A DNA stretch of 64,000 nt from Achromobacter sp. B7 (GTDB taxonomy: Bacteria; Pseudomonadota; Gammaproteobacteria; Burkholderiales; Burkholderiaceae_B), in NCBI RefSeq assembly GCF_003600685.1, contig NZ_CP032084.1, positions 5,952,001 through 6,016,000 on the forward strand, given 5' to 3'. Shown one piece after another: positions 1 to 64,000 of the stretch. The notes under the pieces were generated by a model. It worked only from the letters and a program-made list of their open reading frames with translations. It did no database searches and was not told the origin of the DNA. Positions within the stretch are counted from its first letter, which is position 1. The number at the start of each line of letters is the position of its first letter. The translations under genes and the position numbers were made by a program.

Positions 1-270
1 GTCGAACAACTATGTGAATCGGCCGTGGAGGTGGGCACTGAAGTCATCGAAGCGGCAAAGAACGAGCCGCAATGGCGTTGGATCGCCAAGCAAATGGTGC
101 ACGCCTGGAACGACGGCATGTGCGCATTGCGCAGTCCAAAGCTCGGTCGACAATATCGTGGCCTTGAAGACGCGATCGCCAATGCCGGCTATGAGGCCGC
201 GGACACGCCGTTAAATACCCCGCGGGTCATCGGACGGTCCGACGGGCTGGCCGCGCCACGGCGGGCGTAG
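1..270 (+). CDS. 3' end of an unrecognised protein (partial)
   Basis: The frame is open from the first base of the window and stops with TAG at 268-270, so this is the C-terminal part (about 89 residues) of a gene that starts upstream. The visible part is hydrophilic, with a helical first half rich in Glu, Ala and Trp (a WRWIAKQM stretch) and a loose Pro/Arg-rich tail. I recognise no family. It converges on the flavin reductase gene with a gap of 9 bases. The coding call rests on the open frame and GC-rich third positions; function cannot be assigned. Confidence 0.5.
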   Translation, partial: VEQLCESAVEVGTEVIEAAKNEPQWRWIAKQMVHAWNDGMCALRSPKLGRQYRGLEDAIANAGYEAADTPLNTPRVIGRSDGLAAPRRA

Positions 271-279
271 CCGCCCCCC

Positions 280-921
280 TCAAATTTCATCAATCGCCGT
301 ACTTGCCGTTGTTCCCGCCGGGGCTTCCCCCGCGCCGATGGCGTAGCGGTCGCGGGTGGTGACGTAGAAGCTGGCGCCGAAGCGGCCTACCGGGAAGTAG
401 TCTTGCAGGCGCACGCGCCAGGTGTCCGTGTCGATCAGGCCGTCGCGGGCGTGCAGCCAGCGGACCTGGCCGATGAAGATCTGGCGGCTGGCGGTTTCCA
501 TGGTTTCGTACAGCGTGCATTCGAAGGCGACGGGCGCCTGCACGATGCGCGGCGGCTTGACGTGGTGGCTGGGCGCGGCGTCCAGGCCCGCGTGGGCAAG
601 CTCGCTGACGTCGGCGGGCAGGCGGTCGCCGCAGCGGTGCATTTTTTCGGCCATGGCTTCGTCGGTCAGGTGCACCACAAATTCCTTGTCGCGGGCGATG
701 TTGCGCGCCGTGTCCTTCAGGCCGCCGTCTTCCAGCCGGTTGATGCTGACCATGACGATGGGCGGATCTTCGCCCAGCATGTTGAACATGCTGAACGGCG
801 CGGCGTTGACCACGCCGGTTTCCGACAAGGTGGTGATCAGCGCAATCGGCCGGGGCACGATCAGGCTGGCCATCAGCTTGTAGCGCTGGTATTCGGTGAT
901 AGCGTCGAAGTCGATTTCCAT
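280..921 (-). CDS. Flavin reductase family protein (FMN-binding split barrel)
   Basis: A 213-residue protein of the flavin reductase-like family (split-barrel FMN binding, as in two-component monooxygenase reductases). Typical features are the N-terminal SLIVPRPIALI stretch, the AAPFSMFNML segment that lines the flavin site, and a DTARNI segment. Members usually supply reduced flavin to a partner oxygenase or act directly as flavoenzymes. The ATG at 921 was chosen because it begins right after the upstream regulator's stop (one base between, position 922) and gives the family's usual N-terminus; an upstream in-frame start at 975 would lie inside the regulator gene. The near-overlap suggests translational coupling with the GntR gene. 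No monooxygenase lies next to it, so its partner is unknown. Confidence 0.85.
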   Translation of the reverse strand: MEIDFDAITEYQRYKLMASLIVPRPIALITTLSETGVVNAAPFSMFNMLGEDPPIVMVSINRLEDGGLKDTARNIARDKEFVVHLTDEAMAEKMHRCGDRLPADVSELAHAGLDAAPSHHVKPPRIVQAPVAFECTLYETMETASRQIFIGQVRWLHARDGLIDTDTWRVRLQDYFPVGRFGASFYVTTRDRYAIGAGEAPAGTTASTAIDEI

Positions 922-922
922 A

Positions 923-1693
923 TCAGGCCAGTCCCAGCATCTGGGCAAGGGTTTGCGCGGGCTGCGGGCGCTCAAGGCTGATGCGCCGCTCCAGGTCCGC
1001 CAGGTGGTTGTCGTTGATCTTCACGGCCTCGGCCACGTCGCCGCGTTCCATCAGGTCCACGATCAGCACGTGTTCGCCGTGTTCGCACGCGGCATTGCCG
1101 GGCGGTTCGTACAGGGCCACGATGAGCGAGCAGCGCGACACCAGTTCCGCCAGGTAGCCGTGCAGGATGGCGTTGCCGGAAAGCTCGCCCAGGCGCACGT
1201 GAAAAGCGCTGGCCTGGCGTGCCCAGGCGGGCTGGCCGGCGCGGTGCAAGAGCGCGTGCTCATCGCGCAGCTGCTTGCGCAGCGATGCGTAGTCGGCCTT
1301 GGTGGCGCGCGCGACGGCAAGCGGCAACAGCGCGGCCTCCAGCGCGCGGCGCGCCTGAAAGATCTGGCGCGTGTCTTCGGGCGTGGGCTCGGCCACCACG
1401 GCGCCCCGGTTGTGGTGCAGGTCCACCACATGCTCGTGCGCCAGCCGCTGCAAGGCCTTGCGCGCCACCGAGCGCGACACGCCGAACAATTCGCAGATGG
1501 CCGCTTCGGGCAGCTTCGTGCCGGGCGTCAGCCGCTGGCTCATCACGCTTTCATAGACGGCTTCGCAGATGCGGCGCTCCATGTCGCTGTCGGGCGCTCC
1601 TTCGGGAACGACGGCACCTGGGTCGGGCGTGGCGCCGATGTTGTCACGGGCGGCGGGCTTGGCGCGGGGTTTGGCGGATGGTCGGGTTGGCAT
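923..1693 (-). CDS. GntR family transcriptional regulator, FCD (FadR) subfamily
   Basis: A DNA-binding regulator of 256 residues: a basic, Pro/Ala-rich N-terminal tail, a winged helix-turn-helix (segments AICELFGVSRSVARKALQRL and HNRGAVVAEP), then an all-helical FCD ligand domain. The FCD domain carries the spaced His residues typical of its metal/ligand site (in AFHVRLGEL and near the C-terminus in DNHLADLE). The start at 1693 is preferred to 1741 because the longer form would translate a run of short tandem repeats. It lies upstream of, and almost touches, the flavin reductase gene. It probably controls the neighbouring deacetylase and Liv-type transporter; a palindrome fitting the FadR-subfamily consensus lies between those two. 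Confidence 0.87.
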   Translation of the reverse strand: MPTRPSAKPRAKPAARDNIGATPDPGAVVPEGAPDSDMERRICEAVYESVMSQRLTPGTKLPEAAICELFGVSRSVARKALQRLAHEHVVDLHHNRGAVVAEPTPEDTRQIFQARRALEAALLPLAVARATKADYASLRKQLRDEHALLHRAGQPAWARQASAFHVRLGELSGNAILHGYLAELVSRCSLIVALYEPPGNAACEHGEHVLIVDLMERGDVAEAVKINDNHLADLERRISLERPQPAQTLAQMLGLA

Positions 1694-1696
1694 GCT

Positions 1697-1773
1697 GGAC
1701 TCGGGCAATGGACTCGGGCAATGAAAGGGCAAGACGGGCAAGACAGGCGGACGGACAAGCGTACGGACAAGCG
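1697..1773. repeat. Cluster of short tandem duplications upstream of the GntR gene
   Basis: Three different units are each duplicated head to tail: a 13-bp unit GGACTCGGGCAAT at 1697-1709 and 1710-1722, a 9-bp unit GGGCAAGAC at 1727-1735 and 1736-1744, and an 11-bp unit ACGGACAAGCG at 1751-1761 and 1763-1773. Related copies of ATGGCTGCT follow near 1807-1855. The array occupies the 5' side of the GntR gene. It looks like slipped-strand expansion in non-coding DNA. Confidence 0.75.
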
Positions 1774-1854
1774 GGGCGAGGGATGGCGCAATCGGTGGCC
1801 GCTCTTGATGGCTGCTTTAGATAGCCCCTCATGATGGCCGCTGTGGATGGCTGC

Positions 1855-2817
1855 TCAAAGCGCCGCGATCACCCCCGGTGGCAGGCCGTCCACATGGCGG
1901 CAGATTTCACCGGGCGTGGTGAACCAGATCTCGCCGCGATCGCGCGCGGCGGCCAGCGGTTCCAGTGCCCGCCGCAGATGACGCAAGCGGTACGGCTGCC
2001 CGACGATATAGGGATGCAGCGCAATGCCCATCACGAGCGGCTGGCGGGCCGACTGTGCGCGCATCTCTTCGAACTGGTCAAGAATCATATCGGCAAAGTC
2101 GCGCGCGTCCATCTTGCGGCCCATGATCATCGGAATGTCGTTGAGCTCTTGCGGATAAGGAATGGCCCACAGGTCGCCCGCGCGGGTGCGCATGCGCATG
2201 GGCTGATCGTCATGGCACCAGTTCAATGTATAGCGATAGCCGGCCTCGGCCAGCAGGTCGGGCGTGGCGCGGCTTTCGGATATCCACGGCGACAACCAGC
2301 CCGCCGGCGCCTGCCCGACATGCTGCTCGATGCGATCGCGGCAATGCGCCAGCAGCGCGCTTTCTTCTTCTTCCGGCAAGCCGCCCTGGCGATGCGCGTT
2401 GCTGTAGCCGTGGCCGATCAGTTCGTCGCCGCGCGCGCGAAACGCCTCGACCAGTTCGGGGCAATGGTCATACAGCGCGGTGTTGATCAGCACGCCGGCC
2501 GGCAAGCGCAACTGGTCGAACAGATCCAGGCAGCGCCACGCGCCGACGCGGTTGCCGTATTCGCGCCAGGCGTAGTTCAGCACGTCAGGATGCGGCGATG
2601 CGGGCCCCAATTCGGCTCCCAGCCCCTCGCCAAACGCGAAGTGTTCGATGTTGAAGCCCAGGTACACGGCCAGCCTCGCGCCGTTCGGCCAAGTGTAGTC
2701 GGGACGGTCGGCGATGCCCTGATAGGCGAAACGGCCATGGCAGGCCAACGCGGCGGGCGTCCACGCATTGGCGTCGTCACGCCCCGGATTAGTGCTTGCG
2801 AGCAAGGTTGGATTCAT
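1855..2817 (-). CDS. Polysaccharide deacetylase family protein (NodB homology; PuuE/allantoinase-like branch)
   Basis: A 320-residue protein of carbohydrate esterase 4 type fold. It has no signal peptide, so it is probably cytoplasmic. The sequence fits the branch used on small amides rather than cell-wall glycans: an N-terminal WPNGARLAVYLGFNIEHF strand, a DELIGHGYSNAH motif carrying metal-ligand His residues, SPWISESRATPDLLAEAGYRY, and a late ALHPYIVGQP His motif. The canonical first Asp-Asp pair of NodB enzymes is not obvious, as in PuuE-type members. It is divergent from the Liv-type ABC importer and downstream of the GntR regulator on the same strand, which suggests hydrolysis of the imported substrate. 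The substrate cannot be told. Confidence 0.8.
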   Translation of the reverse strand: MNPTLLASTNPGRDDANAWTPAALACHGRFAYQGIADRPDYTWPNGARLAVYLGFNIEHFAFGEGLGAELGPASPHPDVLNYAWREYGNRVGAWRCLDLFDQLRLPAGVLINTALYDHCPELVEAFRARGDELIGHGYSNAHRQGGLPEEEESALLAHCRDRIEQHVGQAPAGWLSPWISESRATPDLLAEAGYRYTLNWCHDDQPMRMRTRAGDLWAIPYPQELNDIPMIMGRKMDARDFADMILDQFEEMRAQSARQPLVMGIALHPYIVGQPYRLRHLRRALEPLAAARDRGEIWFTTPGEICRHVDGLPPGVIAAL

Positions 2818-2841
2818 TTTGGTGCAAATCCTGATGCATGA

Positions 2842-2851
2842 TTGTTAACAA
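2842..2851. promoter_or_regulatory. Candidate GntR/FCD operator palindrome
   Basis: TTGTTAACAA is a perfect 10-bp palindrome that fits the FadR-subfamily half-site pattern (TnGT..ACnA). It lies 25 bases upstream of the deacetylase start, in the divergent region shared with the binding-protein gene, and is AT-rich in a GC-rich context. The FCD regulator at 923-1693 is the natural candidate to bind it. This is a consensus match by eye only. Confidence 0.45.
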
Positions 2852-2974
2852 AATTCCAGAAGCTTTGGAAACAAAACTCGGCTCTGACGCAGACAAACCA
2901 CGTTCAAAGACGCTGCTTGCCCCTCGTGGCGCAGTGATCGACACCCCCGGCGACCAGGTCGGCACAGATGGCAT

Positions 2975-3022
2975 GGATCTTGCATGGGCTACGCAAGCAG
3001 CACCTATCCCCATGCAAGATCC
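2975..3022 (+). promoter_or_regulatory. Perfect 14-bp inverted repeat in the leader of the Liv-type operon
   Basis: GGATCTTGCATGGG at 2975-2988 is followed after a 20-base spacer by its exact reverse complement at 3009-3022. The right arm ends 12 bases before the ribosome-binding sequence AGGAG of the binding-protein gene. In RNA this would form a strong hairpin just ahead of the start; in DNA it could be a dyad for a regulator. There is no T-run after it, so it is not an ordinary intrinsic terminator. Confidence 0.6.
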
Positions 3023-3047
3023 GTTCCACTTTTTCAGGAGTGCCCCG

Positions 3048-4238
3048 ATGGTCCCGACCCGCCGTTCCTTCCTGCTTCGCGCCACCGCCGCCGCCCTCTT
3101 CACGGCCGGCCTCGCCCTGCAACCGGCGCTTGCCGCCGACCCCATCAAGATCGGCCTGATCACCGCGCTGTCGGGTGAATCGGCGCGCGCCGGCGAAGCG
3201 CTCACGCGTGGCATGACCATCGCCATCGACGAGATCAACGCCAAGGGCGGCTTGCTGGGCGGACGCCAGATCGTGCTGGTGCGGCGCGATGACGAAGGCA
3301 ATCCCGCCAAGGGCATGGCCGCCGCGCGCGAGCTGATCTTCAAGGAAAAGGTAGCCGTGCTGTTTGGCGGCCTGGACACGCCGGTGTCGATGGCCATCGT
3401 GCCCATCGTGAATCAGGAAAAGGTGCCGTTCATGGGCCCGTGGGCCGCGGGCACCGCCATCACGCAGAACAAGGGCAACCCGAACTTTGTGTTCCGCGTG
3501 TCGGCCATGGACGAAATCGTCGACAGCGCCATGCTCCAGTACGCGCAAAAGACCTTCAAGACGGCCAAGCCCGGCCTGATCCTGGTGAACAACCCGTGGG
3601 GCGAATCGAATGAAAAAGGCCTGAACGCGGCCATGGCCGCCGCCAAGGTCACGCCGGCCGGCACTGAAAAATTCCAGCCGAATGATCTGGACGTCGTGCC
3701 GCAACTGAGCCGCCTGAAGGCGGCGGGCGCCGACACGCTGTTCCTGGTGGGCAACGTGGGCCCGTCGGCGCAAGTGGTGAAGTCGCTGGACCGCATGGGC
3801 TGGAAGGTGCCCATCGTGTCGCACTGGGGCCCGGCCGGTGGCCGCTTCACGGAGTTGGCCGGCCCCAACGCCAAGAACGTGCACTTCGTGCAGACCTACA
3901 GCTTCTTTGGCAAGCAAGGGCCGGTGGGCGACAAGGTGATGCAGGCGCTCAAGACCAAGTATTCCGACATCAAGGGCCCGCAGGACATCACCCCCGCCGT
4001 GGGCGTGGCCAACGCGTACGACGGCATGCAGCTCGCGGCGCTGGCAATTACGCAGGCCGGCTCCACCGATGGCGATGCCGTCCGCCAGGGCTTCTACAAG
4101 ATCGGCAAGTACGACGGCCTGATCAAGACCTACGAACAACCCTTCACGCCGACCTCGCACGACGCGCTGCGCGAGGACGACTACGTGTGGACGCAGTTCA
4201 TCGACAACCGCATCCTGCCCGTCAAGGGCACGCAATAA
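3048..4238 (+). CDS. ABC transporter substrate-binding protein, branched-chain amino acid (Liv) type
   Basis: A periplasmic binding protein of 396 residues (Peripla_BP_6/LivJ-like). Residues 1-27 are an export signal that starts with a twin-arginine-like PTRRSFLLRA and ends at ALAADP. The mature part opens with PIKIGLITALSGESARAGEA, the usual first strand and ligand loop of the family. The start at 3048 is set by the AGGAG ribosome site at 3036-3040 and the signal peptide; an in-frame ATG 70 codons earlier would give a non-signal extension running through the leader inverted repeat. It heads the operon with livH and the livMGF fusion. Family members bind amino acids, amides, urea or aromatic acids; the ligand here is unknown. 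Confidence 0.92.
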   Translation: MVPTRRSFLLRATAAALFTAGLALQPALAADPIKIGLITALSGESARAGEALTRGMTIAIDEINAKGGLLGGRQIVLVRRDDEGNPAKGMAAARELIFKEKVAVLFGGLDTPVSMAIVPIVNQEKVPFMGPWAAGTAITQNKGNPNFVFRVSAMDEIVDSAMLQYAQKTFKTAKPGLILVNNPWGESNEKGLNAAMAAAKVTPAGTEKFQPNDLDVVPQLSRLKAAGADTLFLVGNVGPSAQVVKSLDRMGWKVPIVSHWGPAGGRFTELAGPNAKNVHFVQTYSFFGKQGPVGDKVMQALKTKYSDIKGPQDITPAVGVANAYDGMQLAALAITQAGSTDGDAVRQGFYKIGKYDGLIKTYEQPFTPTSHDALREDDYVWTQFIDNRILPVKGTQ

Positions 4239-4303
4239 GGCGCCGCGGCACGGCATCGCCGGCCGCCACGCAAACCAGCACTTGAATCACGCGGGAGACG
4301 CGC

Positions 4304-5182
4304 ATGTTGTTGATGTCCGCCATAGTCAGCGGCCTGGGTCTGGGAAGCATGTATGGGCTGATGGCCCTGGGCTTCTACCTGACCTACGCCGTGTCGGGGA
4401 CGGTGAATTTTGCCCAGGGCAGTTCCATGATGTTGGGCGCCGTGCTGACCTATACCTTTGCGCAGACGCTGGGCTGGCAGCTAGCGCCCGCGCTGTTGGT
4501 GGCGCTGGCCTTGTGCGGCGTGTATGGCCTGGTGGTCGAACGCCTGGCGGTGCGGCCGTTCGCCAGCCGGGGTTCCAACGCGTGGCTGATGTCGACGGTG
4601 GCGCTGGGCATCGTGCTGGACAACGTGGTGATGTTCACCTTCGGCAAAGAGCCGCGCAGCCTGCCGTCTCCGCTGGCCCAGGCCCCGCTTGAAATCGGTG
4701 GCCTGGGGCTGGGCATCTATCCGCTGCAATTGCTGATCCCGCTGGTCGGGCTGGCGCTGGCGGCCGCGCTGCATACGCTGTCGCGTCGCACGCGCTGGGG
4801 CGTGGCATTGCTGGCCGTGGTGCAGAACCCGAACGCCGCGCGCCTGATGGGCATCCCGGTGCGCCACGCCATCATGGCCGCGTTTGCCGTGTCCACGCTG
4901 TTCGCGGGCGTGGCCGGCGCACTGGTCGCGCCGCTGTTCAACGTGCAGGCGGACATGGGCACGCTGTTCGGGCTGAAGGCGTATGTGGTCGCCATCCTGG
5001 GCGGCATCACCAGCGCCTGGGGCGTGATGATCGCGGGCCTGTTGTTCGGCGTGGTCGAAGCGCTGATCACCGTGGCGCTGGGCTCCGGATACACCCAGAT
5101 CATCAGCTTCACGCTGGTGATCGTCATGCTGGCCGTGCGTCCCAACGGACTCTTCGGCCGCGCCGATGTCAGGAAGGTCTGA
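4304..5182 (+). CDS. livH: Branched-chain amino acid type ABC transporter permease (LivH)
   Basis: An inner-membrane permease of 292 residues with about eight hydrophobic segments. The N-terminus GLGLGSMYGLMALGFYLTY and the GTVNFAQG motif are hallmarks of LivH subunits, and the GLKAYVVAILGGITSAWG stretch near residue 225 is the conserved cytoplasmic coupling region. GGGAGA precedes the ATG at 4304. Its stop overlaps the start of the fused permease/ATPase gene by one base (TGATG), so the two are probably translationally coupled and pair in one membrane complex. Confidence 0.93.
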   Translation: MLLMSAIVSGLGLGSMYGLMALGFYLTYAVSGTVNFAQGSSMMLGAVLTYTFAQTLGWQLAPALLVALALCGVYGLVVERLAVRPFASRGSNAWLMSTVALGIVLDNVVMFTFGKEPRSLPSPLAQAPLEIGGLGLGIYPLQLLIPLVGLALAAALHTLSRRTRWGVALLAVVQNPNAARLMGIPVRHAIMAAFAVSTLFAGVAGALVAPLFNVQADMGTLFGLKAYVVAILGGITSAWGVMIAGLLFGVVEALITVALGSGYTQIISFTLVIVMLAVRPNGLFGRADVRKV

Positions 5183-7674
5183 TGAATAAGCAACTTGCAT
5201 CGCGCTGGCTACCGCTGGCGCTGTACGCCGTGCTGGCCGTGGCGGCGCTGGCTCTGGCGGCCACCGTCAACGGCTACTACGTCTTCGTGCTGGGCAACGT
5301 GGCGCTGCTGGCGCTGGCCGGCATCGGCCTGAACGTATTGCTGGGCCTGACCGGCCAGATGTCATTCGGACACGCGGGCTTTTACGCCATCGGCGCCTAC
5401 ACCGTGGCCATCCTGACGGGCCAGGCGGGCTGGAGCTTCTGGTTGGCCTGGCCGGCCGCAGCGCTCGTGGCCGGCGCCTTTGGCCTGCTGCTGGCGCTGC
5501 CGGCGCTGCGCGTCAAAGGGCCGTACCTGGCAATGATCACCATCGCGTTCGGCTTCATCGTGGAACACGCGCTGATCGAAGGCGGCGACATCACGGGTGG
5601 GCAGAACGGATTGATGGGCATCGTGCAGCCCTCGCTTGCCGGTATCGGTGGCGACCGGGGCGTGGCGATGTTGGCCATCGTTGCCGTGTTCGTGGCGTTG
5701 GCGGCTTATGCGCTGCTATCGCGCGGGACTTGGGGCGCGGCGATGCGGGCCGTCAAGGACAGCGAGACGGCCAGCGAATCCATTGGCATCAACCCCTTGA
5801 TGGTCAAGACCGTGGCGTTCATGGTGTCGGCCGCCGTGGTCGGCCTGGCGGGCGGGCTGGTTGCGCCACAAGCCGGCATGATTACGCCGCACAACTTCAA
5901 CTTCATGCAGTCGATCCTGTTCGTGCTGGCGGTAACGCTGGGCGGCGCGGGCTCGTTGGCCGGCCCCTTGTTGGGCGCGGTGGTGGTGGGCCTGCTGCCC
6001 GAACTGCTGTCCAGCCTGGAGGAATACCGGCTGCTGTTCTTCGGCGCGTTCCTGTTGGTGGTGTTGTGGGCCGCGCCGGATGGCGTCGCGGGCTTGCTGT
6101 CACGCTGGCGGCGGCGCGCGGCGAACCACGCGCTGGCGCCGCGCCAAGGTGGCGGCATGGCGGCCGCCGCGCGCGACCGGCGCGTGTTGCGCGCGGACGC
6201 GCTGACGATGACATTTGGCGGCGTGCGCGCGGTGCAGTCCGTGTCGTTCGACGTACCTCCCGCTGCCGTCACCGCGTTGATCGGGCCCAACGGCGCGGGC
6301 AAGTCCACCGTTATCAACATGCTTAGCGGCTACTACCAACCGACCAGCGGTGCGGTGTCGCTAGGCGATGCGCCGCTGGCCGCGCTGCCCGCCTACCGCG
6401 TGGCGCGCAGCGGCATTGCGCGCACCTACCAGACGTCACAGCTGTTCGACACGTTGACGGTGGAAGACAACGTGGCGCTGGGCATGGTGCGCGGCCGGCT
6501 GGGCGGCTTGCTGGCCTCGCGCCGCTACCTGGCAGCGGACGTGCGCGAGCGCGCCCGCGCGCTGCTGGCCTTCTGCGGCTACGAAGGCGCGCTTGACGTG
6601 CCCGCCGCCGACCTGCCGCACGTGGACCGGCGGCTGGTCGAGATTGCGCGCGCGCTGGCCACGGATGCCGACATCCTGTTGATGGACGAGCCCGCTGCCG
6701 GCCTGTCGCGCGAAGACAAAACGCGCCTGGCGGGTCTGCTGCGACGCATCGCCGATGCGGGCGCCGGCGTGCTGCTGGTGGAACACGACATGGCGCTGGT
6801 GATGGGCGTGTCCGATCACATCGTGGCGATCGACGCCGGTCGTGAATTGGCCAAGGGCAACCCCGCGCAGATCCAGCAGTCGCCAGCCGTGCGTCAGGCG
6901 TATCTGGGTGATGAAAACGCCCGGCGCGCGCCCGCCGCCCGGCAGCGCCCGGCCGGCGCCGCCATCGGGCCCGAAGTGCTGGGGGTCGGAAATCTGGTCA
7001 CCGGCTATGGCGCCAACCCGGTGCTGCACGGCATCGACCTGCAAGTGCGGCAAGGCGAGATGGTGGCCTTGCTGGGTGCAAACGGCGCCGGCAAATCCAC
7101 GCTGATGCGCACGCTGGCCGGGCTGCATCGGCCCGCCGAGGGCGGCATGCACCTGCAAGGCACCGAACTGAACGGCCTGGCCGCCGACCGCATCGTTGCG
7201 CGCGGGCTGGTGTTGGTGCCAGAGGGGCGGCAGGTGTTTCCCGGCCTGAGCGTGCTGGACAACATCCGGTTGGGCGCCTTCCTGCATCCGCAAGACCGCG
7301 AGGCGCGCGTCGAAGAAATGCTGACGCGCTTTCCGCGCCTGCGCGAACGCCTGCATCAACGCGCCGGCCTGTTGTCAGGCGGCGAACAACAGATGCTGGC
7401 GATTGCGCGCGGCTTGATGTCCAAGCCCGTGATCCTGCTGCTGGACGAACCATCGCTGGGCCTGGCGCCCAAGATCATCGACGAACTGTTCGAAGCGCTG
7501 GACCGCCTGCGCGCGGAATCCATGACGATTCTGCTGGTGGACCAGATGGCGGCGCTGGCGCTGTCATTGGCCGACCGGGCCTATGTGCTGGAATCGGGAC
7601 GCGTGGCGGCGCATGGCACGGCAGCGGAAATTGCACAGGACGGCGCGCTGGCACGCGCGTATCTGGGCGCATAG
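5182..7674 (+). CDS. Fused Liv-type permease and two ATPases (LivM-LivG-LivF)
   Basis: One 830-residue polypeptide carries three subunits that are normally separate. Residues 1-310 are a LivM permease (GLTGQMSFGHAGFYAIGAY near 55-73, coupling segment near 185-205). Residues 333-577 are a LivG ATPase with Walker A GPNGAGKS at 368-375 and Walker B ILLMDEP at 498-504. Residues 597-830 are a LivF ATPase with Walker A GANGAGKS at 632-639, signature LSGGE at 731-735 and Walker B at 751-757. In the LivG part the ABC signature is replaced by LPHVD (478-482), so one of the two composite ATP sites is probably non-canonical. There is no frameshift, and linkers of about 20 residues separate the domains. 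It forms an operon with the binding protein and livH. Confidence 0.93.
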   Translation: MNKQLASRWLPLALYAVLAVAALALAATVNGYYVFVLGNVALLALAGIGLNVLLGLTGQMSFGHAGFYAIGAYTVAILTGQAGWSFWLAWPAAALVAGAFGLLLALPALRVKGPYLAMITIAFGFIVEHALIEGGDITGGQNGLMGIVQPSLAGIGGDRGVAMLAIVAVFVALAAYALLSRGTWGAAMRAVKDSETASESIGINPLMVKTVAFMVSAAVVGLAGGLVAPQAGMITPHNFNFMQSILFVLAVTLGGAGSLAGPLLGAVVVGLLPELLSSLEEYRLLFFGAFLLVVLWAAPDGVAGLLSRWRRRAANHALAPRQGGGMAAAARDRRVLRADALTMTFGGVRAVQSVSFDVPPAAVTALIGPNGAGKSTVINMLSGYYQPTSGAVSLGDAPLAALPAYRVARSGIARTYQTSQLFDTLTVEDNVALGMVRGRLGGLLASRRYLAADVRERARALLAFCGYEGALDVPAADLPHVDRRLVEIARALATDADILLMDEPAAGLSREDKTRLAGLLRRIADAGAGVLLVEHDMALVMGVSDHIVAIDAGRELAKGNPAQIQQSPAVRQAYLGDENARRAPAARQRPAGAAIGPEVLGVGNLVTGYGANPVLHGIDLQVRQGEMVALLGANGAGKSTLMRTLAGLHRPAEGGMHLQGTELNGLAADRIVARGLVLVPEGRQVFPGLSVLDNIRLGAFLHPQDREARVEEMLTRFPRLRERLHQRAGLLSGGEQQMLAIARGLMSKPVILLLDEPSLGLAPKIIDELFEALDRLRAESMTILLVDQMAALALSLADRAYVLESGRVAAHGTAAEIAQDGALARAYLGA

Positions 7675-7681
7675 CGGCGCA

Positions 7682-9319
7682 TCAGGCCGCTTGTCGCACC
7701 GCCACGCTGCCCGGGTCCCAGCGGCGGCCAGGCACGGCGGCAAGCAGCGCTTGCGTGTACGGATGCGTGGGGTGTCTGAAGACGTCCGCGCAGCCTCCCT
7801 CCTCCACGATCTTTCCGTCTTTCATGACGGCCACGTGATCACAGACCTGCGCCGCCACCCGCAGATCGTGCGTAATGAATACGATGGACAAGCCCAGTTG
7901 CTGGCGCAGCCGCGCCAGCAACGCCAGCACTTGCGCCTGCACCGACACGTCCAGCGCCGAGACGGGTTCGTCCGCGATCAGCACGCGCGGCCGCATCGCC
8001 AGGGCGCGCGCCAAGCCCACGCGCTGCCGCTGTCCGCCCGAAAATTCGTGCGGATAGCGCTTAACCGCATCCGCCGACAGGCCGACCAGCTCAAACAGCT
8101 CTTGCGCCAGCGCCCACGCCTCGCGCCGGGGCATGCCGTGCACCATCGGGCCTTGCGCCACGATTTCACCCACGCGCTGGCGCGGGTTCAACGACCCATA
8201 CGGATCCTGAAACACCATCTGCACGCGCCTGGCATGCGCGCGGCGCGCGGTGGCTCCCTTGAACGCCAGCGGCTCGCCCGCCAGCACGATGCTGCCCGCA
8301 TTGGGCGTCTGCAAGCCCAGCAGCGTGCGCGCCAGCGTGGATTTACCCGATCCGCTTTCGCCGACGATGCCCAGCGTCTGGCCCTCTCGCAGCGTCAGGC
8401 CGACGTTGTCCAGCGCATGCGTCACGCGGTCCGGACGCCAGAACGCGCCGCGCTTGCGATACGTCTTGGACAGCGCCCGGGTCTGCAAGATGACCGGCGC
8501 ATCGGCGTCCAGCGTCGCGCGCACGGCGGCCGGTTCCAACGGCGGCACCGCTGCAATCAGCGCGCGCGTGTACGGGTGCTGCGGGCGCTCCAGGACCTGC
8601 TCAGCGGAACCGCTTTCGACCAACACCCCCTGCTGCATCACCGCCACCCGATCCGCAATCTCGGCGACCACGCCGAAGTCATGCGTGATGAACAATACCG
8701 CCGTGCCTTTGCGCCGTTGCAGGTCGTGTATCAAGTGCAGTATCTGCGACTGCGTGGTGACGTCCAGCGCGGTCGTCGGTTCATCCGCGATAAGCAGCGC
8801 CGGCTCCAGGGCAAGAGCCATGGCGATCATCGCGCGCTGGCGCTGGCCACCAGACAGTTCATGCGGATAGGCGTGTACGGCCTGCTTGGGATTCGGCAGG
8901 CGGACCGACTCGAGCAGGTCCAGCGTGCGCCGCGCGATTTCAGCGTTCGGCAGACGGGTGTGGGTGCGAAAGACCTCGCCTATCTGATCGCCGATGGTGC
9001 GCAGCGGATTCAAAGCCGTCATGGGCTCTTGGAAGATCATGCCGATACGCCGGCCGCGCAAACGGCGCAAGGCCTCGGGCGGCATTTGCAGCAGGTCCTG
9101 GCCTTCCCAATGAATCTGTCCGCCGCTGGCCCGCACGCCCTGCGGCAACAGGCCCAGGATGGCGCCCGCCGTTAACGATTTTCCGGACCCGCTTTCGCCC
9201 ACCACGCACACGATCTCGCCCGCCTTCACGCTAAGCGTCAGGTCTTTCAATGCGTGCGGTCGGTCGGCGCCCGGCGGAAGGTCCACCGTCAAATTCTGGA
9301 TGTGAAGCAATTGGGTCAT
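7682..9319 (-). CDS. Fused dipeptide/oligopeptide-type ABC ATPase (DppD-DppF)
   Basis: A 545-residue cytoplasmic protein with two complete peptide-transporter ATPase domains. Domain 1 has Walker A GESGSGKS at 41-48, signature LSGGQ at 155-159 and Walker B ending in DE at 179-180. Domain 2 has Walker A at 320-327 and signature FSGGQ at 426-430. Both carry the C-terminal HPYTRAL or HPYTQAL oligopeptide motif. It would energise the peptide permease encoded at 14762-16622, whose operon contains no ATPase of its own; the two transcription units diverge around 9320-9597. It converges on the Liv fusion gene with only 7 bases between. Confidence 0.93.
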   Translation of the reverse strand: MTQLLHIQNLTVDLPPGADRPHALKDLTLSVKAGEIVCVVGESGSGKSLTAGAILGLLPQGVRASGGQIHWEGQDLLQMPPEALRRLRGRRIGMIFQEPMTALNPLRTIGDQIGEVFRTHTRLPNAEIARRTLDLLESVRLPNPKQAVHAYPHELSGGQRQRAMIAMALALEPALLIADEPTTALDVTTQSQILHLIHDLQRRKGTAVLFITHDFGVVAEIADRVAVMQQGVLVESGSAEQVLERPQHPYTRALIAAVPPLEPAAVRATLDADAPVILQTRALSKTYRKRGAFWRPDRVTHALDNVGLTLREGQTLGIVGESGSGKSTLARTLLGLQTPNAGSIVLAGEPLAFKGATARRAHARRVQMVFQDPYGSLNPRQRVGEIVAQGPMVHGMPRREAWALAQELFELVGLSADAVKRYPHEFSGGQRQRVGLARALAMRPRVLIADEPVSALDVSVQAQVLALLARLRQQLGLSIVFITHDLRVAAQVCDHVAVMKDGKIVEEGGCADVFRHPTHPYTQALLAAVPGRRWDPGSVAVRQAA

Positions 9320-9597
9320 GTTGGTTCAAGCCTTGCGCCGCCTAGGTAGACCAGCACAGGCATGCCGGGCTTGCAAGGCGACGTGATGGTTCTGCCGGGG
9401 GGAAGCCGCCGATAGTAGGCCCGCGCCACACGCACTGCGAAATGCTGATTTCTCATTTGTTCATATTGGATCAGGCACGCAGCCGGTCGTACGCGACATG
9501 AAATGAAAACCAGATATCCACATGCGAATTCAATCGTTCAAGCGCGCCGCCACGTGCGACAGACTTCAGGTCTTCCCAACGCGAATCCAGGAATTCC

Positions 9598-10470
9598 ATG
9601 TCTCTTCCCTCAGTCACCGGCCTAGACCACTACATCATCCGGGTCAACGATCTGCAGGCGGCGACGGACCGCTACGTGAAGCTGGGATTCAGCCTGGCCC
9701 CGCAAGGCAGGCACCATCGCGGCACGCGCAACCAGACCATCATTCTTGATGCGAACTATCTGGAACTGCTTTATTTCCCAGAAGAACTGAAAGCCGAGTC
9801 GCGCTTCAGCGGTTACGACGATGCCTACGAAGGCCCCGTCGCCACCGCGCTGCAAACCACCGACAGCACGGCCGTGCACCAGGAACTGGCGCGGTTGGGC
9901 ATTACGGCTGACGATCCGCAAAGCGGCGGACGCCCCGTGCATCTGCCCGAAGGCAGTGAAGACGCGGCGTGGATCAACACGAATTTTCCGGCCGGCCTGT
10001 TGGGCGTGCCCGACTTCTTCACGTGCGGCCATCTGACGCGCCACCTGGTGTATCGCCCGCAATGGCAAGACCACGCCAATGGCGCTCGGCGCATCGAATC
10101 GCTGGTCGCCGTGCACCCCGATCCCGCCTCTTTGCGTGCGGGTTATGAGCGCGTGTTCGGCGCCATTGCCATCAGCGCGCTGCCCGACAACGGCCTGCAA
10201 GTGCGTCGCGGCAGCCTGCGCATCGACTTCCTCAGCCCTGCCGCGTTTGAACAGCGTTACCCCCGCGTTCGCATTCCGGCCGGCTTGCCGGCATCGGCGG
10301 GCGGCGGCTGGTTTGCCGGATCGGTCATCGGTGTGCGCGACCTGGCAAAAACGCGCGCGCTGTTCGACGCCAATCAAGTGAACTATCGCGCCAACGCCCA
10401 AGGCGAGCTGGTGGTGCCGCCCGAGGCAGGCGCGGGTGCGCTGCAAGTTTTTGTGCAAGAGGCGGCCTGA
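9598..10470 (+). CDS. VOC family protein (glyoxalase-like domain)
   Basis: A 290-residue protein that opens with a vicinal-oxygen-chelate type repeat (TGLDHYIIRVNDLQAATDRYVKLGF) followed by an RGTRNQTIILDANYLELL strand. This matches the single-chain Glyoxalase_3 group, in which two VOC modules (here about residues 5-140 and 150-285) form one chain. Metal ligands are not certain. It is the first gene of the plus-strand catabolic and transport run, and its stop is one base from the next start, so it is cotranslated with the DUF2817 protein. The reaction is unknown. Confidence 0.8.
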   Translation: MSLPSVTGLDHYIIRVNDLQAATDRYVKLGFSLAPQGRHHRGTRNQTIILDANYLELLYFPEELKAESRFSGYDDAYEGPVATALQTTDSTAVHQELARLGITADDPQSGGRPVHLPEGSEDAAWINTNFPAGLLGVPDFFTCGHLTRHLVYRPQWQDHANGARRIESLVAVHPDPASLRAGYERVFGAIAISALPDNGLQVRRGSLRIDFLSPAAFEQRYPRVRIPAGLPASAGGGWFAGSVIGVRDLAKTRALFDANQVNYRANAQGELVVPPEAGAGALQVFVQEAA

Positions 10471-10471
10471 C

Positions 10472-11581
10472 ATGAGCGACGCCCTGCCCGATTATTGGGA
10501 CTGCTTCAGCACCGACTACGCGGCGGCGCGCGACGCCTTTGTGGCGATAGCCCAAGCGCGTGGCGCGGTGCTGTCCCGCCATGAACATCCCGCATTGAAA
10601 GACCCACACGGCCGCGCGCTGAGCGTGGATGTGGCCGTGCTGGGCCGCGTCGACGCGCCCCGCACGCATCTGGCGATCAGCGGCACGCACGGGCTGGAAG
10701 GCGCGGCGGGCTCCGCCGTGCAGATCGGCTGGCTGCGCGCCGATGGCGGCACGCCCTTGCCGGACGACGTCAACGTCGTGCTGGTGCACGCGTTGAACCC
10801 GTACGGCTACGCATATGACTCGCGCACGACTGAAAACAACGTCGACCTGAATCGCAACTTCATTGACCACACGCGCCCCACGCCGGCCAACCCGCACTAC
10901 GCCACGCTGCATCCGCATCTGATCCCGGCCGCCTGGACGGAATCCAGCCTGGCGGCCGGCGCGCGCGAGGTCGAAAAATTTGGCGCGACCCACGGCGCCG
11001 ACGTGCTGTTCAACACAACGGCCAGCGGCCAGTACACCCATCCGGACGGCCTGGTCTACGGCGGCAGCGGCCCCGAATGGTCCAACCGCATCTTGCGCCG
11101 CATCGTCGACGAACATCTGGCCGCCAGCCAGCGCGTGTCGTTTATCGACTGGCACACCGGCATCGGTGAATACGGGGAACCGTTCTTCCTGTGCTTCAAC
11201 GACGAAGGCAGCGCAGAACAGGCGCGGGCCGCCCAATGGTGGGGCGCCGAACGCGTGCGCGACCAGCGCCCGCATGGCCTGGCGCGACCCGACTACCAGG
11301 GCCTGGTGTTTCGCGGCGTGCAGCAGGCGTTGGGCAGCCGCCCCCTGGCAGGCGCCGTCGTGGAGTTCGGCACGCGCGGCTTGCAGATGCGGGCCGCGCT
11401 CAGGCTGGACCAGTGGCTGCGTTTCAAGGCCCCGCAGGCGCCCGACGCCGCGCGCGACAAGCAGTTGCGCGCCGACCTGATCGACGCCTTCGTGCCGGTA
11501 TCCAGCGTGTGGCGGCGCAGCGCCCTTGCCCATGGTCTTGCCATCACCCGCCAGGCGATTGCCGGCGTGGCGTCCTGGTAA
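10472..11581 (+). CDS. DUF2817 family protein (M14-type zinc carboxypeptidase-like)
   Basis: A 369-residue protein. Metallocarboxypeptidase features are visible: SGTHGLEGAAGS (the HxxE zinc motif of M14 enzymes is present as HGLE), ENNVDLNRNF (substrate-carboxylate Asn/Arg region), and SFIDWHTGIGEYGE holding the third His. The late VVEFGTRG segment supplies a Glu in the position of the catalytic base. The start at 10472 follows the VOC gene's stop by one base; an in-frame ATG at 10436 inside that gene is less likely. It has no signal peptide, so it would act in the cytoplasm, perhaps trimming the imported peptide-like compound. Confidence 0.83.
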   Translation: MSDALPDYWDCFSTDYAAARDAFVAIAQARGAVLSRHEHPALKDPHGRALSVDVAVLGRVDAPRTHLAISGTHGLEGAAGSAVQIGWLRADGGTPLPDDVNVVLVHALNPYGYAYDSRTTENNVDLNRNFIDHTRPTPANPHYATLHPHLIPAAWTESSLAAGAREVEKFGATHGADVLFNTTASGQYTHPDGLVYGGSGPEWSNRILRRIVDEHLAASQRVSFIDWHTGIGEYGEPFFLCFNDEGSAEQARAAQWWGAERVRDQRPHGLARPDYQGLVFRGVQQALGSRPLAGAVVEFGTRGLQMRAALRLDQWLRFKAPQAPDAARDKQLRADLIDAFVPVSSVWRRSALAHGLAITRQAIAGVASW

Positions 11582-11588
11582 GCCGGCG

Positions 11589-11626
11589 TCCTATTTCTTC
11601 CTATTTTTTCCTATTTTTCCTATTCC
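11589..11626 (+). repeat. Pyrimidine-rich tract of about four imperfect 10-bp repeats
   Basis: The unit TCCTATTTTT (with variants) repeats about four times between the DUF2817 stop and the start of the oxidoreductase. It continues as a mixed C/T tract to about 11636. One strand is almost purely C and T, in an otherwise GC-rich genome. There is no hairpin, so it is not an intrinsic terminator, and no strong purine-rich ribosome site is left ahead of 11645. Confidence 0.6.
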
Positions 11627-11644
11627 TTTTTCCCTCAAGCATTC

Positions 11645-12658
11645 ATGAAAGCAATCGTATTGCGTGAACACGGCGGCAACGACAAGCTCCGCCTGGAAAC
11701 CGAATTCCCTGACCCCGTCGCCGGGCCGGATGACGTCGTCATTCGTGTGCGTGCGTCATCATTGAACTACCACGACGTATTCACGCGCCGTGGCATGCCC
11801 GGCATCAAGTTGCCCTTTCCCGTGATCATCGGCCTGGACGTGGCCGGCGAGGTCGTGCAGACCGGCCAAAACGTCCACGACTGGAAAGCCGGCGACCGCG
11901 TGCTGGTGGACCCGATCGACCGTGTGGACGGCGGGCTGGTGGGCGAGACCATCCATGGCGGTCTGGCCGAGCTTTGCCGCGTACCCGCGCACCAGCTGAT
12001 TCGGCTGCCCGACGAGGTCAGCTTCGAACAGGCCGCGGCGTTGCCGGTGGCCTATGGCACCGCGCTGCGCATGATGAACCGCATCGGTCAGATCCAGGCT
12101 GGCGAAAAAGTCCTGATCCTGGGTGCCAGCGGCGGTGTGGGCGTATGTGCGGTGCAATTGGCCAAGCTGGCTGGCGCCGAAGTCATCGCTTGCGTGGGCA
12201 CGCCGGAAAAAGGCGAGGCACTGCGCGCGCTGGGCGCCGACCACATCATCCTGTACACCGAGGAAGACTTCCTGAAGGCCGTGCAGGAACGCTTTGGCCG
12301 CCCTGCCCGCCGTCGCGGCGCCAAGTCGGGCGGCGTGGATGTCGTGGTGAATTTCACCGGTGGCGACACGTGGGTCAAATCGTTGCGCTGCCTGCGCCTG
12401 GGCGGCCGCCTGCTGACCTGCGGCGCCACGGCGGGGTTCGACCCCAAGGAAGACCTGCGATACATCTGGACGTTCGAACTTCAGATACGCGGCTCGAACG
12501 GCTGGGACCGCGACGACCTGCATGAGCTGCTGGAGCTGGTGCGCAGCGGCAGGCTGCACGTGCAGGTGGACCGTACCTGGCCGCTGGCGCAAGGCGCTCA
12601 GGCATTGGCATCGCTGGAAGATCGCAAGATCGTCGGCAAAGTGCTGGTGACTTCATGA
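11645..12658 (+). CDS. Zinc-type alcohol dehydrogenase-like / quinone oxidoreductase (MDR superfamily)
   Basis: A 337-residue medium-chain dehydrogenase/reductase. A GroES-like N-terminal domain (SSLNYHDVFTRRG, PVIIGLDVAGEV) is followed by a Rossmann domain with the NAD(P) motif ILGASGGVGVCAVQLAKLAGAEV. The PFPVIIGLDVAG form and the lack of the catalytic-zinc Cys-His pattern place it nearer the quinone oxidoreductases and enoyl reductases than the true zinc alcohol dehydrogenases. Its stop overlaps the thioesterase start by four bases (ATGA). It may reduce an unsaturated acyl or keto intermediate in the same pathway as the acyl-CoA ligase and SDR downstream. Confidence 0.87.
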   Translation: MKAIVLREHGGNDKLRLETEFPDPVAGPDDVVIRVRASSLNYHDVFTRRGMPGIKLPFPVIIGLDVAGEVVQTGQNVHDWKAGDRVLVDPIDRVDGGLVGETIHGGLAELCRVPAHQLIRLPDEVSFEQAAALPVAYGTALRMMNRIGQIQAGEKVLILGASGGVGVCAVQLAKLAGAEVIACVGTPEKGEALRALGADHIILYTEEDFLKAVQERFGRPARRRGAKSGGVDVVVNFTGGDTWVKSLRCLRLGGRLLTCGATAGFDPKEDLRYIWTFELQIRGSNGWDRDDLHELLELVRSGRLHVQVDRTWPLAQGAQALASLEDRKIVGKVLVTS

Positions 12659-13077
12659 GCGCGGTGCTGAACGCCAGCCAGATACAGGCCAAATTCGACG
12701 ATTCGCCCTTCATCGCATGGCTGGGCCTGTCTGTCAGCGCCGTGGATCACGAGCGCGGCGAACTGACCGTGCTGGCGCCGATGCGGCCGGAGTTCGAACG
12801 GGGTGCCGCCAGCGGCCAATGGCATGGCGGCCCGTTGGCCGCCGTGATCGACACGGTAGGCGATTTTGCCGTCGGCATGCTGCTGGGCCGTGGCCTGCCC
12901 ACCATCAACTTTCGCGTCGACTACCTGCGGCCCGCCATCAACACCGGGCTGACCGCCGTGGCGCGCGTGCGCCGCAATGGTCGCAGCGTCGGCGTGGCGG
13001 ATGTGGACCTCTACAACGATCAGGGCGCGCTTGTCGCCATCGGCCGCGCTACCTACGCCACGCTCAGCCAAGGCTGA
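12655..13077 (+). CDS. PaaI-family acyl-CoA thioesterase (hotdog fold)
   Basis: A 140-residue single-hotdog protein. The GQWHGGPLAAVIDTVGDFAVG segment is the PaaI/4HBT active-site helix, with the acidic residue in IDTVGD and the preceding HGG turn; TINFRVDYLRPA is the conserved central strand. The expected reaction is hydrolysis of an aryl- or acyl-CoA in the cytoplasm, as a tetramer or dimer. It is translationally coupled to the upstream oxidoreductase and lies ahead of the peptide-type binding protein. Confidence 0.88.
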   Translation: MSAVLNASQIQAKFDDSPFIAWLGLSVSAVDHERGELTVLAPMRPEFERGAASGQWHGGPLAAVIDTVGDFAVGMLLGRGLPTINFRVDYLRPAINTGLTAVARVRRNGRSVGVADVDLYNDQGALVAIGRATYATLSQG

Positions 13078-13104
13078 TAGCGCAACACCATAAGGATGCC
13101 CATC

Positions 13105-14751
13105 ATGACTCAAGCCCCGCGCCTCGGAAGGCGCGCCTTCCTGACCCGAACCGCCGCAAGCGGCCTGGCCGCCAGCGCGCTGGGCGCGGTGCCGCGCACG
13201 CTGCTCGCCGCCACCGCCCAAGCGGGTACGGACGCCGGCCCGCCGCGCAAGGGTGGCACGCTGGTCGCGAGCTGGGGCGGCCTGGAGCCGCAAGCGTTGT
13301 TCGTGCCCGGCGGCGGCGGATCCAGCCCTTTTCAGACGTCCACCAAGATTCTGGAACGGCTGCTCAAGCTGGATGCCGACTTGAAATTCCAACCGGCGTT
13401 GGCGCTAAGCGTGACCCCGGCGGCGGACTTTCGCAGCTACACCATCAAGCTGCGCGAAGGGGTCACCTGGCATGACGGCACGCCCTTCACATCCGCCGAC
13501 GTGGTCTACAACGTGTTGCAGCACTGGAAGCCAATTTCCGCCGGCATCGCGCTGAAGTCGTTGGCGGACGCCACTGCCCCGGACGCGCACACGGTTGTGC
13601 TGACGTTCAACGCACCGGTGCCGGAGTTCTTTTTGAAGTCCACGTTGTCCGGCCAGTATCAGCTGCTGGTTCCCAAGCATCTGTATGACGGCAAGGACCT
13701 GATCACCAACCCACTGAACAACACGCCCATTGGCACGGGCCCATGGAAATACGGCAAATGGGTGCGCGGCAGTCACGTGGAATACCTGCGCAACGACCAG
13801 TATTGGAAGCCGGGCGAACCGAATCTGGACAAGCTGATCATCCGCTGGTGGTCCGACCCGGCCTCGCGCGGCGCCGCGTTGGAAACGGGGGAGCTGGGCC
13901 TGGCCTATTCCAACCCCGTGCCGGCGCGCGACATCGACCGCCTGGTGAAAACCGGCAAGGTCGTGGTGGACACGCGGGGCTACCAGAACACCGCGTGGAC
14001 CGTCACGGTGGAATTCAATCAGCGCCGCGACATTGTCAACCGACGCGAAGTCCGCCAGGCCATTCTTCATGCCATCGACCGCCAGTTCATCGTCGACACG
14101 ATCTACTACGGCCGAGGCAAACCCGCCATCGCCCCCGTCTTCAGCAGCAACCCGCTGTTCTACACCGAGGACGTGCCGCGCTACCCCTTCGATCCGAAGA
14201 AGGCCGCCGCCTTGCTGGACGCGGCGGGCCTGCCCGTCAAGGACGGCAAGCGCTTCACCGTGAACCTGGTGGCAGCCGCGTGGTTTGAAGAGAACGCCAA
14301 GCTGGGCCAGTACCTGAAGCAGGCGCTTGAAGACGTGGGCATTGCCGTGAAGCTGGATTCGGTGGACCGCGCCACGGCGCTCAAGCGCATTTATGGGGAT
14401 TACGACTACGACATCGCGGTGGCCAACTTCACGTCGCCGCTGGAATTGGTGCCGACCGTGACGCAGTTCTTCACCACCGACGGCATTGTCAAAGGCGCCG
14501 CCTTTCGCAACGCCACGGGGTATTCGAGCCCCGAGATGGACGCCGTGGTGGCCAAGCTGGCGGTCGAGACCGCGCCCGAGGCCCGCAAGGCGCTGGCCGC
14601 GCAATTCGCGCGCCTGGCCTCGACCGACGTGCCGCTTGTGCCGCTGGTTGAAATCCAGTCTTTCACGCTGGCCGGCAAGAACGTACGCAACTTCACCACC
14701 GGCGCCAACGTCCAGGGCGAAACCCTGGCCGATGTCTGGTTGCAAGCGTAA
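13105..14751 (+). CDS. ABC transporter substrate-binding protein, dipeptide/oligopeptide type (SBP_bac_5)
   Basis: A 548-residue periplasmic protein. The N-terminus carries a twin-arginine signal (LGRRAFLTRTAASG followed by an Ala-rich core), so export by Tat is likely. The mature part shows SBP_bac_5 features: KLREGVTWHDGTPFTSADVVY, NNTPIGTGPWKYGKW and a VRQAILHAIDRQFI segment. The ATG at 13105 is used because AAGG at 13092-13095 sits nine bases ahead; an ATG at 13096 overlaps that site. The operon adds two permeases but no ATPase; the fused DppDF at 7682-9319 would serve. The family binds peptides, nickel, opines and glycosides, so the ligand is open. Confidence 0.92.
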   Translation: MTQAPRLGRRAFLTRTAASGLAASALGAVPRTLLAATAQAGTDAGPPRKGGTLVASWGGLEPQALFVPGGGGSSPFQTSTKILERLLKLDADLKFQPALALSVTPAADFRSYTIKLREGVTWHDGTPFTSADVVYNVLQHWKPISAGIALKSLADATAPDAHTVVLTFNAPVPEFFLKSTLSGQYQLLVPKHLYDGKDLITNPLNNTPIGTGPWKYGKWVRGSHVEYLRNDQYWKPGEPNLDKLIIRWWSDPASRGAALETGELGLAYSNPVPARDIDRLVKTGKVVVDTRGYQNTAWTVTVEFNQRRDIVNRREVRQAILHAIDRQFIVDTIYYGRGKPAIAPVFSSNPLFYTEDVPRYPFDPKKAAALLDAAGLPVKDGKRFTVNLVAAAWFEENAKLGQYLKQALEDVGIAVKLDSVDRATALKRIYGDYDYDIAVANFTSPLELVPTVTQFFTTDGIVKGAAFRNATGYSSPEMDAVVAKLAVETAPEARKALAAQFARLASTDVPLVPLVEIQSFTLAGKNVRNFTTGANVQGETLADVWLQA

Positions 14752-14761
14752 GAGGCCCGCC

Positions 14762-15733
14762 ATGCCCTTGCGCCTGATCTTGCGCCGCCTGCTCCAGGCC
14801 GTACCGCTGCTGCTGGGCGTGGTGGTGCTTAACTTCGCCCTGATCCAATCCGTGCCCGGCACGTTCTTGGACGTGATGACGGCCGAGCAGCAGGTCACCG
14901 ACCCGGCGCTGATCGAGCGGCTGCGCGTGACGTACGGACTGGACCGGCCGCCGACGGTGCAATTGCTGAAATACATCGGATCGGTTGCCAGCCTGGACTT
15001 CGGCTACTCGTACCGGCATAACCTGCCAGTGCTTGATGTGATCCTGGCGCACCTGCCGGCCACGCTGGTGCTGATGCTGGCCAGCATCGCCATCGCCGTG
15101 CTGGTGGGCATGGCGGCGGGCATCGTGTCCGCCATCAAGGTCAACACGTGGTGGGACAGTGCGGTCTCGGCGTTTGCCGTGCTGTGCTTTGCCGCGCCCA
15201 GCTTCTGGCTGGGCATCATGTTGATCATTCTGTTTTCCGTGAAGCTGGGCTGGTTTCCCGTGGGCGGCATGGTCACCATCGGCTTGGATGGCGGATGGTG
15301 GACGCAGGCGCTGGATGTGCTGCACCACCTGGCGCTACCCGCCATTGCACTGGGCCTGTTCTATTCGGCGGCGTATGCGCGCGTGATGCGGGCATCGATG
15401 CTGGAAGTCAGCCGCATGGACTACGTGCGCACCGCCCATGCCAAGGGCCTGACGCGTACGGCCGTGGTGCTTCGACACATTCTGCGCAACGCGATGTTGC
15501 CCATCGTTACGCTGCTGGGCCTGCAACTGGGTGCGGTGCTGGGCGGCAGCATCGTGGTCGAAGCTGTATTCAGTTGGCCGGGCATCGGCGGCGTACTGTT
15601 CGACAGCGTCATGAGCCGGAACTACCCGGTGGTGCTGGGCATTCTGGTGCTCAGTTCCTTCGTGGTGGTGGTTGCCAACATCATCGTCGACCTGCTTTAC
15701 ACGCGGATGGATCCGCGCATCAAGGCTGCCTGA
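14762..15733 (+). CDS. Peptide-type ABC transporter permease (DppB-like)
   Basis: A 323-residue inner-membrane permease with six hydrophobic segments. It has the DppB/OppB N-terminus (RLILRRLLQAVPLLLGVVVLNFALI), the YGLDRPPTVQ periplasmic loop, and the EAA coupling loop DYVRTAHAKGLTRTAVVLRHILRNA. The true start at 14762 lies ten bases after the binding-protein stop; an open frame extending upstream overlaps that gene and is not used. It pairs with the next permease. Confidence 0.93.
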   Translation: MPLRLILRRLLQAVPLLLGVVVLNFALIQSVPGTFLDVMTAEQQVTDPALIERLRVTYGLDRPPTVQLLKYIGSVASLDFGYSYRHNLPVLDVILAHLPATLVLMLASIAIAVLVGMAAGIVSAIKVNTWWDSAVSAFAVLCFAAPSFWLGIMLIILFSVKLGWFPVGGMVTIGLDGGWWTQALDVLHHLALPAIALGLFYSAAYARVMRASMLEVSRMDYVRTAHAKGLTRTAVVLRHILRNAMLPIVTLLGLQLGAVLGGSIVVEAVFSWPGIGGVLFDSVMSRNYPVVLGILVLSSFVVVVANIIVDLLYTRMDPRIKAA

Positions 15734-15734
15734 T

Positions 15735-16622
15735 ATGTGCACATCCCCTGCATTTTCCGCCGTGCCCGCTACCCGGCTTGCGCCCCCGCCCGCATCGTTC
15801 GCGGCCCGATTCATGCGCAATCGCGGCGCGGTGGCCGGCGCGATCGTCTTGCTGCTGGTGGCGCTGCTGGCGGCCGGCGCGGGCTGGCTGTATCCGACCA
15901 ATCCGCTGCGTATTGTGGCTGTGCCCGAGATCTGGCCTTTTGAATCCTGGCGTTACCCCCTGGGCACGGATTCGATGGGACGCGACATTGCCGCCCTGAT
16001 CGCGCACGGCGCGCGCGCCACGCTGTTGATCGGTCTGGTCGCGGCCGCCGCCGCCACGCTGATCGGCGTGAGCATCGGCGCGGCGGCCGCCTGGTTCGGC
16101 GGCTGGGTCGACGAAGCCCTGATGCGCGTCACCGAGCTGTTCCAGATCGTTCCGAACGTGGTTTTCGTGCTGACGGTGGTATCGATTCTGGGACCGCATA
16201 TCGAAGCCATCACGCTGGCGGTCGGGCTGGTGTCCTGGCCGCCCATTGCCCGGCTGACGCGCGCCGAATTCCTGTCATTCAAAGAGCGGGAATTCGTGCA
16301 GGCGTGCCGCGCGGTCGGCATGAACCCGTTGCGCATCGTGGCCGGCGAGATCCTGCCCAACGCGCTGCCCCCCGTCATCGTCATGTCTTCGCTGGTTGTG
16401 GCGGGCGCCATTCTGTATGAATCCGTCGTGTCGTTCCTGGGGCTGGGCGATCCCAACATTGCAAGCTGGGGCCGGCTGGTCGGCGAAGGCCGCAGCCTGA
16501 TCCGATCTTCCTGGTACATCTGCGCCGTGCCGGGCGTGGCCATCATGCTTGCCGTGCTGTCGCTGAACCTGGTTGGCGACGGCCTGAACGACGCGCTCAA
16601 CCCCAAGCTGCATAAGCAGTAG
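15735..16622 (+). CDS. Peptide-type ABC transporter permease (DppC-like)
   Basis: A 295-residue permease. A Pro/Ala-rich cytoplasmic tail is followed by the OppC N-terminal segment (FMRNRGAVAGAIVLLLVALLA), the LGTDSMGRDI motif typical of DppC, and the EAA loop EFVQACRAVGMNPLRIVAGEILPNA. The start at 15735 lies one base after the DppB stop. Together with DppB it forms the membrane channel of the importer. Confidence 0.93.
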   Translation: MCTSPAFSAVPATRLAPPPASFAARFMRNRGAVAGAIVLLLVALLAAGAGWLYPTNPLRIVAVPEIWPFESWRYPLGTDSMGRDIAALIAHGARATLLIGLVAAAAATLIGVSIGAAAAWFGGWVDEALMRVTELFQIVPNVVFVLTVVSILGPHIEAITLAVGLVSWPPIARLTRAEFLSFKEREFVQACRAVGMNPLRIVAGEILPNALPPVIVMSSLVVAGAILYESVVSFLGLGDPNIASWGRLVGEGRSLIRSSWYICAVPGVAIMLAVLSLNLVGDGLNDALNPKLHKQ

Positions 16623-16644
16623 CCCCCACCGCCGGAACATTTTC

Positions 16645-18186
16645 ATGACGCATACCCTGAACAACCTGGGCGACCTGACGGACCCAAGCGTGCCCGCCGA
16701 TCTGCCCGCCATCGTAGACCTGCGCACCTCCGATGCCCCCGTCCATTACTCGCACGGGCAGATACGCGAACGCGCCGGCGGCGTGGCCGCATGGCTGACG
16801 GCACGCGGGCTGCCGGCGGGTTCGCGCATTGCCATCGCGGCGTTGAACCGCGCCGAATATCTGATTGCGTATTTCGGCATCATGCGCGCCGGCTTCGTGG
16901 CCGTGCCGATCAACATCAAGCAGACGCAAGAGAACATCGATTACGTCATCCGTGACGCGGACATCGCGCTGGCGTTCGTCGATACCGCACGCCGCGCATC
17001 GTTCGAGAACACCGTGCCCGTACTGGACTTCGACGACCCGGGGCCAGAGGGCTTTGCCGCGCAGATTCAGCCCGCGCACTTTGCCAGCGTGACGCCCGCT
17101 TCCGAAGACGTCGCGCAGATGCTTTACACGTCCGGTTCCACCGGCAAGCCCAAGGGCGTGCCGCTGACGCACGCGGGGCAGTTATGGGCGCTTGCCGCCA
17201 CCTCGGGCGCCGCGCCCCGACGCGAGCGTCAAGAGCGCTATCTTCTGGCACAACCCCTGTTTCACATGAATGGGCTCTTCATGGCCAAGCGCGCGTTCGC
17301 CAGCAACAGCCTGCTGGTGATCCAGCCCGCGTTCGACGTCAGCGCCTATGCCGACGCGCTGGAACGCTATCGCATCACCGTGCTGACGGCCGTGCCGACG
17401 ATGTTCGCACGGCTGGTCAAAGAGCCCGGCTTGCTGCGTGACCGCGACTTGTCGGCGTTGGGGCGCGTCATGCTGGGATCCGCTCCCATGACCGTTGCGC
17501 TTTATCAGCGCATACAAGAAGCGTTGCCGCAGGCCACCATCACGCACGGCTACGGCACCACGGAAGCCGGACCCGCCGTGTTCGGCCCGCATCCCGCCGG
17601 CTTGCCCACGCCGCCGCTATCGGTGGGGCACCCCCTGGACCCTTCGCAAGTGCGGTTGGCGGACGGCCCGAGCGCCGATGAGGGCGTGCTGCTGATGAGC
17701 AATCCGGCGGTGTTGTCCGGCTATCACAACCTGCCTGAAAAAAGTGCGCAGGTGCTGCAAGACGGTTGGTATTACAGCGGCGACGTCATGCGCCGCGACG
17801 CGGACGGCTTCTATTATTTTGTCGGGCGCGCGGACGACATGTTCGTATGCGGCGGCGAGAACATCTATCCCGTTGAAGTGGAAAAGCTGCTTGAGTTGCA
17901 TCCCGATGTGCGCCAAAGCTGCGTGGTGCCGCTGGCCGACGAAGAACGCGGCCAGATCCCGGTCGCCTTTGTCGTGCGCCGCGACGGCAGCGCGTTGGAT
18001 GCCGACGGCCTGAAGCAACATGCCCTGGCCAATGGGCCCGCCTATCAACACCCGCGCCGCATCCGATTCGTCAGCGAATTGCCGTGGGCCGGCACCAACA
18101 AGGTGGATCGCAACGCCTTGCTGTTGCAGGCGCGCCAGCTGGAAGCGCATCAGGCATGGACAAGCTACGAAACGGAGGCCGCATGA
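16645..18186 (+). CDS. AMP-dependent acyl-CoA synthetase/ligase (ANL superfamily)
   Basis: A 513-residue adenylate-forming enzyme. The P-loop motif LYTSGSTGKPKGVPLTH lies near residue 160, the HGYGTTEAG motif near 300, the YYSGDVMRRDADGFYYFVGR hinge near 380, and the C-terminal catalytic Lys in the GTNKVDR segment. It would activate a carboxylic acid with ATP and load it on CoA. Position after the importer and before a 3-oxoacyl-ACP-reductase-like SDR suggests that the imported compound, or a product of it, is degraded as a CoA ester. Substrate class is not readable from the sequence. Confidence 0.9.
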   Translation: MTHTLNNLGDLTDPSVPADLPAIVDLRTSDAPVHYSHGQIRERAGGVAAWLTARGLPAGSRIAIAALNRAEYLIAYFGIMRAGFVAVPINIKQTQENIDYVIRDADIALAFVDTARRASFENTVPVLDFDDPGPEGFAAQIQPAHFASVTPASEDVAQMLYTSGSTGKPKGVPLTHAGQLWALAATSGAAPRRERQERYLLAQPLFHMNGLFMAKRAFASNSLLVIQPAFDVSAYADALERYRITVLTAVPTMFARLVKEPGLLRDRDLSALGRVMLGSAPMTVALYQRIQEALPQATITHGYGTTEAGPAVFGPHPAGLPTPPLSVGHPLDPSQVRLADGPSADEGVLLMSNPAVLSGYHNLPEKSAQVLQDGWYYSGDVMRRDADGFYYFVGRADDMFVCGGENIYPVEVEKLLELHPDVRQSCVVPLADEERGQIPVAFVVRRDGSALDADGLKQHALANGPAYQHPRRIRFVSELPWAGTNKVDRNALLLQARQLEAHQAWTSYETEAA

Positions 18187-18962
18187 GCCAGAACCAAACC
18201 CCGGACAGTCTTGTCGGCAAGACAGCGTTGGTCACGGGCGCCAGCCGTGGCATTGGCCGCGCCATTGCGTTGGCGCTGGGCAAGCGCGGCGCGCATGTTG
18301 CCGTCCACTACAACGCCGCGGGCGACGCTGCGATTGAAGTCGCCGGCCTGATCCAGCGCGAAGGCGGCCACGCGTGGACGCTGCAAGCCGATCTTTCCCA
18401 GGCGGACGGGGCCACCACGCTGGCGCGCGATCTGCGCCGCACTTTGCTGGAACGCAATGGCGTGGATGGGCTGGACATTCTGGTGAACAATGCGGGCGTG
18501 GGGCTGCGCGCGCTGCTTGCAGATGTTGCGCCGCAAGACTTCGACCGCGTGCTGCAAGTGAATCTGAAGTCGCCCTTTTTTTTGATCCAGCAGACCCTGC
18601 CGTTCCTGCGCGACAACGGCCGCATCATCAATATTTCGTCGATGGGCACGCGGGCTGCCTACCCGGAAATGAGCGTCTATGCGCCTGCCAAGGCGGGGCT
18701 TGAAGCGTTGAGCCTGCTGCTGGCCCAGCAGTTAGGCGAGCGCGGCATTACGGTGAACGCCGTTTTGCCCGGCGCCACCAGCACGGACTTGAACCCACGT
18801 GCACGCGACCCGGAGCTTAGCCGAGTCATCGCCAAGAGCGTAGCGCTGGGCCGCGTGGGTCAACCCGAGGATATCGCCGACATCGTTGCTTTCCTGGCGT
18901 CGGATCAAGGGCGCTGGATCACTGGCCAACGCATCGACGCCACCGGCGGGCAGCGGCTGTAA
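18183..18962 (+). CDS. SDR family oxidoreductase (FabG-like)
   Basis: A 259-residue short-chain dehydrogenase. The cofactor motif TGASRGIGRAIA, the NNAG strand, the Ser of NISSMGT and the YAPAKAG catalytic Tyr/Lys pair are all present, and the C-terminus IDATGGQRL matches 3-oxoacyl-ACP reductase-like members. The start at 18183 gives a four-base ATGA overlap with the ligase. It is the last gene of the run and converges on the AsnC-type regulator 24 bases away. Confidence 0.92.
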   Translation: MSQNQTPDSLVGKTALVTGASRGIGRAIALALGKRGAHVAVHYNAAGDAAIEVAGLIQREGGHAWTLQADLSQADGATTLARDLRRTLLERNGVDGLDILVNNAGVGLRALLADVAPQDFDRVLQVNLKSPFFLIQQTLPFLRDNGRIINISSMGTRAAYPEMSVYAPAKAGLEALSLLLAQQLGERGITVNAVLPGATSTDLNPRARDPELSRVIAKSVALGRVGQPEDIADIVAFLASDQGRWITGQRIDATGGQRL

Positions 18963-18986
18963 ATCTGGCGAGCGCGACGCGCGGCA

Positions 18987-19964
18987 TCAATCCCCGCCGT
19001 CGCCGTTGCTGGCCAGGCGCGCCCCCGCGCGCACGATGCCGCAACGCTTGTGCGCCCGCATCACCACGCCGACTTCGCTGTTTAGCACGCCGTCCAGTTC
19101 GCCCAGGCGGCGTGTGGTCACTTCCCACAGATGCAGGCTGTCGCGGCACAGCACGTGCCAGAACAACTGCGACGCCCCGCTGGTGCCGAACAGGCAGCGG
19201 GTGTGCGGGTCCAGCGCCAGATGCGCCGCCATGGCGTCGACGGCTTGCGGCCGCACCTGCACCGAGATCACCGCCTCAACCGGAAAGCCCACCAACGCGG
19301 GCTCCACCTCAACGCGAAAGCTCAGTGCCCGGCGTTCGACCAGGTGGGAAAGCAGGCGCTGCGCGGTGGGTTCGCTGACGCCGGCCTGCTCGGCCAGTTC
19401 GGCCAGGCTGGCGCGGCCGTCGCGCATCAGATGGGCCACCATGCGCGACTCTGCATCGCTTAACGCGGCGGGCGGCTGGGCCTGCGGCGCGTCCGGCACG
19501 GCGTCCGGTTGCGCCTGGATGCGCCACTGCCCGGCACGACGAAATGGGCGCAGCACCAGCCGCGCTTCCACATGTTCGACGCCGTCGATCGACGGCAGCA
19601 CGCGGGTGACCACGTCGGGCATGTCGGCCGCATCGCCCAGGGTCAGTTCGGCCATCAGGTCGGCGGTGCCGGCCAGCGTGACGACCAGCTGGCTGATGTC
19701 CAGCCTCGCCAACTGTTCGGCCACCTCAGGCACGCGGCCGGACCGGCAGCGCACCCACGCGTGCAACACCACGCCCTGCCCCATGACCAACGGGTCAGGT
19801 TCGGCAATGACGCGCAGCGCGTCGGCGTCCATCAAGCGGCGGATGCGACGCGCCACGGTACGTTCGGCGATGCCGGTGGCCGCGCCCAGCTCGCGCCAGG
19901 ACGCGCGGGGGTCTGCCTGCAACGCGATCAGGCAGGCCAGATCGGTGTCGTCCAGCGCCGGCAT
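18987..19964 (-). CDS. Double-domain Lrp/AsnC family transcriptional regulator
   Basis: A 325-residue protein made of two tandem Lrp/AsnC units. Each has an N-terminal helix-turn-helix (ALDDTDLACLIALQ... near 4-60 and ALSDAESRMVAHLMRDGR... near 170-225) and a ligand-binding RAM-like domain (near 65-150 and 230-310). Typical family members are about 150 residues with one unit. The ATG at 19964 is chosen as the first residue of a standard AsnC helix; in-frame starts at 20000 and 20033 are possible. It is divergent from the transporter and amidase genes, which it probably controls. Confidence 0.87.
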   Translation of the reverse strand: MPALDDTDLACLIALQADPRASWRELGAATGIAERTVARRIRRLMDADALRVIAEPDPLVMGQGVVLHAWVRCRSGRVPEVAEQLARLDISQLVVTLAGTADLMAELTLGDAADMPDVVTRVLPSIDGVEHVEARLVLRPFRRAGQWRIQAQPDAVPDAPQAQPPAALSDAESRMVAHLMRDGRASLAELAEQAGVSEPTAQRLLSHLVERRALSFRVEVEPALVGFPVEAVISVQVRPQAVDAMAAHLALDPHTRCLFGTSGASQLFWHVLCRDSLHLWEVTTRRLGELDGVLNSEVGVVMRAHKRCGIVRAGARLASNGDGGD

Positions 19965-20082
19965 TAGGGGCTTACCCTTACTTGACGTGACTATATTCAT
20001 TAATCTAACGTTCGCGCATTGATAAAAACACAAAATTAAACGGTCTTTTTGACCAAAAATAAATTCTTATGTTGAGGACGTC

Positions 20083-21411
20083 ATGAGCAGCCCATCCGCA
20101 ACCTTGCGCAGCAAGCAAGGGGTAAGCGCCGCGCCCGCCGCCGCGCTTGCCGCCGCGCCCATATCCCGGTCACGCACCATCCTGGCCGGTAGTGTAGGCA
20201 ATGCGGTCGAATGGTTCGATTGGACCATCTACGCGTCGTTCGCCATCTTTTTTTCGGGCCAGTTCTTTCCAGAAGGCAATGAAACCACCGCGCTGCTTGC
20301 CACCTTCGGCATCTTCGCGGTGGGGTTTTTCATGCGACCGGTGGGCGGCTGGGTGCTGGGCATCTTTTCCGACCGCTACGGCCGCAAAGCCGCGCTGGGC
20401 CTGACGATTTTGATGATGGCGGGCGGTTCGCTCATCATCGCCATCACCCCCACCTACGCCACCATCGGCCTGGCTGCCCCGCTGTTGCTGACCGCCGCGC
20501 GCCTCTTGCAAGGTTTGTCGCTGGGCGGAGAGTATGCCTCGGCCACGACCTTTCTGGCTGAAATGGCGCCGCCGGAAAAGCGCGGTTTCTATTCCAGCTT
20601 TGTGTTTTTCAGCGCCGCCGTGGGCATCCTGGCCGCGTCCGCCGTGGGTTGGATCCTGACGTCCACGCTGACCAAGGCCGACATGGCCTCGTGGGGCTGG
20701 CGCATTCCGTTCCTGATCGGCGCCTTCGGTGGGCTGGCCGGCATGTGGATCCGCCGTTCGGTACCGGAAACGGAAGCGTTTTCGCACGCCAAGAAGACCG
20801 GCATCGAAAAGCAGCCGCTGCGCACGCTGCTGCGCGACCATCCGCGTGAAGTGCTGCGCATCGTGGGTTTCTCGGTGCTGACCACGTTTGCGTTCTACAT
20901 CTTCGTGGCCTATGTGCCCACGTATGCCATCCGCCAGGTTGGCGCGGACCCCAAGACCGCGTTCGCCGCCAATACCGTGGCCTTGATCGTGTTCATGCTG
21001 GTGCAGCCGCTGTTCGGCATTTTGTCCGACCGCATCGGCCGCAAGCCGCAGCTGATCTTCTTTGCGGCCGGCTACCTGGTGTTCTTCTACCCGCTGATGA
21101 CCACCCTGGGCCCGTCGTTTGGCTCGATCCTGGCGGTGGAACTGTTCGGCCTGGTGCTGTACGCCATGTACACGGCGATTGCGCCTGCCATCATGTCGGA
21201 ACAATTTCCCACCAGCGTGCGCGCCGTCGGTATCGGCACGCCGTACAACCTGGTGGTGGCGCTGCTGGGCGGCACCACGCCTTACCTGCTGACTTGGTTG
21301 CAAAGCCGTGGCATGGAACGCTGGTTCTTCTATTACGTGCTGGCCGGCGCCGTGATCACGTTGATCACCTTCATCCGCATGCCTGAAACAAAGGGCCAGA
21401 CGCTGAAATAG
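20083..21411 (+). CDS. MFS transporter, metabolite:H+ symporter (MHS) family
   Basis: A 442-residue inner-membrane protein with about twelve membrane segments. The signature GNAVEWFDWTIYASFAIFF near residue 40 is characteristic of MHS-family carriers (alpha-ketoglutarate, shikimate and proline/betaine types), and the loop DRYGRKAALG is the MFS inter-helix motif. A small Ala-rich tail precedes the first helix. It is paired with the downstream amidase under the divergent AsnC-type regulator, suggesting uptake of the amidase's substrate or a related acid. The transported compound is unknown. Confidence 0.9.
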   Translation: MSSPSATLRSKQGVSAAPAAALAAAPISRSRTILAGSVGNAVEWFDWTIYASFAIFFSGQFFPEGNETTALLATFGIFAVGFFMRPVGGWVLGIFSDRYGRKAALGLTILMMAGGSLIIAITPTYATIGLAAPLLLTAARLLQGLSLGGEYASATTFLAEMAPPEKRGFYSSFVFFSAAVGILAASAVGWILTSTLTKADMASWGWRIPFLIGAFGGLAGMWIRRSVPETEAFSHAKKTGIEKQPLRTLLRDHPREVLRIVGFSVLTTFAFYIFVAYVPTYAIRQVGADPKTAFAANTVALIVFMLVQPLFGILSDRIGRKPQLIFFAAGYLVFFYPLMTTLGPSFGSILAVELFGLVLYAMYTAIAPAIMSEQFPTSVRAVGIGTPYNLVVALLGGTTPYLLTWLQSRGMERWFFYYVLAGAVITLITFIRMPETKGQTLK

Positions 21412-21444
21412 CCGCAACGCGCGCCCTGCAAACGCAATGGCTTT

Positions 21445-21478
21445 CCGGTCCGGACAGGACCGGAGAGCTTTTCCTTTT
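21445..21478 (+). terminator. Hairpin with T-rich tail between the MFS and amidase genes
   Basis: CCGGTCC at 21445-21451 and GGACCGG at 21457-21463 form a 7-bp stem with a 5-base loop, followed by AGAGC and a T-rich stretch. It may be a partial terminator that lowers expression of the amidase relative to the transporter. The gap between the T-run and the hairpin makes it weak. Confidence 0.4.
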
Positions 21479-21490
21479 TGAAAGAGACCC

Positions 21491-22921
21491 ATGCCCGCAC
21501 AAGACCACACCGACCTGCATTTTCGAGACGCCCGCGAGCTGGCGCGCGCCATCCGTGAAGGCGAGCTGAGCGCCCGCCAGGTCACCACGCATTTCCTGGA
21601 CCGCATCGAACGCGCCGCCCCGCTGGCCGCGTTTAGCGAAGTCACCGCCGAACGCGCGTTGGCGCAGGCCGACGCCGCCGACCGCCTGCGGGACGCCGGC
21701 CTGCTGCTGGGGCCCTTGCATGGCGTACCGGTGGCCGTCAAAGACAGCGTGCAGTGGCAGGGCATACCGACCACGGGCGGATCCGAAGCGCGGCGCGGCG
21801 TGATCAGCGGCGACACGTCGACCGCGGTGCGCAAGCTGGCAGCCGAGGGCATGGTGATTCTGGGCAAGACACGCATGACGGAATTCGCGTTCGGGCTGTC
21901 GGGGCAGAACCCCACCCAAGGCACGGCGCGCAACCCGTGGGACGCGAAGGTTGCGCGCGCGCCGGGCGGTTCGTCCAGCGGCGCGGGCGTGGCCATGGCG
22001 GCGGGGCTGACGGCCATTGCGCTGGGCGGGGACACCGGCGGTTCGGTGCGCGCGCCAGCTGCGCTGAACGGCGTGGTGGGCTTCAAGCCGTCTTCGGGCC
22101 TGATCAGCCGCGCGGGCTGCCTGCCGCTGTCGGACACACTGGACGTGTTGGGGCCGCTGGCCCGCAACGTGGCGGACGCGCGCCTGTTGACGCAATTGCT
22201 GGCCGGGCCGGACGTGGACGATGCCGCCACCTTGGCGTTGCCCGCGTCCTGCGTGACCGCGCTGCGCCACCCCGCGCCACGCCGGCCCGCCGCCGTTGCC
22301 GTGCTGACCCCGCAAGCGTGGCCCACGCCGCTGTCGGACGCCGGCCTGGATGCGTGGCATCGGGCCCAAGAGCGACTGGCGCAAGCGGGCATTGCGCCCA
22401 CCGCCTGGCATCCGCCCGCGTCGCTGTCCTTTGCGCGCATGGCCGATGACAACTCGCTGGTGCTGGCGTACGAGGCCTATGCCTATTACGGCGCGCTGGC
22501 CGAAAACCCCGCCGCGCCGTTGTGGGACGTGGTGCGGGCACGCATCGCGGCGGGCGGCCGCATTGCGCGGGCGGACTACGAAGCCGCGCTGACCCGGCGC
22601 CAGGCCGACATGGCCGCCTTCGCCGCCGCCATGCAGGGGCTGGACGGGCTGTTGATGCCCGCGTGCGATCAGGCGGCGCAAGCGCTGGACGCCGAAGACG
22701 TACGCCACGTGGGCTTGGGCAAGCTGCTGCGCCCCGCCAACTTCCTGGGCGCGGCAGCCATCGCGCTGCCGGCGGGTGCGGACCCTGAAGGCATGCCGAT
22801 GGCCGTGCAGTTGCTGGCCCCCGCCGGTGGCGATGCCGCCTTGCTGGACTGCGCGGCGGTGCTGGAGCCGGTGCTGTCGCCGACCCGGCGCACGCCGGAC
22901 CTGTCGGCGTGGGGGCTGTAG
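21491..22921 (+). CDS. Amidase signature family enzyme
   Basis: A 476-residue cytoplasmic amidohydrolase. The Ser-cisSer-Lys triad is visible: Lys84 in PVAVKDSV, the Ser in GGSSSGAGVA near 162, and Ser185 in GGDTGGSVRAPAA. The AAALNG... continuation GVVGFKPS is also typical. It would release ammonia from an amide substrate; members include GatA-like, allophanate and indoleacetamide hydrolases. It is not GatA, because there is no GatB/GatC nearby. It lies 79 bases after the MHS transporter and is probably in the same unit. Confidence 0.9.
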   Translation: MPAQDHTDLHFRDARELARAIREGELSARQVTTHFLDRIERAAPLAAFSEVTAERALAQADAADRLRDAGLLLGPLHGVPVAVKDSVQWQGIPTTGGSEARRGVISGDTSTAVRKLAAEGMVILGKTRMTEFAFGLSGQNPTQGTARNPWDAKVARAPGGSSSGAGVAMAAGLTAIALGGDTGGSVRAPAALNGVVGFKPSSGLISRAGCLPLSDTLDVLGPLARNVADARLLTQLLAGPDVDDAATLALPASCVTALRHPAPRRPAAVAVLTPQAWPTPLSDAGLDAWHRAQERLAQAGIAPTAWHPPASLSFARMADDNSLVLAYEAYAYYGALAENPAAPLWDVVRARIAAGGRIARADYEAALTRRQADMAAFAAAMQGLDGLLMPACDQAAQALDAEDVRHVGLGKLLRPANFLGAAAIALPAGADPEGMPMAVQLLAPAGGDAALLDCAAVLEPVLSPTRRTPDLSAWGL

Positions 22922-22950
22922 GATCACGGGGCGCGCGCGTAACGTCGCGA

Positions 22951-23027
22951 CGCAGCAACGCAGCAACGCAGCAACGCAGCAACGCAGCAACGCAGCAACG
23001 CAGCAACGCAGCAACGCAGCAACGCAA
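22951..23027. repeat. Nine perfect tandem copies of an 8-bp unit
   Basis: CGCAGCAA is repeated nine times without error from 22951 to 23022 and begins a tenth copy (CGCAA) that runs into the terminator stem. The unit length is not a multiple of three and the array lies outside genes, between the amidase stop and its terminator. It is a classic site for copy-number variation. Confidence 0.95.
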
Positions 23028-23065
23028 AAAAATGCCCCCGCCGGAGTCCGGCGGGGGCATTTTTT
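23027..23065. terminator. Bidirectional intrinsic terminator (perfect 18-bp stem)
   Basis: The left arm at 23027-23044 is A6 followed by TGCCCCCGCCGG. The loop is AGT at 23045-23047, and the right arm at 23048-23065 is the exact complement ending in T6. With A- and T-runs on the two sides it would end transcription from both directions, serving the amidase (plus) and metK (minus). Confidence 0.93.
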
Positions 23066-23190
23066 GTTCAGGACCGGGCGTTGAAAGCCGGCTGGCTGAA
23101 CGAAGGTAAAAGGAGGCGGCAGCTAACAGGCCCGCAATAGAAGTCCGCAGACTGGAGCCGACCGACAGAAACCGCCCCGACTGCCGTCGC

Positions 23191-24354
<1,164 letters not shown>

Positions 24355-24629
24355 AGATGCGTCCTTGGTGTCCGGCGTTGCCGGCGTATAGGTTCATGAG
24401 GCGCGTTGCACCCCGGACCGCATGAAATACGCTATCTGGGCGCGACGCTTTAGCGGATTTGGCAAAGGGCGCGCCATGCGCTGCACCCTTGCCGTCGCCC
24501 CGCAAGTTGTCGGTTAACTCGGCGACTGAGCGGATTTTAAGCGAAAATGCCGTTCTTATGCTCGCGGCGGGGGTGTAAACATATTCCCGAATACCGGCAT
24601 AACCCTGCCCGACCTTTCCTATTTGCTGA

Positions 24630-25490
24630 ATGCTGCTCGCCCTGTTCCGACTCTTTGCCGCCTTGCCGCTACCGGTTGCGCACGCCCTTGGGCGCGCCGC
24701 GGGGCTGGCCGTGTACGCCTGGCCCGGCAAGTATCGGCGCCGCCTTCAGGCCAATGCCGCCCAGGCCGGCTACCCCGGCGCGGCCTTCGCGCGCCGTGCC
24801 GCCGCCGAAACCGGCGCCATGATTCTTGAGAACCCCCGCGTGTGGTTCAAGAACGAACAAAGCCTGGCGCAGGTGGTTTCCGACGACAACGCCGTGGTGG
24901 ACACGGCGCGCGCCGAGGGGCGCGGCATCCTGTTCCTGACCCCGCACCTGGGCTGCTTCGAAATCACCGCCCGCTATCTGGCCCGCCAGATGCCCATGAC
25001 GGTGATGTTCCGCCCGCCGCGCAAAGACGTGCTGGCCCCGCTGCTGGAGACCGCGCGCAACAGTTCCGCCGTCAATGCCGTGCCGGCCACCATGCAGGGC
25101 GTGCGGGAATTCGTGCGGGCGCTGCGGCGCGGTGAATCGGTGGGCATGCTGCCTGACCAGGCGCCCAGCGTGGGCGATGGGGTGTGGGCGCCGTTCTTCG
25201 GGCGCCTGGCCTACACAATGACGCTGCCCAGCAAACTGGCCACGCAGACCAACGTCCCCATCATCCTGACGGCGGGCGAACGCCTGCCCCACGGCCGAGG
25301 CTGGCGCATCCACTATGTGCGCGTGCCCGAGCCGCTGCCGGCCGATGCCACGGCGCAGGCCGCGCTGATCAACGCCGCGATGGAAACCCTGATCCGGCGC
25401 TGCCCCCAGCAGTACCTCTGGAGCTACAACCGCTACAAGACCCCGCGCGGCGCGCCCCCGGCGCCCGACGCCGCCCCGTCGGCTCGCTGA
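24630..25490 (+). CDS. Lysophospholipid/lipid A acyltransferase (LpxL/HtrB family)
   Basis: A 286-residue inner-membrane enzyme. An N-terminal hydrophobic anchor (LLALFRLFAALPLPVAHAL) precedes the acyltransferase domain with the H-X4-E dyad His106/Glu111 (TPHLGCFE), a MFRPPRKDVL block and a LPDQAPSVGDGVWAPFFG motif. It adds a secondary acyl chain to lipid A precursors from acyl-ACP. A second paralogue follows after 39 bases. The Pro/Ala-rich C-terminal tail is probably unstructured. Which of the two acyl positions it serves cannot be told. Confidence 0.9.
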   Translation: MLLALFRLFAALPLPVAHALGRAAGLAVYAWPGKYRRRLQANAAQAGYPGAAFARRAAAETGAMILENPRVWFKNEQSLAQVVSDDNAVVDTARAEGRGILFLTPHLGCFEITARYLARQMPMTVMFRPPRKDVLAPLLETARNSSAVNAVPATMQGVREFVRALRRGESVGMLPDQAPSVGDGVWAPFFGRLAYTMTLPSKLATQTNVPIILTAGERLPHGRGWRIHYVRVPEPLPADATAQAALINAAMETLIRRCPQQYLWSYNRYKTPRGAPPAPDAAPSAR

Positions 25491-25529
25491 CGTTTTCTGG
25501 TTTCCGCCGCCCGGTCCACTCCCGACACG

Positions 25530-26420
25530 ATGAAAGATTCAAAGACGCGTACGCTGGTTTCCCTGTTGAAATGGTTCGGCCGCATCCAGCCGTCGACGCG
25601 CTTGCGCATCGGCGCCGTGCTGGGTTGGCTGGCGCCACGGCTGGCTAAATCCCGGGCGCGCATCGTGCGGCGCAATCTGGAATTGTGCTTTCCCGACCAG
25701 CCCGAGTCGGTGCGCGAGCAATGGGTGGCGGAACACTTCCGGGCGCTGGCGCAATCCATCGTTGATCGCGGCGTGCTGTGGTACGGCACGCCCGAAGCCA
25801 TCAAGGACATGGTCACGCAAAGCGGGGCCGAGCGCATCAACGAACTGATCGCCCAAGGCCGTTCGGTGATATTGCTGGCGCCGCACTTCATCGCGCTGGA
25901 TGCCGCCGCCACCCGCCTGACCATGGAAGTGCCCAGCGCTGCCACCATGTACACCCCGCAAAGCGATCCGCACATCGACGCGGTCGTGGCCGCCGGACGC
26001 GCGCGCTTCAACGAGGTTTTCCTGGTCAGCCGCAAGGACGGCGTGCGCGACCTGATCCGCCACCTGCGCGCCCCGCGTCCGGTCTACTACCTGCCCGACA
26101 TGGATTTCGGCCGCCAAGGGTCGGTGTTCGTGCCGTTCTTCGGCGTGCAGGCCGCCACGCTGCTGGCCACCGCGCAACTGGCCCAGAAATGGAACGCGGC
26201 GGTGCTGCCCATCGTGGGCTTCTGGAACCCCGACACCGGCCGATACCATGTGGACGTGCTGCCCGCCCTGGCGGACTTTCCCGGCGACGCGTCCCTGGAA
26301 GAGGCCACCGCCCGGCTGAACCGCGAGCTGGAAACCTGGGTGCGCCGCTGCCCCAGCCAGTACTACTGGGTCCACCGCCGCTTCAAGACCCGTCCGCCCG
26401 GCGAAGCCAAGCTCTATTGA
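25530..26420 (+). CDS. Second lysophospholipid/lipid A acyltransferase (LpxL family)
   Basis: A 296-residue paralogue of the upstream gene with the H-X4-D form of the dyad (His119/Asp124 in PHFIALD), a YTPQSDPHID block, and YLPDMDFGRQGSVFVPFFG. The first helix region is shorter and more basic, consistent with an amphipathic membrane anchor. Two adjacent LpxL-type genes suggest hexa-acylation or two alternative secondary acyl additions. dapF follows 45 bases later. Confidence 0.9.
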   Translation: MKDSKTRTLVSLLKWFGRIQPSTRLRIGAVLGWLAPRLAKSRARIVRRNLELCFPDQPESVREQWVAEHFRALAQSIVDRGVLWYGTPEAIKDMVTQSGAERINELIAQGRSVILLAPHFIALDAAATRLTMEVPSAATMYTPQSDPHIDAVVAAGRARFNEVFLVSRKDGVRDLIRHLRAPRPVYYLPDMDFGRQGSVFVPFFGVQAATLLATAQLAQKWNAAVLPIVGFWNPDTGRYHVDVLPALADFPGDASLEEATARLNRELETWVRRCPSQYYWVHRRFKTRPPGEAKLY

Positions 26421-26465
26421 TCTCGGCCGGCTGTCCGCGCCCGAATAATGGGCGATAATCGCCCG

Positions 26466-27359
26466 ATGAACTGGAACTTCACCAAAATGCATGGCGCGGG
26501 CAACGACTTTGTCGTGCTCGACGGGGTCCGCCAGACCATCGAAATGACGCCCGAGCGTGCCCGAGCGCTGGGCGATCGGCACTTCGGCATCGGAGCCGAC
26601 CAGATCCTGCTGGTCGAACGGGCCACCCGCCCCGACGCGGATTTCCGCTATCGCATTTTCAATTCCGACGGCAGCGAAGTCGAACACTGCGGCAACGGCG
26701 CGCGCTGTTTTGTGCGCTTTGTGCACGAACAAGGGCTGTCCGACCGTAATCCGCTGCGCGCGGAAATCGCCACCGGCATCCTGGTGCTGGACGAAGGCGA
26801 CGACGAACAAGTCACGGTAGATATGGGCAGCACCCGGTTCGAACCCGAGGCCCTGCCATTCGACACCGCCGGCCTGCCTTCAACGCGCGAAGGCGAAGAC
26901 ACCCTCTGGGAACTTGAACTGGACGCCCCCGCTGGCGTGCCAAACAAAGTGTGGCTGTCGGCCGTGGCCATCTCGAACCCGCACGCGGTTCAGGTGGTGG
27001 ATAACGTGGACACCGCGCCCGTTTCCGTTCAAGGCCCGCTGATCGAAACCCACCCGCGCTTTGCCCGCCGCGTGAATGCGGGCTTCCTGCAAGTCATGGA
27101 CCGCCACAACGTCCGCCTGCGCGTTTTCGAGCGCGGCGCGGGCGAAACGCTGGCCTGCGGCACGGGCGCCTGCGCCGCCGTGGCAGCCGGCATCCGCCGT
27201 GGCCTGCTGGAATCGCCGGTGCGCGTGCAAACGCGCGGCGGCGTACTGACCGTTGCCTGGAATGGCGACCAACTGCGCATGACCGGCCCGGCCGAATCCG
27301 TGTTCACGGGGCAGGTCGACATCGACAAGCTCGTCTTCTCCATGGCGCTGAACCGCTGA
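26466..27359 (+). CDS. dapF: Diaminopimelate epimerase
   Basis: A 297-residue cytoplasmic enzyme converting LL- to meso-diaminopimelate for lysine and peptidoglycan synthesis. Both catalytic cysteines are present, Cys75 in EHCGNGARC and Cys231 in [11 protein letters not shown], and the N-terminus [17 protein letters not shown] is the family hallmark. The ATG at 26466 gives the standard start; an in-frame ATG six codons upstream lacks any support. It is somewhat longer than the E. coli enzyme (274) because of an insertion near residues 140-155. DUF484 follows after four bases. Confidence 0.97.
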
Positions 27360-27363
27360 CCCT

Positions 27364-28041
27364 ATGACTGATACCGCTTTCACCGCCCAAGACATCGCCG
27401 CCTTCCTGCAAGACCACCCCGGCTTCTTTGACGAACACGCCGACGTGTTCGCCACCATGCAGGTGCCGCACCCGCATGGCTCTCGCGCCATCTCGCTGGG
27501 CGAACGCCAGATCCTGACCCTGCGCGAACGCAACCGCGAACTGGAATGGCGCTTGAACGAACTGGTGCGCAACGCCACCGCCAACGAAAGCATCGGCACG
27601 CATGTGGCCAAGTGGTGCAGCCGCCTGCTGTCTGAAAATGACGCGCAGCGCGTGCCCGGCGAAATCGCGCTGGGCCTGGCCGAACAATTCGACCTGAACC
27701 ACGTGGCGCTGCGCCTGTGGGATTTGTCCGAGTTGGCGCCCACCGGTTATGGCGAGCCCGTCTCGCAAGATGTGCGCACGTTCACCGACAGCCTGAAGAC
27801 GCCGTACTGCGGCACCGACACCGATTTCGAAGCGGTGGGCTGGCTGGACAGCAAGCCCAAGTCGCTGGCCCTGGTGCCCTTGCGCCTGGAAGCCGACGGC
27901 CCGGCCGTGGGCCTGTTGGTGCTGGGCTCCGACGACCCGGAACGCTTTACGCCCGAGATGGGCACGGCGTTTCTGGAATCCGTCGGCCAACTGGCATCGG
28001 CCGCGCTGCATCGCTTGAACCCGGCCTCGCCCAAGGCCTAG
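27364..28041 (+). CDS. DUF484 family protein (GAF-like)
   Basis: A 225-residue protein with the DUF484 N-terminus (DIAAFLQDHPGFFDEHADVF), a coiled-coil helix rich in Arg/Glu (RERNRELEWRLNELV), and a GAF-like C-terminal part ending VGQLASAALHRL. Function is not established; the family is regularly found between dapF and xerC, as here. It is coupled to dapF (four bases between stop and start). Confidence 0.92.
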   Translation: MTDTAFTAQDIAAFLQDHPGFFDEHADVFATMQVPHPHGSRAISLGERQILTLRERNRELEWRLNELVRNATANESIGTHVAKWCSRLLSENDAQRVPGEIALGLAEQFDLNHVALRLWDLSELAPTGYGEPVSQDVRTFTDSLKTPYCGTDTDFEAVGWLDSKPKSLALVPLRLEADGPAVGLLVLGSDDPERFTPEMGTAFLESVGQLASAALHRLNPASPKA

Positions 28042-28063
28042 CGCAACGCGACGGCGGGCGGAC

Positions 28064-29176
28064 ATGGACCAGAACTCGCACAACGCGCCCCCGCCCGGCA
28101 GTGCGCAGGACGGCGTCGATGCTGCCCCCGCGTCCGACAGCAAACGGTCCACCGTCGGCACCGTGCCTTCGCCCGACGGAGCAAGGGCAACCGCCGGCCC
28201 CTCGCAGCCCGACGCCGGCGACCAGGCGCTGCCCGAACCGATGCGCGCGTGGCTACGCCATCTGGAAACCAACCGCCGCTATTCCGTGCACACGCTGAGC
28301 GGCTATCAGCGTGAGCTGCACTTTCTGCACCAACTGGCCGACCGCGCCGGCCTGCCGCTGGACAAGATCGCCAACGGCCACATCCGCCAATTTGTCGCAC
28401 GCCTGCATGCCCAGGGTCGCGGGCCACGCAGCCTGGCGCGCACGCTGGCCGCCTGGCGCGGCTTCTACCAATGGTGGGCCCCCGCCGTCGACCTGGCCGG
28501 GAACCCCGTGGCCGGGGTACGCGCGCCCAAAGCGCCGCGTGGCCTGCCCAAAGCCTTGTCCGTAGAACAAACCCAAGCCCTGCTAGACCGCGCGCCCGCC
28601 AAAGTGGCCAACGAGCCCGTCGCGCTGCGCGACCAAGCCATGCTTGAACTGCTGTATTCCAGCGGGCTGCGCTTGTCAGAGCTGGTTGGGTTGGACTTGC
28701 GCTACACGCGCACCCCCGATTACGAATCCGCCGGCTGGTTGAAGCTGGAAGAAGCCGAGGTCGAAGTGCTGGGCAAAGGCGGCAAGCGCCGCTCGGTGCC
28801 GGTGGGGCAGGCAGCGATTGCCGCCTTGCAGAAATGGATTGCCGTGCGCCAGCAGCTGTCGCCGCCCCACCCGCTTATTCAGGACGCCTGCGCCTTGTTC
28901 CTGGGCGCGCGCGGCAAGCGCATTTCTCCCCGCGTCGTGCAACTGCAACTGGCGCAGATCGCCCAAACAGCGGGCCTGCCCACGCATGTGCATCCGCACG
29001 TGCTGCGCCACAGTTTCGCCAGCCATGTGCTGCAATCGGCGCAAGACCTGCGCGCCGTGCAGGAAATGCTGGGCCACGCCAATATCTCGACCACGCAGGT
29101 CTACACGCGCCTGGATTTCCAGCATCTGGCCAAGGCCTACGACCAGGCGCATCCGCGCGCGGGCCGCAAATCCTGA
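28064..29176 (+). CDS. xerC: Tyrosine recombinase XerC
   Basis: The XerC half of the XerCD recombinase that resolves chromosome dimers at dif. The core-binding SAM-like domain spans about residues 60-150 and the catalytic domain about 165-360. Arg203 (in GLRLSEL), the HPHVLRHSFASH box (His-x-x-Arg), GHANISTTQVY and the C-terminal nucleophile Tyr are present. At 370 residues it exceeds the usual 300 because of a low-complexity Pro/Ala/Asp-rich N-terminal tail of about 59 residues. A start at 28241 (Met60) would give the standard length, but no ribosome site is seen there. Confidence 0.93.
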   Translation: MDQNSHNAPPPGSAQDGVDAAPASDSKRSTVGTVPSPDGARATAGPSQPDAGDQALPEPMRAWLRHLETNRRYSVHTLSGYQRELHFLHQLADRAGLPLDKIANGHIRQFVARLHAQGRGPRSLARTLAAWRGFYQWWAPAVDLAGNPVAGVRAPKAPRGLPKALSVEQTQALLDRAPAKVANEPVALRDQAMLELLYSSGLRLSELVGLDLRYTRTPDYESAGWLKLEEAEVEVLGKGGKRRSVPVGQAAIAALQKWIAVRQQLSPPHPLIQDACALFLGARGKRISPRVVQLQLAQIAQTAGLPTHVHPHVLRHSFASHVLQSAQDLRAVQEMLGHANISTTQVYTRLDFQHLAKAYDQAHPRAGRKS

Positions 29177-29187
29177 ACGGCCGGGGC

Positions 29188-30444
29188 TTACCCGCCGCCC
29201 GCCAACATGCCGCCCAGCAGCATGACACCCAACAACAACACCGCCATCGCGGCCAGTGCCTCTACGCTGTAGCGCAATCGCGCCGCGCCCTTGCTGGACA
29301 AGCGCTGGCCGACGCGCGTGGCCGCGCCGCCGGCGGCTACCGCCAGGCAGGCCAGCGCCGCCACCGTCAAACCGGTGCCGGCGCCCATGGCCAGTGCCGA
29401 CGCCACGCCGGCCATAAAAAAGCCTTGCGACAACGCGAACACCAGCACGATCAACGCACCGCTGCACGGTCGCAGTCCCACGGCCAGAATGGCGGATGCG
29501 GCGCGACGCCAGCTCAAGCTGCCCGCCACCTGCTCAGGCGCGGGCACATGCGCATGTCCGCAACCGCAGTCGTCGTGATGATGATGGTGATGGTGATGTT
29601 GGTGGAGATGCGGCAACCCCACCGTCACGGACGCGGCGGACGCATACACCGGGATCGCATTCAACGCCGCAGCGCCCTTTGGCGAGGCGCCCTTTGGCGA
29701 GGCGCCCTTTGGCGGAGCGCCCTTTGGCGAGGCGCCCTTTGGCGGGGCGCCCTCCGGCGGGGCGCCCCTCGGCGGAGCGCCCCTCGGCGGCGATGCACCC
29801 GTCGTCAATCCGGCACCCGCCATTGGCACAGCGCGCTTGGACGTGGTCGCCCGAACCGTCCCCGCCACCGCCCCTTGGCGCCTGCCTGGCAGCAGCGGCC
29901 GAATCGCCTTGATCCAGACCAGCCACGCGCCCAACAACGTCACCAGCGCATACGACGCCAGCTCAAGCCAACGCGTCGCCTGGTTCATCGTGGCGGCGGT
30001 GGCGTTGAACACCAGCGCCAACACCGCGACCAACACAATCGCCACCAGCGCCTGGATCAATGCGGACGCCAGCGCCAGCAGCGCGCCGTTGCGCGCCGTC
30101 TGCCGATTGGCCAGCACGTAGGAAGAAATCACGGCTTTGCCGTGGCCGGGGCCCAGCGCGTGGAACACGCCGTAGGCAAACGACAGGCCGATCAACGTCC
30201 AGGCCGCGCCGCCATCGGCCTGCCAGGCGCGCGCCGCGCCCGTCAGTTGACGGTAGAAATGGCTTTGCCAGACAGACACCTGACCGAAGAAATTGGCCAG
30301 CCAGCCGGGGCCGCCCATGCCCGCCCCACTTTCCGGCACGCCGAAAGGATGCGCGCCCTGCGCCGCCGCCGCGCTCATGCCGCCAAGCAGCAGCAGCAAC
30401 GCGAACCCCAGCACAGCGCCGCCACGGGACAACGCTAGGGGCAT
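29188..30444 (-). CDS. NicO-family metal transporter (nickel/cobalt permease-like) with repeat and His-rich loop
   Basis: A 418-residue protein with an N-terminal signal or anchor (MPLALSRGGAVLG...) and about six to seven membrane segments. It shows NicO/RcnA-type features: the HALGPGHGKAVISSY helix and a second copy of the helix theme, AVGLRPCSGALIVLVFAL. The central cytoplasmic or periplasmic loop contains eight pentapeptide repeats of the type GAPPK/GASPK and then a His tract with DDCGCGHAH. Context (DUF1007 partner, znuABC, zur) suggests zinc rather than nickel as substrate. The start at 30444 overlaps the DUF1007 stop by 10 bases. The direction of transport is not settled. Confidence 0.82.
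   Translation of the reverse strand: MPLALSRGGAVLGFALLLLLGGMSAAAAQGAHPFGVPESGAGMGGPGWLANFFGQVSVWQSHFYRQLTGAARAWQADGGAAWTLIGLSFAYGVFHALGPGHGKAVISSYVLANRQTARNGALLALASALIQALVAIVLVAVLALVFNATAATMNQATRWLELASYALVTLLGAWLVWIKAIRPLLPGRRQGAVAGTVRATTSKRAVPMAGAGLTTGASPPRGAPPRGAPPEGAPPKGASPKGAPPKGASPKGASPKGAAALNAIPVYASAASVTVGLPHLHQHHHHHHHHDDCGCGHAHVPAPEQVAGSLSWRRAASAILAVGLRPCSGALIVLVFALSQGFFMAGVASALAMGAGTGLTVAALACLAVAAGGAATRVGQRLSSKGAARLRYSVEALAAMAVLLLGVMLLGGMLAGGG
29673..29792. repeat. Eight tandem copies of a 15-bp unit inside the NicO-family gene
   Basis: The unit CGCCCTTTGGCGAGG (with a few substitutions, mostly in the last three copies) repeats eight times from 29673 to 29792. Being 15 bp, it keeps the frame and encodes a pentapeptide GA(P/S)PK-type linker on the minus strand. 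The first copies are nearly identical and the later ones diverge, a pattern of recent expansion at one end. Confidence 0.93.
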
Positions 30445-31118
30445 TGCACCTCGATGCGGTGCGTCAGCCCTTTGGTGATGGCAAAAAGTTCGTCCGGCAG
30501 TGCCTCCGGATCGGCCGGGATTGCGGCCAATTGCTGCATGGTCTTCCAATCCAGTTCCTTGGGCTTGCGATAGTCGGATGTGCAGGCCGACGCCTGCGGG
30601 CCGGCCAGCGACACCGCGCCTTTCTCGTCGAAGGCGTAAGCGACGAAATAGGTAGGGTCGTAAATGTCCACTCGCGCGCCCTCGGGGCCGATGGGCATCG
30701 GGCTCGCCAGCGGCAAGGTGAACGACAGCGTCAGGCGCGTCGTCTTCGGGTTCCAGTCGACACGCGCATCGCGCGGCGCCGCGAACGTAGCGGTCTGCCC
30801 GCCCACCGTGACGCGAGTGAAGTAGTGCGAGATAGGTTCACCCAAGGACCTCATCCAGTCGTCGGCCATGCCCTTCAAGGTGGCGGCGGGCAAGGCGCCG
30901 CCCTTGCCCTTGGCCATGCCCTGCGTGGCGTAAGCGCCGAACATTTCGTCAAACAGCCATACCTGGCGCACGGCGGTAACGCGCTGCTGCGCGTCGATGT
31001 CGACCACCGCCCGCGCATCGATCCACATGTGCGGATGCGCGCTGGCGGAGCCGGCCACCAGCATGGCCGTCGCGGCGGTCAGGGCTGCAAGGCCGCGGCA
31101 AGCTGACGTACGTTCCAT
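30435..31118 (-). CDS. DUF1007 family periplasmic protein
   Basis: A 227-residue protein with a signal peptide ending at SASA, then the motif HPHMWIDARAVV that defines DUF1007. His residues right at the mature N-terminus are likely to bind a metal. DUF1007 proteins are regular partners of NicO-family permeases, and the two genes overlap here by 10 bases. Its own 5' end overlaps the znuA 3' end by 40 bases; the ATG at 31118 is kept because a shorter start would lose the signal peptide. The likely role is periplasmic metal handling in the zinc regulon (inferred). Confidence 0.85.
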   Translation of the reverse strand: MERTSACRGLAALTAATAMLVAGSASAHPHMWIDARAVVDIDAQQRVTAVRQVWLFDEMFGAYATQGMAKGKGGALPAATLKGMADDWMRSLGEPISHYFTRVTVGGQTATFAAPRDARVDWNPKTTRLTLSFTLPLASPMPIGPEGARVDIYDPTYFVAYAFDEKGAVSLAGPQASACTSDYRKPKELDWKTMQQLAAIPADPEALPDELFAITKGLTHRIEVQCP

Positions 31119-32071
31119 TCAAACATTTCCATATAGGTCGCGCCGGGCTGTCCGGGCTTGGACAGGGCGTCGGAATAAAGCGTACCACCCACCTTGGCGC
31201 CCGTTTCCCGTGCAATCTGCTGCACAAGTTTGGGGCTGGAGATGTTCTCGACGAACACCGCGGGCACCTTGTCGCGCTTGACCTGTTCGATGATGCGGGC
31301 CACTTCGCCGGCCGACGGTTCGGCGTCCGTCGACACTCCCATCGCGGGGATGAACGACACGCCGTAGGCGTCGCCAAAATACCCGAACGCGTCATGCGAC
31401 GTCACCACCTTGCGGCGGTCGGCGGCAATGGCGGCAAACGTCTTCTTGGCCGAGGCGTCCAGCGCTTGCAGGCGGGCGATATAGGCGGCCGCGCGCTGAC
31501 GATAGGCGTCGGCATGGGCAGGGTCGGCGGCGGCCAGGCCGTCGGCCACGTTGCGCGCATAGATCACGCCGTTGGCCAGGCTTTGCCATGCATGCGGATC
31601 GGCGTCGCCGTGATGATGATGGCCATCGCCATCGCCACCGCCATCGCCGTGGTCGTGGTCGTGGTCATGATCGTGTTCAGCGTGCTTATGGTCGCCGCCC
31701 ACCTGCGCGAACTTGCGCGGCGTGACGCCCTGTGAGGCCACGACCGTCTTGCCGGCAAAGCCCGACGCCTTCGTCAACTTCGGCAGCCAGGTCTCGAAAT
31801 CCAGCCCGTTCACAAACAGCACCTGCGCAGCGGACAGCTTTTTTGCGTCGCCCGGCGTGGGTTCATATTCGTGCGCATCGCCGTCAGGCCCCACCAATGT
31901 CGTCAAGCTGACATCGTCGCCCCCCACTTCGCGAACAATGTCGCCCAGGATGGAAAAGCTGGCCACGGCCTTGAGCGGTTCCGCGGCGTGCGCTGCGCCA
32001 AGGACAGCCGACAGGCACAGGCCCGCGACAGTCAACAGGGCGCGGCGGCGCGACGGCAGAATGGAACGCAT
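31079..32071 (-). CDS. znuA: Zinc ABC transporter substrate-binding protein ZnuA
   Basis: A 330-residue periplasmic protein of the cluster A-I metal-binding family. The signal peptide ([17 protein letters not shown]... to AHAAEP) is followed by FSILGDIVREVGGD and the first ligand His in HEYEPTPGD. Then comes a long His/Asp loop (about residues 135-165) typical of zinc rather than manganese members, then DPHAWQS and HDAFGYFGDAYG. The ATG at 32071 has AAGGAG seven bases upstream on the minus strand; an earlier ATG is inside a GC-rich non-conserved extension. It is third of the cistrons after znuC and znuB. Confidence 0.95.
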   Translation of the reverse strand: MRSILPSRRRALLTVAGLCLSAVLGAAHAAEPLKAVASFSILGDIVREVGGDDVSLTTLVGPDGDAHEYEPTPGDAKKLSAAQVLFVNGLDFETWLPKLTKASGFAGKTVVASQGVTPRKFAQVGGDHKHAEHDHDHDHDHGDGGGDGDGHHHHGDADPHAWQSLANGVIYARNVADGLAAADPAHADAYRQRAAAYIARLQALDASAKKTFAAIAADRRKVVTSHDAFGYFGDAYGVSFIPAMGVSTDAEPSAGEVARIIEQVKRDKVPAVFVENISSPKLVQQIARETGAKVGGTLYSDALSKPGQPGATYMEMFEWNVRQLAAALQP

Positions 32072-32090
32072 GGCGAATCTCCTTGTGAAC

Positions 32091-32957
32091 TCAGGCTTGG
32101 CGCGTGCGGCGCGGTGCCCGCAGCAGCCCCCCTTGCGGGCCGCCAACGATGGAAAGCAGATAACAGGCGCCCGCCGCCAGGATGATCGACGGCGAGGCGG
32201 GTACGTTGAAGTGGTAGGACACGAGCAAACCGCTGATGGAGGCCAGCACGCCGAAGCCGGCCGCCAACGGAATCTGCCGGGCAGCCGAGCGCACCCAGAA
32301 TCGGGCGGCGGCGGCGGGCAGCATCATGATGCCGACGACCATCAAGGTGCCCAGCACCTGGAAACCCGCCACCAGATTCACCACCACCAGCACCAGGAAC
32401 CCCATATGGACCCAGCCACCCCCGCCGCCACTGGCGCGCAGGAACCCGGGGTCCAGGCATTCGGCCACCAGCAGGCGGTAGATGGCGGCCAGCACCAGCA
32501 AGGTCACGCTGGCCGTGATGGTCACCAGCAGCAGCGAGGCATCGTCCAGCCCCAGCACCGTGCCGAACAGCACGTGCAGCAAGTCCATGTTCGAGCCGCG
32601 CAGGGACACCAGCAGTACGCCCAGCCCCAGCGATATCAAATAGAAAGCGGCAAAGCTGGCGTCTTCACGCAGCGGAGTCAGGCGCGCCACCAGGCCCGCC
32701 AGCAAGGCGACGGCCAGGCCGGTGACGATGCCGCCCAGCATCATGGCGCCCAGCGACAAGCCGGACAGCAGAAAGCCCGCCGCCACCCCCGGCAGGATCG
32801 CGTGCGACATCGCGTCGCCCATCAGGCTCATGCGCCGCAGCACCAGGAACACGCCCAAAGGCGCGGCCCCCAGCGACAAGGCACACGCCCCCGCCAGCGC
32901 GCGCCGCATGAATCCATAATCCATGAAGGGCGAAAGCACCCATTGCGCCAGACTCAT
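32091..32957 (-). CDS. znuB: Zinc ABC transporter permease ZnuB
   Basis: A 288-residue inner-membrane permease of the ABC-3 family with eight to nine hydrophobic segments. Typical pieces are FMRRALAGACALSLGAAPLGVFLVLRRMSLMGDAMSHAILPGVAAGFLL at the N-terminus (the MGDAxSHAxLPG motif) and NLVAGFQVLGTLMVVGIMMLPAA. The ATG at 32957 overlaps the znuC stop by four bases, which fixes the start and implies coupled translation. Confidence 0.95.
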   Translation of the reverse strand: MSLAQWVLSPFMDYGFMRRALAGACALSLGAAPLGVFLVLRRMSLMGDAMSHAILPGVAAGFLLSGLSLGAMMLGGIVTGLAVALLAGLVARLTPLREDASFAAFYLISLGLGVLLVSLRGSNMDLLHVLFGTVLGLDDASLLLVTITASVTLLVLAAIYRLLVAECLDPGFLRASGGGGGWVHMGFLVLVVVNLVAGFQVLGTLMVVGIMMLPAAAARFWVRSAARQIPLAAGFGVLASISGLLVSYHFNVPASPSIILAAGACYLLSIVGGPQGGLLRAPRRTRQA

Positions 32958-33676
32958 TGGTAGGCCCTCGCGTGCCACTGGCGCGCCATTTTCAGATTTG
33001 CGTCGCTTAGCGCGGTCGCGGTGTCGCCCCACGAGACCACAGAGCCCGACAGCAGCAAGGATTCCGGGAAGTGGCCGCGCACCAGATCCAGGTCATGCAG
33101 CACCGCGATAACCGTGCGGCCCTGGCCATGCAGCCCGCATAGCAGGGCCATCAGGTCGTCGGCGGTATGGCTGTCGACAGCGGCGAAGGGTTCGTCCAGC
33201 AGCAGCACGGGCGCATCCTGCACCAGCATCCGCGCAAACAAGGTGCGCTGCATCTGCCCGCCCGACAAAGTGTCCACGCCGCGCCCGGCCGCATCGGCCA
33301 GACCGACGGTTTCCAGCGCGTGCATGCAGCGGTCAAGCTCGTCGGCGGGAAAGCGTCGCCAGGCGCCGACCCGGCGCCATGCGCCCATGGCCACCAGGTC
33401 CAGCACCGTCACGGGAAACGCCCGGTCCAGTTCAGCCGCCTGCGGCAACCACGCCAGTTCGGAACGCCCGGCCCCGCTGATGCGCACGCTGCCCGTCATG
33501 GGACGCAGCACCCCCATGATTCCCTTGATCAGCGTCGACTTGCCGGCGCCGTTGGGTCCGACCACCGCCGTCATCCCGCCGGCGGCGAAGCGGCCCGACA
33601 CGGCCTTCAGCGCGGGATGCCCGTGCCAGCCGAAGGACGCCTCGGACAGTTCGATCGTGACCGGCGCCACGCTCAT
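32954..33676 (-). CDS. znuC: Zinc ABC transporter ATP-binding protein ZnuC
   Basis: A 240-residue ATPase with Walker A GPNGAGKS at 40-47, signature LSGGQ at 137-141, Walker B with LLLDEPF, and the HD switch in AVLHDLDLV. It drives ZnuB. The ATG at 33676 makes a four-base ATGA overlap with the stop of the small upstream membrane protein; longer in-frame starts would run through that gene and are rejected. Confidence 0.94.
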   Translation of the reverse strand: MSVAPVTIELSEASFGWHGHPALKAVSGRFAAGGMTAVVGPNGAGKSTLIKGIMGVLRPMTGSVRISGAGRSELAWLPQAAELDRAFPVTVLDLVAMGAWRRVGAWRRFPADELDRCMHALETVGLADAAGRGVDTLSGGQMQRTLFARMLVQDAPVLLLDEPFAAVDSHTADDLMALLCGLHGQGRTVIAVLHDLDLVRGHFPESLLLSGSVVSWGDTATALSDANLKMARQWHARAYQ

Positions 33677-33843
33677 CGCGGCCACCAATCCAGCGCCCAG
33701 CCCGTCAACACCCACAGCAAGGTTGCAGCCACCAACGCGGCCGCCATGCGGCGCCAGGCCGACACCAGGAATGCAGAGCGAGGAGGGTTGCCGTGCCGCG
33801 GCGCGGTGCCGGACCGTGCGGGCAGAAGCGTGAAGTGAGACAT
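33673..33843 (-). CDS. Small predicted membrane protein, first gene of the zinc operon
   Basis: A 56-residue frame (ATG at 33843) with a basic N-terminal half and one hydrophobic segment near residues 33-50 (MAAALVAATLLWVLTGWAL), ending in DWWPR. Its TGA overlaps the znuC ATG by four bases, the same arrangement as znuC with znuB, which argues that it is translated. No clear ribosome site precedes the ATG. I recognise no family. A membrane-embedded helper or regulator of ZnuB is one possibility; a leader peptide that couples translation to znuC is another. Confidence 0.55.
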   Translation of the reverse strand: MSHFTLLPARSGTAPRHGNPPRSAFLVSAWRRMAAALVAATLLWVLTGWALDWWPR

Positions 33844-33888
33844 GGGAAAGCGCAAACACCACAAAGGACAAGCCGAAATCAAAGCAAT

Positions 33889-33907
33889 GCGCCGCGAGAT
33901 GCGGCGC
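33889..33907. other. Short inverted repeat in the leader of the zinc operon
   Basis: GCGCCGC at 33889-33895 and GCGGCGC at 33901-33907 are separated by GAGAT. It lies between the Zur-box-like element and the first small gene and would form a compact hairpin in the 5' untranslated RNA. No T-run follows on either strand. Confidence 0.45.
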
Positions 33908-33922
33908 TTGCGATTTTTACAA

Positions 33923-33937
33923 TGTTATATCATAACT
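33923..33937. promoter_or_regulatory. Zur-box-like operator between zur and the znu operon
   Basis: TGTTATATCATAACT contains the inverted repeat GTTAT/ATAAC (33924-33928 and 33932-33936) and fits the AT-rich core of proteobacterial Zur boxes. On the minus strand it includes a TATGAT that could be the -10 element of the znu operon. It lies 80 bases upstream of the small first gene and about 105 bases upstream of zur, so Zur could repress both directions when zinc is plentiful. Confidence 0.72.
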
Positions 33938-34042
33938 AAATCTGCTTGATTCCGGGAGCGCTGCCCGCATATACGACTTTTCTGCTACCTTCCAGGCATC
34001 TCGCGCGCGTCGCGCGCGTCTTTCATTCAGATAAAGTCCGCC

Positions 34043-34546
34043 ATGCCCGCTCCGCCCCGCCCCCCCCGCAGCGACACCGTAGGCGCCCAGCTCAGCGTCG
34101 CCGAGACGCTGTGCGAGCAGCGCGGACGCCGCCTGACGCCCATCCGCCGCAAGGTGCTGGAACTGCTGCTGCGCCATGGGCGCAGCCTAAAGGCGTACGA
34201 GCTGCTGGACGCGATGCGCGAAGTGCACCCCGGCGCCGCGCCCCCCACCGTGTACCGCGCGTTGGACTTCCTGATGGATGAAGGGCTGATCCACCGGCTG
34301 GACGCAGTCAACGCCTGGAGCGCCTGCCACGACGCCGGCGGCGCGCCCCACGACCTGCTGGTGGTGTGCACCGGTTGCGGCGCGGTGGCCGAAGTGTCCG
34401 ACCCCGCCATGAGCCGCCAACTGGCCGAACGCGTCGCCCAAACGGGCTACGCCCTGGCCACACAAGAAACCGAGATCCGGGCGCTCTGTCCCCAATGCCA
34501 GCAAAAGCAACCCGCTGACGCCGGCCATCATCACCACCACCATTGA
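34043..34546 (+). CDS. zur: Fur-family zinc uptake regulator Zur
   Basis: A 167-residue metalloregulator. The winged helix spans about residues 25-85 (RRLTPIRRKVLELL and PPTVYRALDFLMDEGLIHRL). The C-terminal dimer domain has two CxxC structural-zinc pairs (CTGC and CPQC) and HD/HE-type ligands. Position next to znuCBA, divergent across a Zur-like box, identifies it as Zur rather than Fur. The protein ends in six consecutive His residues followed by the stop; this is native sequence, not a tag. Confidence 0.93.
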   Translation: MPAPPRPPRSDTVGAQLSVAETLCEQRGRRLTPIRRKVLELLLRHGRSLKAYELLDAMREVHPGAAPPTVYRALDFLMDEGLIHRLDAVNAWSACHDAGGAPHDLLVVCTGCGAVAEVSDPAMSRQLAERVAQTGYALATQETEIRALCPQCQQKQPADAGHHHHHH

Positions 34547-34957
34547 ACCGGCTGCGGCGCGGCGCCCGCGCCGCCATGCCGCGCTGCCCACGTCTGCCCG
34601 CCCGTGTCCGTGGCGACGTTGCCAGGCCCCCGCTTGCCGAAACGCCAATTTGCCAGGCACCGGACAAGGGCCGGTCGCGACCAAGTCGCACCGACTCTTG
34701 AAATCCGGAAAACCGCCCCAAAATAGTGATATCGCCGGGTACTTTCCAGGCTACAGACGCGATCCGGCGGGCTTCGGCCCCTGGGTTGACCCGGGGTTTG
34801 CCCCCTGCCCCCGACTGTGCTGTAATCCTGCGTCCGGCCGCTGTTGGCGGCCCACGCAGCCTGTGGCAAACACCATCCTGCACGGGGCAAAACACCCTGT
34901 CAGGGCCTGTGTTGAATGCCTAGACTTCAGCCTTGACTTCACGCTAGCAGCTTCGCC
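34547..34957. other. 411-base intergenic region between zur and the COG0523 GTPase gene
   Basis: Just after zur there is a GC-only inverted repeat (GCGGCGCGG at 34554-34562, complement at 34566-34574, 3-base loop) without a T-run, so it is a doubtful terminator. The rest shows no convincing gene. The only possible promoter-like pieces are TTGACC near 34783 and TTGACT near 34932, neither with a good -10 at the usual spacing. No Zur-box-like palindrome was found ahead of the GTPase gene. Confidence 0.5.
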
Positions 34958-36085
34958 ATGAACACCCCGCGCAGTTTGGACAAAATGGTTCCCGTCACCA
35001 TCCTCACCGGCTTTCTCGGTGCGGGCAAGACCACCCTGCTCAAACGCATCCTGACCGAATTTCACGGCCGCCGCGTAGCGGTCATCGAAAACGAATTCGG
35101 ACCGGAAAGCATCGACAACGACCTGCTCGTGCAAGACAGCGATGAAGAAATCATCGAACTGTCCAACGGCTGCGTCTGCTGCACGGTGCGTGGCGACCTG
35201 ATGCGTACGCTGTCCGAGCTGCGCGTCAAGCGCGAAGCCGGCGAACTGACATTCGAACGCGTCATCCTGGAAACCACCGGCATGGCCAACCCCGGCCCCG
35301 TGTGCCAGACGTTCTTCATGGACGACGACATCGCCGAGTACTACCGCCTGGATGCGGTGGTAACCGTGGTGGACGCCAAGCACGGCATGTCCACGCTGGA
35401 CGAGCAACCCGAAGCCCAGAAGCAAGTCGGTTTCGCCGACCGCATCCTGATCTCCAAGCGCGACCTGGTCAACGAAGTCGACTACGAAGCGCTGCGCCAC
35501 CGCCTGGTTCACATGAACCCGCGCGCGCCGATCACGCCGGTCAATTTTGGCGAAGTCGACCTGAAGTCGATCATCGACATCAGCGGCTTCAACCTGAATT
35601 CCATTCTGGACATCGACCCGGAATTCCTGGCCGATGAGCACCCCGACGCCGCCCACAGCCACGCCCACGACCATGGGCATGACCACGGGCACGATCATGG
35701 CCATGGTCACGACCATGACCACGATCACGAAGGCGACTGCGGGGCACATTGCGATCACGCCCACCATCACCACCCCAAGCACGACGACGAAATCGGCGCG
35801 TTTGTTTTCCGTTCCAACAAGCCGTTCGATCCCGCGCGCCTTGAGGAATTCCTGGGTGGCGTGGTGCAGGTCTATGGCCCCGACCTGATGCGCTACAAGG
35901 GCATCCTGTACATGAAGGGCATCAACCGCCGCATGTTGTTCCAGGGTGTGCACATGATGATGGGCGCCGAACCCGGCAAGCCGTGGACCGCGGCCGAAAA
36001 ACCGTCCACCAAGATGGTATTCATTGGACGTAAGCTGCCCCAGGAGATTTTCACCCGGGGCTTGGAGCAGTGCCTGGCGGGGTAA
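34958..36085 (+). CDS. COG0523 (CobW/ZNG) family metal-chaperone GTPase
   Basis: A 375-residue P-loop GTPase: Walker A GFLGAGKTT at 18-26, the family's metal-binding motif CVCC at 72-75, a SKRD guanine-specificity motif near 165, a long His/Asp/Gly loop near residues 225-265, and the CobW C-terminal domain. Proteins of this type deliver zinc or other metals to client enzymes. The location downstream of zur and near znuABC favours a zinc role over cobalamin synthesis. The next gene is dksA. A start at Met10 is possible. Confidence 0.9.
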   Translation: MNTPRSLDKMVPVTILTGFLGAGKTTLLKRILTEFHGRRVAVIENEFGPESIDNDLLVQDSDEEIIELSNGCVCCTVRGDLMRTLSELRVKREAGELTFERVILETTGMANPGPVCQTFFMDDDIAEYYRLDAVVTVVDAKHGMSTLDEQPEAQKQVGFADRILISKRDLVNEVDYEALRHRLVHMNPRAPITPVNFGEVDLKSIIDISGFNLNSILDIDPEFLADEHPDAAHSHAHDHGHDHGHDHGHGHDHDHDHEGDCGAHCDHAHHHHPKHDDEIGAFVFRSNKPFDPARLEEFLGGVVQVYGPDLMRYKGILYMKGINRRMLFQGVHMMMGAEPGKPWTAAEKPSTKMVFIGRKLPQEIFTRGLEQCLAG

Positions 36086-36211
36086 TCCCCCTTCCCGACG
36101 TGACGCGATGCGACGAAGGCAGTACTGTGAGGTACGAGTAACGTAGTCAGCAAGCAGCACCAACCGGGAAAGGACGCCCGCGCCAGGATCGATTCATAGT
36201 GGAGTGTTTTC

Positions 36212-36676
36212 ATGGCTACCAAGGCAGCAACTAAAAAATCAAGCAAGTCGACGAGCGATACGGCGATTGATCTGCCCAGCGAGAAGGAATTGCTGGCCAT
36301 GCCCGAGTCCGACTATATGAACGAACGCCAGTTGGCTTTCTTCAAGGAACGGCTCAAACAACTCGAACAGGACATCCTGGCCAACGCCGGCGAGACCACT
36401 GAGCACCTGCGCGAAACGCAGTTCGTGCCCGACCCCGCCGACCGCGCCACCATCGAGGAAGAACACGCACTTGAGCTGCGCACCCGCGATCGCGAGCGCA
36501 AGCTGCTGAAAAAGGTGCAACAGTCCATCGCCCGCATCGACAGCGGCGAATACGGCTGGTGTGAAGAAACCGGCGAACCGATCGGCGTCCCGCGCCTGTT
36601 GGCCCGCCCGACGGCCACCCTGTCGCTGGAAGCGCAGGAACGCCGCGAGATGCGCCAAAAGCTGTACGGCGACTGA
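36212..36676 (+). CDS. dksA: RNA polymerase-binding transcription factor DksA, with degenerate zinc finger
   Basis: A 154-residue DksA. The coiled-coil tip motif DPADRA (residues 74-79) needed at the RNA polymerase secondary channel is intact. The zinc-finger region reads WCEETGEP...RPTATLSLEA, so the four Cys positions are Cys117, Thr120, Ser138 and Ala141; only one Cys is left. This is the CEET form common in alpha- and some betaproteobacteria and probably folds without zinc. It acts with ppGpp to control rRNA and amino acid promoters. It lies between the GTPase gene and hslVU. Confidence 0.93.
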   Translation: MATKAATKKSSKSTSDTAIDLPSEKELLAMPESDYMNERQLAFFKERLKQLEQDILANAGETTEHLRETQFVPDPADRATIEEEHALELRTRDRERKLLKKVQQSIARIDSGEYGWCEETGEPIGVPRLLARPTATLSLEAQERREMRQKLYGD

Positions 36677-36705
36677 TCCGTCCCGTTTTCACGCCATGCC
36701 CTGAA

Positions 36706-36737
36706 AGGCTATGCTGGTTTCCAGCATGGCCTTTTTT
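36706..36737 (+). terminator. Intrinsic terminator after dksA
   Basis: AGGCTATGCTGG and CCAGCATGGCCT pair with a TTT loop and one G/T wobble, followed by T6. It separates dksA from hslV. Confidence 0.82.
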
Positions 36738-36808
36738 ATTGGCCGTCGCGCACCGCGCTTGATTTCCTTGGAACCGCCCCCAGCTAGTCCTTTCAAAGGA
36801 AGGAACGC

Positions 36809-37348
36809 ATGGAACAATTTCACGCCACCACCATCGTGTGCGTGCGCCGCGGCAACCGCGTCGCACTGGGCGGCGATGGCCAGGTCACCCTGGGCAACAT
36901 CGTCGTCAAGGGCACGGCCCGCAAGATCCGCCGCCTGTATCACGACAAAATCCTCGCTGGCTTTGCCGGCGCCACCGCCGACGCATTCACGCTTCAGGAA
37001 CGCTTCGAGGCCAAGCTGGAAAAGCATCAGGGCAACCTGATGCGCGCCGCCGTCGAGCTGACCCGCGACTGGCGCACGGACCGCGTCCTGCGCCGTCTTG
37101 AAGCCATGCTGATCGTGGCCGACACCGAGCACACGCTGGTGCTGACCGGTAACGGCGACGTGCTTGAACCCGAACATGGCCTGGCGGCCATCGGATCGGG
37201 CGGCGCCTACGCGCAATCGGCCGCGCTTGCCCTGCTGCGCAATACCGAATTGTCGCCAGAGGCCGTCGTCAAGCAATCGCTGGAAATCGCCGGCGACCTC
37301 TGCATCTACACCAACCAGAACCACGTCATCGAAACGCTGGGCGACTGA
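36809..37348 (+). CDS. hslV: ATP-dependent protease subunit HslV
   Basis: A 179-residue peptidase of the HslUV (ClpQY) complex, which degrades unfolded and specific regulatory proteins. After a short propeptide (MEQFHA) the mature protein begins TTIVCVRRG, the usual N-terminal Thr nucleophile, followed by [13 protein letters not shown]. Length is standard. AAGGAAGGAA lies just ahead of the ATG at 36809. hslU follows after 80 bases. Confidence 0.96.
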
Positions 37349-37428
37349 CGCCGCCATACGGCGCTTGGGGTGTTCCCCGCGCCGTGGCCGCTTCCCCAGC
37401 CCGCCTCAAGCTTCAAGGATTCGCCCTC

Positions 37429-38763
37429 ATGTCCGCATCCAACATGACGCCCGGAGAGATCGTCTCCGAACTCGACAAATACATCGTCGGCCAGAACCGC
37501 GCCAAGCGCGCGGTGGCCGTCGCCCTGCGCAACCGCTGGCGCCGCCAGCAGGTGGCTGAACCCCTGCGCCACGAAATCCACCCCAAGAACATCCTGATGA
37601 TCGGCCCCACCGGCGTGGGCAAGACCGAAATCGCGCGCCGCCTGGCCAAGTTGGCCAACGCGCCCTTCATCAAGATCGAAGCCACCAAGTTCACGGAAGT
37701 GGGCTATGTCGGCCGCGACGTCGACACCATCATCCGCGACCTGACCGAATACTCGATCAAGCAAACGCGCGAACTCGAAATGCGCCGCGTGCGCACGCAA
37801 GCCGAGGACGCCGCCGAAGACCGCATCCTGGACGCCCTGGTGCCGCCCGCCCGCGGCGCCTCCGGCGAGCCGGAGCGCGGTGAAGACAACAGCGCCCGCC
37901 AGACCTTCAGAAAACGCCTGCGCGAAGGCAAGATCGACGATCTGGAAATCGAGATCGAGGTCGCCCAGGCCGTGCCGCAAATGGACGTCATGACGCCCCC
38001 CGGCATGGAAGAAATGGCCGAGCAATTGCGCGGCATGTTCGCCGGCATGGCCCGCGACAAGAAAAAGCCGAAGAAGATGAAGGTGCGCGAAGCCTTCAAG
38101 CTGATCGTCGACGAAGAAGCCGCCAAGCGCGTCAACGAAGAAGACCTGCGCACCGTGGCCATCAATAACGTTGAGCAGAACGGCATCGTCTTCCTGGACG
38201 AAATCGACAAGATCGCCGCGCGCCAGGAATCGGGCGGCGCCGACGTGTCGCGCCAAGGCGTGCAGCGCGACCTGCTGCCGCTGGTTGAAGGCACCACCGT
38301 CAACACGCGCTACGGCATGGTCCGCACCGACCACATCCTGTTCATTGCGTCCGGCGCGTTCCACCTGGCACGCCCGTCGGATCTGATCCCGGAATTGCAG
38401 GGCCGTTTCCCGATCCGCGTGGAACTGGAATCGCTGACCGCCGAAGACTTCGTGCGCATCCTGTCCGACACGGACGCGTCGCTGACCAAGCAGTACACCG
38501 CCTTGATGGCGACGGAAGACGTGCAGCTGGAATTCACGGATGAAGGCGTACGCCGTTTGGCCGAACTGGCTTACGAGGTCAACGAAACCACCGAGAACAT
38601 CGGCGCCCGCCGTCTGTACACGGTGATGGAGAAGCTGCTGGACGAGTTGTCGTTCGACGCGACGTCAAGCCAGGACAAGCACGTGAGGATCGACGCCGCC
38701 TACGTCAACTCGCAACTGGCCGAAGCCGCCAGCAGCCAGGATCTGGCTCGCTACGTGCTGTAA
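37429..38763 (+). CDS. hslU: ATP-dependent protease ATPase subunit HslU
   Basis: A 444-residue AAA+ unfoldase. The N-terminus [34 protein letters not shown] contains the Sensor/box region; Walker A is GPTGVGKT at 59-66 and Walker B includes FLDEIDKI near 255. The variable I-domain between them (about 110-240) is rich in acidic residues. The C-terminus ([11 protein letters not shown]) ends in the hydrophobic tail that docks into HslV. The ATG at 37429 matches the E. coli start; an upstream in-frame ATG is not needed. Confidence 0.97.
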
Positions 38764-38814
38764 ATCGGGGGGCTTGGGGGCTGGCAACACGTTCGCGCCC
38801 CTGACCTTGCCGGC

Positions 38815-38855
38815 AAAAAAGCCGCTTGCCGCCTGATGGCGGGAGCGGCTTTTTC
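38815..38855 (+). terminator. Intrinsic terminator after hslU
   Basis: A6 then GCCGCT...CCGCC pairs with GGCGG...AGCGGC followed by T5, with a TGAT loop. It ends the hslVU unit. Confidence 0.87.
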
Positions 38856-38890
38856 TTTGGGCTCTGTGGATTGCGAGCTGCGGGCCGCGA

Positions 38891-38946
38891 GGTCCGGAGT
38901 TCGGGGTCCGGAGTTCGGGGTCCTGAGTTCGGAGTTCGGGGTCCGG
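38891..38946. repeat. Tandem 14-bp repeats after hslU
   Basis: GGTCCGGAGTTCGG occurs at 38891-38904 and 38905-38918, GGTCCTGAGTTCGG at 38919-38932, and fragments AGTTCGG and GGTCCGG follow to 38946. The array is intergenic, between the hslU terminator and the copper-binding-like gene. It is a simple expansion, with no coding sense. Confidence 0.88.
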
Positions 38947-39006
38947 GCTTGGGCTTCGAACCGAGATCGTCGATACCCGAGCTGGCTCAGTGCCCAGCAG
39001 GCAACT

Positions 39007-39312
39007 TCAGTTCGTGATCGCCGTCACGACGTATTTGCCGTCCTTGCGGGTCGCCGTGAAGCGCACCTTGTCGCCCGCCTTGATCTTGGCCAGCAGCGCC
39101 GGGTCGGCGTCATACACCAGCGTCATTGCCGGCAAGTCCAACGCCTTGATTTCGTCGTGCTTGATCGTCACCTTGCCCGCGGCCGGGTCCACCCGCCGCA
39201 CTTCGCCGCTGGCGTCGGCCTGCTGAGCGAACGCCAGCGGCGTCGCCAGCGATACAACAGCCATCGCGGTCGCGACGGCCATGGGCATTGCATATTTGCG
39301 GTCAAAAGCCAT
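39007..39312 (-). CDS. CusF-like periplasmic copper-binding domain protein
   Basis: A 101-residue secreted protein. A signal peptide (about 1-30, hydrophobic AVATAMAVVSLATPLAFAQQ) is followed by the CusF/OB-fold pattern GEVRRVDPAAGKVTIKHDEIKAL-LPAMTLVYDA. CusF uses one His, two Met and a Trp to bind Cu(I)/Ag(I); here the Trp is replaced (LDLPAMTL) and the second Met is Leu, so tight binding by the known scheme is doubtful. GGAGG lies six bases ahead of the ATG at 39312. No cus efflux genes are adjacent. Confidence 0.85.
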   Translation of the reverse strand: MAFDRKYAMPMAVATAMAVVSLATPLAFAQQADASGEVRRVDPAAGKVTIKHDEIKALDLPAMTLVYDADPALLAKIKAGDKVRFTATRKDGKYVVTAITN

Positions 39313-39520
39313 ACAGGCATCCTCCATTGACAGCGAAAGCTGCTCCGGCGGCACAGCGCCCGGCCAACTTTCCACAGTGCTAGGATACCGCCGTTAAGAA
39401 ACAGTTCCTGCGGCAGAACGCAACAATCCTGACGGTTGATTGCCGGCCCCCGCCCCACCGGGCGCGCGCTTACCGCCGCACGCAACGCCTACTTTCTCTT
39501 TATCCCATTCAGGAACCTTC

Positions 39521-40081
39521 ATGGCCAACCGCTTATCCGTCATCGCCACCCGCACCGGCGACGACGGCACCACCGGGCTGGGGGACGGATCCCGCACCCC
39601 CAAAGACGCGCCGCGCATCGCCGCATTGGGCGACGTAGATGAATTGAACAGCGTCATCGGTGTATTGTTGGGCGAAGCCATCCCGGCAGAAATCGCCGCC
39701 GACCTGCTCGCCATCCAGCACGACCTTTTCGACATGGGCGCCGAGCTCTGCATCCCGGCACACACGGCGGTGAAGGACGAACAGGTCGCGCGACTGGACG
39801 AGCGCCTGGCGCACTACAACGGCACCCTGACCCCGCTACGGGAATTCATCTTGCCGGGCGGCGCGCGAGCGGCAGCGCAGGCGCATGTTGCGCGGACGGT
39901 GTGCCGTAGGGCGGAACGGGCGGTAGTGGCGTTGGCGGGAGTGGAAGCGGTCAACCCGCCGGTTCGCCAATATTTGAATCGGTTGTCGGATCTGTTGTTT
40001 GTGTTGGCGCGCTGTATCAATAAGGCGGAAGGAAAAGGGGACGTGTTCTGGACGAGTCCTCAAGCGCGTAAGGCGACGTAA
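39521..40081 (+). CDS. Cob(I)yrinic acid a,c-diamide adenosyltransferase (PduO type)
   Basis: A 186-residue enzyme that transfers the adenosyl group of ATP to cobalamin. The motif TRTGDDGTTGLGDGSR is the PduO N-terminal ATP site, DELNSVIGVLL is the helix that follows, and RTVCRRAERAVVAL with NRLSDLLFVLAR are the family's conserved helical segments. The ATG at 39521 has AGGAA six bases ahead. It stands alone, without other cobalamin genes, and I did not see a cobalamin riboswitch in the short upstream region. Confidence 0.93.
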   Translation: MANRLSVIATRTGDDGTTGLGDGSRTPKDAPRIAALGDVDELNSVIGVLLGEAIPAEIAADLLAIQHDLFDMGAELCIPAHTAVKDEQVARLDERLAHYNGTLTPLREFILPGGARAAAQAHVARTVCRRAERAVVALAGVEAVNPPVRQYLNRLSDLLFVLARCINKAEGKGDVFWTSPQARKAT

Positions 40082-40248
40082 CTGGTGAGATCGGAAGATG
40101 GGTCGCTTAGAGCGTCTCTCGCACGTAAGCGCCTGTTTCAGCGCACACTTTGTTTCAAGCAGTAGGTGATCATCGGTGAGTTGCGGCATAATCGCGGGTT
40201 ATCGAGCGGGTTTGCGCACCGCGCTCACAGCTCAAGGATCTAAAAAGA

Positions 40249-41310
40249 ATGAGTATTATTGTCACCGGCGGGGCCGGCTTCATCGGTTCAAATTTTGTCC
40301 TCGATTGGTTCGACTCGAGCAACGAATCGGTCATCACACTGGACAAGCTCACCTATGCGGGCAATCCGGAAAATCTGGCTTCGCTCTCGCGAAACCCTGA
40401 CCATCAGTTGGTGCAAGGCGATATTGGCGATGTCGCGCTGGTGGCCAGCTTGCTTGCCAAGCACAGGCCTCGCGCCATCCTGAATTTCGCGGCGGAATCT
40501 CACGTGGACCGGTCTATTCATGGTCCCGGTGAGTTTATTCAAACCAATATCGTCGGCACTTTCCACCTGCTGGAAGCGGTGCGCGCATACTGGTCTGAAC
40601 TTCCCGAGCCGGAAAAACGCGACTTTCGGTTTTTGCACGTTTCGACCGACGAAGTCTACGGCTCGCTTGGAATGGAAGATCCCGCATTCCGCGAGACCAA
40701 CCAATATGAGCCCAACAGCCCGTATTCCGCCAGCAAGGCCGCCAGTGACCATCTGGTCCGCGCATACCATCACACGTACGGACTGCCTGTACTGACAACC
40801 AACTGTTCGAACAATTACGGCCCCTATCATTTCCCAGAGAAACTGATTCCTCTGGTTATCCACAATGCGCTGGCCGGCAAGCCACTGCCGATTTACGGCG
40901 ATGGCCAACAGATCCGTGACTGGCTCTACGTGAAGGACCACTGCAGCGCCATTCGGCGCGTATTAGAGGGTGGCGTCGTAGGAGAAACCTACAACGTAGG
41001 CGGCTGGAACGAAAAGGCTAATCTGGACGTCGTGGGCACTCTCTGCACGCTACTCGATGAACTCAGCCCGCGTGCCGACGGCAAGTCGTATAAAGACCAA
41101 GTTACGTTCGTAAAAGACCGCCCTGGCCACGACCGCCGCTACGCCATCGATGCCGGGAAACTGGAACGTGAATTGGGATGGCGCCCGGCCGAAACCTTCG
41201 AAACGGGTATTCGAAAAACGGTCCAGTGGTATTTGGATAACGCTGCTTGGGTCGCCAACGTGACCAGCGGCTCGTACCGCAATTGGGTCAACACCCAATA
41301 CTCGTCGTGA
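40249..41310 (+). CDS. rfbB: dTDP-glucose 4,6-dehydratase
   Basis: A 353-residue cytoplasmic enzyme (RmlB) that turns dTDP-glucose into dTDP-4-keto-6-deoxyglucose. It has the Rossmann motif [12 protein letters not shown] at the N-terminus, [10 protein letters not shown], and the [10 protein letters not shown] catalytic Tyr-x-x-x-Lys. It is the first gene of the polysaccharide locus. Its product feeds both RmlC/RmlD (to dTDP-rhamnose) and the FdtA/FdtB-like pair further on. Upstream 167 bases carry an AAGGAT site at 40233 and no evident ops/JUMPstart element. Codon use is slightly less GC-rich than the housekeeping genes before it. Confidence 0.96.
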
Positions 41311-41376
41311 TGAGACTGAACCGGCTGCAGCCGAGAGAATAAAAGCGGCTTGCCCGTTAATTATTCGGCTGCAACC

Positions 41377-41398
41377 TGTTCTCCATGCTCGGAGAACA
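41377..41398. other. Inverted repeat downstream of rfbB
   Basis: TGTTCTCC (41377-41384) and GGAGAACA (41391-41398) flank ATGCTC in the 191-base gap between rfbB and the first glycosyltransferase. No T-run follows, so its role (RNA stability, partial termination) is open. Confidence 0.4.
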
Positions 41399-41501
41399 AT
41401 CGGAACGTCTCAAATTCCAATAGGAAATTCGTTCCGCAGCCATCACGCCTCCCAGGCCTTCCCAGGCTTGCCAATGGATCAGTATTAGTACAGGTGGCCC
41501 A

Positions 41502-42425
41502 GTGAGCCAAAAAGTCGCCATTCTCTTGTGCACTTACGACGGCCAGCAGTATCTGCCTGAGCAGTTGGACTCCTTCGAGGCACAAACCCACACCGATTGG
41601 ATCGTTTGCGCCTCGGACGACGGTTCCAAAGATGACACGCACGCCATCCTGGCCCGCTATCAATGCCGCTGGGAGCCGGGCAGGCTCCAGATATTCAACG
41701 GGCCTCGCCAGGGTTTTGTCGCCAACTTTCTATCACTGACCTGCCACCCGGAATTCCAGGCGGATCTCTATGCCTTTTCCGACCAAGATGACGTTTGGCA
41801 TGCAGAAAAGCTGGAACGCGCGGCTCAGTGGCATGCCTCAATCCCCGCCGGCATTCCGGCACTGTACTGCACTCGCACCGCACTCGTCGATGGATCGGGC
41901 GCGCCGATCGGCCAGTCGCCGCTTTTCACGCGTCCGCCGTCTTTCGCCAACGCCCTGACGCAGAACGTTGGGGGAGGCAACACCATGGTGTTCAACCACG
42001 CGGCCCGCCAGCTACTGCTTGCCGCAGGTCCTCAACCTGAAGCGGTGGCGCATGACTGGTGGGTGTACCTGTTGATCAGCGCCTGCGGGGGAAGAGTGCA
42101 CTATGATGCGCGCCCCTCGCTGCTGTATCGCCAGCATGGCGGCAACCTGATCGGGGCAAATGCCAGTTTTAGTGCGCGCATCGAGCGGATCCGCATGCTG
42201 CTTACCGGTCACCTGCGGGATTGGAACGACCGTAACATCCGGATGCTGACCCCTCTGCAAGCGCAGTTGACAGAGCAGAACCGCGAGACGTTCAATCGGT
42301 TCGTGGCGGCAAGAAAGAAAGGCCCGGTCGGTCGGGTCGTGGGCGTGGTGAAATCCGGGGTCTATCGTCAGACTGCACTGGGCAACTTTGGCCTGCTCGT
42401 AGCGGCCGCCTTCAATAAGATTTGA
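41502..42425 (+). CDS. Glycosyltransferase family 2 (rhamnosyltransferase-like)
   Basis: A 307-residue GT-A fold enzyme starting at GTG 41502. The N-terminus VAILLCTYDGQQYLPEQLDSF, the ASDDGSKDDT nucleotide loop and the SDQDDVWH segment holding the metal-binding Asp residues are typical of rhamnosyltransferases of O-antigen loci. The C-terminal part is basic. It probably adds rhamnose to the growing chain on the cytoplasmic face; the linkage is unknown. Confidence 0.88.
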   Translation: MSQKVAILLCTYDGQQYLPEQLDSFEAQTHTDWIVCASDDGSKDDTHAILARYQCRWEPGRLQIFNGPRQGFVANFLSLTCHPEFQADLYAFSDQDDVWHAEKLERAAQWHASIPAGIPALYCTRTALVDGSGAPIGQSPLFTRPPSFANALTQNVGGGNTMVFNHAARQLLLAAGPQPEAVAHDWWVYLLISACGGRVHYDARPSLLYRQHGGNLIGANASFSARIERIRMLLTGHLRDWNDRNIRMLTPLQAQLTEQNRETFNRFVAARKKGPVGRVVGVVKSGVYRQTALGNFGLLVAAAFNKI

Positions 42426-42431
42426 ACGACT

Positions 42432-43328
42432 ATGCGGATTGTTCTACTAGGCAAGAATGGGCAAGTCGGGCACGAGTTGCAACGCGCGTTGCTGCCGCTG
42501 GGCCATGTGGCTGCGTTTGGCCGTGAGGAATGCGACTTGGCGGATCCGAGTGTACTCGCATCGACACTACGTCACGCCAGACCGCAAGTCGTCGTCAATG
42601 CCGCTGCGTATACTGCGGTGGACAAAGCGGAAAGCGAGCGAGGCGCCGCGCGCCGAATAAACGCGGACGCCGTCGCGGAAATCGCAAAATTCGCGCGAGA
42701 AACCGGAGCATTGTTGGTGCATTATTCAACCGATTATGTTTTCGACGGGCAAAAAGATGGCCCGTACACTGAAGGCGATGCTCCCAACCCTCGGAATGCT
42801 TATGGCGCGACCAAACTAGCTGGCGAAGCAGCCATAATGGCTTCGGGCTGTGATGCGCTTATTTTCCGCACAAGCTGGGTTTTTTCCGCCCACGGCGGGA
42901 ATTTTCTTAAGACGATGCTGCGTCTGGCGCGTGATCGCGACACTTTAAATGTTGTAGCTGACCAGCACGGAACGCCGACCAGCGCCGAGCTGATCGCAGA
43001 TGTCACACTGCTAGCCATCGCAGCACTACGCCAAGGACGGCTTGAAAATGGCATTTACCATCTGACCGCAAACGGATCGACGTCCTGGCATGACTTTGCC
43101 AAGTACATCGTCGGACGCGCGCGCGCCAACGGCGCCGCGCTGAGACTGAATCCCGACAACATACGTGCGATCGGTACTGCTGATTACCCAACCGCCGCGC
43201 AGCGTCCGAAGAATTCCACGTTGAGCAGTGCTGCGCTGAAACTGGCGCTTGGCGTAGAACTGCCCGATTGGAGCTCGCACACTGACCGCGCTATCGATCA
43301 ATTGACGAAACTGGAAACTCCCACATGA
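42432..43328 (+). CDS. rfbD: dTDP-4-dehydrorhamnose reductase
   Basis: A 298-residue reductase (RmlD) for the last step to dTDP-L-rhamnose. It shows [16 protein letters not shown] (a GxxGQxG cofactor loop), [17 protein letters not shown], and the YGATKLAGE catalytic motif. It starts six bases after the glycosyltransferase stop and overlaps rfbA by four bases. Confidence 0.95.
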
Positions 43329-44206
43329 AACGCAAAGGCATCATTCTGGCAGGCGGCTCCGGCACGCGCCTTCACCCCGCGACGCTCGCGATCAGCAAAC
43401 AATTGCTGCCGGTTTTCGACAAGCCGATGATTTATTACCCGCTAACGACGCTGATGTTGGCCGGCATTCAGGACATTCTCATTATCTCGACACCGCAAGA
43501 TACGCCGCGATTTCAGCAATTGCTAGGCGACGGGGCGCAGTGGGGCTTGAACTTGCAATACGCGGTCCAGCCCTCGCCCGACGGCTTGGCCCAAGCCTTC
43601 ATCATCGGTGAGAACTTCATCGGCAATGACGTGTCGGCCCTCGTACTGGGCGACAACATCTATTACGGTCACGATTTCCACCAATTGCTGGATAACGCAA
43701 ACGGGCGCGCCGAAGGCGCCAGCGTATTCGCCTATCACGTGCACGACCCCGAACGCTATGGCGTGGCTGAATTCGACGAAGATGGCAAAGTGCTGTCGCT
43801 GGAGGAAAAGCCCAAGGCCCCTAAGTCGAACTACGCCGTTACTGGACTCTATTTTTATGACCGCAACGTCGTCGACATAGCCAAGGGCATTAAGCCCTCA
43901 CCGCGCGGCGAGCTTGAAATTACCGACGTGAACCGCGCTTATCTCCACCATGGCAAGCTTTCGGTGGAAATCATGGGCCGCGGCTATGCTTGGCTGGACA
44001 CCGGCACCCACGAATCGTTGTTGGAAGCCAGCCAATTCATCGCCACGCTGGAAAACCGCCAGGGCTTGAAGGTCGCTTGTCCGGAAGAGATTGCATATCG
44101 CCGCAATTGGATCTCCGCGCAGCAGCTTGAAACTCTGGCCGCGCCGCTGGCCAAGAACGGGTACGGCAAGTATTTGCAACGCCTGCTTGTCGAGAAGGTT
44201 TATTGA
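43325..44206 (+). CDS. rfbA: Glucose-1-phosphate thymidylyltransferase
   Basis: A 293-residue enzyme (RmlA) that makes dTDP-glucose from dTTP and glucose-1-phosphate. The signature [31 protein letters not shown] is followed by EDKP-like and [12 protein letters not shown] segments. The length is standard. It is coupled by ATGA overlaps to rfbD and rfbC. Confidence 0.97.
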
Positions 44207-44751
44207 TGAAAGCGACTCCCCTTGCCATTCCCGATGTGCTGTTGATCGAACCCAAGGTCTTTGGCGACGCGCGCGGTTTCTTCTACGAAAGCTATAACCA
44301 AAAGTCATTTGAAGCAGCCGTGGGCATGGAGGTCGAGTTCGTGCAGGACAATCATTCCCGTTCGGTGAAGGGCGTTCTGCGCGGGCTGCATTACCAAATC
44401 CAGCAGGCGCAGGGCAAGCTCGTACGCGTAGTGCAAGGAAACGTCTTTGACGTGGCCGTGGATATTCGCAAATCCTCCCCGACGTTCGGTCAGTGGGTAG
44501 GCGCGATGCTGACGGAAGAAAACAAACACCAACTCTGGGTGCCAGCAGGTTTCGCCCATGGTTTCCTGGTGCTGAGTGACACCGCCGAATTCCTCTACAA
44601 GACGACGGACTATTACGCACCAGAACACGAACGCTGCATCGCCTGGAACGACCCTGAACTAAACATTGAATGGCCCCTGGACACCGAACCGACTCTTTCA
44701 GTGAAAGATAAGCAAGGACAATCCCTGGCCGACGCGCATGTCTATCCCTGA
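44203..44751 (+). CDS. rfbC: dTDP-4-dehydrorhamnose 3,5-epimerase
   Basis: A 182-residue cupin-type epimerase (RmlC). [10 protein letters not shown] contains the catalytic His, with [27 protein letters not shown] and [15 protein letters not shown]. It overlaps rfbA by four bases and the next glycosyltransferase gene by 14 bases. With rfbB, rfbD and rfbA it completes dTDP-rhamnose synthesis, in the order B-x-D-A-C. Confidence 0.96.
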
Positions 44752-45784
44752 ATCGTCCACACCTCATCCGGACGCTACTGCAGGCGCCATCAAGGCGTCT
44801 ATCGTGATTCCGATGAAAAATCCCGGACCGGTGTTCCGGCAGGTGCTCGCGGCGGTGTGCAAGCAGCAGACGTCGTTTGCGTATGACGTGCTGGTTGTGG
44901 ATTCCGGGTCCACAGATGGCAGCGTTGAATTCGTCCAGACGTTCGTGGATCCGCGCGTGCGGTTGATTCAAATCAAGCCCACCGAATTCGGCCACGGCAA
45001 AACGCGCAACTTTGCAGTGGCGAACACCACGGGCGAATACGCCGTCGTCATCACGCACGACGCCCTCCCCGTGGACGAACATTGGCTCCAGGCGATGGTG
45101 CGGACGGCTGATGCCGATTCCCGCATCGCTGGCGTTTTCGGGCGCCATATTGCCTATCCAAACGCTAGTCCCTATACCAAGCGGGACCTGGAAGCACACT
45201 TCGCCAACTTCGCCGTCGAACCGGTGGTGCAACTGACCGACCGCGCCCGCTACGATCAAGATGAATCGTATCGACAACGGCTGCATTTCTTTTCTGACAA
45301 CAACGCACTGCTGCGTCGTTCAGTCTGGCAGACGCACCCTTACCCCGACGTCGACTTTGCCGAGGACCAGATCTGGGCCAAGAATATCGTCGAGGCTGGC
45401 TGGAAAAAGGCCTATAGCGTCGACGGGGCCGTCTACCATTCACACGACTATGCGCTGATCGAAAAGCTGCAACGCAGTTTCGATGAATCCTATGCGCTGT
45501 ATCGCTTGTTTGGATATGTATTATCTCGGAGCTTTACGCATATGCTCAAGACCTGGGTGGCGCATACCATGAACGACCTGCGCTACGCGCGGCGCATCGG
45601 CATGCATCGCACCCACCTGTCGCTGGTTGTGAAAATGCCGATGGATAATCTTGCGCGTGCACTAGGCCATTATCTCGGGTCTCGCGCAGACAAGCTGCCT
45701 CAGAAACTGCGGCATTGGCTATCCCGCGATCGGCGCCTGCTGCTCGGGCTGCCTATGTCCAATTCGGGGGGGCAGCCGTCGTGA
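44738..45784 (+). CDS. Glycosyltransferase family 2 (rhamnosyltransferase-like)
   Basis: A 348-residue GT-A enzyme. KASIVIPMKNPGPVFRQVL, VVDSGSTDGSVE and the HDALPVDEHWLQ segment form the donor-binding core, and FFSDNNALLRRSVWQ and DFAEDQIWAK hold the acceptor-side acidic residues. The start overlaps rfbC by 14 bases and the stop overlaps the next gene's GTG. It probably assembles the rhamnan part of the polymer. Confidence 0.88.
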   Translation: MSIPESSTPHPDATAGAIKASIVIPMKNPGPVFRQVLAAVCKQQTSFAYDVLVVDSGSTDGSVEFVQTFVDPRVRLIQIKPTEFGHGKTRNFAVANTTGEYAVVITHDALPVDEHWLQAMVRTADADSRIAGVFGRHIAYPNASPYTKRDLEAHFANFAVEPVVQLTDRARYDQDESYRQRLHFFSDNNALLRRSVWQTHPYPDVDFAEDQIWAKNIVEAGWKKAYSVDGAVYHSHDYALIEKLQRSFDESYALYRLFGYVLSRSFTHMLKTWVAHTMNDLRYARRIGMHRTHLSLVVKMPMDNLARALGHYLGSRADKLPQKLRHWLSRDRRLLLGLPMSNSGGQPS

Positions 45785-47025
45785 ATCTCGCGCGAATTCC
45801 CAAGCTGCTAAAGGCCGCCAACCGTTATCGCACGCAACATGGTCTAGTCCCAATGTGTCGCCATGCCGTCAAGGCGATGCGTCGTCAAGCCTTGGGGCAG
45901 TCGGACATCCTTCGCCAGTTTTCGTTTGTACTCGAGACTCCCGTCGGCAAACCCTTTGTGAACGGGGATGCCGCGCCTAATACCGTCAACTGGTTCATAC
46001 CGGCGGTAGGGCGGGGCTCTGGTGGTCACCTGAATATTTTCCGTTTCGTGCGCTACCTGGAACAGCTCGGCTTCGAATGCCGGCTCATCATTACAGACGC
46101 GCCCGGGCAGGACCCCGCTGCGGTCGAACGCGACATCGCATCCTGGTTCTTTCCGCTGGCGGCTCGCGTCTACATTGGCTCGGATCATGCTCCCCCTGCG
46201 CATATTTCGCTGGCGACGGCGTGGCACACCGCGTACGACGTCAGGAACTTTCAATCCACGCTTCATAAGTGCTATTTCGTTCAAGACTTCGAGCCGTGGT
46301 TCTTCCCGTCGGGCTCTGCCAGCACCTTCGCCGAGGAAACCTACCGATTCGGCTTTACCGGCATCACCGCCGGTTCATGGCTGGCCGATGTACTGCATCG
46401 CGATTACGGCATGCCCACGCATGCGATTGGGTTTTCGTACGACCGCGATTTGTACAAGCCGCTCCCGCGCAGCGCGCCCGCACAAAAACGTGTGTTTTTT
46501 TATGCGCGGCCCAATACGCCTCGCCGGTCATTTGAGCTGGGGATCTTAGTACTAGCCGAGGTCGTACGGAGAATTCCCAGCACGCACGTCGTGTTGGCAG
46601 GAGCCGACCTCAGTGAATTCAAAATTCCGTTCGCCTACGAAAATCCGGGCATCGTCGACATCGCAGACCTGCCCGAACTCTATTGCCAATGCGATGTCGC
46701 GCTGGTGTTGTCGTTTTCGAATCTTTCATTGCTTCCGCTGGAACTGATGGCATGCGGGGTTCCCGTGGTCAGTAACCGCGCCCCGTATACCGAGTGGTTG
46801 CTCAACGACGGCAACTCGCGGCTTGAGCGCCCCACAGTCCCTGCGCTGTCCGGCGCCATCTGCGACCTGCTCCAGAACCCTCAGGTTGCCGAACGCCAGC
46901 GGGCCGGCGGCTTCCAGACCAGCGCAGCGACAGACTGGGCCGAAGAGGGTCGCCGACTCGGTGCTATTCTGTCGGGTTTGGCCGGAACCGCGCCAGCGCG
47001 GCTCCAAACAAGGATCGACAGTTGA
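45781..47025 (+). CDS. WsaF-like rhamnosyltransferase (GT-B fold, GT4-related)
   Basis: A 414-residue protein starting at GTG 45781 (GTGA overlap with the upstream stop). It has the WsaF-type pattern: VNWFIPAVGRGSGGHLNIFRF in the first domain, CYFVQDFEPWFFPSGS, and a C-terminal domain with FYARPNTPRR and SFSNLSLLPLELMACG. WsaF is a rhamnosyltransferase first characterised in S-layer glycan synthesis. An extension upstream to 45715 would overlap the previous gene and is not used. Confidence 0.82.
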   Translation: MNLARIPKLLKAANRYRTQHGLVPMCRHAVKAMRRQALGQSDILRQFSFVLETPVGKPFVNGDAAPNTVNWFIPAVGRGSGGHLNIFRFVRYLEQLGFECRLIITDAPGQDPAAVERDIASWFFPLAARVYIGSDHAPPAHISLATAWHTAYDVRNFQSTLHKCYFVQDFEPWFFPSGSASTFAEETYRFGFTGITAGSWLADVLHRDYGMPTHAIGFSYDRDLYKPLPRSAPAQKRVFFYARPNTPRRSFELGILVLAEVVRRIPSTHVVLAGADLSEFKIPFAYENPGIVDIADLPELYCQCDVALVLSFSNLSLLPLELMACGVPVVSNRAPYTEWLLNDGNSRLERPTVPALSGAICDLLQNPQVAERQRAGGFQTSAATDWAEEGRRLGAILSGLAGTAPARLQTRIDS

Positions 47026-47984
47026 CCGAACCATTGCCACAACTCTCGCAGATGCGCTGCGCCGTTCTCGGCGCGGGCGGCTTCCTGGGCACCAATCTGT
47101 GCCAGGGGCTGAAACCCCGCGTGGCATCGCTACGCGCCTTTGGCCGGCGCCTGTCGTTTCCCTCGGCCTTGACAGATATTGAGTGGATTCCGGGCGACTT
47201 TTCGCAGCCCACCAGCGTCGCCACGGCAATCTCGGGATGCGACACGGTCTTTCACTTGGTCAACGCCACGACGCCGGCCAGCGCCAACATCGACAAGCTT
47301 GCAGACCTGCAGTCCAACGTCACGCCCACGCTGCGCCTCTTGGAGGCTTGCCGCGAAGCCGGGGTGAAGCGCGTAATCTTCATCTCTTCCGGGGGCACGA
47401 TATACGGTTTGCCGAAGCAGGTGCCGACACCCGAGTCTGCACCGACCGACCCGATCACCGCCTATGGCATTTCCAAGCTGGCAATCGAAAAGTACCTGGG
47501 TCTGTACGAGTACCTTCATGGCCTGCAATATCGTGTGCTGCGCGTCGCCAACCCCTTTGGCCCTTACCAGACGGCTCTGAAGAGCCAGGGCGTCATCGCC
47601 GCGTTCATGCACCAATGCATATCGCACGAACCCATTCATATCTGGGGCGACGGCAGTTCGGTGCGCGACTACGTCTACGTCAATGACGTCGTTGACGCCG
47701 TGCTGGCGGCCGTGCAACACCATGGCCCTTCGCGCGTATTTAATATCGGCGGCGGACAGGGCCGTAGCTTGCTCGACATAGTGGATGTCATCAAGCGCGT
47801 CTCGGGAATCACGCCGGAAATCAAGTTCTCGCCAAGCCGCTCTGTCGATGTTCCACGCAGCATCCTCGACATTACCCTCGCCAGTCAAGAGCTGGGCTGG
47901 ACGCCGAAGACGGCTTTCGACGAAGGCATGCAACGGACCTGGGCATGGGCGATCGCCCAGCATCAAGACGGAACCCTTTACTGA
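47022..47984 (+). CDS. NAD-dependent sugar epimerase/dehydratase (extended SDR)
   Basis: A 320-residue SDR that starts at a TTG at 47022, overlapping the previous stop by four bases. AVLGAGGFLGTNLCQGL is the cofactor motif, SSGGTIYG and YGISKLAIEKY carry the active-site Ser and Tyr-x-x-x-Lys. It resembles UDP-hexose 4-epimerases and 4-reductases. The substrate may be a dTDP- or UDP-sugar of the same polymer; I cannot tell which. Confidence 0.85.
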   Translation: MTEPLPQLSQMRCAVLGAGGFLGTNLCQGLKPRVASLRAFGRRLSFPSALTDIEWIPGDFSQPTSVATAISGCDTVFHLVNATTPASANIDKLADLQSNVTPTLRLLEACREAGVKRVIFISSGGTIYGLPKQVPTPESAPTDPITAYGISKLAIEKYLGLYEYLHGLQYRVLRVANPFGPYQTALKSQGVIAAFMHQCISHEPIHIWGDGSSVRDYVYVNDVVDAVLAAVQHHGPSRVFNIGGGQGRSLLDIVDVIKRVSGITPEIKFSPSRSVDVPRSILDITLASQELGWTPKTAFDEGMQRTWAWAIAQHQDGTLY

Positions 47985-47986
47985 CC

Positions 47987-49072
47987 ATGGCGTTCAGCAA
48001 GTACCTATCCGCGTTGCGGCGCGCCCGCAGTTTGGCTGCTTCCGAGGGCGGCGTTCTGCCGGCGGCTACCAAGGCAGTGCGTCTGTTCCGCAGCAGCGGC
48101 CTGCGGGGTATAAAACAGGCATTGTCGGCACGCGACACCGCTACGGCAGCGGCTGCCGCAGCCGCAGCCGCAGCCGCAGCCGCCAGTCGTGGTAACCGTC
48201 CCAAGGACAATGACGATTTCGCGTTCGAAATTCCGTTCGCGCGGCCTGCTGAGCGGGATGAGCGCCGGGCGTGCGCCATCATCCATGCCTTTTACCCCGA
48301 ACTATGCGGCGAAATGCGCGGTTACCTGGCGAATGTTCCCGGCCGGTTGGATCTGTACATTTCAACTACCTCGGAAGAAAAGCTTCAAGAAATCACGGCG
48401 GCCTTTGCTGGCTACGACAAGGGTTCGGTCGAAGTCCGGGTTTTTGAAAACCGCGGCCGCGATATTGCGCCAAAATTGTACGGGTTCGCCGATGTCTACG
48501 ATCGTTACGATCTGGCCCTGAGCCTGCACACCAAGAAGTCCCCGCACGGCGGCACGCCGCTTGCCGACTGGCGCCACTATCTGTACGAGCACTTGCTGGG
48601 TTCGCCCCAAATCGTGGCTTCCATCTTCGAACTGCTCAAGCACGATCGTGTCGGCATGGTCTTCCCGCAGCACCTGTTCTATCTGCGTCCCATCCTCGGC
48701 TGGGGCGCGAATTTCGCTTCCTGCCGTGCGTTGCTGCGCAAGATGGGCGTGGAGATCCACGAGGGAATCTATCTGGAGTTTCCGACGGGTTCGATGTTCT
48801 GGTGCCGGACCGATGCATTGCGGACCCTACGCGATCTGAATCTCCGCTTCGGGGATTTCGATGATGAAGCGGGACAAATCGACGGCACTCTAGCTCACGC
48901 TGTTGAACGCGCCTTCCTGTATGCCGTGGAAGCCAGTGGCTACCAATGGGCGAAGGTCGCGTTGAGAGACCGGTATCCATTGCCCGACACCTTGATTCCC
49001 GTAAACGCGCCAGCGGACTTGCCACCAGGCCTGAAGAGGGTTCACCGACCTTTGCTGTCGGGCCGCCCATGA
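47987..49072 (+). CDS. RgpF-like (rhamnan synthesis F) protein with poly-alanine tract
   Basis: A 361-residue protein of the RgpF/rhamnan-synthesis-F family. AIIHAFYPELCGEMRGYLANV, STTSEEKLQ and the VRVFENRGRDIAPKL motif are typical, as is LHTKKSPHG. The N-terminal 70 residues contain thirteen consecutive Ala residues (about 54-67), encoded by a GCCGCA hexamer repeat, and look like a linker. RgpF relatives are involved in assembling rhamnose-rich polymers. The ATG at 47987 lies two bases after the previous stop. Confidence 0.83.
   Translation: MAFSKYLSALRRARSLAASEGGVLPAATKAVRLFRSSGLRGIKQALSARDTATAAAAAAAAAAAAASRGNRPKDNDDFAFEIPFARPAERDERRACAIIHAFYPELCGEMRGYLANVPGRLDLYISTTSEEKLQEITAAFAGYDKGSVEVRVFENRGRDIAPKLYGFADVYDRYDLALSLHTKKSPHGGTPLADWRHYLYEHLLGSPQIVASIFELLKHDRVGMVFPQHLFYLRPILGWGANFASCRALLRKMGVEIHEGIYLEFPTGSMFWCRTDALRTLRDLNLRFGDFDDEAGQIDGTLAHAVERAFLYAVEASGYQWAKVALRDRYPLPDTLIPVNAPADLPPGLKRVHRPLLSGRP
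48155..48178 (+). repeat. Hexanucleotide repeat (GCCGCA)x4 encoding poly-Ala
   Basis: Four perfect copies of GCCGCA with degenerate flanks lie inside the RgpF-like gene. Expansion or loss of a unit changes the Ala run by two residues and keeps the frame, so any variation would alter linker length and not switch the gene off. Confidence 0.82.
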
Positions 49073-49157
49073 CAGTCTTGCCGCGCTGCCCGCCCTCGAT
49101 GTTTGCCCGGTTCCCCTATCGACCCGTTAACGCGTCTATTAAGTCTTTAACCGCAAA

Positions 49158-49949
49158 ATGTTCATAGCCAACGCCCTCACAGACATCGCCACGGCACTGA
49201 AGCGTTACTCTCTTGTCGGCACCCTTGGCTGGCAGGATGTGCGCCAACGCTACCGGCGTTCGTCGCTCGGCCCCTTCTGGCTGACGATCAGCATGGGGGT
49301 CATGATCGGCACGATCGGTATCGTATTCGGTCAGATCTTCAAGTCGCCCACCGAAGAGTTTCTGCCATTTTTGGCCATCGGGCTAATCCTGTGGGGATTC
49401 ATCTCGACGGTCATCACCGAGGGCTGCACAAGCTTCATCGCCGCCGATGCCGTGATCAAGCAGTTACCCATTCCTCTTACCGTGCACGTGTTTCGCCAGC
49501 TGTGGCGCAACATGATCATTTTGGCGCACAACATCGTGATCTTCCCGCTGGTATTGATCGCGGTCGGCAAGCCCGTTACGTGGGACGCCTTCCTCGCCAT
49601 TCCGGGATTCATACTGCTGCTTTTGAACCTAACGTGGATATCCCTGCTACTTGGCGTGCTCTGTGCCCGCTATCGTGATATTCCGCAGATCATTTCCAGT
49701 CTGATGCAGGTAATTTTCTACCTGACACCGATCATGTGGTTGCCCAGCCTGTTGCCCCAACGAGCCGGCACCTACATGCTGACATTGAATCCGTTCTATC
49801 ACCTGCTGGAAATAGTTCGCGACCCCCTGCTCGGTCACGCACCTGATGCTCAAAACTGGCTGGCGTCGCTGGCGCTCGCAGTAATCGGCTGGCTGGTCAC
49901 GCTGATGCTCTACGGCCGTTATCGCCGCCGCATCGCCTACTGGCTTTAA
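49158..49949 (+). CDS. wzm: Polysaccharide ABC transporter permease (Wzm)
   Basis: A 263-residue ABC-2 type permease with six hydrophobic segments. LGWQDVRQRYRRSSLGPFWLTISMGVMIG is the conserved amphipathic start, and LLGVLCARYRDIPQIISSLMQVIFYLTPIMW is the hallmark of O-antigen/capsule exporters. It forms a pair with Wzt to export the lipid-linked polymer. An 85-base gap separates it from the RgpF-like gene. Confidence 0.93.
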   Translation: MFIANALTDIATALKRYSLVGTLGWQDVRQRYRRSSLGPFWLTISMGVMIGTIGIVFGQIFKSPTEEFLPFLAIGLILWGFISTVITEGCTSFIAADAVIKQLPIPLTVHVFRQLWRNMIILAHNIVIFPLVLIAVGKPVTWDAFLAIPGFILLLLNLTWISLLLGVLCARYRDIPQIISSLMQVIFYLTPIMWLPSLLPQRAGTYMLTLNPFYHLLEIVRDPLLGHAPDAQNWLASLALAVIGWLVTLMLYGRYRRRIAYWL

Positions 49950-49974
49950 GCTCTTTTTACAGATTCTGGCTACC

Positions 49975-50718
49975 ATGGCAACTATCAATTTCGACCAGGT
50001 ATGTGTCGACTTTCCTATCTACAACGCCAGTGCAAGATCGTTGAAGAAGCGCCTTTTCCAGGTCGCGACCGGCGGTCAGATCAGCGCAGACCAATCGGGT
50101 CGCGTGGTCATCCGAGCTTTGGAGAATCTGAGCTTCAATCTGAACCACGGTGACCGTGTCGGCCTGCTAGGCCACAACGGCGCGGGCAAGAGCACGTTGC
50201 TGCGTGTGCTCAGCGGCGTGTATGCTCCTTCCAGCGGCACGGCGAAGATTGACGGTGAAATTGGTTCGCTGATCGACATCGGTTTTGGTATCGATGCCGA
50301 ATCCACTGGCCGCGAGAATATTTTCCTGCGCGGTGCGCTGCTCGGCCTGGATCGCGCGTCGATCAAGGAGAGGGTCGAAGAGATCATCGAGTTTTCCGAA
50401 CTCGGCGACTTTATAGACATGCCCATCCGCACCTATTCCGCGGGTATGCACTTGCGGCTGGCATTTTCTGTGTCTACGGTCATCCGTCCAGAAATCCTGT
50501 TGATGGATGAATGGCTGTCGGTCGGCGATGAAGGTTTCAAGGCCCGGGCTGAGCAACGCCTAAATGAACTCGTTGCTTCTACCAGCATTTTGGTCATCGC
50601 AAGCCATTCCAAGGATCTGATCTGCCACACGTGCAATCGCGTGCTATGGCTTGAGCACGGACGCATCAAGATGGACGGCTCGCCGCACGAAGTCACCCAG
50701 GCCTATTTCGGCTATTGA
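49975..50718 (+). CDS. wzt: Polysaccharide ABC transporter ATP-binding protein (Wzt, short form)
   Basis: A 247-residue ATPase. It begins ATINFDQVCVDFPIYNASARSLKK, followed by Walker A GHNGAGKS, the YSAGMHLRLAFS signature region, and Walker B EILLMDEW. It lacks the C-terminal carbohydrate-binding domain found in some Wzt proteins, so chain-end recognition by that domain is not expected here. With wzm it fixes the export route as ABC-dependent. Confidence 0.92.
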   Translation: MATINFDQVCVDFPIYNASARSLKKRLFQVATGGQISADQSGRVVIRALENLSFNLNHGDRVGLLGHNGAGKSTLLRVLSGVYAPSSGTAKIDGEIGSLIDIGFGIDAESTGRENIFLRGALLGLDRASIKERVEEIIEFSELGDFIDMPIRTYSAGMHLRLAFSVSTVIRPEILLMDEWLSVGDEGFKARAEQRLNELVASTSILVIASHSKDLICHTCNRVLWLEHGRIKMDGSPHEVTQAYFGY

Positions 50719-50765
50719 TCCGTTCAACAAGGACCCACGCGCCTCGGCGCTCAAGCATCGTCTAG

Positions 50766-52601
50766 ATGAACATGCCATTAACGCGAAAACTAAAGAGGAT
50801 TGCCCGCGGCTTTGTGAATAAGCTGACGGACAAGCCGAAGGGCCCGACCATTGCCGATTTTTTCGATACCGATTGGTATCGCACCCAGGCGCCGAAGCTC
50901 GACACGGTGGAGGATGCGCTCGCGCATTATCTGGCCAACGGCGTCGCACAGAATTTGAACCCCCATCCGCTCTTCAACACCAACTGGTATCTGCGGCAAT
51001 ACCCTGACGTTGCGAATGCGGGCCTGAACCCGCTGTTACACTATGTCGAGTCGGGTGCAAAAGAAGGCCGCAGCCCTAGCGCGTATTTCGATGCGACGTG
51101 GTACACAAGCAAGTATCCGGCAGCGAATTTCACGCAAGGCGGAGCACTCGCACACTTTCTGCAAACCGGCGCCCGCACAAACTGCAATCCCAACCCATAC
51201 TTTGATACGGAGTGGTATCAAGCCAGATATCCGGAAGTACAGAGCTATGCCCGTGATCCTCTGAGCCATTTCGTCTTGGTGGGCGAACGCGCAGGATATC
51301 AGCCTGGGCCGTCCTTTGACCCGAGTTGGTACGTTATGTGCAACCCGGACGTGGCGCAATGGTCGGGAACAGCATTCGAGCATTATTTGACGACGGGTGC
51401 GCGCGAGAATCGCACGGCGGTGCGTGGCCCGTATGATTTTCAATCTGCAGTCGCGCTTGCCAAGGGCTTGGCCGCGCCGATCGTGTCGACGGATTGCATT
51501 CGCGCCACGCTGGAGCTGCCTGTCGGCAGTATCCGGGACATGATCGACAAACCCGATGGCGCGGAACTGGTCTACCTCGCACCGGAACGCAGTGCAGAAG
51601 GCATCACTGAGAAGCTGGCGCCTTATCCTGGCTTGCCCTATGTCGCGTTGCTGCATGACGCTTTGGCGCTAGGCGGTACCCGGTATCTCGTGGCCGGAGA
51701 AAAAATCCGCCATGACGAGGCAGCAGCGTTCCAAAATGTGAAGGACGCAGCACTCAAGTATCACCGCGCCGCTCAGACTTCAGGCGGTAATCTGATGTTG
51801 AATTTCCAGTTGAAACCCGCCAACTGGGTCGACACGGGGATCGATGTCATGCACGAGTATTCCAACAATTATTTTCACTTTGTGGCGGAGACACTGCCCA
51901 GAATGATCCTGGCAGAAGAAGCAGAGCTGCCAGCGGATGTGCCGTATATTGTGGAACGCGACCTGCACGAGAATATGGCGAAGCTGCTGAGTATGGCCAA
52001 CACGTCGGGTCGACCGATTCTTCCCGTCGAGTCCGACACCATGTATCGGGTTGGCGCGTTATATATTCCGTCGGATGTGACGTCCGTGGTGGACTCCTAC
52101 GAGGCGGGTGAATCCGGCCGTTGGTCGTGCCTGGACGTTCCCCGCATCCGAACCGCCGTCGCACGTTGCAAGGCATTTGTCCCTTCGACGAGGGCCGTGC
52201 TGCGCAAGCGTAAGATTTATGCGGGACGCAGCGGCGGTATACGCCAGTTGACGAACCAGCAGGAATTGGAAGCGGCACTCGCGGCGCGCGGTTTCGAGAT
52301 CATGCGCACCGACGGCTTGGACGTTCAGACTCAGATTACGATTTTCCGGGAGGCGGAAGTCATAATCGCCCCGACAGGTGCACAATTAACCAATTTAGTC
52401 TGGGTCGAGCCCGGCACGCAGGTCATTGTGCTGGCATCCGACCACCCCAGTCACCAGCTCTATTTATGGGAACTGCTGGGCAGGGTTTCAAAAGCCGACG
52501 TGACCTGCGTTATCGGCCCCCGAGCTTATGTCCGCAACGACAAGTACAGCGTGCATGACGATTATTCGATCAACGTCCAGCACGTTCTCGATCTAATCTA
52601 G
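50766..52601 (+). CDS. GT61-family glycosyltransferase with N-terminal repeat region
   Basis: A 611-residue protein. The first 230 residues contain about five repeats of roughly 45-50 residues with the pattern FDTDWY...P....ALAHYL..GA..NRNP (seen at FFDTDWYRTQ, LFNTNWYLRQYPDV, YFDATWYTSKYP, YFDTEWYQARYPEV and SFDPSWYVMCNPDV). The C-terminal 350 residues are a GT61 (DUF563) domain, with YSNNYFHFVAETLPR and IAPTGAQLTNLVWVEPGTQVI. The repeats recur in bacterial surface-glycan enzymes and may bind the polymer. Which sugar is transferred is unknown. Confidence 0.82.
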   Translation: MNMPLTRKLKRIARGFVNKLTDKPKGPTIADFFDTDWYRTQAPKLDTVEDALAHYLANGVAQNLNPHPLFNTNWYLRQYPDVANAGLNPLLHYVESGAKEGRSPSAYFDATWYTSKYPAANFTQGGALAHFLQTGARTNCNPNPYFDTEWYQARYPEVQSYARDPLSHFVLVGERAGYQPGPSFDPSWYVMCNPDVAQWSGTAFEHYLTTGARENRTAVRGPYDFQSAVALAKGLAAPIVSTDCIRATLELPVGSIRDMIDKPDGAELVYLAPERSAEGITEKLAPYPGLPYVALLHDALALGGTRYLVAGEKIRHDEAAAFQNVKDAALKYHRAAQTSGGNLMLNFQLKPANWVDTGIDVMHEYSNNYFHFVAETLPRMILAEEAELPADVPYIVERDLHENMAKLLSMANTSGRPILPVESDTMYRVGALYIPSDVTSVVDSYEAGESGRWSCLDVPRIRTAVARCKAFVPSTRAVLRKRKIYAGRSGGIRQLTNQQELEAALAARGFEIMRTDGLDVQTQITIFREAEVIIAPTGAQLTNLVWVEPGTQVIVLASDHPSHQLYLWELLGRVSKADVTCVIGPRAYVRNDKYSVHDDYSINVQHVLDLI

Positions 52602-52651
52602 GCCTTAGCGTAGCAACACAAAACTGATGCTATAGAAACAAGAGACACGAC

Positions 52652-53092
52652 ATGATTTATAAACCCTCGCAGTCGCTTGATGACGCAATCCAGCTCATCG
52701 ATCTTACGAAGATATCGGATCCTCGGGGCAACCTCACGTTCGTCGAGGCGAACAAACACGTTCCGTTCGATATTCAGCGCGTCTACTACCTCTACGACGT
52801 TCCCAGCGGCGAAATGCGAGCCGGGCATGCGCACCACAACCTTCAACAGCTGATCATCGGCATCTCGGGCAGTTTCGACCTGCTTCTGGATAATGGCTAC
52901 GAAAAACGAACCATCACATGCAATCGCCCTTTTCAGGGTGTACTGATGAAATCGCTGGTCTGGCGCGAATTGAATAACTTCTCCTCTGGTGCGGTTTGCC
53001 TGGTGCTGGCATCGATGCATTACCAAGAATCCGACTATATTCGCAGTTATGCGGACTTCCTGAAAGTTGTCGCCGAGAAAAATCCATCATGA
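52652..53092 (+). CDS. dTDP-4-keto-6-deoxyhexose 3,4-ketoisomerase (FdtA/QdtA/WxcM-like)
   Basis: A 146-residue cupin. The [14 protein letters not shown] motif (His59, His61, His62) is the active-site pattern of FdtA and QdtA, which turn dTDP-4-keto-6-deoxyglucose into the 3-keto sugar. The product configuration (galacto for FdtA, gluco for QdtA) cannot be read by eye. It uses the RmlB product, which links this part of the locus to rfbB. The next gene overlaps by four bases. Confidence 0.9.
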
Positions 53093-54189
53093 TCTCTTTT
53101 TTTGATATCAACGCCGGCCACGCGGAACTGGGCACAGGCCTGCATGACGCCTTCAAGCGTGTACTGGAAAGCGGCAGCATCATTATGGGCGCCGAGCTCA
53201 AGGCTTTCGAGGAAGAGTTCGCCGCCTATTGCGGCGTGAAGCACTGCATCGGCGTGGGCAACGGACTGGATGCGCTGGCGCTGGCGCTGCGCGCGCGCGG
53301 CATTGGGCCCGGCGACGAAGTCCTGGTACCGTCGCAGACATTTATCGCCAGTTGGCTCGCGGTGTCCATGACCGGCGCCAGCCCCGTCCCGGTTGAGATC
53401 GACATCAACACCTACGGCATCGACGCCTCGCTGTTGCGCAGCCACGTGACGCCTCGTACCAAGGCCATCATGCCAGTGCACTTGTACGGCTCGCCGGCCG
53501 ACATGGATGACATCAACGCAGTGGCCAAAGAGTTCGACCTCTTCGTCCTGGAAGATGCCGCGCAAGCGCATGGCGCCTACTACAAGGGCAAGCGCGCGGG
53601 CTCCCTCGGGCATGCAGCAGGTTTCAGCTTCTACCCCAGCAAAAACCTGGGGGCGTTGGGCGACGGCGGTGCGATTGTCACCAACGACGATGCGCTGGCC
53701 GACGACATGCGCCGCTTGCGCAATTACGGCTCGACCAAGAAGTACGTACACGAAGTTGCGGGCGTGAATTCCCGCCTGGACGAACTGCAGGCGGCAATCC
53801 TGCGCCTGAAGCTTCCAGTGCTGGATCACGGCAACGAACGCCGCCGCGCGATTGCGGACCGCTACACCGCCGGCCTGCAAGGAATTGCCGATCTGCAAAC
53901 GCCCAAATCGGTCGACGGCGCAACTTCGGTCTATCACCTGTATGTGATCCGCACCAGCAAGCGCAACGAGCTGGCCGCCTATCTAAATCAACAGGGCGTC
54001 ACCTGCCTCATCCACTATCCGATCGCTCCGCATCAGCAAGGCGCCTACGCCGATTTGAAGATTCCGGCCGACAGTTTGCCATTGGCCAACCAAGCGGCAG
54101 CCCAAACTCTGTCGTTGCCCATCTGGCCGCAGATGCCCTTCGCTGAAGTGGATGAAGTCATCGTGCTCATCAAGAAGTTCATGGGCTGA
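53089..54189 (+). CDS. PLP-dependent sugar 3-aminotransferase (DegT/DnrJ/EryC1; FdtB/QdtB-like)
   Basis: A 366-residue aminotransferase. The PLP Lys185 is in [17 protein letters not shown], with [14 protein letters not shown] and [17 protein letters not shown] upstream. The start at 53089 gives an ATGA overlap with the ketoisomerase; an open frame extends upstream but is not used. Together the two would make dTDP-3-amino-3,6-dideoxyhexose (Fuc3N or Qui3N). An acyl- or formyltransferase is needed next; the only candidate in the window is at 57815-58546. Confidence 0.93.
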
Positions 54190-54198
54190 ACGGCATTC

Positions 54199-55152
54199 AT
54201 GAACGCCCCTCTCGTCTCGGTGATCATCCCTGTGTTCAATCAGGGAGAGCTTGCGGTGCAAGCCGTCGAAAGTGTTTTGTCGCAACGCTATCCGCACATC
54301 CAGACCATCGTCGTTGACGATGGCTCGACGGACGGAACCGCCGCTTTGATATCACGCCAGTTCGGCGAACGCATTACGCTAATCCGCCAGGCCAACAGGG
54401 GGCCCAGCGCGGCATCCAATGCCGCACTGCGCGTCGCTGAGGGGGAGTTCGTCGCTCTCATGGGCGGCGACGACGTTTCCACCCCCGATCGCCTTGCGCA
54501 CCAGGTTGAAATACTCTCGTCGGGGAAATGGGACATCGTCTTTTCCCGACCGACTCTGATCGACCAGGAAGGCAAGACACTGGATGATTCGGGGTACCCC
54601 GTGTTCTTCCAGCCTCGCCGGCACAAGTCTGTGTTCGCAAGCCTGTATTTCGACGACAACTACTTTTGCGCCCCTTCGGCCGCCATGCGCCGCACCGTCG
54701 CTGATGCAGTGGGTCCATTCCATGAAGGGCTGATCCAACTGCAAGACTACGATTATTGGTTGCGCGCCGCCGGCCTGGGTTACCGCGTCGGTTTGTTCGA
54801 CCATCGGGTCGTGAAATATCGTCGGCACGTCGGCAACCTGTCGACAAATCAACGTGATTTCGCCAGCCGCGCTGAAATTCCGGTTGTCCTTAAACGCGCG
54901 CTGCGGCTTGCGAAGCCCGAAGTCATCCGGCCACTATTTCCTGGGTTACTGCTGCCCGTCGTGAGCCCGGAGCAGCCCTTGTCGCCCTTCGAGCAAAGCA
55001 CGCTCCTGCTGGCGCACTCGCGTGAGGAAGTTCGCTTGGCGGGGATTGATCGCGCAATTTCCTTGTTGGACGATCCCACCGAAGCCTCCTCGATGCACGG
55101 CGGGGTCGACCTGTTCCGTTTTATCTACACAGCGGGCCAAGAGCAGCATTGA
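54199..55152 (+). CDS. Glycosyltransferase family 2
   Basis: A 317-residue GT-A enzyme. VSVIIPVFNQGELAVQAVESVLSQ, VDDGSTDGTAALI and GGDDVSTPDRL (metal-binding Asp) are the standard blocks, and LIQLQDYDYWLRAAGLGYRVG is the acceptor-side segment. It lies 9 bases after the aminotransferase and is a candidate for transferring the amino sugar. A 184-base gap follows. Confidence 0.88.
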   Translation: MNAPLVSVIIPVFNQGELAVQAVESVLSQRYPHIQTIVVDDGSTDGTAALISRQFGERITLIRQANRGPSAASNAALRVAEGEFVALMGGDDVSTPDRLAHQVEILSSGKWDIVFSRPTLIDQEGKTLDDSGYPVFFQPRRHKSVFASLYFDDNYFCAPSAAMRRTVADAVGPFHEGLIQLQDYDYWLRAAGLGYRVGLFDHRVVKYRRHVGNLSTNQRDFASRAEIPVVLKRALRLAKPEVIRPLFPGLLLPVVSPEQPLSPFEQSTLLLAHSREEVRLAGIDRAISLLDDPTEASSMHGGVDLFRFIYTAGQEQH

Positions 55153-55210
55153 TGCGGCGCGCCTGTGCGCACCACGGAATCATCGCCCGGTCCTCAACCG
55201 CACCTTCCAA

Positions 55211-55241
55211 CTGAATGACTGCATTACGGTCGCGCTATACT
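55211..55241 (+). promoter_or_regulatory. Candidate promoter upstream of the distal (phosphoramidate) unit
   Basis: TATACT at 55236-55241 is a good -10 match; a weak -35 (CTGAAT, 55211-55216) lies 19 bases upstream. It stands in the 184-base gap before the CDP-glycerol-transferase-like gene. If active, it would transcribe the distal genes independently of the rest of the locus. Support is by consensus only. Confidence 0.33.
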
Positions 55242-55336
55242 CCGCAAAAAAAGGGCTGGCAAGAGTTGCTGGCCTGGTTATCCGCACCGGCGCTGGCTGC
55301 AGCCGCAGCCGAGGCAACTTTTACCGCCGACGCCTT

Positions 55337-56728
55337 ATGAATGCATTGCAACCCCTTCGTGTGCTTCGAGACAAACTTCTGGGTCTCGGACAAACGACCC
55401 ACAGGCTTGAAAAGCTGGACTTGCGGCTGAACCAGCTAACGGGCCAATTGGACGACATGACGATTCAGCTACGCGCAGCGGATCAACGTGGAGCGCAAGC
55501 CCAAGATCAGATCGCGGCGATGCAGGCAGACATCTCGCGCCTGCCCCAGCAGCAGAACGTTGCGTTAGACGTGCTGGCCAATCGCATCGCCGCAGACACC
55601 CGTGAGTTATTTGGGCGACACGCGAACCTGTTTCATGCTCGCCCCCCCCGGGCGTCCACACAGCGCCGCACAGACGCCAACGTGATTGAACGCATCGCCT
55701 TCCTGGTGCATTCGAAAGAACTGCTCAATCACTACGGTTGCATCTGGGACTTGATGCCCAAGGGCAGCTTCGATGTACTGCTGCACGGCGAAGGCGAGCT
55801 GCCCCAGGCGGCCGATCTGGCGCGTTGGGATTGCGGTGTCGCGCCCACGCAGGCGGTGCTTGATGAAGGCAAGGCCTACCGCTATCTGGTCTCCAACCAT
55901 CCTGTATCGGATTTCGGCGAACCGCTGATCAAGCGCCTTGCTGAAACCAATATCCGCTTCATGTATGCCGCCGGAAAATCCCGGTGGAATCTTTCCCGTT
56001 GGAACCAGCTGTACGACATCATCCTGTGTTTTGGTCCCTATCACGCAATCAATTTTTCGCATGCATGCGATGCGGCCATCGTGCAGATGGGTTATCCGCG
56101 TTTCGACCGTTATTTCAATGACGTCGTTGACCGTGAGGCATTGGCCAGGGCACAGGGCTGCGACCCCGCCAAACCGACCGTCGTCTGGCTGCCAACTCAG
56201 GGCGCCCTCACCTCGCTGGGGCACTTCGATGCCGAGATCAGCGCATTGACGAGCCGCTATAACGTCATCGTGAAGGTACACCCACTGACTCCAGTTGCAG
56301 AGCCCGACCGAATTGATAAGCTGCGGCAGCTGAACTTTACCCGGATCATCTCCAACTCTGAAGATAATCTGCCGCTGTACCAATTGGCGGACTACATGTT
56401 GTTCGACTACGGCGGCCCGCCGATGGCGGGCATTTACGCCGACAAGCGCATGGTATTGCTGGACGTGCCGGGGGCAGCGGATGATGCCCTGACAGGCGAT
56501 GACTCGCCGGACGTGTCCATCCGCAAGCAACTGATTAACGTCACCGCGGAAGAGGGAGCCCTGGCCTCGCTATTGTCGGACGACGCCGTCTGGAGTACCC
56601 AGCAACATGCCCGACGCACGCTGCGTAGCCTGTACTTTGCTCCTCATTACGGCTTTTCCGCACAAGTCGCGGCGCAGGCGCTACTTAACCTGGACAAGCT
56701 GCTCCCAGACAGGAGCACCACATGGTGA
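55337..56728 (+). CDS. CDP-glycerol glycerophosphotransferase-like protein
   Basis: A 463-residue protein. Residues 1-90 are a heptad-rich region (RLEKLDLRLNQLTGQLDDM...) that is likely a coiled coil. The rest resembles the Glyphos_transf GT-B fold: HPVSDFGEPLIKRL, MGYPRFDRYFNDVV, VIVKVHPLTPV, and the LADYMLFDYGGPPMAGI...DKRMVLLDVP block that matches the family's DYSS-type motif. Such enzymes transfer a phospho-group from a CDP-activated donor. No CDP-glycerol synthase is in the window, so a donor of the CDP-phosphoramidate type is possible (inference). The start at 55337 is the first Met after the preceding gene. It overlaps the kinase gene by seven bases. Confidence 0.72.
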   Translation: MNALQPLRVLRDKLLGLGQTTHRLEKLDLRLNQLTGQLDDMTIQLRAADQRGAQAQDQIAAMQADISRLPQQQNVALDVLANRIAADTRELFGRHANLFHARPPRASTQRRTDANVIERIAFLVHSKELLNHYGCIWDLMPKGSFDVLLHGEGELPQAADLARWDCGVAPTQAVLDEGKAYRYLVSNHPVSDFGEPLIKRLAETNIRFMYAAGKSRWNLSRWNQLYDIILCFGPYHAINFSHACDAAIVQMGYPRFDRYFNDVVDREALARAQGCDPAKPTVVWLPTQGALTSLGHFDAEISALTSRYNVIVKVHPLTPVAEPDRIDKLRQLNFTRIISNSEDNLPLYQLADYMLFDYGGPPMAGIYADKRMVLLDVPGAADDALTGDDSPDVSIRKQLINVTAEEGALASLLSDDAVWSTQQHARRTLRSLYFAPHYGFSAQVAAQALLNLDKLLPDRSTTW

Positions 56729-57240
56729 TTTGGCTAGTTGGGTTATCCGGATCGGGCAAGACGACACTGGGCCGCGAAATGGCGCGGCAGTGGAGAAGCG
56801 TACAAGCAAATACGGTGCTGCTCGACGGTGACGAAGTACGCGAAGTCTTCGCGCATGACCGCAATAACGACGCCTACACCGTCGCCGGTCGGCGCACCAA
56901 CGCCGAACGCCTAGTCGCGCTATGCGAGCTGCTGGATCGCCAAGGCATCAACGTCGTGTGCTGCATCCTGTCCCTGTTCCCCGACATGCGCGAGGCCAAC
57001 CGCAGTCGCTTCAGCCGGTACTTCGAGATATTCATGGACGCCAACATGGACGCACTGAAGTTGCGTGACACCAAAGGGTTGTATCGCGCCGCCAGCGCTG
57101 GGACACAACATAACGTCGTTGGCGTCGACATTCCCTTTCCACGTCCCACGAGTGCCGATCTGATCATCTCCTCGTCTGGCGATTGCCCGGACATCGTCGC
57201 GTTGGCGCGCCGCACATTGGAACAGGCAGGCGCACGATGA
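56722..57240 (+). CDS. APS kinase-like protein (cytidine diphosphoramidate kinase candidate, Cj1415-like)
   Basis: A 172-residue P-loop kinase of the adenylylsulfate kinase family. Walker A is GLSGSGKTT at 7-15, the LLDGDEVREVF segment is the substrate-binding block, and RDTKGLYRAASAG is the lid region. There are no cysD, cysN, or sulfotransferase genes nearby, and the following genes match the other steps of the C. jejuni phosphoramidate pathway. There the homologue, once annotated CysC, phosphorylates the 3'-OH of cytidine in CDP-phosphoramidate. I assign that role by context. Overlaps of 7 and 4 bases link it to its neighbours. Confidence 0.78.
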   Translation: MVIWLVGLSGSGKTTLGREMARQWRSVQANTVLLDGDEVREVFAHDRNNDAYTVAGRRTNAERLVALCELLDRQGINVVCCILSLFPDMREANRSRFSRYFEIFMDANMDALKLRDTKGLYRAASAGTQHNVVGVDIPFPRPTSADLIISSSGDCPDIVALARRTLEQAGAR

Positions 57241-57818
57241 CATCCCCGCTCCCCGTGCATTACCCTTACGCGACCGGCGCCCTGCTGGATGCACGCAACA
57301 CATACTCGTACACCGCTTTTCATGGCGCCGACTTCTTGGCGGCCTGGAGCCGCCATCGCGACGCATTGTTGCAACCGTCTGCAGATACTGCCGTCGCCGC
57401 CCCTCGGGCCGGCAAGCTGTTGCCCCCTAGGCCAACGGAGCTGCTGCTGAGCAGAGTGCGAAGCGGACTCGCAGGAGACGCACGCGGACAAGCCCTTGCG
57501 TCGCTAAATCATGTGTTGCAACGATTCGAAGTGACTAAGCGAATCCACGGCGAATACAACACCAATTGGCGTCCCGCCGACCTGCAGGACTACAACGACC
57601 TGGACTTGTACGTGCAGTTTGCGCAAGCACTTGATGAGGCCTATGGCGTGACCCGCGGGCTGCAATATCTGAACGGCCTGTTGAAGTGCCTGGATACGCT
57701 GACTGCCTACATGCCTGCGCTGAGCTCCGAGCAGATAGAAAACCTGCAAACGCTGGTGCGCTCAGAGCGAAGTCACGTTGACGCCTTGCGCCGGGCGCTG
57801 GACGAGAGGGCGGCATGA
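57237..57818 (+). CDS. Unknown protein of the phosphoramidate unit
   Basis: A 193-residue protein of no family I recognise. The N-terminal third has VHYPYATGALLDARNTYSYTAFHGADFLAAW, and a Pro-rich stretch (LLPPRPTEL) precedes a mostly helical C-terminal half rich in Leu, Asp and Arg. No membrane segment or signal peptide is seen. It overlaps both neighbours by four bases (ATGA), so it belongs to the same translational unit. A transferase partner, an assembly factor or a new enzyme are all possible. Confidence 0.75.
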   Translation: MTSPLPVHYPYATGALLDARNTYSYTAFHGADFLAAWSRHRDALLQPSADTAVAAPRAGKLLPPRPTELLLSRVRSGLAGDARGQALASLNHVLQRFEVTKRIHGEYNTNWRPADLQDYNDLDLYVQFAQALDEAYGVTRGLQYLNGLLKCLDTLTAYMPALSSEQIENLQTLVRSERSHVDALRRALDERAA

Positions 57819-58546
57819 GACTCAACAGGGTATTACTGTTGGCCGCGCATACGGCCAGATCGCAAGCTTATATCCAGACGCTGGTTGCCCGCGATCTGCT
57901 GCCGGCCTCGGTCATCTTGCTCGCGCCTCCGGAGAATGTGTCGTCCAGGCAAGCCAGGCCGCAACCAGACATGCCCGGATTGATATTGCCCGACCTGGAA
58001 GAATCCGTCACCGCCACTTGCGCCCGCACCGGCATCCCTGTCGTGGAGCTCGATACCCGTGACGTCAACAGCTCCGAAGTGGCGGCAGCCATGACGGCCG
58101 CGCAAACGGACGTCGTCATCTACTCAGGCTATGGCGGGCAGATCGTTTCGGATCACTTGTTGGCGTTGGGTCCTGTCTTCCTGCACATGCATTCGGGATG
58201 GCTTCCTGCCTACCGGGGAAGCACAACGTTGTATTACGCGCTGCTCAATGGCGATCCACCGGCGGTATCCGCCCTGTTGCTGGACAAGCATATCGACACA
58301 GGCCCCGTAGTGGCGCGCCGCGAGTATCCCAAGCCCCCCGCCGGTATCGACGTGGACAGCGTTTACGACGCCGCCATACGAGCAGACCTGCTCGCGCACG
58401 TACTGAAGGATTACGCCGCGTCGGGCGAGCTTTCTGGCGAACGCCAGCAAGTCGGACCCGACACCAGCCCCTACTATGTCATTCATCCTGTGCTAAAGCA
58501 CTTGGCCTTGCTCTCTCTCGCTCCACAGCCCTCCGAAGATGGTTGA
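57815..58546 (+). CDS. Formyltransferase-fold protein (sugar N-formyltransferase candidate)
   Basis: A 243-residue protein with the formyltransferase N-terminal domain. VVIYSGYGGQIVSDHLLAL, FLHMHSGWLPAYRGSTTLYYALLNGD and LLLDKHIDTGPVVARREYP match the core of methionyl-tRNA and sugar formyltransferases. The usual catalytic Asn-x-His is His124-Met-His126 here; Asp161 (IDTG) is kept. No tRNA-binding domain is present. It could formylate the amine of the 3-amino-3,6-dideoxyhexose made by the FdtA/FdtB-like pair, as in the Qdt pathway, or act on the phosphoramidate unit. It overlaps the glutamine kinase gene by eight bases. Confidence 0.78.
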   Translation: MRLNRVLLLAAHTARSQAYIQTLVARDLLPASVILLAPPENVSSRQARPQPDMPGLILPDLEESVTATCARTGIPVVELDTRDVNSSEVAAAMTAAQTDVVIYSGYGGQIVSDHLLALGPVFLHMHSGWLPAYRGSTTLYYALLNGDPPAVSALLLDKHIDTGPVVARREYPKPPAGIDVDSVYDAAIRADLLAHVLKDYAASGELSGERQQVGPDTSPYYVIHPVLKHLALLSLAPQPSEDG

Positions 58547-60953
58547 ACGCCAAACACCCCTCGCCGGTCAGCGCGCCGTCTTCGCATTCGGCACGAAGGC
58601 AGAAACACTCCAGCGGCTGCAAGCGTTGCTGCAGCATGCCCGCGTGCCCGACTTCCTATTCTTTTCATTGAAAGAGTGGAACGTCAGTCGCGATGCCGTC
58701 GTCGCCCGGGTGCTGGAAAAGTTCACCGGCGCGACCCTGGCCGTGCGCAGCAGCGCGTTGATCGAAGATGGCGCCCGCCATTCGATGGCCGGTGCGTTCC
58801 TCAGCTTGCTGGACGTGGATGGCTCGTCGCCGGAGGCCGTAGCAGACGCTATTGATCGGGTAGCGCATTCCATGACGGGCGATCCGCGTGACCAGGTCCT
58901 GGTGCAACCGATGATTAGCGATGTCGCCGTCAACGGCGTCATCATGACCTATGACATGGTTCACGGTACGCCCTACTACTGCATCGACTTCGACGACGAG
59001 AGCGGGCGCACGGATACAGTCACGGGTGGCAGCGCCATCAATAAGGGCCTCTTCGTTTACCGCGATGCCGCACCAGAGTACCTTCGGTCATCCCGCGTCG
59101 CACGCTTTCTGGAACTCGCGCGCGAACTGGAAACACTGTGCCAATGCGCCGCGCTGGATATCGAGTTTGGCCTGAGCCGCGAGGGGCAACTTTATCTGTT
59201 CCAGGTCAGACGAATGTCGATGGCTGGGCAATGGCACCCGGTAACGGAGCGCCGCGTCGAGCGGCAGTTGGCTTTCGTTGAGGAATTCGTCCGGGACTGT
59301 TCGCTGCCCCAAGCGGGCATTGTGGGCGACACGACCGTGCTTGCCGTCATGCCAGACTGGAATCCAGCCGAGCTTATCGGGACAACTCCGAGGCCGTTGT
59401 CGGCGTCTCTATACCGTGAGATGATCACGCGCTCGACATGGCACGAAGCTCGCGCCGTGATGGGCTACCGACGCCTACATGACGCGGAGCTGATGGTACA
59501 GATCAATGGGCATCCCTATATTGATGTCCGCCTGAGCTTCAACTCATTTCTGCCCGCCGACGTCAGCGACGACATCGGCGCGAAGTTGGTGAACGCTTGG
59601 CTCACCAGGCTGAAAGAAAACCCAGAATTTCATGACAAGGTCGAATTCGATGTCGTGCCCACCTGTCTGGATTTTTGCTTCGATGAGGACTTCACGGAAC
59701 GCTACCCCTCCGTGCTGGACACCGCCGAACTACAGCAGTTCCGCTCGGCCTTGCAAGCACTGACAAGGCAAGCTATCACACCTGGGCCAGCGTCCACGTT
59801 GACGCAAGCTCTCGACACCGCAGAACGCCTGGCACGCAGCGGCACGCCGACGCTGCGGGACCCGTCCGCGCGCATCGCGCTCGCAAGCGCTAGCCGCTTG
59901 CTAAGCACCTGTCGTCAGCAAGGAGTGCTGCCCTTCGCCATCTCGGCCCGCCACGCGTTCATCGCAGAAAGCCTGATGCGTTCGGCAGTCCGCCGCGGCG
60001 CGCTGACGTCGACACGTCTTGAGGCGTTCAAGCGCAGCATCCACACTGTCACCGCCAACATCGTCCGCGAGTATGCCCAAGTCTGCCTTGGAACACTGTC
60101 ACGCGAGGAGTTCCTGAGCCGCTTCGGCCACTTGCGCCCAGGCACCTACGAGATCACGTCACTGCGTTATGACGAACGCGACGACTTGTTCCTGAACGAA
60201 GTCCCCACGCTGCACGAAGTCAATGTGCATGAATTTCAGCTTGACGAGCAGGAGCGCGCAGCCCTGAACGCCCTTCTGCAGGAAAGTGGGCTGGACGTGT
60301 TGGACGCGGATCAGTTGCTGACCTATGCGCGCACCGCGATCGCTGCTCGCGAATCCGTCAAGTTCACGTTCACCAAGGTGCTCTCGGACGCACTATCGCT
60401 TCTGATTTCCTGGGGCGAACAGGTCGGATTATCGCGCGACGACCTTGCCTACCTGGAGTGGAACTCCATCCAGAACTGCCTCACGCAACCGCCGATGGAC
60501 TACCTCGACCGGCACTATCAGGTCGTGGCCGCAAACGCCCGTCTTCAATTGGAATCCGCGCACGCGTTCAAACTGGCCCACATTATCGCTGGCGTCCCGG
60601 ATATCTACGTGGCGACGTTGAATCGTAGCGTTCCCAACTTCGTCGGAACCGGCGTAGCGTCGGGCACAATCGTCGAGGTGACGGCCAAGATGTCGGCGCA
60701 GGCCGATATCGAAGGCAGGATCATCTGTATCGAGAACGCGGATCCGGGATTTGACTGGATCTTCACCCAGCGACCCGCTGCGCTGATCACGCGCTTCGGC
60801 GGCGCCAACTCACACATGGCGATCCGTTGCGCAGAGTTCGGCTTGCCCGCGGCCATCGGCTGTGGCGATCAACTCTATTCGCGGCTGGTCGCCGCAGGTA
60901 CGGCAGAACTCAACTGCGCCGAGAAAATTCTGCGAGCGCTTCATGAAAAGTGA
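58539..60953 (+). CDS. PEP-synthase-like L-glutamine kinase candidate (Cj1418-like)
   Basis: An 804-residue protein with an N-terminal ATP-grasp region (LAVRSSALIEDG near 68-79, and LDIEFGLSREGQLYLFQVRRM near 208) and a C-terminal phospho-histidine domain (ALITRFGGANSHMAIRCAEFGLPAAIG with His759). There is no C-terminal PEP/pyruvate TIM barrel, so it is not a PEP synthase. This architecture and length match the C. jejuni capsule enzyme that phosphorylates the amide nitrogen of L-glutamine. The next two genes encode the pathway's other enzymes, which supports the assignment. Stop overlaps the amidotransferase start by 11 bases. Confidence 0.85.
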   Translation: MVERQTPLAGQRAVFAFGTKAETLQRLQALLQHARVPDFLFFSLKEWNVSRDAVVARVLEKFTGATLAVRSSALIEDGARHSMAGAFLSLLDVDGSSPEAVADAIDRVAHSMTGDPRDQVLVQPMISDVAVNGVIMTYDMVHGTPYYCIDFDDESGRTDTVTGGSAINKGLFVYRDAAPEYLRSSRVARFLELARELETLCQCAALDIEFGLSREGQLYLFQVRRMSMAGQWHPVTERRVERQLAFVEEFVRDCSLPQAGIVGDTTVLAVMPDWNPAELIGTTPRPLSASLYREMITRSTWHEARAVMGYRRLHDAELMVQINGHPYIDVRLSFNSFLPADVSDDIGAKLVNAWLTRLKENPEFHDKVEFDVVPTCLDFCFDEDFTERYPSVLDTAELQQFRSALQALTRQAITPGPASTLTQALDTAERLARSGTPTLRDPSARIALASASRLLSTCRQQGVLPFAISARHAFIAESLMRSAVRRGALTSTRLEAFKRSIHTVTANIVREYAQVCLGTLSREEFLSRFGHLRPGTYEITSLRYDERDDLFLNEVPTLHEVNVHEFQLDEQERAALNALLQESGLDVLDADQLLTYARTAIAARESVKFTFTKVLSDALSLLISWGEQVGLSRDDLAYLEWNSIQNCLTQPPMDYLDRHYQVVAANARLQLESAHAFKLAHIIAGVPDIYVATLNRSVPNFVGTGVASGTIVEVTAKMSAQADIEGRIICIENADPGFDWIFTQRPAALITRFGGANSHMAIRCAEFGLPAAIGCGDQLYSRLVAAGTAELNCAEKILRALHEK

Positions 60954-61542
60954 CCGAAGAATCGGCATCTCCATGCGAGTCGTGCAGGCCACCGGCTACG
61001 CGGAGCCGCGAGACGCCCTATCCCAACAGTGGGCCGGCTTCATGGCGCAGGCACTGCCAGGCACGCGCTGGCTGCCCATTCCGAATCTGGGCGCCCAAGC
61101 GGTGTCCGTGTTCTGCGCGCAATGGGAACTGAATGGCCTGATCCTGAGCGGTGGTGACGACATCGGACATTCGCATGTGCGTGACGAGACGGAACTGGAG
61201 CTACTGGAATGGGCTGAGCGGCATGACGCGCCTGTGCTGGGCATCTGCCGCGGCATGCAATTGATGTGCATGCGGGCCGGCGCCGAACTGGTCCCTGTGC
61301 AAGGTCATGTGCGCACGCGGCACGTCCTGTCTGGTGAACGCAGCGGAGAGGTCAACAGCTTTCATGCGTGGGCGCCGGACCGTTGCCCAATGGGCTTCCG
61401 GCCCCTGGCGAATGCCCCCGACGGTGTGCTAGAGGCCGTTGCACATGGCACCCTGCGCTGGGAAGGCTGGATGTGGCACCCCGAGCGTGAAACCTTGATC
61501 GACCAGCTGGACGCGCAACGTCTGCAAAGGATATTTGAATGA
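60943..61542 (+). CDS. Class I glutamine amidotransferase-like hydrolase (Cj1417-like gamma-glutamyl-CDP-amidate hydrolase candidate)
   Basis: A 199-residue protein of the peptidase C26/GATase fold. The catalytic triad is Cys102 (LGICRGMQL), His179 and Glu181 (MWHPERE). The preceding LILSGGDDIGHSH block is typical. The role in C. jejuni is removal of glutamate from CDP-linked phosphoglutamine to leave CDP-phosphoramidate. There is no synthetase partner nearby, so amidotransfer is unlikely. The ATG at 60943 overlaps the kinase gene; a longer frame upstream is only an extension through that gene. Confidence 0.83.
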   Translation: MKSDRRIGISMRVVQATGYAEPRDALSQQWAGFMAQALPGTRWLPIPNLGAQAVSVFCAQWELNGLILSGGDDIGHSHVRDETELELLEWAERHDAPVLGICRGMQLMCMRAGAELVPVQGHVRTRHVLSGERSGEVNSFHAWAPDRCPMGFRPLANAPDGVLEAVAHGTLRWEGWMWHPERETLIDQLDAQRLQRIFE

Positions 61543-62270
61543 AAGCCATCATCCTCGCGGCGGGACGCGGCAGCCGCATGGGCGACATGACGGCAGACCA
61601 ACCGAAGTGTCTGACCAAATTGAAGGGCATTGCTTTGCTGGACAGACAGCTGGCGGCATTGCGCGAGGGCGGCGTCGACGAAATTGGCATTGTGACCGGG
61701 TATCGTCGCGAGGCCCTGGCCGATCGCGGTCTGCACGAGTTCCACAATGCCGATTGGAGCCATACGAACATGGTTTCGTCCCTGGCGTGCGCCCGGCGGT
61801 GGTTGCAGGACGGCCCGTGCATCGTCAGCTATTCGGACATCTTCTACGAAGCCCAGGCGGTCCGATCGCTCATTCATTACGACGGCGCCTTGGCGCTGAC
61901 TTACGATCCCGATTGGCTGTCTTTGTGGGGCGCACGCTTCAGCGATCCGCTCTCCGACGCGGAAACCTTCAGATTGGCCCCAGATGGGACGCTATTGGAA
62001 ATCGGCGAAAAGCCCCTCACTGTGGGTGAAGTACAGGGGCAGTACATGGGGCTATTGCGCTTTACTCCCGAAAGCTGGCACGCCTTGGACAATATGCGTG
62101 CCGCGCTGCCGAGGGACGAGCGCAACCAGATGCATATGACTGGCGCCCTGCAGCACCTTATTCGAACGGGTGGCATAGCTATTCACGCTGTGCCCTATAG
62201 CGGTACTTGGGGCGAAGTAGACTCACAGGAAGATCTGGCCGTTTACGAGTCTGCCCCACTTCGGCCGTAG
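61539..62270 (+). CDS. Nucleotidyltransferase (Cj1416-like CTP:phosphoglutamine cytidylyltransferase candidate)
   Basis: A 243-residue GT-A-fold nucleotidyltransferase. The signature AIILAAGRGSRMGDMTADQPKCLTKL, the HTNMVSSL block, SYSDIFYE (metal-binding Asp) and a late GTWGEVDSQEDLAVYE are typical of choline- and phosphoamino-type cytidylyltransferases. In C. jejuni the relative converts phosphoglutamine and CTP to CDP-glutamine. It overlaps the upstream hydrolase by four bases and is the last gene of the unit; the membrane protein on the other strand converges on it. Confidence 0.85.
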   Translation: MKAIILAAGRGSRMGDMTADQPKCLTKLKGIALLDRQLAALREGGVDEIGIVTGYRREALADRGLHEFHNADWSHTNMVSSLACARRWLQDGPCIVSYSDIFYEAQAVRSLIHYDGALALTYDPDWLSLWGARFSDPLSDAETFRLAPDGTLLEIGEKPLTVGEVQGQYMGLLRFTPESWHALDNMRAALPRDERNQMHMTGALQHLIRTGGIAIHAVPYSGTWGEVDSQEDLAVYESAPLRP

Positions 62271-62333
62271 TCCCGCGCTCCTCGGGGAGGGCCGCCCTGC
62301 ACAGGAGCCAATCCCTTTTTACGTCGATCCAGG

Positions 62334-64000
62334 TCAATGGCCGGGAATTGGGCAGCCCTCGGTGAATTTCTTCTTCCCGTCGGCATAGATGTACACCAAG
62401 CAGGAATTTAGATATCCGTTGGACATTTGTGCCTCCCACACGCTGACACCACCGCCCTCCACCGAAACAATCCTACCGTTGGTGTACACCCCGGGCTGAA
62501 AGTAGATCTCGGCATATTGATTATCTTGCAGCGTGGCGAGATCGAATGATTGCCGTACCGTCTGCCCGGTCGCTGACTGCAGGTGCAATTCACCAGTTCC
62601 TCGGTTTTCTCGCGCATACGTTCCGAAGTCAATTCCCAAACCAACAAGTTCACGTGGCTCATTGAGGTGACGTTGGCTCATTTCTATTGCGATTGGAGTC
62701 TCCGGTCCGAGCTGGGGCGTCGCTCGAACTGAAGCAGTAACGGGGTCGATCGGATTAAAGGTCTGGTAATAGCGGGTCAGCAGCAATGGCAACGTTGACG
62801 TAACGGAAATGTAAAACAGAACCAGCAAACCGGTTACGGCAATCTTTCGAGCGAAACCCTGAAACGAGCCAATGCCTGCTGCGAGAGCATAAGCAACCAG
62901 CACCATGGGCAATGCGAAATATCGCCCTTGTACTCCCAAAATCTGGGCTGCAGGGTGCTTGTTCCATGTAATGAGCAGGGCAATAAACGTCAACAGGACC
63001 GCTGCACCCGCGCATGCAAGCAACAGCCCTCTTGCTATCCAGTCTTGCCGAATGCTCTTCCATGACAAAGAAAAAAGCGCCACGGAGGAAAATGCTATGC
63101 CGATTACCTTGTACACGCGGCCGGAAAAATAAGTATCCAGCCACCCAAGCGCGCCCAGGAACGAATGACCATAAAAGCGCATCAGGTCTTGGTCAGCCAA
63201 TGTAGCGCGCAGTACCCTCGCAAACTGCAGCGGGTCTTGCAGATAAAAACCAATGACTTCCCCTGGTCCCGCCCCGATCGTTACGCGCTTGTCGAGCGTC
63301 GTACTGATCGCCAGATAAAGCCATGCGCCGATCACGGCCAGTGCCAACACGAAAAGCCCGAAAGCCGCACGACGCTTGGAATAGAAACCTGCTGCAAACA
63401 GCAAGGTAACCATGGGGAGCATATGAACCCGGCTTGAAATCAGCGCTACAAGTGACATTGCCAGCGTGAGCAGCAACCACGTCGGCGTTTTGGCACGGTC
63501 CCGAGCGATACGCAGAAATGCCGACACAGAAAAAATCGTCAAACTGAGCGATAGACCGTCGATGGTGGCAGATGCAAACTGGAACAGGCTCATCGGCAGA
63601 ATGAGCAAACCCAGAACCCACGGATTGGTTGGGTAAAGCCGAAACGCAGCAAGGAGAAGCAGTGCGCCACATACGATATTGAAGACGCGCGCAAGGTCGT
63701 ACGAGTCAGCGATGGTGAGACCGGCCATCTCCCCCGCCGTTAATCCGATTGCCTGGGGAGCATAAATAAGCGGCATGTAGTAGCCGGTCCCAGGGGTTGC
63801 GCTGAATTCCGTCTTTCCACTCCAACTTATGCCATCGGCGGTAAACGCCTCTTCTTGCGACAGCTTGCGTACGGATTGGTATGGCAACATGCCATATGCC
63901 CCGAAATACGAAAGGAGTCCTGTGTCGATTTGACCGCCGGAACCATGTTCGGCAGATGGCTCAAGCAAGAGGACGCCCTTGCCAAGCAGATATGCTCGTT
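62334..64000 (-). CDS. DUF2142-type membrane protein (5' end outside window)
   Basis: The frame is open to the last base of the window, so the start lies beyond it; at least 555 residues are visible. About ten or more hydrophobic segments (for example near VLGLLILPMSLFQFASATIDG and LLLACAGAAVLLTFIALLI) and a periplasmic C-terminal domain (LHLQSATGQTVRQSF...) fit DUF2142, a family of large membrane proteins with GT-C-like topology found in polysaccharide loci. Base composition is clearly lower in GC than the housekeeping genes, suggesting acquisition. It may act in late modification of the surface polymer. Confidence 0.75.
   Translation of the reverse strand, partial: RAYLLGKGVLLLEPSAEHGSGGQIDTGLLSYFGAYGMLPYQSVRKLSQEEAFTADGISWSGKTEFSATPGTGYYMPLIYAPQAIGLTAGEMAGLTIADSYDLARVFNIVCGALLLLAAFRLYPTNPWVLGLLILPMSLFQFASATIDGLSLSLTIFSVSAFLRIARDRAKTPTWLLLTLAMSLVALISSRVHMLPMVTLLFAAGFYSKRRAAFGLFVLALAVIGAWLYLAISTTLDKRVTIGAGPGEVIGFYLQDPLQFARVLRATLADQDLMRFYGHSFLGALGWLDTYFSGRVYKVIGIAFSSVALFSLSWKSIRQDWIARGLLLACAGAAVLLTFIALLITWNKHPAAQILGVQGRYFALPMVLVAYALAAGIGSFQGFARKIAVTGLLVLFYISVTSTLPLLLTRYYQTFNPIDPVTASVRATPQLGPETPIAIEMSQRHLNEPRELVGLGIDFGTYARENRGTGELHLQSATGQTVRQSFDLATLQDNQYAEIYFQPGVYTNGRIVSVEGGGVSVWEAQMSNGYLNSCLVYIYADGKKKFTEGCPIPGH

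Follow-up and report, generated by a model that had tools for sequence, protein, structure and literature searches.

A candidate phosphoramidate-donor gene unit with a formyltransferase-like partner pair in an Achromobacter polysaccharide locus

In the Campylobacter jejuni pathway for capsular O-methyl phosphoramidate (MeOPN), glutamine is phosphorylated by the kinase Cj1418, the product is linked to CMP from CTP by Cj1416, glutamate is removed by the hydrolase Cj1417, and the resulting CDP-phosphoramidate is phosphorylated at the 3′ position by Cj1415, while Cj1421 and Cj1422 are the transferases of the pathway. The first of these steps, the phosphorylation of glutamine, is covered in a 2019 review, according to which MeOPN had up to then been found in no organism outside Campylobacter (PMC6429109), and a 2022 review called the glutamine kinase C. 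jejuni-specific (PMC9561416). Phosphoramide without the O-methyl group was described on the LOS of Xanthomonas campestris and on a minor LPS form of Shewanella MR-4 (PMC8042644, PMC3210612, PMC3907429), and C. jejuni can make both methylated and unmethylated forms (PMC8042644, PMC3210612, PMC3907429, and PMC9561416, taken jointly). In the available parts of these sources, the Xanthomonas and Shewanella phosphoramides are known as structures, that is, P–N groups lacking O-methyl on Gram-negative glycans, with no genes given. A MeOPN cluster was also predicted on a Borg extrachromosomal element (PMC12660748), which is an earlier prediction of the pathway outside Campylobacter but concerns an archaeal element, and the available part of that paper mentions no formyltransferase. 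A paper on the Legionella longbeachae capsule, in its available part, only cites Campylobacter MeOPN. In view of the Xanthomonas and Shewanella structures and the Borg prediction, phosphoramidate outside Campylobacter is therefore not new.

The stretch analyzed here, referred to as the window, comprises 64,000 nucleotides of Achromobacter sp. B7 (contig NZ_CP032084.1, positions 5,952,001 to 6,016,000); the source genome is one contig of 6,236,552 bases. Inside a locus for an ABC-exported polysaccharide, a unit of seven overlapping genes, g-A-U-F-K-H-N, occupies 55337–62270. The features of the locus are as follows:

From 43325: RmlA-type and RmlC-type genes, glycosyltransferases (one WsaF-like), an epimerase, an RgpF-like gene, an ABC-2 permease, an ATPase, and a GT61 gene
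52652–53092: FdtA
After FdtA, ending at 54189: FdtB (FdtA and FdtB together 52652–54189)
54199–55152: GT2 glycosyltransferase, between FdtB and g
55337–56728, + strand: g, N-terminally extended protein with a predicted CDP-alditol phosphotransferase fold of the TagF type; candidate for the phosphoramidate transferase
56722–57240, + strand: A, APS-kinase fold (PRK05541, 148.8 bits); candidate CDP-phosphoramidate 3′-kinase
57237–57818, + strand: U, 193 aa, without a known family; partner of F
57815–58546, + strand: F, formyltransferase fold (PF00551, 40.7 bits) with His124-x-His126, Asp161, and a C-terminal HPxLKH
58539–60953, + strand: K, candidate glutamine kinase with the swivel-domain His759 (PRK05849, 876.9 bits)
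60943–61542, + strand: H, class I amidotransferase-type hydrolase with Cys102; candidate gamma-glutamyl-CDP-amidate hydrolase
61539–62270, + strand: N, NTP_transf_3 nucleotidyltransferase (PF12804, 68.9 bits); candidate CTP:phosphoglutamine cytidylyltransferase
After the unit, opposite strand: DUF2142 membrane protein

A sequence-only reading of this DNA had named K, H, N, and A as members of one overlapping unit with the fold classes of Cj1415–Cj1418. All four genes were intact open frames at the positions claimed, their fold classes were confirmed by family matches, and the single unit was borne out by overlaps of 4–11 bases between neighbors from A through N (56722–62270), where every frame is intact. 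The gene inventory was nevertheless incomplete, as g, U (57237–57818), and F (57815–58546) had been overlooked. The four fold classes also lie clustered in a surface-polysaccharide locus in C. jejuni, and the likeness is one of fold. The unit differs from the C. jejuni system in that no O-methyltransferase was found, U-F and a TagF-type g are present, and H falls outside the equivalog.

In the NCBIfam-type model scan, K scored 876.9 bits against PRK05849 (cutoff 501), a family which we take to include Cj1418, and 6 of 6 relatives scanned were likewise far above the cutoff; the model itself is labeled “hypothetical protein” and states no substrate. Pfam placed a PPDK_N domain and a PEP-utilizer mobile (His) domain in K and gave no match to the PEP-binding C-terminal domain, so that the earlier description of a PEP-synthase-like kinase without a PEP barrel at 58539–60953 held. 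An ATP-binding domain and a swiveling His domain without the barrel are the fold pattern of a glutamine kinase of the Cj1418 type, and His759 was invariant across 13 aligned kinases. The identification of K as a PEP synthase was rejected, because TIGR01418 gave 36.5 bits against a cutoff of 739.75 and the C-terminal PEP-binding domain was unmatched. On the same score, clustering of K with PEP synthases, an outcome that the sequence-only reading had named as adverse to it, looks unlikely. The two other PPDK_N proteins of the source genome reached 411 and 161 bits with that domain, compared with 29.6 for K, and K is therefore not the PEP synthase of this genome. Among the matches listed, the closest named relative (Achromobacter spanius) was 90% identical, and three homologs carried the source label glutamine kinase.

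H is of the class I glutamine-amidotransferase/peptidase C26 type and contains the motifs GICRG and WHPE. Its best family was NF045546 (gamma-glutamyl-CDP-amidate hydrolase) with 107.1 bits, below the equivalog cutoff of 250, and the same family was best for 10 of 10 relatives from other loci (80–128 bits, all below 250). By sequence comparison, H is homologous to gamma-glutamyl-CDP-amidate hydrolase but lies outside the curated equivalog. N has the nucleotidyltransferase fold (PF12804, 68.9 bits), with no model specific for CTP and phosphoglutamine, and has CTP:phosphocholine cytidylyltransferase among its PDB relatives. A passed the subfamily cutoff of PRK05541 (148.8 bits, cutoff 127), which presumably includes Cj1415, and missed that of the apsK equivalog TIGR00455 (100.7 bits, cutoff 138.7). 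A was rejected as a true APS kinase on this score (100.7 of 138.7), and the use of adenylylsulfate, also named beforehand as an adverse outcome, looks unlikely for a protein that misses the equivalog cutoff.

The distribution of the gene set was followed at 86 loci with K (85 fetched plus the window), counting a partner if it lay within 8 kb. H was found near K at 76 loci, N at 77, and A at 68, which exceeds chance; some fetched loci were short or ended at contig ends, so that missing H, N, or A is partly truncation. The four genes co-occur across phyla, and single reading frames join N to K in L008 and L083 and H to K in L052. A protein search with K gave 5671 matches (E 0.001 or better); the best 120 were 56–100% identical to K, and the remainder may include other PEP-utilizer proteins. 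At least 537 stretches encoding a K relative were obtained in a scan of named genomes, and 80 from many phyla were kept. In evenly drawn genomes, K occurred in 15 of 398 Pseudomonadota and in 6 of 268 members of the family (the source genome being counted in both). K relatives were present on 14 of 72,556 plasmid records; on the viral contigs searched, one distant K relative and no F were found. Taken together, the analysis indicates that the core K-N-H-A is very probably a phosphoramidate-donor pathway. The likeness to Cj1415–Cj1418 proposed earlier is supported by the family matches, the co-occurrence, and the N-K and H-K frames, and is less firm for H (107 of 250 bits) and for N, which lacks a specific model.

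The gene g matched the CDP-alditol phosphotransferase family PF04464 at the Pfam gathering score and in fold. A structure search with the g model matched CDP-donor transferases, and a PDB sequence search with the g profile gave no match at E 0.1 or better. TagF and TarL share this fold, and transfer from a CDP donor is the reaction expected of it, but the identity of g to TagF was only 16–17% in the alignments. UDP-GlcNAc 2-epimerases come after TagF in the Z list for g, at 19.3, and the donor of g is therefore not fixed by the fold alone. From the modeled fold and its position, g is quite likely the phosphoramidate transferase of the unit.

U had no Pfam or NCBIfam match in a scan that began at 57240, and a PDB sequence search with U returned nothing useful (best E 0.94). 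F reached 40.7 bits against PF00551 (cutoff 26.1), placing it above the Pfam gathering score and in the formyltransferase fold, and in a fold search with a U-F model the matches were taken up by the F part (residues 202–431). These structural matches include sugar N-formyltransferases as well as the hydrolase domains of 10-formyl-THF dehydrogenase and HypX. F shares the fold and the catalytic His and Asp of the 10-formyl-THF-dependent formyltransferases Fmt, ArnA, and WlaRD, but differs from them in an Asn to His replacement, an extra HPxLKH motif, and the partner U. When aligned to ArnA, F has His124-x-His126 in place of Asn-x-His and Asp161 at the ArnA Asp, so that the Asn-His-Asp triad is incomplete, with His and Asp retained; F also retains the RGST loop, and HxH is found in 118 of 120 close F homologs. 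With this altered triad, formyl transfer may not be the reaction of U-F.

The two genes are closely linked. At the 86 kinase loci, U and F were both present in 38, U only in 1, F only in 1, and neither in 46, that is, U-F was absent from about half of the kinase loci. Of 9 independent pairs on the kinase tree, 7–8 showed F changing along with U and none showed the two changing in opposite directions (median p 0.008). Single U-F frames occur at seven loci (L010, L011, L017, L027, L028, L136, and L142) and A-U frames at L048 and L061. The exceptions to pairing are L016, where F lies 0.3 kb from the contig end; L068, where 280 bases that are not F-like remain after U; and L122, where an F-like HxH gene without HPxLKH adjoins A and no U was found. 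In the family draw, U occurred in 4 of 268 genomes, and F of this clade in exactly these four; the wider draws had U in 2 of 398 and 2 of 316 genomes. For U these are six distinct genomes over three draws, each with K about 2 kb or less away. The kinase loci with U-F belong to at least five bacterial phyla. Associations of U with g (Fisher p 4e-6 over 86 loci, but median p 1 once relatedness was counted) and with A (median p 0.25 on the kinase tree) were rejected. From the co-occurrence and the fusions, U and F are probably parts of a single enzyme, which would modify the nucleotide-linked phosphoramidate ahead of its transfer.

The sequence-only reading had reported no recognizable O-methyltransferase, and this held over the range covered: profiles of MT1 (a SAM methyltransferase family) and MT2 had no match in the window, the stretch before 43325 being covered with these two families only, and Pfam found no methyltransferase among the 20 proteins of 43325–63968. 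The SAM-dependent O-methyltransferase of the MeOPN pathway thus has no counterpart in the locus as far as searched. MT1 lay within 8 kb of K at 19 of 86 loci, none of them among the 39 with U, and a set of 99 rows contained 26 with MT1 and 39 with U without overlap. This mutual exclusion (Fisher p 1.8e-6) was rejected as proof of replacement, since the tree-aware pair test gave a median p of 1 and both families occur, on different contigs, in a Prochlorococcus genome. In that single-cell genome, g, MT1, K, H, and N share one contig, and a second g lies on another together with A and a U-F fusion; each tailoring gene may thus be accompanied by a g of its own. MT2 was seen at 16 loci (3 weak matches), 8 of them with U. 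U-F may consequently tailor in place of O-methylation or alongside it; replacement is not proven. The earlier suggestion of a group “unmethylated or differently modified” pointed in the right direction, but g, U, and F, which are relevant to it, had gone unnoticed.

In the scheme taken over from C. jejuni by homology, K would phosphorylate the amide nitrogen of glutamine, N would join the product to CMP from CTP, H would remove glutamate to yield CDP-phosphoramidate, and A would add the 3′-phosphate. U-F would then tailor the nucleotide-linked phosphoramidate, most simply with a one-carbon unit from 10-formyl-tetrahydrofolate, and g would take the phosphoramidate from its CDP donor and place it on a sugar hydroxyl, in the way that TagF transfers glycerol phosphate from CDP-glycerol. 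The whole chain, in which phosphoramidate is made, tailored by U-F, and moved onto the exported polysaccharide, has in our judgment a slightly better than even chance, leaving out the formyl detail. A formyl unit is our leading guess for the U-F chemistry, though a tentative one. The full version, in which a folate-dependent U-F formylates the activated phosphoramidate to an N-acyl phosphoramidate in at least five phyla, with TagF-type transfer, is rather doubtful. Neither an N-acyl phosphoramidate glycan decoration nor a formyltransferase in a phosphoramidate pathway was found in the open-licence literature searched.

The core genes could instead yield some other nucleotide-activated group, an amide or a phosphate. 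The sub-cutoff scores of H and of 10 of 10 relatives scanned, the lack of a specific model for N, and a PRK05849 model that names no substrate are compatible with this, but K and 6 of 6 scanned relatives stand far above the PRK05849 cutoff, NF045546 came out best for each of the 11 hydrolases, three listed K homologs are labeled glutamine kinase at source, and all four fold classes of the known pathway occur together, making such a group improbable. Alternatively, U-F might be a folate-independent or hydrolytic helper that protects, cleaves, or proofreads the nucleotide phosphoramidate, the glycan carrying plain phosphoramidate as is known from Xanthomonas and Shewanella glycans (PMC8042644, PMC3210612). 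The missing catalytic Asn and the 10-formyl-THF dehydrogenase and HypX hydrolase domains among the structural matches agree with a helper, which the retained triad His and Asp and the RGST loop nevertheless render unlikely.

The remaining alternative keeps the core pathway and a plain phosphoramidate, but has F, with U, N-formylate the dTDP-3-amino-3,6-dideoxyhexose expected from FdtA and FdtB, which lie shortly upstream of the unit (52652–54189). No other N-acyltransferase was found among the 20 proteins of 43325–63968, sugar N-formyltransferases are among the structural matches, and U was present at 11 of 13 loci with an FdtA-like gene, compared with 39 of 86 overall; this last count lowers the odds both of tailoring by U-F and of the formyl reading. 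However, no FdtA-like gene was seen at 28 of 39 U loci, and at 19 of 39 the fetched stretch contained no gene resembling either FdtA or DegT, both counts coming from limited stretches and from a clustering that missed the window's own FdtA. The A-U fusion at two loci, the second, canonical formyltransferase (ordinary Asn-x-His) encoded in nine U-F loci, and the Asn to His change in 118 of 120 close F homologs also argue against a sugar substrate, which we regard as not very likely.

Two features appear to be new, namely U-F as a partner of this pathway and the wide spread of the gene set. The kinase and its partner genes are spread over many phyla, contrary to the C. jejuni-specific view, and P–N decoration of surface glycans may therefore be common and have been missed by NMR screens for O-methyl protons. 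U-F and g are concrete candidates for, respectively, a chemical variant of phosphoramidate and the transfer step. Since phages recognize the Campylobacter phosphoramidate group (PMC9561416), such variants would bear on phage–host studies.

The window carries FdtA/FdtB-type amino-sugar genes at 52652-54189, and no N-acyltransferase to accompany them was recognised among the 20 scanned neighbouring proteins of 43325-63968.

At locus L122, a divergent relative of the formyltransferase-fold protein F adjoins the APS-kinase-fold gene A and the candidate glutamine kinase gene K; its HxH motif is present, the C-terminal HPxLKH is absent, and U, the partner of F that belongs to no known family, was not found. 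In PMC6321876 and PMC3907429, a Campylobacter table lists CFT03427_1556 as a phase-variable 'Formyltransferase domain-containing protein', and NMR of C. fetus strains with Cj1416-1418 orthologues is described as lacking the O-methyl signal. C. fetus might possess a U-F type system.

Since MT2, the second SAM methyltransferase family, co-occurs with U-F at eight kinase loci (L012, L042, L048, L050, L058, L069, L080, and L082), some groups may carry both modifications. A tandem pair of MT1-type methyltransferases was seen at a single kinase locus (L045:9627-11472). One genome, that of Prochlorococcus sp. AG-402-I21, contains two branches on separate contigs (L066 and L136), the first combining g (candidate phosphoramidate transferase), MT1, K, the candidate hydrolase H, and the nucleotidyltransferase N, and the second carrying A, a U-F fusion, and a further g close to a second APS-kinase-like gene.

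Kinase relatives were also found on two viral-labelled records, phage record MT837632 (31% identical) and IMG/VR contig L140 (28% identical), which may be bacterial contigs despite their label. Because 14 plasmid records (H1-H14), including those of Azospirillum, Vibrio, Cupriavidus, and Roseovarius, encode a kinase relative, the module is able to move.
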